From positions 1 to 20,121 of the IMG/VR virus record IMGVR_UViG_3300027749_000559: 20,121 nt of DNA, one strand, 5' to 3'. A model generated the notes under the pieces. It had not been told where the DNA came from and ran no database searches. It saw nothing but the letters and a program-made list of their open reading frames with translations. This document shows, piece by piece, positions 1 to 20,121 of the stretch (position 1 is the stretch's first letter; each line of letters starts with the position of its first letter). This DNA comes from a virus. Made by a program: the position numbers and the translations under genes.

Positions 1-277
1 CAAACCACTCGTCAGTTTCTGCATCGTATTGATACCATGCGTCATTTTCTGCATCATAGAAATAATCGCCGTCTTCGTCTTCGTACTCTTCGTCTTCGGC
101 TTCTTCTTCGTCTTCGTCTTCGTCTTCTACGACGTCGTAGTCTACAGCCCAGCCGTAATCTTTTTGGAATTCAATGAACTCGCGGATGATTTCAATCTTT
201 TCAAAATCAAAGGTCTCAATAGTCATTACTTCGTCGTCGGTACCCCAAGCGCTGAGGTCAATAGTGATTTTATACAT
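1..277 (-). CDS. Acidic protein, 3' end missing (cut by left window edge)
   Basis: Open minus-strand frame running off the left edge, with 92 codons visible. The start is the ATG at 277-275, with GGAG about seven bases upstream on the minus strand. The N-terminal half (MYKITIDLSAWGTDDEV...) looks like a small alpha/beta domain. It leads into a run made almost wholly of Asp and Glu (about residues 50-67), then two aromatic repeats: FYDAENDAWYQYD followed by YDAETDEWF. I do not recognise the family. It follows the capsid gene and the terminator at 356-384, so it probably has its own transcript or relies on read-through. The low-complexity GAC/GAA codons create a long meaningless plus-strand frame at 29-319. 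Reading frame, start and composition are seen; any function would be a guess. Confidence 0.8.
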   Translation of the reverse strand, partial: MYKITIDLSAWGTDDEVMTIETFDFEKIEIIREFIEFQKDYGWAVDYDVVEDEDEDEEEAEDEEYEDEDGDYFYDAENDAWYQYDAETDEWF

Positions 278-355
278 AGGTGCTCCAAGGTTAAAAAGGA
301 TACAGCGTCGGGGCTGTAACTCCATGCTAGACGACCTTTATTACTTACACAAGAC

Positions 356-384
356 AATAAAAAAGGCCCCTTGTGGGGGCCTTC
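356..384 (-). terminator. Rho-independent terminator after the capsid gene
   Basis: On the minus strand an 8-bp perfect stem AAGGCCCC / GGGGCCTT (376-383 with 363-370) closes a 5-nt loop and runs straight into TTTTTTATT. It lies about 23 bases after the capsid stop codon and is oriented to end the leftward head operon. GC-rich stem plus T-run is the classic intrinsic-terminator form. Confidence 0.9.
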
Positions 385-406
385 CGTTGGAACCAAAGTT
401 TTACTT

Positions 407-1318
407 TTAGGTAGAACCGGGTGAACCAAACACACCTAAAGGATCAGACCAGCCGAAGCTGTAACGCTCACGAGACTTGTAACGGACGTTGCCGGTATCA
501 AAGTCACCGTCCATTGAATTGCTCAATGGTGTGCGCTCAAAATGCTTCAAGCCGTTAGGTACATCAGTAGTCAAGAACCAACCGTTTGTGTCGGTCAAGA
601 AGTGATTAACTGTGTAGCCTTCAGGGATTGCACCGTTGTTCTTCAATGCGTTGATATCGTTATCAGTAGTACCAACACGGAGGTTAGTCTCTAACAAACG
701 GGTAGCAACGAACATCAAAGCTGGCGGAATAATCAACTTGCGTGGTTTAGCAGCGATCAACAGACCACGCTCATCAGTCCAAGCGGCGATTTGAATGACG
801 GCATTCTCAAGAGAAGTTTCGTTCAAGTCAGCGTTGGTAGAAGGACGATTGCTGTTGGTGCCACCAGAAACCAAGGGGTGTGCTGTAGAGAACAATGCAA
901 CGCCGTCGCCACCGAGGTAGCTAGAAGAGAAGCCGTTGTTCAAAACAGAAGCTGCCTTGACTTGCTTGGTGTAAGACATAGCACGAGCCAAAGCCTTGGT
1001 GTAACGTGCAGACAAGGAGTCATACAAGTTATCTTCCACAGCTTCTTCAGTGATGGAGAAGCCAAGAGCGATAGTTTCGTGGTTGTAACGTGCGGTAAAT
1101 GCTTCCTGTGCGTTGTCGTACTGGATTGCAGAACCTTCGTTCTTAACAGGAGCAGCAGAGAAACCAGAAAGTTTGGTCTCTTCTTCAAAGCTACGCTCAG
1201 ATTTCTCTGTTTCGTAGATTTCTTTGTGCTCTTCGCCGTAACGGGCGTACTCAAGACCGAACAATGCGTTCAGGCCGGGGAGCAGTTCTTTAAGTAGTTG
1301 TGCGCGTGAAATAGCCAT
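407..1318 (-). CDS. Major capsid protein
   Basis: 303-aa protein, likely the HK97-fold major head subunit that assembles into the icosahedral shell. Length fits the family. The N-terminus MAISRAQLLKELLPGLNALF and the central segment FSITEEAVEDNLYD, followed by ALFSTAHPL (about residues 140-150) and a conserved-looking KPRKLIIPPAL region, are typical of a capsid group related in style to Mu gpT-type major head proteins. The C-terminus (YKSRERYSFGWSDPLGVFGS) resembles the family's closing strand. The start has AAGGAG about 9 bases upstream on the minus strand. It is the last gene before the terminator at 356-384, and sits downstream of terminase, portal and scaffold, the canonical order. The call rests on motif recognition and context. 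Confidence 0.85.
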   Translation of the reverse strand: MAISRAQLLKELLPGLNALFGLEYARYGEEHKEIYETEKSERSFEEETKLSGFSAAPVKNEGSAIQYDNAQEAFTARYNHETIALGFSITEEAVEDNLYDSLSARYTKALARAMSYTKQVKAASVLNNGFSSSYLGGDGVALFSTAHPLVSGGTNSNRPSTNADLNETSLENAVIQIAAWTDERGLLIAAKPRKLIIPPALMFVATRLLETNLRVGTTDNDINALKNNGAIPEGYTVNHFLTDTNGWFLTTDVPNGLKHFERTPLSNSMDGDFDTGNVRYKSRERYSFGWSDPLGVFGSPGST

Positions 1319-1331
1319 GATTAATTACTCC

Positions 1332-1946
1332 TTAGATACCGGTGGTATCGGTGTACTGGTGCAAGTTGAACTTGACCAAGAACTCGTAATAGGTCGTAGC
1401 TGCAACACCGGCAGGGCCAGTGGCGGTATCAGGCACAACGTCAATTACACGAACGGGCAATGTGTTAGTGGTAGCAGCGGCAGTGCCGTCAATACCATAG
1501 TACGAATCGCCTGTGACAGTATTACCAGTAGTAACGGAAATTGGCACGTTAGCGCCAACGATTGCACGGGTAAACGCGGTAGGAACCGTAGTTTGACCGC
1601 TAGTTGCTACAACTCTAAACACTGCGTTTGGATCATCCACAACATAGCCGAAAGCCATTGCTGTAGAAGTAGACACGCCTGCTGGGTAGTACTGTCCTTG
1701 AACAGTCTGGCTTTGGCTATTAAGATACTGGCAACCAACCAACACACCAACACTGTCGCCAGTGGCAGTAGCTGTTTTGGCAACCAAGTAGCCGCTAGTG
1801 TCCACCTGTACGGTGTCACCATTTAAAATTGCAGTAGCGTAAGCTGGTGCAATAGGGATTTGACGGATCGCTCCGGCGTATGGAAGCCCATCCAGTCGGT
1901 TGACTGGTTTGAACCCGTACGTCTTATCAACGGTGGGATAAGCCAT
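1332..1946 (-). CDS. Structural protein, possible head decoration or minor capsid protein
   Basis: 204-aa protein rich in Thr, Ala, Val and Gly with few charged residues, a composition typical of beta-rich virion proteins. The start MAYPTVDKTYGFKPVNRLDGLPYAG reads as an extended arm. The body has a PIAPAYATAILNGDTVQV segment like beta-barrel decoration proteins, and the rest consists of alternating beta-like segments (GYLVAKTATATGDSVGVLVG). AAAGGAG lies 8 bases before the ATG on the minus strand. It sits 13 bases upstream of the capsid gene, so a role in the head (decoration, stabilising or minor coat protein) is a contextual inference. I cannot name a family with certainty, and a tail or head-fibre protein is an alternative. 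Confidence 0.7.
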   Translation of the reverse strand: MAYPTVDKTYGFKPVNRLDGLPYAGAIRQIPIAPAYATAILNGDTVQVDTSGYLVAKTATATGDSVGVLVGCQYLNSQSQTVQGQYYPAGVSTSTAMAFGYVVDDPNAVFRVVATSGQTTVPTAFTRAIVGANVPISVTTGNTVTGDSYYGIDGTAAATTNTLPVRVIDVVPDTATGPAGVAATTYYEFLVKFNLHQYTDTTGI

Positions 1947-1957
1947 TTAAGACTCCT

Positions 1958-2410
1958 TTATTTAGAACCTGAACCAAATCCGCTTCCTCTGCTGGTCGTT
2001 GACTTTCGGTCTGAGAACAGCGGCATACGCGGGTCGTTATTTTTCATGAAGTGGTTGTCCACTGAATCCATCTGGTTCTGAGCTTGCTCGTTATAGTAAT
2101 CTTTCATGGCCATGAGTCGTTCGGTTGGAATTTTGCAAAGCATCAATCCACCAATTTCCACATTACCATTTGCATTACCCGGAAGCATCAGTTCTGGATG
2201 GTCTGCTGCCTTCACTGGTTCCCAACCGTCGCGCATCTTGTGAGATACGTTTGTAGGATGGGCCTGACCTAAGATATGAGTCGCTATATAGCGGAACTCC
2301 CATCCGGGTTCAGGGGTAGGATCGGGCAACGAGCTCGAAGGTTTATACACCATTCGGACTGCTTTTTCGCGTGTCAAATTGTCACGAGGGGTGGTACGGT
2401 TTTCAGCCAT
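1958..2410 (-). CDS. Hypothetical protein of the head module (150 aa)
   Basis: 150-aa soluble protein of unknown function between the scaffold candidate and the decoration-like protein. Its start overlaps the end of the scaffold gene by 8 bases (2403-2410), and GGAG lies 9 bases before the ATG, so translation is probably coupled. The sequence has a Pro-rich stretch (SSSLPDPTPEPGWEFRYIA, about residues 26-44), a central MRDGWEPVKAADHPEL motif, an internal GNVEIGGLMLCKIP strand and a Gly/Ser-rich tail (TSRGSGFGSGSK). The position suggests a head-completion or assembly accessory, but nothing in the sequence proves this. Conservation across related phages is likely but was not tested. Confidence 0.75.
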   Translation of the reverse strand: MAENRTTPRDNLTREKAVRMVYKPSSSLPDPTPEPGWEFRYIATHILGQAHPTNVSHKMRDGWEPVKAADHPELMLPGNANGNVEIGGLMLCKIPTERLMAMKDYYNEQAQNQMDSVDNHFMKNNDPRMPLFSDRKSTTSRGSGFGSGSK

Positions 2411-3362
2411 TTTGATTCTCCAATATCAATACTTGTTCAGCATACTGCTTAGGGGTTAATTTGAATTTTTGTGCTAACGCTAACTGTGTTCTCGTTAACT
2501 CAATCTTTCTCTTGCCTGACGAACGCGTCGCAGGCGCAACCACGGAAGCAGGTTTTTTTGGAGCATCACCGGACCTTGGCTTGTCTTCGTTACCACCGAA
2601 AACTTCAGGGAACTTCGACTTCACGCGAGCATCAATTTGCTCGAAGTATTCATTTGACCGCGGGTCCATGCCCGAATTGACTAGTTTTTGATGCAGCCCT
2701 AGTGCAAAGCTGGTAACTTCTTCGAACCCATCGCTTCCAAACCACTGGTTTTTTGCTTGCCAGCGCAAGGTTTTTTCGTCCGGTTGAACGCGTTGGGGTT
2801 CTTGATAGCCCGTTTGTACCTCAAAATTTTCATCTTGTAAAGGGGTTGGACGAATATTTTTCGTCGTCTCCAACTTCATCTTGGCATCAAGCAGGGCTTC
2901 CTGTGCAGCAAGTATAGCATCAGAGTCAAATGCTTCTTGTGCCGCTTTGTATTCTCGGCGTGCTTTGTCCAACTCAGCTTCGGCAGCGGTTTTAGCCATC
3001 TGCGTGTACTGTTCGGAACCGGTGTTGACGTTTTGACGTAGCTTCTTGTTCTCGTCTAGCAAACGTTGTGCAAGAACTTCGAGTTCTTGTTTCTCACGCA
3101 AAGTAGCTTCTTTGGCTCTACGTTCGTCGTGACGAGCGTGTGTTAACTCCTTGATACGCTTTTGCGCACCTTGGGTATACGACTCGATCTCTTCCTCTGA
3201 TGGGTCTTCAACGTCCCTGTCTAGTGGTCGACGACCACGGTCTTGTTCAGGGGTATCGTCAATAACTTCAACTTCAATATCTTCGTCGTTACTTGTAACA
3301 ACTTCAATATCTATGTTTTTGTCTTCTACTTCATCAGGGAACTTAAATTGTTCTCCAGCCAT
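2403..3362 (-). CDS. Probable head scaffolding protein
   Basis: 319-aa, highly charged, largely helical protein. Residues about 1-65 are very acidic (EDKNIDIEVVTSNDEDIEVEVIDD). Residues about 66-180 form a long predicted coiled coil rich in Arg, Lys, Glu and Ala (RIKELTHARHDERRAKEATLREKQELEVLAQRLLDE, broken here for description only). A flexible Pro/Ser/Lys segment precedes a basic C-terminal helix (about 285-319) of the kind scaffolds use to bind coat subunits. Position between portal and capsid, acidic N-terminus, central coiled coil and basic C-terminus are classic for internal scaffolds. No protease is visible nearby. AAAGGAGC precedes the ATG. Family membership is inferred from architecture and context. 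Confidence 0.75.
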   Translation of the reverse strand: MAGEQFKFPDEVEDKNIDIEVVTSNDEDIEVEVIDDTPEQDRGRRPLDRDVEDPSEEEIESYTQGAQKRIKELTHARHDERRAKEATLREKQELEVLAQRLLDENKKLRQNVNTGSEQYTQMAKTAAEAELDKARREYKAAQEAFDSDAILAAQEALLDAKMKLETTKNIRPTPLQDENFEVQTGYQEPQRVQPDEKTLRWQAKNQWFGSDGFEEVTSFALGLHQKLVNSGMDPRSNEYFEQIDARVKSKFPEVFGGNEDKPRSGDAPKKPASVVAPATRSSGKRKIELTRTQLALAQKFKLTPKQYAEQVLILENQNG

Positions 3363-3372
3363 ATCTGCTCCT

Positions 3373-3807
3373 TTAAGCGCGGGTTATCCCACGAGGGTCT
3401 TGCACAACACAGTCCACTTGGTCATCGTTGATGACACGGAACTCCTTACCAAATATCTTTACACGCGTACCGGAGTACGTACGTACCAAGACGAAGTCGC
3501 CTTCTTGACACCAAGGACCTGATGGGAACTTAGCGGTATCTTTGTACGCATCTGGTCCCATACGCATAACAAACAACACGGTTGTGCCGTGCTCTTCTTG
3601 GCGCATAGAAGCCGTATCTCGAATTAAATCGAGGTCTGTCCCAGCAATCTTCTCGTCTACGGGCGGAACCGCACATAAGAGTTTGTATCCTGTGGGAGTA
3701 GGAAGTGCTGAGGCTTTTGTTTCCTCTGACGCTTCCGGTTCTGGGGCATCCATTTGTTGGATGGTAGGCGGCACTAATATGCCGGGGGGTAGGAGTAGTT
3801 CACTCAT
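3373..3807 (-). CDS. GroES-like co-chaperonin (phage Cpn10)
   Basis: 144-aa protein with a GroES-type beta-barrel from about residue 38 to 140, after an unstructured Pro-rich N-terminal extension of about 35 residues. Visible matches to Cpn10 order are the first strand GYKLLCAVPPVDEKIAG, the strand VLFVMRMGPDAY (GroES: GEVLAVGNG region), EGDFVLVRTYSGTRVKIFG (GroES: VGDIVIFNDGYGVKSE) and the closing INDDQVDCVVQDP (GroES: SESDILAIVE). The segment between, about residues 57-75, would be the mobile loop that contacts GroEL. Phage co-chaperonins such as T4 gp31 and RB49 CocO replace host GroES so that GroEL folds the capsid protein. Its place inside the head operon fits that role. The start overlaps the preceding gene's end by 8 bases. 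Confidence 0.8.
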   Translation of the reverse strand: MSELLLPPGILVPPTIQQMDAPEPEASEETKASALPTPTGYKLLCAVPPVDEKIAGTDLDLIRDTASMRQEEHGTTVLFVMRMGPDAYKDTAKFPSGPWCQEGDFVLVRTYSGTRVKIFGKEFRVINDDQVDCVVQDPRGITRA

Positions 3808-3994
3808 CTATGTCTTCAACTTTCTTTGCAAGGTCGAGTAAGTAACCCTCTGCGATGGCTAGACCATGAATCACCCCACAGAGTTTTTGATATTGTTCAA
3901 ACGACTGGCAAGTACCTGCGGCTAGGTCATCTGCGTAGTTGTTCATATCAGTACGTATTTTTTCGCGCAATACGCGTGCGAAGTCTTGGATCAT
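3800..3994 (-). CDS. Small helical protein between portal and co-chaperonin (64 aa)
   Basis: 64-aa, mostly helical protein: MIQDFARVLREKIRTDMNNY, then CQSFEQYQKLCGVIHGLAIAEGYLLDLAKKVEDID. Its ATG shares bases with the portal stop codon (ATGA, 3991-3994), and its end overlaps the co-chaperonin start by 8 bases, so it is translationally locked into the head operon. Small helical proteins with this pattern (EQY..LCGVIHGL..AE..L.DL) occur next to portal genes in other tailed phages. I know of no assigned function. Coding status is well supported by the overlaps and composition. Confidence 0.8.
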   Translation of the reverse strand: MIQDFARVLREKIRTDMNNYADDLAAGTCQSFEQYQKLCGVIHGLAIAEGYLLDLAKKVEDIDE

Positions 3995-6462
3995 TTGTTA
4001 GTTTTACCCCTAGTTTGGTTTTGCATTTCTGCCCTGTGTTTGGCTACATCTATTCCTAAACGTAGCCCCTCTTGCTCTTGTTGCGCCGCTTGTTTGGCTT
4101 GGCTGTCTTTAATTTGTGCGCCAACTTTCAAGCCTGCGATTTGCTGTTCTCCGCTTACTTTCTTCTCATCTAACATGAGGCGTGCTTGTGCAAGCTGTGC
4201 GTCAGCTTGGGCTTTTTGCGCTTTAATTTGCACTTCTTGTTGTCTGACCTGCAACTCTTGTTGTTGCATTTGTAGCACTGGGTCTTGTGCATTTTGTTGG
4301 GCTTGCATCTGTGCGGCTTGGCCTTGGCTTTGCTGAAGCACTTGTTGTGCGGCTTGCGCCATCATGCCTGACAAGGCCAACTCAATCTCTGGTGGCAACT
4401 TCTCGTCTTCTGGGGGCAGTGGCATACCCAACTGCTGCTCGATCTTTTGGCGGTATGCGTAACCAACGTGCTCCGTAACGTGCGCCATGATAGCGGCTTG
4501 GATTCTTGCGGCGTTTGGACTTTGTCCTACCAACTGTTGCACGATCGGGTCTTGTAACAGGGACATGTGCACTTTAATATGCGCCTCATGGTCTTGGAAC
4601 AAGAACGCTTTAGCCGCACTACCTTTTAACAACGCCATGTTTTCGGACACGGGGTCTTTGGGCTTCTCGTCGTCTGGCAGTGGTATTAACTTATCTGGGT
4701 TTTTAATGCCCAGAACCTCAAGCATCCTGCGATGTAACTGCGGTAAGTCATAAATGTCCGGAGCCATCTGCGCCATCTGAATGACCGCTTGGTACTGCAC
4801 AACCCGCTGGCTCATAGTTGCCGCGTTGGGGTCGCTCACAGGAATAATGTCTACGTACGAATAGTCGCCTTGTTTAGCAGAGCGGCTACCAGAGTCTGGG
4901 TCATAGTCGTAGTCTGGGTCGGTATTGTCGCGGATGATGGTTGCAAGGAGCCCTAGTTCTTGTTTGAATGTGTAGTGCAAACGGGCTTGAACAGCCGTCA
5001 TCACCTTTAGCTGGCGCTCTAGGAGAGCCAACGTGGTGCCCACAGGAGCCTGTGCCGACATGTCGGACACTTTCATATCCGCTGTAGCCGCAAAGCGCCG
5101 GCCTTCTTCCACGATTTTGTCGAGGAGTCCAGCCAGTACCGCCGACGGTTCCTTATAGGGAAGGGGGAGGATATTCTCGCGCAGTGCGCCTGAACCAATA
5201 TCTACATCGCGGAACTCGCCGGGGGCGATCGGTGTGTCATCACCCTTAATGCGAAGTCCACGAGATTTAAGCCCACCGGGGAGGTTAGACAACGTGCCTG
5301 CGTCAACCAACTGCCGCATGATGCTTGTGGCTGATTTAGCAAACCCACCGATAAGGTGGAAGAGTCCGAAGCCGTAGGCTCCAAAGCCGGGAATGTATTG
5401 GTAGTGCACAAAGTGCTGGCGCTTGAGTCGTAGGTCATCTTCTTGTTTCCAATTGCGTCGGATGGCTAGTACTTCGTTTGTGCCTTTTATTAGGGTAACT
5501 ACGTATGGTAGTGCTATGCCCGTTTCTTCCCCGTCTTCATCTTTGTCTTCGTACCCCTTGATATCCAAGTCAGCATGCACTTCATACAACACATAACGGT
5601 CGTCGTTTAAGTCAGAAAATCCCGTTTCTTTATCTTTGGCTTTTTTGATGTCGTCTTGCGAAGCCTGCATGGGGTCAGGCAAATCCATTTCGCGGTAGAA
5701 CCCGACTTGTTGCAGTTTTAATATTTCGTTTTTGGTCTTACGCATGACGTGCGTCACGCGGTAGCAACTATCCATATCTGTCGCGCCATACGGCAAGATG
5801 ATGTCTTCTGCTGGGATAAACATCGAGACCTGACGTCCCAAGTTGGGATCATCGTAGACCTTCTTAAAGGCTGAACCTGTGGCTGGCAAACTCCACAACA
5901 TGCGTTCTTGTTCTGGGCGGAACTCCTTCATGACCTCAGTCAGTTCGTAGTTCATGTCGTTTTCAACACGTTGCGCGGCTTCTTTTTTCTCTGGCGTTTC
6001 TTTACCAATAATTTTGGTACGTACCGGTCCCTGCGCAGGGAACATCTCCGTGATTGTCTCGCTCTGGAAGCGTACCACAGCTTCTGTAATCATTGGATGG
6101 AACACGCCTGACGCGCCGTTCCAAGGTTCTGTACGCTCTTCATACTGGAGGCCAAGCAACTTCAAGCCCTGTGTGTAGGCTTTCTCCCAGTCCTTGCGGG
6201 AGTTCTTGTCGTTTTCAATATCGCCAACCAACTCGCTAGCAAACGAATCCATCGCGCTCTCATCCATCTCTTCCGCCAAGTTAGCGTTAAAGTCTTCTCC
6301 ATCTTCCTCGCCCGGCTTAATGCTGATGTCCAGATCACCTGCATGGATGTTGACTTCTTCGGGATCAATGATCTCAATCTCGAAATCATTTGGCTGGTCT
6401 TGCGCCAAGTCCTCAATACCTTGGGGTTGTGTGTATAGCGCTTTGTCGATATTGGTTGCCAT
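3991..6462 (-). CDS. Portal protein
   Basis: 823-aa portal (head-tail connector) protein, which would form the dodecameric ring for DNA passage. Size is at the upper end of the family, like the large portals of P22-type and other podovirus-like phages. Residues about 20-75 are an acidic extension. The core starts near SRKDWEKAYTQGLKLLG and has portal hallmarks such as EPWNGASGVFHPMITEAVVRFQ, FRPEQERMLWSLPATGSAFKK and the stem/wing region around GFGLFHLIGGFAKSATSIMRQL. From about residue 700 to the end it is a Gln/Ala-rich coiled coil (QQQELQVRQQEVQIKAQKAQ) reminiscent of the barrel helix of large portals. The gene starts 8 bases after terminase, with GAGGA upstream. Assignment is firm from motifs, size and location. 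Confidence 0.92.
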   Translation of the reverse strand: MATNIDKALYTQPQGIEDLAQDQPNDFEIEIIDPEEVNIHAGDLDISIKPGEEDGEDFNANLAEEMDESAMDSFASELVGDIENDKNSRKDWEKAYTQGLKLLGLQYEERTEPWNGASGVFHPMITEAVVRFQSETITEMFPAQGPVRTKIIGKETPEKKEAAQRVENDMNYELTEVMKEFRPEQERMLWSLPATGSAFKKVYDDPNLGRQVSMFIPAEDIILPYGATDMDSCYRVTHVMRKTKNEILKLQQVGFYREMDLPDPMQASQDDIKKAKDKETGFSDLNDDRYVLYEVHADLDIKGYEDKDEDGEETGIALPYVVTLIKGTNEVLAIRRNWKQEDDLRLKRQHFVHYQYIPGFGAYGFGLFHLIGGFAKSATSIMRQLVDAGTLSNLPGGLKSRGLRIKGDDTPIAPGEFRDVDIGSGALRENILPLPYKEPSAVLAGLLDKIVEEGRRFAATADMKVSDMSAQAPVGTTLALLERQLKVMTAVQARLHYTFKQELGLLATIIRDNTDPDYDYDPDSGSRSAKQGDYSYVDIIPVSDPNAATMSQRVVQYQAVIQMAQMAPDIYDLPQLHRRMLEVLGIKNPDKLIPLPDDEKPKDPVSENMALLKGSAAKAFLFQDHEAHIKVHMSLLQDPIVQQLVGQSPNAARIQAAIMAHVTEHVGYAYRQKIEQQLGMPLPPEDEKLPPEIELALSGMMAQAAQQVLQQSQGQAAQMQAQQNAQDPVLQMQQQELQVRQQEVQIKAQKAQADAQLAQARLMLDEKKVSGEQQIAGLKVGAQIKDSQAKQAAQQEQEGLRLGIDVAKHRAEMQNQTRGKTNK

Positions 6463-6470
6463 GTTGGTCC

Positions 6471-8006
6471 TCAGTAGTAAGCGTGTTGCTTACGTTTAAA
6501 AATTATTGGTTCATCTTTCTCGTCTGTGTCTAACGATATGAACCCGCCTTGTCTGAACCGCATCAGTGCTTGGGATGTAGTATCCACGAAGTCGTCATGC
6601 TCTCCAACTGGGAACGCCGCAACTTCCTCAATCACTTCACGCGCCCAGCGCGTATCCGGTGCCCATACCATGCCTGACGCAAATAAATCCGCAATCGCGT
6701 TCAATCGTACCATTTTGTCGTTGCCACGGCTAGGGTTTGTCTCCCACGCAGGGATACCCATCGCTCTAAACTCTTGTATAAGTGGCGCTCCCGCAGACTT
6801 CTTCTCCACAATAAACGCATCAGGCTCCCATTCTCTGTAATGCTTGAGCGCTGTAGCCTTTAACTCTGGGAATGTCATCCTGTCTTTAAACGCATCGAGC
6901 AAAATAATCTGCGCTTTGTGCCCTTCTTCCTCGTTGTAGAACACGCCCCACGTTGTGCATGCCGAATAGTCCGAGTTTGTCTTGACTTCGTGCGCCGTAT
7001 CCCATGACTGAATTACATAATCACATACTGGCGGCTCATCTGACTCCCATATACGCCACATTTTGCGAGAAATAACCGCGCTGTTGTCCGAAGTGGGCTG
7101 CTGCATGTACTGCGCGTTCCAATATCGGGGGTCAATACTGGCTTTGGTAGCCTTTAACGCTTGGAGTGCCCATTGTTCTGGCCATAACGACTTCTCGTTG
7201 TCCGTGCCCTCGTTCAATATGGCGGGTAACTCAACGATTTCCCACGGTACGGACTCAGGATTCTTAGTCTGGTAGTCAATTAGGCGTCCTGTAAGGTCAA
7301 GAAGCGACCAACGGGTCATGATTACGATGATTGCACCACCTGGCATCAAACGCTGCAAAGGGCCTGTTTGAAACCAAGACCAAGCTGTGTCAAATGCTAG
7401 ACGGCTGTTTACTTTAACGTCTTGTTCCGAATGCGGGTCATCAATAACGAATAGATCAGCGCCGCGCCCAGCAAGCGCTCCGCCGACACCTGCCGCGTAG
7501 TACTGTCCGCCGGCAGAGGTAGACCATTTTCCAGCGGCTTTTTGGTCGTCAGCCACATGCGTTGAGGGGAAGATTTCACGATACTCCTCCGTGTCGATCA
7601 AGTTACGAACTCTACGTCCAAAGTCTTCAGACAAACCTGCGGTGTGCGTACCCATGATAATCTTCTTATTAGGGTATTTACCTAGGAAGTATGCTGGAAA
7701 CAAGTAACTAGAGAACTCAGACTTACCCATACGCGGTGCAATATTAATAATCACACGCTTTTTCTTGCCTTCAATCACATCTTCAAATATTTTGGCTAAC
7801 TTCTTGTGTTGCGGTCCAACCTTAAAGCCCGGATACACATGCTTGGCAAAATCTAATATGTCTTCTCTGGCGTTATAGAGAGAGGAGCGGCGTTCGCGCT
7901 CCTCAAGCATGTCCATAAGCTCAATCTTTTCCTGCACTGTCATGTTAGGCAGCGCTAGTTGGAGTGCTTTTATTTCACTCGGGCTTAGGTTCAGCTTGGC
8001 TGTCAT
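6471..8006 (-). CDS. Terminase large subunit (packaging ATPase/nuclease)
   Basis: 511-aa DNA-packaging motor. The ATPase half shows Walker A APRMGKS at residues 90-96, Walker B LFVIDD at 185-190 and a coupling-type MTRW at 230-233. The RNase H-like nuclease half shows its three acidic positions in order: D336 in QSWDTA, E401 in IVEKKSAG and D471/D472 in GEHDDFVD. Length and domain order are complete. The start overlaps the end of the upstream small-subunit candidate by 32 bases and the portal follows after 8 bases, the normal packaging cassette. Headful (pac) versus cohesive-end mechanism cannot be decided from this sequence. Confidence 0.96.
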   Translation of the reverse strand: MTAKLNLSPSEIKALQLALPNMTVQEKIELMDMLEERERRSSLYNAREDILDFAKHVYPGFKVGPQHKKLAKIFEDVIEGKKKRVIINIAPRMGKSEFSSYLFPAYFLGKYPNKKIIMGTHTAGLSEDFGRRVRNLIDTEEYREIFPSTHVADDQKAAGKWSTSAGGQYYAAGVGGALAGRGADLFVIDDPHSEQDVKVNSRLAFDTAWSWFQTGPLQRLMPGGAIIVIMTRWSLLDLTGRLIDYQTKNPESVPWEIVELPAILNEGTDNEKSLWPEQWALQALKATKASIDPRYWNAQYMQQPTSDNSAVISRKMWRIWESDEPPVCDYVIQSWDTAHEVKTNSDYSACTTWGVFYNEEEGHKAQIILLDAFKDRMTFPELKATALKHYREWEPDAFIVEKKSAGAPLIQEFRAMGIPAWETNPSRGNDKMVRLNAIADLFASGMVWAPDTRWAREVIEEVAAFPVGEHDDFVDTTSQALMRFRQGGFISLDTDEKDEPIIFKRKQHAYY

Positions 8007-8601
8007 GCGTATTTACTTCATCCACTTGCTTTACATCTTCGACCTGCTTTACATCTTCTACGTCGACTACTCCCATGAACTTGTTTAGCTTTTCCTTGAT
8101 CTTTTTGTCAATCTCTGAGTCTGACATGTCCGCCTTCTTAATCTCCACCCGTTCCGTAAACAGTGCCACTTCCGTGATGCGTCCCAGCATGTCTAATGCT
8201 TTAAGTCTCACTCTGGCGTCTGGGTGATTTGTCTCCTCCAGAATTTTGGCTACCGCCATACCGCGTAAATGTTTAGCTTGTTCAACAAACTCCCAGTCAT
8301 ACGCAGCCAGCATCGCTACTAAATGCCTTACTGCCTCTGGGGTCTTTATTTGGGTGAGTTGGTGTTTTGTTTCTGCAACAGGCGTATTAGTTGAAAGTGC
8401 AGTAAATACTTTTTGCGCTGCTTTGGCGTTGGCTTCCTTGAGCGCCTTGTCATCGTCGTCTACGCCTAGCTTCTCTAGCCATGCCGTGGTATTTACTTGG
8501 GCATTGAGTGTTTGCTCCGGAGAAACTTTATCCAGAGGGATGGCCGCCTTCGCCTTGTGCTCTTGCACAGGGGGTTCAAAATCAATCAAATGTTCGAGCA
8601 T
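7975..8601 (-). CDS. Probable terminase small subunit
   Basis: 208-aa, mainly helical charged protein, first gene of the leftward operon. The segment about residues 85-155 (TPEAVRHLVAMLAAYDWEFVEQAKHLRGMAVA..., then NHPDARVRLKALDMLGRITEV) resembles the helical DNA-recognition and oligomerisation core of phage small terminases, whose role is to bind packaging sites and hand DNA to the large subunit. The acidic C-terminal tail has a duplicated hexapeptide VEDVKQ-VEDVKQ. It overlaps TerL by 32 bases. AGGTG precedes the ATG by about 5 bases, a moderate site. No catalytic motif is expected. The name comes mainly from position and helical character. Confidence 0.65.
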   Translation of the reverse strand: MLEHLIDFEPPVQEHKAKAAIPLDKVSPEQTLNAQVNTTAWLEKLGVDDDDKALKEANAKAAQKVFTALSTNTPVAETKHQLTQIKTPEAVRHLVAMLAAYDWEFVEQAKHLRGMAVAKILEETNHPDARVRLKALDMLGRITEVALFTERVEIKKADMSDSEIDKKIKEKLNKFMGVVDVEDVKQVEDVKQVDEVNTHDSQAEPKPE

Positions 8602-8622
8602 TTACACCTAAAGGTTTGCGGG

Positions 8623-8651
8623 TTGCGTTCCCGATTGGGCTGAAGTATACT
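8623..8651 (+). promoter_or_regulatory. Rightward sigma70-like promoter overlapping the leftward one
   Basis: TTGCGT (8623-8628), a 17-base spacer and TATACT (8646-8651), predicting a start near 8658. The -10 overlaps the leftward -10 on the palindrome AGTATACT, so polymerase could occupy only one direction at a time. The only unit downstream before a strong terminator is the short RNA candidate. Confidence 0.55.
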
Positions 8652-8671
8652 ACTTTCTAGTAGGTGTGCAA
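8644..8671 (-). promoter_or_regulatory. Leftward sigma70-like promoter for the head operon
   Basis: On the minus strand TTGCAC (8671-8666), a 16-base spacer and TATACT (8649-8644) form a good sigma70 match. Transcription would start near 8637 and give a leader of about 36 bases before the terminase small-subunit ATG at 8601. No better promoter lies closer to that gene. The -10 is half of the palindrome AGTATACT shared with the rightward promoter. Confidence 0.6.
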
Positions 8672-8745
8672 GCAGTTGCGCATTTGCTTCTCCTGATGGA
8701 TGAAACCATCTTAAGCCCCCTGTGGAAACACCGGGGGCTTTTTTT
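8658..8745 (+). ncRNA. Candidate small RNA with exposed anti-Shine-Dalgarno stretch
   Basis: Predicted transcript of about 88 nt from the rightward promoter to the terminator at 8713-8745. It lacks a plausible reading frame. Foldable elements are AAGCA/TGCTT (stem bases around 8670-8689), GATGG-ATGAAA-CCATC (8695-8710) and the terminator hairpin. Between the first two lies CTCCT (8690-8694). The stretch TTCTCCTGATG is the exact complement of CATCAGGAGAA, present before the genes at 9924 and 11548, and TTCTCCTGAT pairs with the site before 12079. An RNA that pairs with several ribosome-binding sites is therefore possible. A competing reading is that the minus strand has a ribosome-binding site and an 8-codon leader ORF here. 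RNA existence is inferred. Confidence 0.45.
8713..8745 (+). terminator. Strong rightward rho-independent terminator
   Basis: AAGCCCCC (8713-8720) pairs perfectly with GGGGGCTT (8733-8740), with an inner GTG/CAC pairing around a GAAA tetraloop, followed by a seven-T run (8739-8745). Orientation is plus: the T-run is only at the plus 3' side. It would end RNA from the promoter at 8623-8651 and protect downstream genes from antisense read-through out of the head region. Confidence 0.88.
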
Positions 8746-8955
8746 ATCTAGGGGTGTCTAGAGTTAGACAGGGTATTGCTGGATTTTTTATAAAATTTAT
8801 GGGGTGCGGTATTTAGTACTACAGAAAAGTGAAATGTGGTTACGAAACAGTGTTCATGTCCATGCCAATGACGGCATCGTATAAGGGGTGATGGGGGTAG
8901 GGTGGGGTCTAAAGGATACAGATTGTGTCCCTGAGTAATACCAAATACTCCGTCA

Positions 8956-8964
8956 TGCTATAAT
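8956..8964 (+). promoter_or_regulatory. Extended -10 promoter for the rightward genes
   Basis: TGCTATAAT is a perfect extended -10 (TGn plus TATAAT at 8959-8964). No good -35 is found at 16-18 bases, as is common for extended -10 promoters. Predicted start near 8971, giving a leader of about 85 bases with two hairpins before the ATG at 9056. Confidence 0.65.
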
Positions 8965-8999
8965 CGGTGCATCGGTTGGGGATTCGCTCTAGCCGATAG

Positions 9000-9019
9000 A
9001 TGGGGAGGTTTCTCCCCAT
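9000..9019 (+). repeat. GGGGAG hairpin, copy 1
   Basis: ATGGGGAG-GTTT-CTCCCCAT, an 8-bp perfect stem with a tetraloop, followed by TTTGT. It lies in the leader of the gene at 9056, 22 bases before its AATCAGGAG ribosome-binding site. First of six near-identical intergenic hairpins on this strand. Confidence 0.85.
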
Positions 9020-9055
9020 TTGTATTTCTATCATTCATTCAATCAGGAGTTAATC

Positions 9056-9514
9056 ATGCTAGTTTCACACAATACTTTTTTCCACAAACTCGGTGGCTCT
9101 GACCGCCTTACGCTCGAAGCGAGCAAGCCTTTGCACGATGCCTACACCAAGGCTACGCCCGAACAACAAAAGGACTTGTTCTCTCGTGCCGTGTTCAACT
9201 ACACGCTTGGCAACATGGGCTTTGATGAGACTGATGCCAAGGGTATCAAGACTGTCGAGGGCATCATCGCCAAGACACGCACAGCACGCACCAAGGAGCA
9301 AGAACGCATTGTCAACAGTGCGGGTCAAAAGGCACGCTATCACTTGGTCAATCGTGGCAAGCCGATGCCCGCTAAGAAAGCATCGAGTGGCAAGCAACAC
9401 TTCACAGTCGAGCAACGCCACGCCGTTGACAACGCTTTGGCTTCCTTTGAAGCCGAGACACTTGCGGAGCAAGTCAAGATGCTTCGTGCTTACTTGGCTA
9501 CTTTGGAAGTTTGA
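9056..9514 (+). CDS. Hypothetical protein, first gene of the rightward region (152 aa)
   Basis: 152-aa soluble protein. I chose the ATG at 9056 because CAGGAG lies 8 bases upstream; an upstream in-frame ATG at 9020 has no ribosome-binding site and would lie against the leader hairpin. The sequence is helical and Lys/Ala-rich: LTLEASKPLHDAYTKATPEQQKD, then an Arg/Lys-rich segment (about residues 75-110, TARTKEQERIVNSAGQKARY) and a C-terminal helix VEQRHAVDNALASFEAETL. The basic middle could bind nucleic acid, but no named domain is recognised. Behind the extended -10 promoter it is likely expressed early. Function unknown. Confidence 0.85.
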   Translation: MLVSHNTFFHKLGGSDRLTLEASKPLHDAYTKATPEQQKDLFSRAVFNYTLGNMGFDETDAKGIKTVEGIIAKTRTARTKEQERIVNSAGQKARYHLVNRGKPMPAKKASSGKQHFTVEQRHAVDNALASFEAETLAEQVKMLRAYLATLEV

Positions 9515-9535
9515 TTGGGGAGATTTCTCCCCGAT
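9514..9535 (+). repeat. GGGGAG hairpin, copy 2
   Basis: ATTGGGGAG-ATTT-CTCCCCGAT begins within the stop codon of the preceding gene. A 9-bp stem including one G-U pair and a four-base loop. A separate terminator-like hairpin follows at 9543-9580. Confidence 0.85.
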
Positions 9536-9542
9536 TGTTCAT

Positions 9543-9580
9543 GGCGGTGCGGGCGCGAGTCTTCACCGCCGTTTCTTTTT
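9543..9580 (+). terminator. Possible rho-independent terminator
   Basis: GGCGGTG (9543-9549) pairs with CACCGCC (9564-9570) around a 14-nt GC-rich loop, followed by GTTTCTTTTT. The stem is perfect and the T-tract follows directly; the long loop makes it weaker than textbook. It would end or attenuate transcription after the 152-aa gene. Confidence 0.55.
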
Positions 9581-9603
9581 GTGTCTAACCTTTGGAGTTC
9601 ATC

Positions 9604-9747
9604 ATGTATTACAAAAGCAAAGTCTTGCGCCTTGGCGCATTTTGGAAGGTTCAAATCCACTTCTTGGGTAACTGGGAAACCATGCCCGACAACTTCTGCA
9701 CTCGTGCCGAAGCCCGCAACGCTCAACAATACTGGAGAAACAAATGA
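9604..9747 (+). CDS. Hypothetical microprotein (47 aa)
   Basis: 47-aa protein beginning MYYKSKVLRLGAFWKVQIHF and ending RNAQQYWRNK. TTTGGAG lies about 8 bases before the ATG. Its stop overlaps the next gene's ATG in the ATGA arrangement (9744-9747), which supports both as real genes. The sequence is basic and aromatic, with a beta-strand-like start and a helix at the end (RAEARNAQQYW), resembling small phage proteins with a RAEAxxAAxxW-type ending. No function can be assigned. Confidence 0.75.
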   Translation: MYYKSKVLRLGAFWKVQIHFLGNWETMPDNFCTRAEARNAQQYWRNK

Positions 9748-9857
9748 AACTACGCCACATCAAACGCACTCTAAACACACGCCCTGTCTCTGTTTGGGAA
9801 TGGGCAAGCACTTACTACTCTCTGCGCTTCGAGCGCAAGATGTATCGTCTTCGGTAG
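9744..9857 (+). CDS. Hypothetical basic microprotein (37 aa)
   Basis: 37-aa, strongly basic protein starting MKLRHIKRTLNTRPVSVWEW and ending RFERKMYRLR. It starts inside the stop codon of the 47-aa gene (ATGA), with TGGAGAAA just upstream, so translation is likely coupled. The net charge suggests binding to nucleic acid or membranes, but no motif proves it. Very short, so coding status rests on the overlap, ribosome-binding site and conserved arrangement. Confidence 0.6.
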   Translation: MKLRHIKRTLNTRPVSVWEWASTYYSLRFERKMYRLR

Positions 9858-9865
9858 GAGATTCT

Positions 9866-9889
9866 GCAAGCCTAGCGTGCTAGGTTTGC
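9866..9889 (+). repeat. Perfect-length stem-loop in leader of membrane microprotein
   Basis: GCAAGCCTAGC and GCTAGGTTTGC form a 10-11 bp stem (one G-U pair) around a minimal CGTG loop. It directly precedes the GGGCA hairpin at 9891-9904. Together they could form a terminator/attenuator or processing site between the 37-aa gene and the next cassette. Confidence 0.7.
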
Positions 9890-9890
9890 G

Positions 9891-9904
9891 GGGCAATCTT
9901 GCCC
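9891..9904 (+). repeat. Variant intergenic hairpin (GGGCA stem), copy 3
   Basis: GGGCA-ATCT-TGCCC followed by TTTT, in the same position relative to the ribosome-binding site as the GGGGAG hairpins. Stem sequence differs on both sides so that pairing is kept, as expected for a conserved RNA structure. With the T-run it may work as a weak terminator. Confidence 0.65.
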
Positions 9905-9923
9905 TTTTCATCAGGAGAAAATC

Positions 9924-10103
9924 ATGAAAGCAGCAGTCATCATCTCTCACATGGCACTGGCGCAAATGCTCGTGCTATCCACTCTCGTGGGCATCTTTGC
10001 ACTACAAGACCAAGGCGGGTATCTCTCCATGTTCTTGTGTGTCGCTTCACCCTTTGTTCTCGGTCTTCAAATCATGTTCATCGTCAGTTCATTCAAGGAG
10101 TAA
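9924..10103 (+). CDS. Small membrane protein (59 aa, two hydrophobic segments)
   Basis: 59-aa protein with two membrane-spanning stretches: about residues 4-26 (AVIISHMALAQMLVLSTLVG) and about 35-54 (MFLCVASPFVLGLQIMFIV), joined by a short polar turn QDQGG. The ATG is preceded by CATCAGGAG at ideal spacing. The gene is a separate cassette behind the double hairpin at 9866-9904. Two-span phage microproteins include holins, superinfection-exclusion proteins and other envelope modifiers; nothing here chooses between them, and no lysis genes lie next to it. Confidence 0.75.
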   Translation: MKAAVIISHMALAQMLVLSTLVGIFALQDQGGYLSMFLCVASPFVLGLQIMFIVSSFKE

Positions 10104-10108
10104 TCATC

Positions 10109-10342
10109 ATGCGTAAATTCCAACAACTCAAGACAGTAGCCAACATTCCTACACCCAAGGGCACACTCGTAGTCCAAGACTACTACCCAAGCAAGCCACA
10201 CGATAAGAAGTGGCGTGAGTATGTCCTCCACTGTGCTGGCTTCATAGGTGGCAAGGGCTTAGTCTTCACAAGCGAAGACGCACGCAACAAATGGGTAGCC
10301 CAACAAGGCGTAAGCATGGTTCAACAGCCCCTTGCTTGGTAA
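10109..10342 (+). CDS. Hypothetical protein (77 aa)
   Basis: 77-aa basic soluble protein starting MRKFQQLKTVANIPTPKGTL. The start has AAGGAG 8 bases upstream, overlapping the end of the membrane-protein gene, and lies 5 bases after its stop. A longer in-frame extension back to 9899 lacks a ribosome-binding site and overlaps the previous gene, so I reject it. The pattern (strand-rich first half, GKGLVFTSEDARNKWVAQQG ending) suggests a small alpha/beta fold. No family recognised. Confidence 0.78.
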   Translation: MRKFQQLKTVANIPTPKGTLVVQDYYPSKPHDKKWREYVLHCAGFIGGKGLVFTSEDARNKWVAQQGVSMVQQPLAW

Positions 10343-10347
10343 ATATC

Positions 10348-10363
10348 GGGGAGATTCCTCCCC
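10348..10363 (+). repeat. GGGGAG hairpin, copy 4
   Basis: GGGGAG-ATTC-CTCCCC, followed by ATTTGTTATTTCT, 5 bases after the stop codon at 10342. It opens the 403-base gene-free region. Confidence 0.82.
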
Positions 10364-10400
10364 ATTTGTTATTTCTACTGCGAAATTACATTTAAAAAAA

Positions 10401-10445
10401 TACCTATCCGTAATTTCGCACACTATCCAAAAGTTCGGACACCGA
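10401..10445 (+). repeat. Left arm of long inverted repeat
   Basis: Begins TACCTATCCGTAATTTCGCA and continues with CACTATCCAAAAGTTCGGAC. About 36 of 45 bases match the reverse complement of 10668-10712, including the exact 11-mer TACCTATCCGT and the 10-mer ACTATCCAAA with one change. It also contains one GTAATTTCGCA unit. Confidence 0.75.
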
Positions 10446-10667
10446 ATTCGTGGCGTCAATGCTGGCGTTCCGACAAAACCGTCCTATATATATATCTATT
10501 TATTTATTTATATATATAAGGAGGGGAGTATTTATATATGTGCATATTTTCTTGCTTGTAATTTCGCAGGTTTTTATACACCTTTGTATGCTTTGGTTAG
10601 TGTCTCCACAATTTTGGATAGATACCACGGACACTTTTGCTCCATCGTCAAGGCTCATGCGGGCTAC

Positions 10668-10712
10668 CGAGTGTCGCAACTCTTGGATAGTGTAAGAAAT
10701 AACGGATAGGTA
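10668..10712 (-). repeat. Right arm of long inverted repeat
   Basis: Reverse complement begins TACCTATCCGTTATTTCTTA and continues CACTATCCAAGAGTTGCGAC. It ends 4 bases before the -10 hexamer at 10716, so a protein bound here would affect the promoter of the 231-aa gene. Confidence 0.75.
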
Positions 10713-10715
10713 GGA

Positions 10716-10721
10716 TATAAT
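10716..10721 (+). promoter_or_regulatory. Putative -10 element for the 231-aa gene
   Basis: TATAAT at 10716-10721, 25 bases before the ATG at 10746, so the leader would be very short. No -35 match lies 16-18 bases upstream; instead the inverted-repeat arm covers that position, which suggests that activation or repression by a repeat-binding protein controls it. Confidence 0.5.
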
Positions 10722-10745
10722 TTCTAATTTCTCTGGAGAAATAAC

Positions 10746-11441
10746 ATGACTTTCGCATACCCCAAATACATAAAACTCACGCTCAATCAAGTGATGACAG
10801 ATTTATCAACGCAAGACCTACCATCACACATCAAACAAGAAATCATCGAAAGCGTGAGAAATGAGAAGCAACGCTTGCGCTCCATCAAGTCGCAGAAGAA
10901 TCAGCACACACGCCTTTGGGCAGAACTACGCCAACCCCTTGAATACGAAATGCGTTTGGTTCGGCGAATGGTTGCCTACAAAAATGGCGAAACCCTGAGA
11001 AATGATGCGCTCAATGGGTATCTTTTGGTGCTTGGGAAATTACACGAGCGACTACACAAACTGTCGCAAGATGGCGCAACCATGCCAAGTGAGGTAGCCA
11101 AGGACAAGCAGTATCCCAACAATGGTGTGCATTGGTCTGACTGGGTTAAGCGTGAGGTCAAAGATGCCGTGCTCGAACTGTTCGATGCGATACCCAAACA
11201 AGGGCAGAAGGTGAAAGTCCCATTCGAGCGCAAGATACCCAAGGCACTACACGCACAACTCAAGTCAAGGCTTAGACAACGCACCGAGAAGGAACTTGTC
11301 AACGAGCAACGCAAGCAAACAGTGGACTACACCGAGGGGCGGGCGTCCACCATCACCAAGATAACGCAAGCCCTCGCATGGGTAGACGCTAGTGCGGAGG
11401 GCGAAGCCTTGCCAACAACATGGCATGGCTTCTTTAAATGA
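10746..11441 (+). CDS. Hypothetical basic helical protein next to the repeat region (231 aa)
   Basis: 231-aa, strongly basic, mostly helical protein. Features are an N-terminal LTLNQVMTDLSTQDLPSHIKQEIIE helix pair, then Lys/Arg-rich helices (about residues 30-60), a tryptophan-containing centre (NNGVHWSDWVKREVKDAVLELFD) and a basic C-terminal region (about 150-190, with KSRLRQRTEKELVNEQRKQ). TGGAG lies 9 bases before the ATG. It starts immediately beside the iterated repeats and its -10 abuts one arm, so a DNA-binding role at that site (replication initiation, or autoregulation) is an attractive but unproven inference. I recognise no domain or catalytic motif. Confidence 0.82.
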   Translation: MTFAYPKYIKLTLNQVMTDLSTQDLPSHIKQEIIESVRNEKQRLRSIKSQKNQHTRLWAELRQPLEYEMRLVRRMVAYKNGETLRNDALNGYLLVLGKLHERLHKLSQDGATMPSEVAKDKQYPNNGVHWSDWVKREVKDAVLELFDAIPKQGQKVKVPFERKIPKALHAQLKSRLRQRTEKELVNEQRKQTVDYTEGRASTITKITQALAWVDASAEGEALPTTWHGFFK

Positions 11442-11459
11442 CCAATGTTTGTAGATTTC

Positions 11460-11475
11460 GGGGAGATTTCTCCCC
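11460..11475 (+). repeat. GGGGAG hairpin, copy 5
   Basis: GGGGAG-ATTT-CTCCCC, 18 bases after the stop of the 231-aa gene, followed by AAAAG and no T-run. A second 7-bp stem TGGGCTA/TAGCCCA (11497-11503 with 11525-11531) lies between it and the CATCAGGAG site of the next gene. Confidence 0.82.
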
Positions 11476-11547
11476 AAAAGTGTTCGGCAGTTTCGTTGGG
11501 CTATGCCGTGCACCATCCCGTTAGTAGCCCACATCAGGAGAAATGAA

Positions 11548-11787
11548 ATGTTAAGAGTAATCGTAGTTCTTGAGTTCAATGGCATCAACGATGCCGATAG
11601 TGAGAAAGCCAGCAACATCACAGACAGCATCACCGATGAGTGTCTGATTCTGCAACACGAGTTGGGTGCGGATGCTTGCTATGTCGATGATGTAGTAGTG
11701 GAGATAGAAGAGGAAGAAGAGACATACGACGAGTTCGGTGTCAACACCAAGAACAGTTTCAACACACCACCAAAGGAAGAAGCATGA
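11548..11787 (+). CDS. Small acidic protein, paralogue of the 15362 gene (79 aa)
   Basis: 79-aa protein starting MLRVIVVLEFNGINDADSE. The ATG at 11548 has CATCAGGAG at good spacing; an ATG at 11543 is out of frame, and in-frame upstream codons reach back into the leader stem. The first 53 residues align without gaps to the 55-aa protein at 15362: RVIVVLEFNGINDADSEKAS against KVIVSFEFENIKDPNSPEAT, and CYVDDVVVEI against CWVDDCVISF. The beta-strand, long-helix, beta-strand pattern suggests a small alpha/beta fold. An acidic tail EEEEETYDEF and a polar end are extra relative to the paralogue. Its stop overlaps the next ATG. Function unknown. Confidence 0.82.
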   Translation: MLRVIVVLEFNGINDADSEKASNITDSITDECLILQHELGADACYVDDVVVEIEEEEETYDEFGVNTKNSFNTPPKEEA

Positions 11788-12011
11788 GAACAGTATCAAT
11801 CGGTTTCTATAAAGACAACGGCGACTTTGCCATCGTATCTACGCTCAACAACAACGAGGGGCGTATGAGTGACCAAGCGTTTGACGCATTGGTAAAGCAA
11901 GTGTCGGCGTTACTTGTTCCGCATTTAGGTATGTGGCACACCTTTGTGCTCGAGCGTCAAGACACGCCCGACTATGTAACTTTAGAAGAAGGAGATTACC
12001 AAGGCACATAA
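11784..12011 (+). CDS. Hypothetical protein coupled to the 79-aa gene (75 aa)
   Basis: 75-aa protein, MRTVSIGFYKDNGDFAIVST..., whose ATG overlaps the preceding stop (ATGA, 11784-11787), with GGAAGAAG just upstream. The pattern is two N-terminal strands, a central helix (MSDQAFDALVKQVSALL) and a polar end (TPDYVTLEEGDYQGT). Likely co-translated with the 79-aa protein, so they may act together. No family recognised. Confidence 0.8.
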   Translation: MRTVSIGFYKDNGDFAIVSTLNNNEGRMSDQAFDALVKQVSALLVPHLGMWHTFVLERQDTPDYVTLEEGDYQGT

Positions 12012-12038
12012 CCAAGGGACTAGCGTATCCCATTCATC

Positions 12039-12054
12039 GGGGAGGAATCTCCCC
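12039..12054 (+). repeat. GGGGAG hairpin, copy 6
   Basis: GGGGAG-GAAT-CTCCCC, followed by ATTCATTCAATCAGGAG. The loop differs (GAAT) while the stem is unchanged. The 17 bases downstream, including the ribosome-binding site, recur in the leader of the 9056 gene, so hairpin and site behave as one duplicated leader module. Confidence 0.85.
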
Positions 12055-12078
12055 ATTCATTCAATCAGGAGAATCAAA

Positions 12079-13800
12079 ATGAAATTATTCTTTGTCACTT
12101 ATCGTGATGTCAATTCAAACTTTTCGCGTGCAATCGTTGGTCAAATCGGCACTAAGTATGCAGTCGCTCGTATCTTTGCAGGTGTTCAGCACAGTGTGTT
12201 CAGTGAGGCTATGTTCGCAACCTCTCGTTACTCTCGTAACTATGAGACACGCTCTCGTGCCATTCTTGGTGCTCGGCATATCGAAGATGTCCTCAATATT
12301 ATTGACGATGTAACTGAGGTGCACATAGCACCGATGACTGCGTATCAACGCAAAATCATCAAGACCTTTGGGCGTGTGATGTATCGAGAGATGCTTAATT
12401 CGTTCTACATGGTGTCCGATACCGTTAGTCAAAACAGAGTCTACTCACGCTTGGTCAACGAGTATTACAGCACCGATACCAAGCAGGGGTATTTCCAATG
12501 GCGTGGCTGTTCTGTGTATCCCAACAAATACAAACAGGTGCGTCAGTTATATGCTGACCTCGGCAAGTTAGTTGCTCAAGCGGTTCACGATGGCGATACT
12601 AGCCCAGTCGCTGAGTTCATCATGAACGAGTGCACTGGCTCAGGTGTCGACAACATAGCGTTGTATCAGAAGATTAGTGAGGTGCTTGAACTAGACATCA
12701 CGCACTGCGACTGCGGGCATCTTGAACACAACGACAACACGCATGAGGTTGGGCGTCGTAACTCTGACACATGGTGTGACAACTGCTTCTCTGAGGACGC
12801 TGTGTATGTTGAGAATCGTGACGAGTATTGGTCACGAGACGATGCGTATTACCACGAGAGCGATGGCTGTTACTACTCGTATGAGGAAGAAGACGAGTAT
12901 GACGATGATGACGACAGCGACCAAGACAGCGATATGCTCATGTCTTACAGCACCAATGTGCTCAACTTCTTATCCAAGGACACCACCATCAACTCTTCTC
13001 CGCATGGCGAGTTCCTCATGGGTATTGAGTTCGAGATGGAGACCAAGGAGGGTTGCTCAGTCAATGCTGCGGTGTCCGATGTGCGTAGCCAACTCGGTGA
13101 GGAGTATTGCGTGTGTAAGTCAGACGGCTCGCTTGGCTCGTATGGCTTGGAGATTGTGACTGCGCCCCGTGGTCTTGCCGAGCACATCAAACGCTTCAAG
13201 AGTTGGGAGGTTGACTCGAGCTATCGTGCGTGGGATACCAAGCGTTGCGGTCTTCATGTGCACATCGACTCTCATGCGTTCACGCAGATGACTCTCGGCA
13301 AGTTTCTTATGCTTATCAACAGCGAGAGCAATGTCGAGTTCATACGCAAGATTGCAGGTCGCCATCCCAACACCGATGACCAAGCCCGTAGTTACTGTGC
13401 GTCTGAGCATCAGTCCATCCTCGTCAACCCCAAGAAGGCAGTCAAGGACAAGTCGCATGAACGCTATCGCATGGTCAATCTACAGAACCTCGGTTGCAAG
13501 GAGTCCAAGCGTCTGACTGGTATGTCCGCATACGAGGGCAAGTATGACACTGTCGAGTTGCGTATCTTCCGTGCGTCTCTCAACAAGCCTCGTATGTTGG
13601 CGCAGATTGAGTTCACTCATGCGTGTGTCAACTTCTGTCGTGTCGCATCGTGGCGTGACTTGAACCAAGTCAGCTTCGTCAAGTGGCTCAAGACTGTATC
13701 GAGTCTGTATCCCAACCTTGCCGATTGGTATGGCGTGCGTCGTCGCAACACCAAGGTTACTGCTGAGTCGCAATGTCGTGACACAGTTGAGTCAGTTTAA
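12079..13800 (+). CDS. Amidoligase-like enzyme (carboxylate-amine ligase family)
   Basis: 573-aa protein whose C-terminal half matches the COOH-NH2 ligase superfamily known as Amidoligase_2 (glutamine synthetase/GCS-like fold), which joins a carboxylate to an amine using ATP. Visible signature elements in order are GIEFEME (G315-E321, metal/ATP-binding acidic strand), DGSLGSYGLEIVTAP, CGLHVHID (H393, H395, D397) and VELRIFRAS (E493, R495, R498). The N-terminal 200 residues are unassigned. Residues 210-236 form a likely zinc-binding cluster (C210, C212, H214 or H217, C233, C236), followed by a Tyr/Asp/Glu-rich segment (about 245-290). AATCAGGAG precedes the start. The class II amidotransferase lies 27 bases downstream, so glutamine-derived ammonia or a glutamine-linked step is plausible. 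Substrate unknown. Confidence 0.75.
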   Translation: MKLFFVTYRDVNSNFSRAIVGQIGTKYAVARIFAGVQHSVFSEAMFATSRYSRNYETRSRAILGARHIEDVLNIIDDVTEVHIAPMTAYQRKIIKTFGRVMYREMLNSFYMVSDTVSQNRVYSRLVNEYYSTDTKQGYFQWRGCSVYPNKYKQVRQLYADLGKLVAQAVHDGDTSPVAEFIMNECTGSGVDNIALYQKISEVLELDITHCDCGHLEHNDNTHEVGRRNSDTWCDNCFSEDAVYVENRDEYWSRDDAYYHESDGCYYSYEEEDEYDDDDDSDQDSDMLMSYSTNVLNFLSKDTTINSSPHGEFLMGIEFEMETKEGCSVNAAVSDVRSQLGEEYCVCKSDGSLGSYGLEIVTAPRGLAEHIKRFKSWEVDSSYRAWDTKRCGLHVHIDSHAFTQMTLGKFLMLINSESNVEFIRKIAGRHPNTDDQARSYCASEHQSILVNPKKAVKDKSHERYRMVNLQNLGCKESKRLTGMSAYEGKYDTVELRIFRASLNKPRMLAQIEFTHACVNFCRVASWRDLNQVSFVKWLKTVSSLYPNLADWYGVRRRNTKVTAESQCRDTVESV

Positions 13801-13827
13801 TTTTTACAATCATCAGGAGTATTTAAT

Positions 13828-14910
13828 ATGTGTTTAATCATTACAGGTCAGTCATCCAAAGTTCGTTCAACATTACTCAACACCAAGGGTATGCTCAACG
13901 AGATTTATTCATCCAACCCCGATGGCATCGGCATCATGTATTCAACAGCCAAGGGGCTCAAGGTCGTCAAGACATTGCCTAAGAACATCAACGATGCCAA
14001 TGCGTTCATCACCAAGTTACCCACAGATGACCGCGAGATTGCTATCCACTTCCGTTGGACTACGCATGGCGACACCGACTTAATCAACTGCCATCCATAC
14101 GATGTCGTTACTGGCTATGTGGCGATGATGCACAACGGCGTGTTGCATACAGGCAATGACGCTGACAAGACCAAGTCCGACACATGGCACTTCATCAATG
14201 ACTATCTCAAGGAGGCGGTGCATGACGCACCCAATCTCGTGCATACCAAGGGCTTCTTGACTATGCTCGCTGACTTCATCGGTGACAACCGCTTCGTGTT
14301 CATGGATGGTGAGGGGCGTATGTCTCATGTCAACTATGACCAAGGCATCGAGCACGATGGGCTATGGTTCAGCAACACCTATGCGTGGAAGCCCGCGACT
14401 CTCATACCCAACTACTACACGTCCACCAAGCATTACAACTATGCCAACTACAACAAGGCATTCAACAACTACATGGACGACGACGAGTATGAGATGGAAG
14501 CATGGAACAACTCATGGGCGAGCAAGCCCTTGCGTGCATCCGCACACAGCGCAGATTGGAAGGACGATGACTATGAAGACGCTGTGACTATGGACGATAT
14601 GTGTGGTGCACTCAGCGAGTGCGATGTCGATACAGTGGAGTCTTACCTTGAGACATTCCCTATCACATTCATCAACACTATCTTCGGCGAGATGTCGCCT
14701 GTAGCCACACGACACACAACCATCAAAGACTTACCAAGTTATGAGCAAGACATCTACAAAGCGCTGCTTGACTGTGACCTCGCTGCGTTGCATGACTTCG
14801 TGCGTGATGGTAAGTCGGCGTCTCTCGTGGCGGAGGTGATGTGCTTCTATATAGATTGGTATGCCAAGATGGAAGAGCCTACCCGCCCTCTGTTGCCAGC
14901 CATGCTGTAA
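13828..14910 (+). CDS. Class II glutamine amidotransferase-like protein (Ntn hydrolase)
   Basis: 360-aa protein. The N-terminus MCLIITGQSS places Cys2 first after Met removal, as the catalytic nucleophile of class II glutaminases requires. Further family elements follow in order: FRWTTHG (R76-G81), CHPYD (88-92), MMHNGVL with the oxyanion-hole N103-G104, and SDTWHF with D118 in the place of the conserved glutamine-binding Asp. These residues predict hydrolysis of glutamine or use of an N-terminal nucleophile. Residues from about 200 onward (Tyr/Asn/Asp-rich, then helical) are not part of the core and may bind a partner. CATCAGGAG precedes the ATG. The amidoligase gene lies directly upstream, a pairing known in phages and predicted operons for peptide or amide modification. 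Confidence 0.8.
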   Translation: MCLIITGQSSKVRSTLLNTKGMLNEIYSSNPDGIGIMYSTAKGLKVVKTLPKNINDANAFITKLPTDDREIAIHFRWTTHGDTDLINCHPYDVVTGYVAMMHNGVLHTGNDADKTKSDTWHFINDYLKEAVHDAPNLVHTKGFLTMLADFIGDNRFVFMDGEGRMSHVNYDQGIEHDGLWFSNTYAWKPATLIPNYYTSTKHYNYANYNKAFNNYMDDDEYEMEAWNNSWASKPLRASAHSADWKDDDYEDAVTMDDMCGALSECDVDTVESYLETFPITFINTIFGEMSPVATRHTTIKDLPSYEQDIYKALLDCDLAALHDFVRDGKSASLVAEVMCFYIDWYAKMEEPTRPLLPAML

Positions 14911-14925
14911 CAACCAGTGTTAGTC

Positions 14926-14952
14926 GCGGGGAGGTTTCTCCCCGCATTTTTT
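14926..14952 (+). terminator. GGGGAG hairpin, copy 7, with T-run (likely terminator)
   Basis: GCGGGGAG-GTTT-CTCCCCGC is an 8-bp perfect stem followed by ATTTTTT (14946-14952). It lies 15 bases after the amidotransferase stop and is the only copy with a clear six-T run, so it probably works as an intrinsic terminator. It also marks the change from the spaced cassettes to the dense small-gene string. Confidence 0.72.
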
Positions 14953-14970
14953 AAACCAAAGGAGAAGTAA

Positions 14971-15081
14971 ATGAAAAATGCAATGAATGAAGGTATAGCA
15001 CCGTGGCACGAATTGCAATCGGTATTTATTGATGACTGGGATTTGTATAACTATTGGTTGTGCATAGCAACCATGCCATGA
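14971..15081 (+). CDS. Duplicated microprotein, copy 1 (36 aa)
   Basis: 36-aa peptide starting MKNAMNEGIAPWHELQSVFI and ending CIATMP, with a Trp/Tyr/Asp-rich middle (DDWDLYNYWL). AAAGGAGAAG lies at good spacing. No membrane segment and no known motif. It follows the amidoligase/amidotransferase pair and the terminator-like hairpin. An identical copy follows at once, so dosage or tandem duplication by recombination is suggested. Whether it is a peptide substrate for the upstream enzymes is speculation. Confidence 0.68.
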   Translation: MKNAMNEGIAPWHELQSVFIDDWDLYNYWLCIATMP

Positions 15082-15094
15082 AAGGAGAAAGCAA

Positions 15095-15205
15095 ATGAAA
15101 AATGCAATGAATGAAGGTATAGCACCGTGGCACGAATTGCAATCGGTATTTATTGATGACTGGGATTTGTATAACTATTGGTTGTGCATAGCAACCATGC
15201 CATGA
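15095..15205 (+). CDS. Duplicated microprotein, copy 2 (36 aa)
   Basis: Identical in DNA and protein to the gene at 14971, with AAAGGAGAAAGC as its ribosome-binding site, 13 bases after the first copy's stop. The absence of even a silent difference means the duplication is recent, kept identical by recombination, or an assembly artefact. The downstream gene follows after another 13 bases with the same leader. Confidence 0.66.
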   Translation: MKNAMNEGIAPWHELQSVFIDDWDLYNYWLCIATMP

Positions 15206-15218
15206 AAGGAGAAAGCAA

Positions 15219-15365
15219 ATGGAAGATTTAACAACAGTGCTTGAGATAGCAAGGGTAGGTTTGGCTATGGTGTTTGATGAGATAGCAGAAGAACTAGATA
15301 TATCAGATGCTGAACTAAAACGCATTCAATTAAACATACTTAAAACTTTAGGAGAAAACAAATGA
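15219..15365 (+). CDS. Hypothetical acidic helical microprotein (48 aa)
   Basis: 48-aa protein MEDLTTVLEIARVGLAMVFD followed by EIAEELDISDAELKRIQ, predicted as two amphipathic helices. It uses the AAAGGAGAAAGC leader from the end of the duplicated unit. Its stop overlaps the next ATG as ATGA (15362-15365), which supports coding. The DISDAELKRIQ segment looks like part of a small helical dimerising fold, but no family is recognised. Confidence 0.75.
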   Translation: MEDLTTVLEIARVGLAMVFDEIAEELDISDAELKRIQLNILKTLGENK

Positions 15366-15529
15366 AAGTAATCGTATCGTTCGAGTTCGAGAACATCAAA
15401 GACCCCAACAGTCCTGAAGCCACGCAGAAGGTGCAAGAGATAGCCGAGGCGTGCGAGACGATGGGTATAGCGTTCGACGCTAACTCATGTTGGGTGGATG
15501 ATTGTGTAATTAGTTTTGCCGACTGGTAA
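15362..15529 (+). CDS. Small acidic protein, paralogue of the 11548 gene (55 aa)
   Basis: 55-aa protein MKVIVSFEFENIKDPNSPEA ending CWVDDCVISFADW. It aligns over its whole length with the N-terminal 53 residues of the 79-aa protein at 11548, sharing the V-I-V-x-x-E-F start, the D-x-x-S-x-x-A helix start and the C-x-V-D-D strand. It lacks the acidic tail. ATGA overlap with the preceding gene, and GGAGAAAAC lies just upstream. The predicted order is strand, helix, strand. Function unknown. Confidence 0.8.
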   Translation: MKVIVSFEFENIKDPNSPEATQKVQEIAEACETMGIAFDANSCWVDDCVISFADW

Positions 15530-15544
15530 ATAAGGAGAAAACAA

Positions 15545-15886
15545 ATGAGTGACTTAGACATAAATGAATTATTAGCAGGGATGCAAGCATCGGGCTTGCG
15601 AACCATTGTCATAACCGATGAGGAGATACCTACGAAAGAAGACCGCTTGTCGCGTATGTGCGACTTACTTTTTGAACTTAACAGAGAAGCCATCTTGCGA
15701 GACGGGGACTGGTGGTATGGCACAGATGACTATGACATTAACTTCTTTGATTGGGAAGATAAGCCAGACCACATGAGTGTGGTCGTGTATGACATGACAA
15801 AAGGGGAGTATTTTGAATACTCAGAAGAGCAAACAATTTTCAGTAAGCATATTTATACAGGAGAAACAAATGGCGCTAACGCATAG
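15545..15886 (+). CDS. Hypothetical acidic protein (113 aa)
   Basis: 113-aa acidic soluble protein, starting MSDLDINELLAGMQASGLRT after AAGGAGAA. An N-terminal helix and a TIVITDEEIPTKEDRLSRM stretch are followed by an aromatic acidic segment (DGDWWYGTDDYDINFFDW, about residues 53-70) and strands (HMSVVVYDMTKGEYFEY). The surface charge pattern resembles small phage inhibitors or DNA mimics, but that is only composition. The end overlaps the next gene by 17 bases. No family recognised. Confidence 0.8.
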   Translation: MSDLDINELLAGMQASGLRTIVITDEEIPTKEDRLSRMCDLLFELNREAILRDGDWWYGTDDYDINFFDWEDKPDHMSVVVYDMTKGEYFEYSEEQTIFSKHIYTGETNGANA

Positions 15887-16043
15887 ACAAAACGAAAGAC
15901 TACGCGAGTGGTTCAATGACTCAGAAATTGCGTATCTTATTGATTGGATTATGGATAACTCGTACGATTCCAAACTAGAAGACCTTGCAAGCCAACTACT
16001 AAAGTTTGATAGCGAAAATTACCCTGAAGGAGAAGAAGTATGA
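15870..16043 (+). CDS. Hypothetical microprotein (57 aa)
   Basis: 57-aa helical protein MALTHRQNERLREWFNDSEI ending NYPEGEEV. I chose the ATG at 15870 because CAGGAGAAAC lies right upstream; the longer frame from 15813 has no such site. It overlaps the preceding gene by 17 bases, and its stop overlaps the next ATG (ATGA at 16040). Pattern: N-terminal amphipathic helix, then IDWIMDNSYDSKLEDLASQL. Unknown function. Confidence 0.78.
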   Translation: MALTHRQNERLREWFNDSEIAYLIDWIMDNSYDSKLEDLASQLLKFDSENYPEGEEV

Positions 16044-16252
16044 AACGATTGATTGAGATGATTGGACGCGCATATGACTTGAGTATGCAAGCGCAAGACA
16101 ACAAGGTAGACCTAGCCCTAGCCGAAGAGGTGTCGGGTGAGTGTGCCGAGTTTCTTGCTATATGGGACGAGGACTGGGGTGCGTATGACTCTATGGATAG
16201 CGTAGACCAGGAGTTGTGGCGCATGATTACACAGATAAAACAAGGAGAATGA
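16040..16252 (+). CDS. Hypothetical acidic helical protein (70 aa)
   Basis: 70-aa protein MKRLIEMIGRAYDLSMQAQD..., starting in the stop of the previous gene (ATGA) with GAAGGAGAAG upstream. Predominantly helical and acidic, with the segment SGECAEFLAIWDEDWGAYDS in the centre. No motif recognised. The tight coupling on both sides places it in one polycistronic unit with its neighbours. Confidence 0.78.
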   Translation: MKRLIEMIGRAYDLSMQAQDNKVDLALAEEVSGECAEFLAIWDEDWGAYDSMDSVDQELWRMITQIKQGE

Positions 16253-16254
16253 GT

Positions 16255-16407
16255 ATGTGGATAGTTTGTAATGGTGACTTGCTAAAGGGTCACACTTTCT
16301 ATGGTGTATTCGACACAATAGAAGAAGCGTATCAATGGGGGAGCGACAACTTCGATGTAAGTGGGTTCTATGTAACAGAGTTAAAACCACGAAAGGAAAC
16401 AGTATGA
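16255..16407 (+). CDS. Hypothetical microprotein (50 aa)
   Basis: 50-aa protein MWIVCNGDLLKGHTFYGVFD..., ending TELKPRKETV. The ATG at 16255 lies 7 bases after GGAG; the in-frame ATG at 16249 would touch the ribosome-binding site, though it would give an ATGA overlap, so the start may be two codons earlier. The strand-rich sequence with FDTIEEAYQWGSDN resembles small phage proteins with an EA-x-x-W helix. Unknown function. Confidence 0.75.
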   Translation: MWIVCNGDLLKGHTFYGVFDTIEEAYQWGSDNFDVSGFYVTELKPRKETV

Positions 16408-16586
16408 AGATAACTAAATGCCTATTGGCTTTTCAATGGAGTGATGGCGAGCACGAAGCAATGTATGAGGGCTTGCCTGAGTATTTGCGTGAAGAAATCA
16501 ACCGATACATACAAGAGCTGGAAGAACTCCGAGAGCGAGACCCAGATGAGTATTCAATGTTCAATGACGAAGGAGAAGTGAAATGA
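16404..16586 (+). CDS. Hypothetical acidic microprotein (60 aa)
   Basis: 60-aa protein MKITKCLLAFQWSDGEHEAM..., with a strongly charged C-terminal helix (EEINRYIQELEELRERDPDE). ATGA overlaps at both ends (16404-16407 and 16583-16586). AAAGGAAAC precedes the start. The charged helix could form a coiled coil. A longer upstream extension to 16335 lacks a ribosome-binding site and was rejected. Confidence 0.77.
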   Translation: MKITKCLLAFQWSDGEHEAMYEGLPEYLREEINRYIQELEELRERDPDEYSMFNDEGEVK

Positions 16587-16972
16587 CAAACGAACAAGCA
16601 ATCAAAGAGATATACAAACTGATTCACTCTGATACAACGCCCCCTGCGGAAGAAGTATCAGACGGGGGAATCATCGACATGATTTTTCAAATCGTTGCGC
16701 CAATAGTGGAAGGAGCAAAGCCTTTTAGTAACGCAATACGCATGAGAGATGACCTTGCCGAAGAAGGCTTGGCTGTGCCCGCATCTAAATCTTTTAAGGA
16801 CTACGACACGCAAGTCGATGTTGTTTATATTGGCGCAGAAGAACTGCAAGGTGCGACATATGGTGATGACCCCGCGCATCCTGACGAGCATCCGTTTTGC
16901 TATGTTGAATTGAAAGATGGACGCTCGTTGTATTTCTTAAGCGTTGATTTAGATTTTGGAGAAACAGCATGA
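16583..16972 (+). CDS. Hypothetical protein (129 aa)
   Basis: 129-aa soluble acidic protein, MTNEQAIKEIYKLIHSDTTP..., one of the larger members of the small-gene string. An N-terminal helix is followed by a Gly/Ile-rich helix (GGIIDMIFQIVAPIVEGAKP) that is hydrophobic enough for an interface but too short and broken for a clear membrane span. The C-terminal half is strand-rich (VDVVYIGAEELQGATYG, then FCYVELKDGRSLYFLSVDLD). ATGA overlaps at both ends, with AAGGAGAAG upstream. No family recognised. Confidence 0.8.
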   Translation: MTNEQAIKEIYKLIHSDTTPPAEEVSDGGIIDMIFQIVAPIVEGAKPFSNAIRMRDDLAEEGLAVPASKSFKDYDTQVDVVYIGAEELQGATYGDDPAHPDEHPFCYVELKDGRSLYFLSVDLDFGETA

Positions 16973-17274
16973 CAGACAAGACATACAACGGATGGACTAA
17001 CTACGCCACATGGCGTGTGAACCTAGAGATTTTTGATGGGCATCAACTGTCGGATTTTCCGTTCGATCAAGGTGCGTCTGCTGACGCTGAACTCATAGAC
17101 CCGTATGAGTTATCGCTTGCACTACAAAACTATGTGGAGGACTACATCTACGAGGCGGGAGGTGGCGAGAACAACATCGCTGTGTCATACGCACTTGCGT
17201 TCTTATCCGATGTGAATTGGTTTGAGATTGCAGGGCACATGATTGAAGACGCTATCGAGGAGAGTAGCCACTAA
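16969..17274 (+). CDS. Conserved phage protein of the NGWTNYATW type (101 aa)
   Basis: 101-aa protein with the N-terminal signature YNGWTNYATWRVNLEIFDG, which I recognise from a widespread small phage/plasmid protein family of unknown function (probably the one catalogued as DUF7249; the number should be confirmed). The rest is acidic and helical, ending IAGHMIEDAIEESSH. ATGA overlap with the preceding gene; TTGGAGAAAC lies upstream. Last gene before the promoter at 17287-17315. Role unknown. Confidence 0.82.
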   Translation: MTDKTYNGWTNYATWRVNLEIFDGHQLSDFPFDQGASADAELIDPYELSLALQNYVEDYIYEAGGGENNIAVSYALAFLSDVNWFEIAGHMIEDAIEESSH

Positions 17275-17286
17275 CTTGTCTATCGT

Positions 17287-17315
17287 TTGACAGAAAGTGA
17301 GATTCGAGATATGCT
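17287..17315 (+). promoter_or_regulatory. Near-consensus sigma70 promoter
   Basis: TTGACA (17287-17292), a 17-base spacer and TATGCT (17310-17315). The -35 is perfect and the -10 has four of six consensus bases. Start predicted near 17322, only about 15 bases before the ATG at 17337, so the leader is very short but includes the AAGGAGAGG site. It sits in the only real gap of the small-gene string. Confidence 0.7.
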
Positions 17316-17336
17316 TAACACACAAGGAGAGGCATC

Positions 17337-17906
17337 ATGCCAGATATGAAAACTGCACTATCAACAGTTCTTAATCAATGGGAACAAGACGAACAAAAAC
17401 AAATCACACAACAACAGGAGAAGCCCGTGGGCAAACAACTATTTAAAGCCACTAACAATGTGACACGCGAGACTTTCAACTACATCAGAGACAACCCCAA
17501 CAAGACCACCGCAGAGGTGGCGCAAGCCTTAGAGCAACGCGGGTTCAAGGAAGGCTCAGTCACATCCATCTGTGCTCAGATGTCCAAGCAAGGCATGGTT
17601 ACGAAGGACATATATACAAAGCGTTTGGTGGCGATAGTGCCTGAGTATCAGCCACTGAAAGCGGCATCAGCGTTCAAAACGGAGAAACCCACCGCTAAGG
17701 TAGTAAAAATAACCAAGCGCCCGCAACCACAGAATGCTCCGCAAGACGCGGGCATTGCCGCTATTGCCCCGAAAGAAGAAGCCGTGCGCAAAGCAGCACT
17801 GGTATTCTTGAACGCAGACTTTGACCCGAACGACTTACTAAACAAACTCTCTGTTGTGCAAGCCCGTGCGTTGTATGACGCACTCAAACAAATCTTTGGA
17901 GGTTAA
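17337..17906 (+). CDS. Winged-helix-like DNA-binding protein (189 aa)
   Basis: 189-aa protein. Residues about 42-105 have a winged-helix pattern: helix ETFNYIRDNP, turn, helix TTAEVAQALEQRGFKEG, recognition helix SVTSICAQMSKQGMV and a wing ending LVAIVPEY. The flanks are flexible: a Gln-rich N-terminus (KQITQQQEKPVGKQ) and a Lys/Pro/Ala linker (about 108-150). A short C-terminal helical domain (LSVVQARALYDALKQIF) may mediate oligomers. Such proteins act as transcriptional regulators or replication accessory proteins. Its own strong promoter and short leader fit a regulator. AAGGAGAGG precedes the ATG. Confidence 0.78.
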   Translation: MPDMKTALSTVLNQWEQDEQKQITQQQEKPVGKQLFKATNNVTRETFNYIRDNPNKTTAEVAQALEQRGFKEGSVTSICAQMSKQGMVTKDIYTKRLVAIVPEYQPLKAASAFKTEKPTAKVVKITKRPQPQNAPQDAGIAAIAPKEEAVRKAALVFLNADFDPNDLLNKLSVVQARALYDALKQIFGG

Positions 17907-17908
17907 AC

Positions 17909-18088
17909 ATGGGCAAGATGAAACAAATGGCCATCGAGATGATGGAAGACGATGACGATATACAAACATACAAACAACCTTGGCAGGGGTTGAACTGGGG
18001 CGATATGCCTGTCGGTCAGGTAAATAACCTCGACTTCATGGAAGGCGCACGCTGGGCAGAGAAGTGGCTCAAGGAGAGGAACGCATGA
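17909..18088 (+). CDS. Hypothetical microprotein with DDDDIQ-x-YK-x-PW motif (59 aa)
   Basis: 59-aa protein MGKMKQMAIEMMEDDDDIQT..., ending MEGARWAEKWLKERNA, with TTTGGAGG upstream. Residues 14-28 (DDDDIQTYKQPWQGL) match residues 15-29 of the protein at 19136 (DDDDIQEYKKPWVGL), so the two share an N-terminal module. The C-terminal helix carries the FMEGARWAEKWLKER pattern common in phage early microproteins. Stop overlaps the next ATG (18085-18088). Function unknown. Confidence 0.78.
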   Translation: MGKMKQMAIEMMEDDDDIQTYKQPWQGLNWGDMPVGQVNNLDFMEGARWAEKWLKERNA

Positions 18089-18639
18089 AAGAAACAACTA
18101 GCGACACACTCGCGCAATTTGCCCGCCATGATGGACAAAACACACCTAAATTGCCCAAAATGACCGCCGTAACGGACAACGATTTAAGTATCAAGTCGCA
18201 AGATTTAAGTATCAAGTCGAAAAAAATATGGGTTGACCCACCTGAGGGCTGGAAGTTTGGCTTTCCTGCTATCTATGACCCTGATACCGATGGTCAATTA
18301 AGCGAATGGATAATTAGTAAAGGTTATCCAGTACAGATAATTAAAGAATATGGTGAGCAGTGGCACATCCGTTGTTGGCCTGCTGAAGAGCCCGAAAAAT
18401 ATCCCGATCAGGTCATAAATGCACAAAAACACTCTGAAGTGATAAAAAATGCCCCGATCGGGACAAAAATGCGCAAAACCACACGCGAGGAAAAGATAAG
18501 TAAGCCCGCCGTGTATGAAGTGCCAGAAGAGACTCATCGGAAGGTTACAGTTTCTGAGCTTATGGAAGAGCTAGCAATCGCAAGGATGCTGATACGCGAG
18601 TTGGGTGACCGACTGGCTAGGTTGGAGAAGAACACATGA
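18085..18639 (+). CDS. Hypothetical protein with internal heptapeptide repeat (184 aa)
   Basis: 184-aa protein. I use the ATG at 18085, which overlaps the preceding stop and has AAGGAGAGG upstream; a frame opening at 18064 lacks a site. Residues about 34-47 are a tandem DLSIKSQ-DLSIKSK repeat, encoded by two 21-bp units (18181-18222) that differ at only one or two bases. The middle (PEGWKFGFPAIYDPDTDGQL...) is strand-rich and Trp-rich. The C-terminus is a coiled coil (SELMEELAIARMLIRELGDR) with a basic segment before it (MRKTTREEKISK). No family recognised. Confidence 0.78.
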   Translation: MKETTSDTLAQFARHDGQNTPKLPKMTAVTDNDLSIKSQDLSIKSKKIWVDPPEGWKFGFPAIYDPDTDGQLSEWIISKGYPVQIIKEYGEQWHIRCWPAEEPEKYPDQVINAQKHSEVIKNAPIGTKMRKTTREEKISKPAVYEVPEETHRKVTVSELMEELAIARMLIRELGDRLARLEKNT

Positions 18640-18848
18640 GCGAAGGACTGTTTGATGATGTGCCGTTGATGAACAAAGAGCGGGATGCATCGTGGGAAGC
18701 GTTTATCAAACGCAAAGATGTGAAGGCTATGTTTTCAGAGGAGGGTTTTGGCTTTCCTCTTAACCGTGGCTACTACGACCTATGGTGTATTGCTTGGGCA
18801 AAGGCATGGGACAAAGGCTTTATGGCAGGAAGGGAGAAAAACACATGA
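18636..18848 (+). CDS. Hypothetical protein (70 aa)
   Basis: 70-aa protein MSEGLFDDVPLMNKERDASW..., ending WAKAWDKGFMAGREKNT. ATGA overlaps at both ends. The C-terminal WAKAWDKGFMAGRE helix resembles the GARWAEKW end of the 17909 product and is typical of small phage proteins with a WxxGFxAGR-like ending. Function unknown. Confidence 0.78.
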   Translation: MSEGLFDDVPLMNKERDASWEAFIKRKDVKAMFSEEGFGFPLNRGYYDLWCIAWAKAWDKGFMAGREKNT

Positions 18849-19036
18849 AGATGCGAGAACGTAAACATTTATTTTGGTGGTTGCCCCGTGCAAAGATGTT
18901 TGTGCGTAGCCATAACAGGAAAGTCAAACCGTATCCGCAAACCTATTGGGTTGGCAAAGGTAGCCACGCGTACTTGAAAGATAAAAAGAATTGCAAACTG
19001 GGTGGAATTGAATGGTATGAGGAGATGAGAAAATGA
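18845..19036 (+). CDS. Hypothetical basic protein (63 aa)
   Basis: 63-aa strongly basic protein MKMRERKHLFWWLPRAKMFV... with many Lys/Arg and aromatic residues and the segment NRKVKPYPQTYWVGKGSHAY. Start at 18845 has AGGGAGAAAA upstream and ATGA overlap with the previous gene; the in-frame ATG at 18782 lies deep inside the previous gene with no site. Charge suggests nucleic-acid or membrane surface binding; unproven. Confidence 0.75.
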   Translation: MKMRERKHLFWWLPRAKMFVRSHNRKVKPYPQTYWVGKGSHAYLKDKKNCKLGGIEWYEEMRK

Positions 19037-19143
19037 CACCAGACCAATTAAATTATTTTGTGGGCGGTTTTTTTGTTGGGGCTTTAACTGCTTTGCTCTT
19101 TTGCATTCTTCATGATGCTGTGAAAGGGGACAAGCATGACTAA
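19033..19143 (+). CDS. Single-span membrane microprotein (36 aa)
   Basis: 36-aa protein with one clear membrane segment, YFVGGFFVGALTALLFCILH (residues 8-27), a polar N-terminus MTPDQLN and a charged C-terminus DAVKGDKHD. ATGA overlap with the previous gene and an 8-base overlap with the next. Ribosome-binding site is GAGGAGATG. Function unknown; small phage membrane peptides can affect envelope or host physiology. Confidence 0.75.
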   Translation: MTPDQLNYFVGGFFVGALTALLFCILHDAVKGDKHD

Positions 19144-19366
19144 GCGCATAGAAATAGAGTACGAATTAAAAGCAGAAGATGACGATGACATCCAAGAATA
19201 CAAAAAGCCTTGGGTAGGGCTGACGGATGAAGAGCGGTTGTTTGTTTTGGTTACTGCACCACCAACTTTTATAAATCATAAAGGTGATGTAAGAGAAACA
19301 GCGTACACCTTTGCGGAGGTTGTGCAAAAACTAACAGAGAAAAAACTCAAGGAGAAGAACACATGA
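19136..19366 (+). CDS. Hypothetical protein sharing the DDDDIQ module (76 aa)
   Basis: 76-aa protein MTKRIEIEYELKAEDDDDIQ..., ending KLTEKKLKEKNT, with AAAGGGG upstream and 8-base overlap with the membrane microprotein. Residues 15-29 match residues 14-28 of the 17909 protein. The body (TDEERLFVLVTAPPTFINHK) differs from that protein, so only the short module is shared. ATGA overlap with the next gene. Function unknown. Confidence 0.78.
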   Translation: MTKRIEIEYELKAEDDDDIQEYKKPWVGLTDEERLFVLVTAPPTFINHKGDVRETAYTFAEVVQKLTEKKLKEKNT

Positions 19367-19602
19367 AAGGAAAAGGACAGTACAGTGTATTTGCACAAAA
19401 CAAACTTGCAACCGACGCATTTTTTCAACACAAAGTTGACACCAAAACTAAACCTAAGTTGTGTTGGAAGTGCCAAAAAGAATCGAGTTACGAAGACGGC
19501 GCTTATTTGCGGTTTGCGTCAGGTATACACCAATACATATGCAAGCCTTGCATGGACATAAAACGAGAGAAACAGAAACTTAAGGAGGAATCAAATGCTT
19601 GA
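19363..19602 (+). CDS. Small zinc-finger-like protein (79 aa)
   Basis: 79-aa protein with two CxxC pairs, C34-W-K-C37 and C60-K-P-C63, spaced 22 residues apart, the geometry of a treble-clef or zinc-ribbon site that likely binds one zinc ion. The N-terminus (KGKGQYSVFAQNKLATDAFF) and the basic C-terminal helix (MDIKREKQKLKEESNA) flank it. ATGA overlap with the preceding gene; AAGGAGAAG upstream. Likely a nucleic-acid or protein-binding module; partner unknown. Confidence 0.8.
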   Translation: MKGKGQYSVFAQNKLATDAFFQHKVDTKTKPKLCWKCQKESSYEDGAYLRFASGIHQYICKPCMDIKREKQKLKEESNA

Positions 19603-19696
19603 AACAATCGCTTGGATAGTTTTACTACTGTGTAGTGGTGGGGTGGTAGTTGTCACAGTTGCTGTAGCAATTTTTATGTTGAGCAGCGAAGAATGA
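19595..19696 (+). CDS. Single-span membrane microprotein (33 aa)
   Basis: 33-aa protein made almost entirely of one hydrophobic helix: MLETIAWIVLLLCSGGVVVV followed by TVAVAIFMLSSEE. AAGGAGG lies 8 bases before the ATG, a very strong site. It overlaps the previous gene by 8 bases and the next by 4 (ATGA, 19693-19696). Likely inner-membrane. Function unknown. Confidence 0.75.
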   Translation: MLETIAWIVLLLCSGGVVVVTVAVAIFMLSSEE

Positions 19697-19938
19697 AGTG
19701 CCCCACCTGTGGCACATGGTCGCTAGTAAAACAAACCAAGAAATCGCCCACATTTGGGTATACCAGAAGGAGAGAATGTGCAAATGAACACCGATTCACA
19801 ACCCAAGAAGTCGTTGTCCCGCAAGAGGCAATTGATGAAGAAAGAAGAACTCATATCGAGAATAACCTCAAACGATTGGAACCCATTCGAAAGAGCGACC
19901 CCAAGCGTTTTAAAAACACTACATACCGAGAATACTAA
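19693..19938 (+). CDS. Small zinc-ribbon protein, NrdR-like N-terminus (81 aa)
   Basis: 81-aa protein whose first 42 residues resemble the zinc ribbon of NrdR-type and phage zinc-finger regulators: MKCPTCG at the start (C3, C6), an RRRECANEHRF segment with C29 and H33 and then TTQEVVV. NrdR has CPxC, RRR and RFTT at the same places. It lacks the NrdR ATP-cone, so it is not a full NrdR. The C-terminal half is a charged helix (EAIDEERRTHIENNLKRLEP). ATGA overlap with the preceding gene. A DNA-binding role is likely but not shown. Confidence 0.8.
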   Translation: MKCPTCGTWSLVKQTKKSPTFGYTRRRECANEHRFTTQEVVVPQEAIDEERRTHIENNLKRLEPIRKSDPKRFKNTTYREY

Positions 19939-19971
19939 ACAACGAATCAACAACTACGGAGAAGCACTACT

Positions 19972-20121
19972 ATGACTACCCCCGCCGATGACATACAAGT
20001 TAGTGGTAACCACTACAAGGAGATGCCCATACAGCCTTGGGCTGTGATGGAAGCTGTGCTTACGCACGAAGAGTTTGTGGGCTTTCTCAAAGGTAACATA
20101 CTCAAGTACAGCCTACGGGCT
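19972..20121 (+). CDS. DUF3310-family protein, 3' end missing (cut by right window edge)
   Basis: First 50 codons of a plus-strand gene, starting MTTPADDIQVSGNHYKEMPI, continuing QPWAVMEAVLTHEEFVGFLK and then GNILKYSLRA. The V-x-G-x-H-Y-K-x-M-x-I-Q-P start, a helix, and G-N-x-L-K-Y-x-x-R-A are signatures of the DUF3310 family, common in phages and sometimes annotated as nucleotide kinase because of a link to T7 gp1.7. ACGGAGAAGC lies upstream, 33 bases after the previous stop. The missing C-terminus prevents further assignment. Confidence 0.85.
   Translation, partial: MTTPADDIQVSGNHYKEMPIQPWAVMEAVLTHEEFVGFLKGNILKYSLRA

Follow-up and report, generated by a model that had tools for sequence, protein, structure and literature searches.

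A candidate small RNA in uncultured phages with a seed that covaries with translation initiation regions of distant phage genes

Results

The window, i.e. the whole stretch of 20,121 nt analysed here (positions 1 to 20,121 of the IMG/VR record IMGVR_UViG_3300027749_000559), contains a divergent gap between a leftward gene for a 208-aa protein (7975-8601, minus strand), which adjoins terL, and a rightward gene starting at 9056. A sequence-only reading had placed in this gap a promoter-terminator unit of about 88 nt with a CTCCT between two predicted stems, and both points are borne out by the sequence and its predicted fold. Indeed, the plus strand reads as a small RNA (sRNA) gene of 89 nt, made of a promoter, a first stem, an unpaired UCUCCU, a second stem and a terminator (Table 1). 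The predicted fold has an energy of -42.1 kcal/mol (z -6.0), equalled by none of 200 shuffles. A generic consensus scan of the window missed both the terminator and the promoter, the latter because its -35 fits the consensus at only 3 of 6 bases. The window matched no Rfam family, and 11 related loci compared with Rfam 15 gave only three tRNA matches; for the sRNA itself no family reached its gathering cut-off, the hits being weak and below threshold (e.g. Spot_42, 17.6 bits against 80). For the 208-aa protein, neither Pfam nor PHROG gave a hit and none of 50,697 phage records a match, and we do not claim it as a small terminase.

Table 1. Features of the sRNA locus and complementary leaders in the window
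Feature	Position	Strand	Details and basis
sRNA promoter	8623-8651	+	-35 TTGCGT 8623-8628, 17-nt spacer, -10 TATACT 8646-8651; sequence
Putative sRNA gene, 89 nt	8657-8745	+	5' end deduced from the -10, 3' end from the T run
Stem I, 13 pairs	8659-8688	+	predicted fold
Seed TCTCCT, predicted unpaired	8689-8694	+	complement of the Shine-Dalgarno core AGGAGA; between stems I and II
Stem II, GATGG/CCATC	8695-8710	+	predicted fold
Intrinsic terminator	8713-8745	+	stem 8713-8740; seven T 8739-8745
Possible target leader before gene 9056	9042-9058	+	ATCAGGAG, 8 nt; complementarity only
Possible target leader before gene 9924	9909-9926	+	CATCAGGAGAA, 11 nt, site 9909-9919; complementarity only
Possible target leader before gene 11548	11532-11550	+	CATCAGGAGAA, 11 nt, site 11532-11542; complementarity only
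Supported target leader, group C, before amidoligase-like gene 12079-13800	12063-12081	+	ATCAGGAGAA, 10 nt; swap test, hold-out
Supported target leader, group A, before gene 13828-14910	13811-13830	+	CATCAGGAG, 9 nt; swap test, hold-out
Ribosome-binding-site-like string and 8-codon frame	8657-8698	-	CATCAGGAGAA 8688-8698, frame 8657-8683; peptide not conserved

A contig of 61,887 bases (L001 in the locus series, G001 in the genome series) aligns to the whole window in two blocks at 99.9% and served as the source for the remainder of its genome. The two blocks overlap by 140 bases in G001 (30948-31087) and by 17 in the window (about 15081-15097); the window seems to carry a stretch of about 120 bases once more than G001, perhaps as a tandem repeat.

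Relatives of the locus were sought through the 208-aa protein, relatives of which are encoded in 235 viral contigs of IMG/VR. Among the best 80 of these 235, the unit lies upstream of the 208-aa gene, on the opposite strand, in all 77 that were evaluable, the contigs of L003, L068 and L071 ending inside or just before it. It is likewise found at 58 of the 60 terL loci (out of 78) that had 1.5 kb upstream, L008 and L011 being left out of this count; the pattern search saw no unit at the other two, L126 and L142. The same was true of two MAG contigs, L356 (with only 912 bases before terL) and L357, of the distant relative DSL-LC04, searched whole, and of 11-kb parts of HTVC023P, HTVC027P and MinM2. 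A host scan of genome contigs returned two MAG contigs only, with terL identities of 55% (Rhodocyclaceae) and 71% (Chitinophagales), and these two terL-bearing contigs are possibly misbinned. Phage_integrase was not found in 16 contigs.

A combined pattern of promoter, core and T run matched exactly once in each of 27 long contigs (34-68 kb, picked for having a 208-aa relative, six of them fetched in part) and nowhere in 4.48 Mb of block-shuffled sequence. When core and terminator were searched alone, at least 119 stretches were retrieved, some on contigs already met; among the matches listed, a -10 precedes 114 of the 118 examined, and in 101 of these it is accompanied by a TTG at -35 with a 17-nt spacer. 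The 181 distinct units carry as -10 TACACT (115), TATACT (52), TATATT (7) or TATAGT (7), within a search pattern that admits only TA[CT]A[CGT]T. The TTG at -35 is set off by 17 nt in 156 of them and by 16-18 nt in 173. The T run reaches at least six in 177 of the 181, where the pattern itself requires five, and seven in 123, a length compatible with an Hfq-dependent sRNA.

Directly past the terminator, the window holds a palindrome-like sequence, TGTCTAGAGTTAGACA (8755-8770), and a similar palindrome, GTCYAn[CA][GA]TTRGAC, lies at most 120 nt downstream in 32 of 171 distinct units. Such an element could be an operator or belong to a divergent promoter. At two other loci, tRNA genes stand on the opposite strand directly past the terminator (L016, 5782-5854; L037, 357-540).

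We compared the structures of 185 distinct versions of the RNA (63-131 nt), each folded separately, stem by stem. Plain MAFFT alignments of 30 and 16 sRNAs yielded no usable consensus (0 and 7 pairs), because the stem lengths vary. Three stems surround the core in 178 of the 185 folds. Stem I is built from 34 distinct outer 5-pair helices in 178 RNAs, and its arms still pair at 73% when swapped between phages; for stem II the figures are 61 distinct 5-pair helices in 166 RNAs and 55%, and for the third stem 27 distinct 5-pair helices, with standard pairing lowered to 0.72 by the swap. As a phage's own helix pairs at 100% by construction, the informative values are the number of distinct helices and the result of the arm swap. 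By this comparison of predicted folds, the stems are rebuilt with different sequences from phage to phage, i.e. they compensate. The TCTCC is fully unpaired in 144 of the 185 predicted folds, and at least four of its bases are unpaired in 179.

In the window, the mismatch-free complementary sites that had been pointed out before the genes at 9056, 9924, 11548, 12079 and 13828 are present as stated. A conserved segment of the sRNA, CAUUGCUUCUCCU, is complementary to an entire initiation region, comprising Shine-Dalgarno (SD) sequence, spacer and AUG. The 3' arm of stem I (CATTTGC) is complementary to the spacer and start codon of some targets, and the 5' arm of stem II, again in some targets, to the bases that immediately precede the SD. 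Nine leftward genes of the window match the sRNA by 4-6 nt only. Sites like CATCAGGAGAA, with at most two mismatches, occur 11 times (one being the sRNA complement itself) against 5.3 expected, a number attained by one of 100 shuffles. Taken alone, the window thus shows leader complementarity only modestly above chance, and a CUCC will pair with any SD. Genes 9056 and 12079 have leaders (9032-9056 and 12054-12076) that are 92% alike and share CATTCAATCAGGAG, as though one cassette had received a copy of the other's leader.

Ten long contigs, later 27, were collected for comparison between lineages; after near relatives had been left out, 24 served for ranking and 20 for the swap test. Motif counts gave a mixed picture, own and foreign sRNAs not being clearly separated. 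By duplex energy in ten phages, the own sRNA ranked 1 to 14 of 22 for the mean over all genes and 1 to 16 for the ten best leaders. The swap test uses a cruder but sharper statistic, the longest exact match of each leader with its own sRNA or with those of other lineages, the score being in both cases the best among all the candidate start codons; the ORFs were listed from all six frames, and overlapping frames that do not correspond to genes are among them. This statistic was adopted after the motif and energy results had been seen and the helicase had been noticed, and the hold-out set described below therefore matters.

Among 158 ortholog groups present in at least 7 of 24 genomes, the seven with the best match to their own sRNA are, in order, F, A, C, E, B, D and H. 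The same seven are those reaching p<0.01 in the swap test on 153 groups from 20 phages, against about 1.5 expected. Their own match exceeds the foreign one by +0.97 to +2.90 nt, the mean over all groups being 0.10 (sd 0.51): A (gene 13828), +2.90 nt, p 0.0014, n 7; B, +2.73, p 0.001, n 8; C (gene 12079), +2.67, p 0.003, n 6; D (the helicase), +1.75, p 0.0002, n 18; E, +1.71, p 0.001, n 7; F, +1.23, p 0.0014, n 19; and H, +0.97, p 0.008, n 19. An eighth group, G, gave +1.18 nt (p 0.022, n 8). Over the 89 genes of groups A-H, G included, the match averages 9.37 nt with the own and 7.46 nt with foreign sRNAs (z 7.7), these groups having been chosen on the same 20 phages as were tested. Two phages, G003 and G032, show no preference for their own sRNA. 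Matches of at least 10 nt are found in 65 of 988 orthologous ORFs on the sRNA strand versus 1 of 1,096 on the other, both sets including target groups and overlapping frames.

The hold-out comprised 181 loci with a seed 29-mer absent from the 27 contigs, with 111 distinct seeds and 60 target genes. It covers groups A, B, C and G, as D, E, F and H had only one or two loci each. The preference recurs in A (p 0.011, n 11), B (p 0.0001, n 21) and C (p 0.0001, n 13), and pooling the 60 genes of these three groups and G gives z 8.0. Group G was not confirmed (p 0.35, n 15) and was dropped as a target. The permutation treats lineages as independent, which makes these p values optimistic; collapsing related seeds is a partial remedy. 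With discovery and hold-out merged and related seeds collapsed, significance is kept by B (0.0001, n 9), C (0.0027, n 6), D (0.0010, n 12), F (0.0011, n 14) and H (0.020, n 13), and not by A (0.093, n 6), E (0.17, n 3) or G (0.14, n 8). The covariation of the core with leader sites in related phages, which had been put forward as a check on the sRNA, is thus positive, in the held-out A, B and C as well.

The bases before the SD track stem II of the sRNA: they read CATCAGGAG in group A of G001, CATCAAGGAG in group A of G053, CTCAAGGAG in groups A, C and E of G028, AACTGAGGAG in groups B and G of G044 and AACTAGGA in group A of G005. Since stem II is re-paired between lineages, its arm, its counter-arm and the target leaders change together.

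As to the genes concerned, group C carries Amidoligase_2 (Pfam PF12224), group D SNF2 and helicase domains, and group H an SprT-like domain; group F is a 135-aa gene behind the helicase with DUF7307 (Pam3 gp33-like). Groups A, B and E gave no Pfam hit. In G001, groups A, C, D, F and H all lie rightward of the sRNA and on its strand, D, F and H beyond the window and further right in its genome; B and E are found in relatives. From their strand and content, these genes would be early ones. The helicase leader illustrates the matching. It reads GAGAAGCAAATG in G001, G002 and G009, the sRNAs of which read CATTTGCTTCTC; GAGAAGCAATG in G007, with CATTGCTTCTC in the sRNA; and GGAGAAAGCATG in G008 and G010, with CATGCTTTCTCC (G001 representing the CATTTGCTTCTCCTGATG type of sRNA and G008 the CATGCTTTCTCCTCTC type). 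Ranked among the 1,813-2,746 starts of each genome, that of the helicase takes first place, alone or tied, in 5 of 8 phages; it comes second in G003 (in a nine-way tie) and G010, and 205th in G006. No sRNA match was seen in the helicase leaders of G006, G027, G029 and G032, and only a partial one in G033 and G028; when single best sites are considered, the helicase leaders of G003 and G006 do not fit their own sRNA.

Discussion

Comparison among these phages makes a strong case, at the level of sequence, for a conserved and structured RNA unit matched lineage by lineage to its targets. Several features expected of a trans-acting base-pairing sRNA are apparent: the unit has what reads as its own promoter and terminator, its conserved seed is predicted to be exposed in most folds, and its imperfect complementarity to distant mRNAs seems to coevolve with them, apart from group G, where this fails, and groups A and E, where it loses significance once related seeds are collapsed. 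We consider it probable that a phage-encoded sRNA, some 89 nt long, base-pairs in trans with the initiation regions of rightward mRNAs and turns this set of genes down. The earlier suggestion that one RNA could dampen several genes together is supported by the covariation, that of the held-out groups A, B and C included.

On the biochemical side, we infer from the same comparison a course of events that would run as follows. The sRNA would be transcribed by the host RNA polymerase from its own sigma-70-like promoter and end at the intrinsic terminator. Its unpaired UCUCCU would pair, together with the 3' arm of stem I, towards the AUG of the target or, together with the 5' arm of stem II, towards the bases upstream of its SD. 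Such pairing would hit in trans the initiation regions of several rightward phage mRNAs, taken as early: those of A (13828) and C (12079) in the window, those of D, F and H further right in the same genome and, in relatives, those of B and, less surely, E. Occupation of the SD and start codon would compete with the ribosome and block its entry, resulting in repression, and Hfq may help pairing or stability, with which the seven-T tail is compatible. As the sRNA rises, the early genes would be lowered together and the leftward structural genes would escape, giving an early-to-late timing. The effect could instead be activation or RNA decay.

Several alternatives have to be weighed, and three of them concern the locus itself. 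On the minus strand the conserved stretch is AGGAGAAGCAATG, an RBS-like string, and its conservation could reflect a ribosome-binding site serving a leader peptide that precedes the 208-aa gene and terL; the minus-strand site and its 8-codon frame, MRNCLHTY, had been noted in the sequence-only reading and are there as described. Of 52 distinct upstream regions, 45 have an ATG shortly after AGGAGA, and in the L072-L080 group the frame behind the seed complement runs open and in frame into the 208-aa gene, the protein of which may start earlier there. Open frames also lead from within the sRNA complement into the 208-aa gene in G007 (3549-4200) and G006 (17106-17814), as artefacts or N-terminal extensions. 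However, the peptide varies from 2 to 32 codons and lies in different frames among relatives, and the ATG is missing in 7 of the 52 regions (L016, L036, L050, L054, L061, L063 and L078), where -10, core and T run are kept. Moreover, the T run suits the plus strand only, and this strand folds better than the minus strand in 181 of the 185 distinct RNAs. A minus-strand frame conserved in relatives that lack the plus-strand promoter and terminator had been named as evidence against the sRNA; the opposite was found, the unit being present in 77 of 77 relatives and the peptide not conserved. We regard the leader peptide as a very unlikely reason for the conservation. It is also highly unlikely that the terminator belongs to an attenuator, ending a leader from which transcription would, under some condition, continue into gene 9056: it is strong and lies 310 bases before this rightward gene, but opposite-strand tRNA genes directly follow it in some relatives (L016 and L037), and the covariation with distant leaders would be left without explanation. 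The same covariation is left aside if the RNA acts as an antisense in cis and silences the leader of the packaging operon that runs leftward (208-aa gene and terL). This presumes a packaging mRNA starting to the right of the sRNA and hence overlapping it. The sRNA is indeed divergent from the 208-aa gene throughout the evaluable relatives (77 of 77, among the best 80 of 235), and transcripts from the minus-strand tRNA genes of L016 and L037 may cross it; yet full complementarity holds for any sequence and needs no conserved seed. We find cis-antisense action quite unlikely as the main function, and it may occur in addition to the action in trans.

The other two alternatives deal with the matches themselves. 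There could be no specific regulation at all: CUCC is able to pair with any RBS, and the sRNA complement may just happen to carry an RBS style common to related phages. In favour of this, outside the target groups, 647 other genes with a GGAG leader prefer their own sRNA by +0.19 nt (p 0.0002), as do 252 others with AGGAGA, by +0.48 nt (p 0.0001), which may reflect further targets or a weak shared style. The leader GGAGAAAGC also recurs 12 times in G008 and 14 times in G010, the sRNA complement included. Nevertheless, the effect in the 89 target-group genes (+1.91 nt) is about ten and four times larger than in these two controls, the 12 other strong-SD ortholog groups range from -0.32 to +0.63 nt with none below p 0.11, the held-out A, B and C follow their own sRNA, and the other strand almost never matches. 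A shared style is therefore, in our view, an improbable explanation for the whole of the effect. It is similarly improbable that the sRNA acts mainly on host mRNAs and that the phage matches are secondary; this would have a precedent in lambda PreS, which is described as targeting host dnaN (PMC12197685), but the seed tracks the phage's own genes lineage by lineage. Trans pairing with a set of phage initiation regions is the reading that we retain.

Bacterial sRNAs of the Hfq type carry an exposed C/U-rich seed, complementary to the SD, between stems, and a terminator with a long U tail. The window sRNA resembles them in the seed between stems and in the U tail, and differs from them in that it reaches no Rfam family's gathering score. 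In the part of the literature consulted, phage sRNAs are presented singly, and several of them come from temperate phages that infect model hosts (PMC12197685). VpdS of phage VP882 and PreS of lambda are phage-encoded and bind Hfq, and VpdS influences both phage and host mRNAs (PMC12197685). The sRNA described here would likewise be phage-encoded; as far as these descriptions go, they concern single temperate phages, whereas we deal with a family from many phages with putative targets in their own genomes. P22 sar, which interferes with translation initiation of ant, and lambda OOP, which acts on cII, are antisense phage RNAs pairing with a phage mRNA, as is predicted here (PMC12197685). Each is described as acting on one phage gene, whereas the window sRNA is predicted to reach several distant genes through a short seed. 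The present sRNA would thus be a phage-encoded trans-acting sRNA set apart by a putative multi-gene regulon and coevolving flanks.

The closest functional likeness may be with RegA of T4, a protein of 122 aa that competes with the ribosome at about 30 mRNA initiation regions, at sites overlapping or adjoining the AUG (PMC3014915). Both would be a single phage factor acting at many initiation regions, a likeness that is functional only, the factor here being an RNA and not a protein. According to the text consulted of a 2010 review, T4 had at that time yielded no small trans-acting regulatory RNA with a characterized function (PMC3014915). We lean, by a little, towards regarding the sRNA as an RNA counterpart of RegA, in which one sRNA shuts down the translation of a set of early genes (the helicase module and the amidoligase cassette) by pairing at and near their SD and start codon, the arms of its two flanking stems have a double role as structure and tunable seed, stem, seed and several target leaders are retuned together, and the sRNA is fixed in a phage group without a detected tyrosine integrase. 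If true, this would be a post-transcriptional early-to-late switch made of RNA. In the open-access PMC literature (most subscription papers and bioRxiv being outside this scope) we found no description of the sRNA family. Comparison alone delivers here a family across many uncultured phages, with putative targets and a testable rule of allele matching, and the 111 distinct seeds of the hold-out loci alone constitute a natural experiment in the coevolution of an sRNA with its targets.

Two further observations concern the rightward part of the window. Inside a MarR-like gene (17337-17906), a possible internal start at 17427 follows ACAGGAGAAGCC, a 10-nt match to the sRNA, and this internal start (27836 in G002) is among the top duplex-energy sites of G001 and G002; a shorter product of the gene might be a target. 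The MarR-like gene as such was tried as a target and set aside, being strong in G005 and not significant as a group (+0.24, p 0.26). Five similar hairpins of the form GGGGAG-N-CTCCCC, which may be terminators, processing sites or repeats, occur at 9002-9017, 9517-9532, 10348-10363, 11460 and 14928; the first three lie in the gaps that separate small rightward genes.
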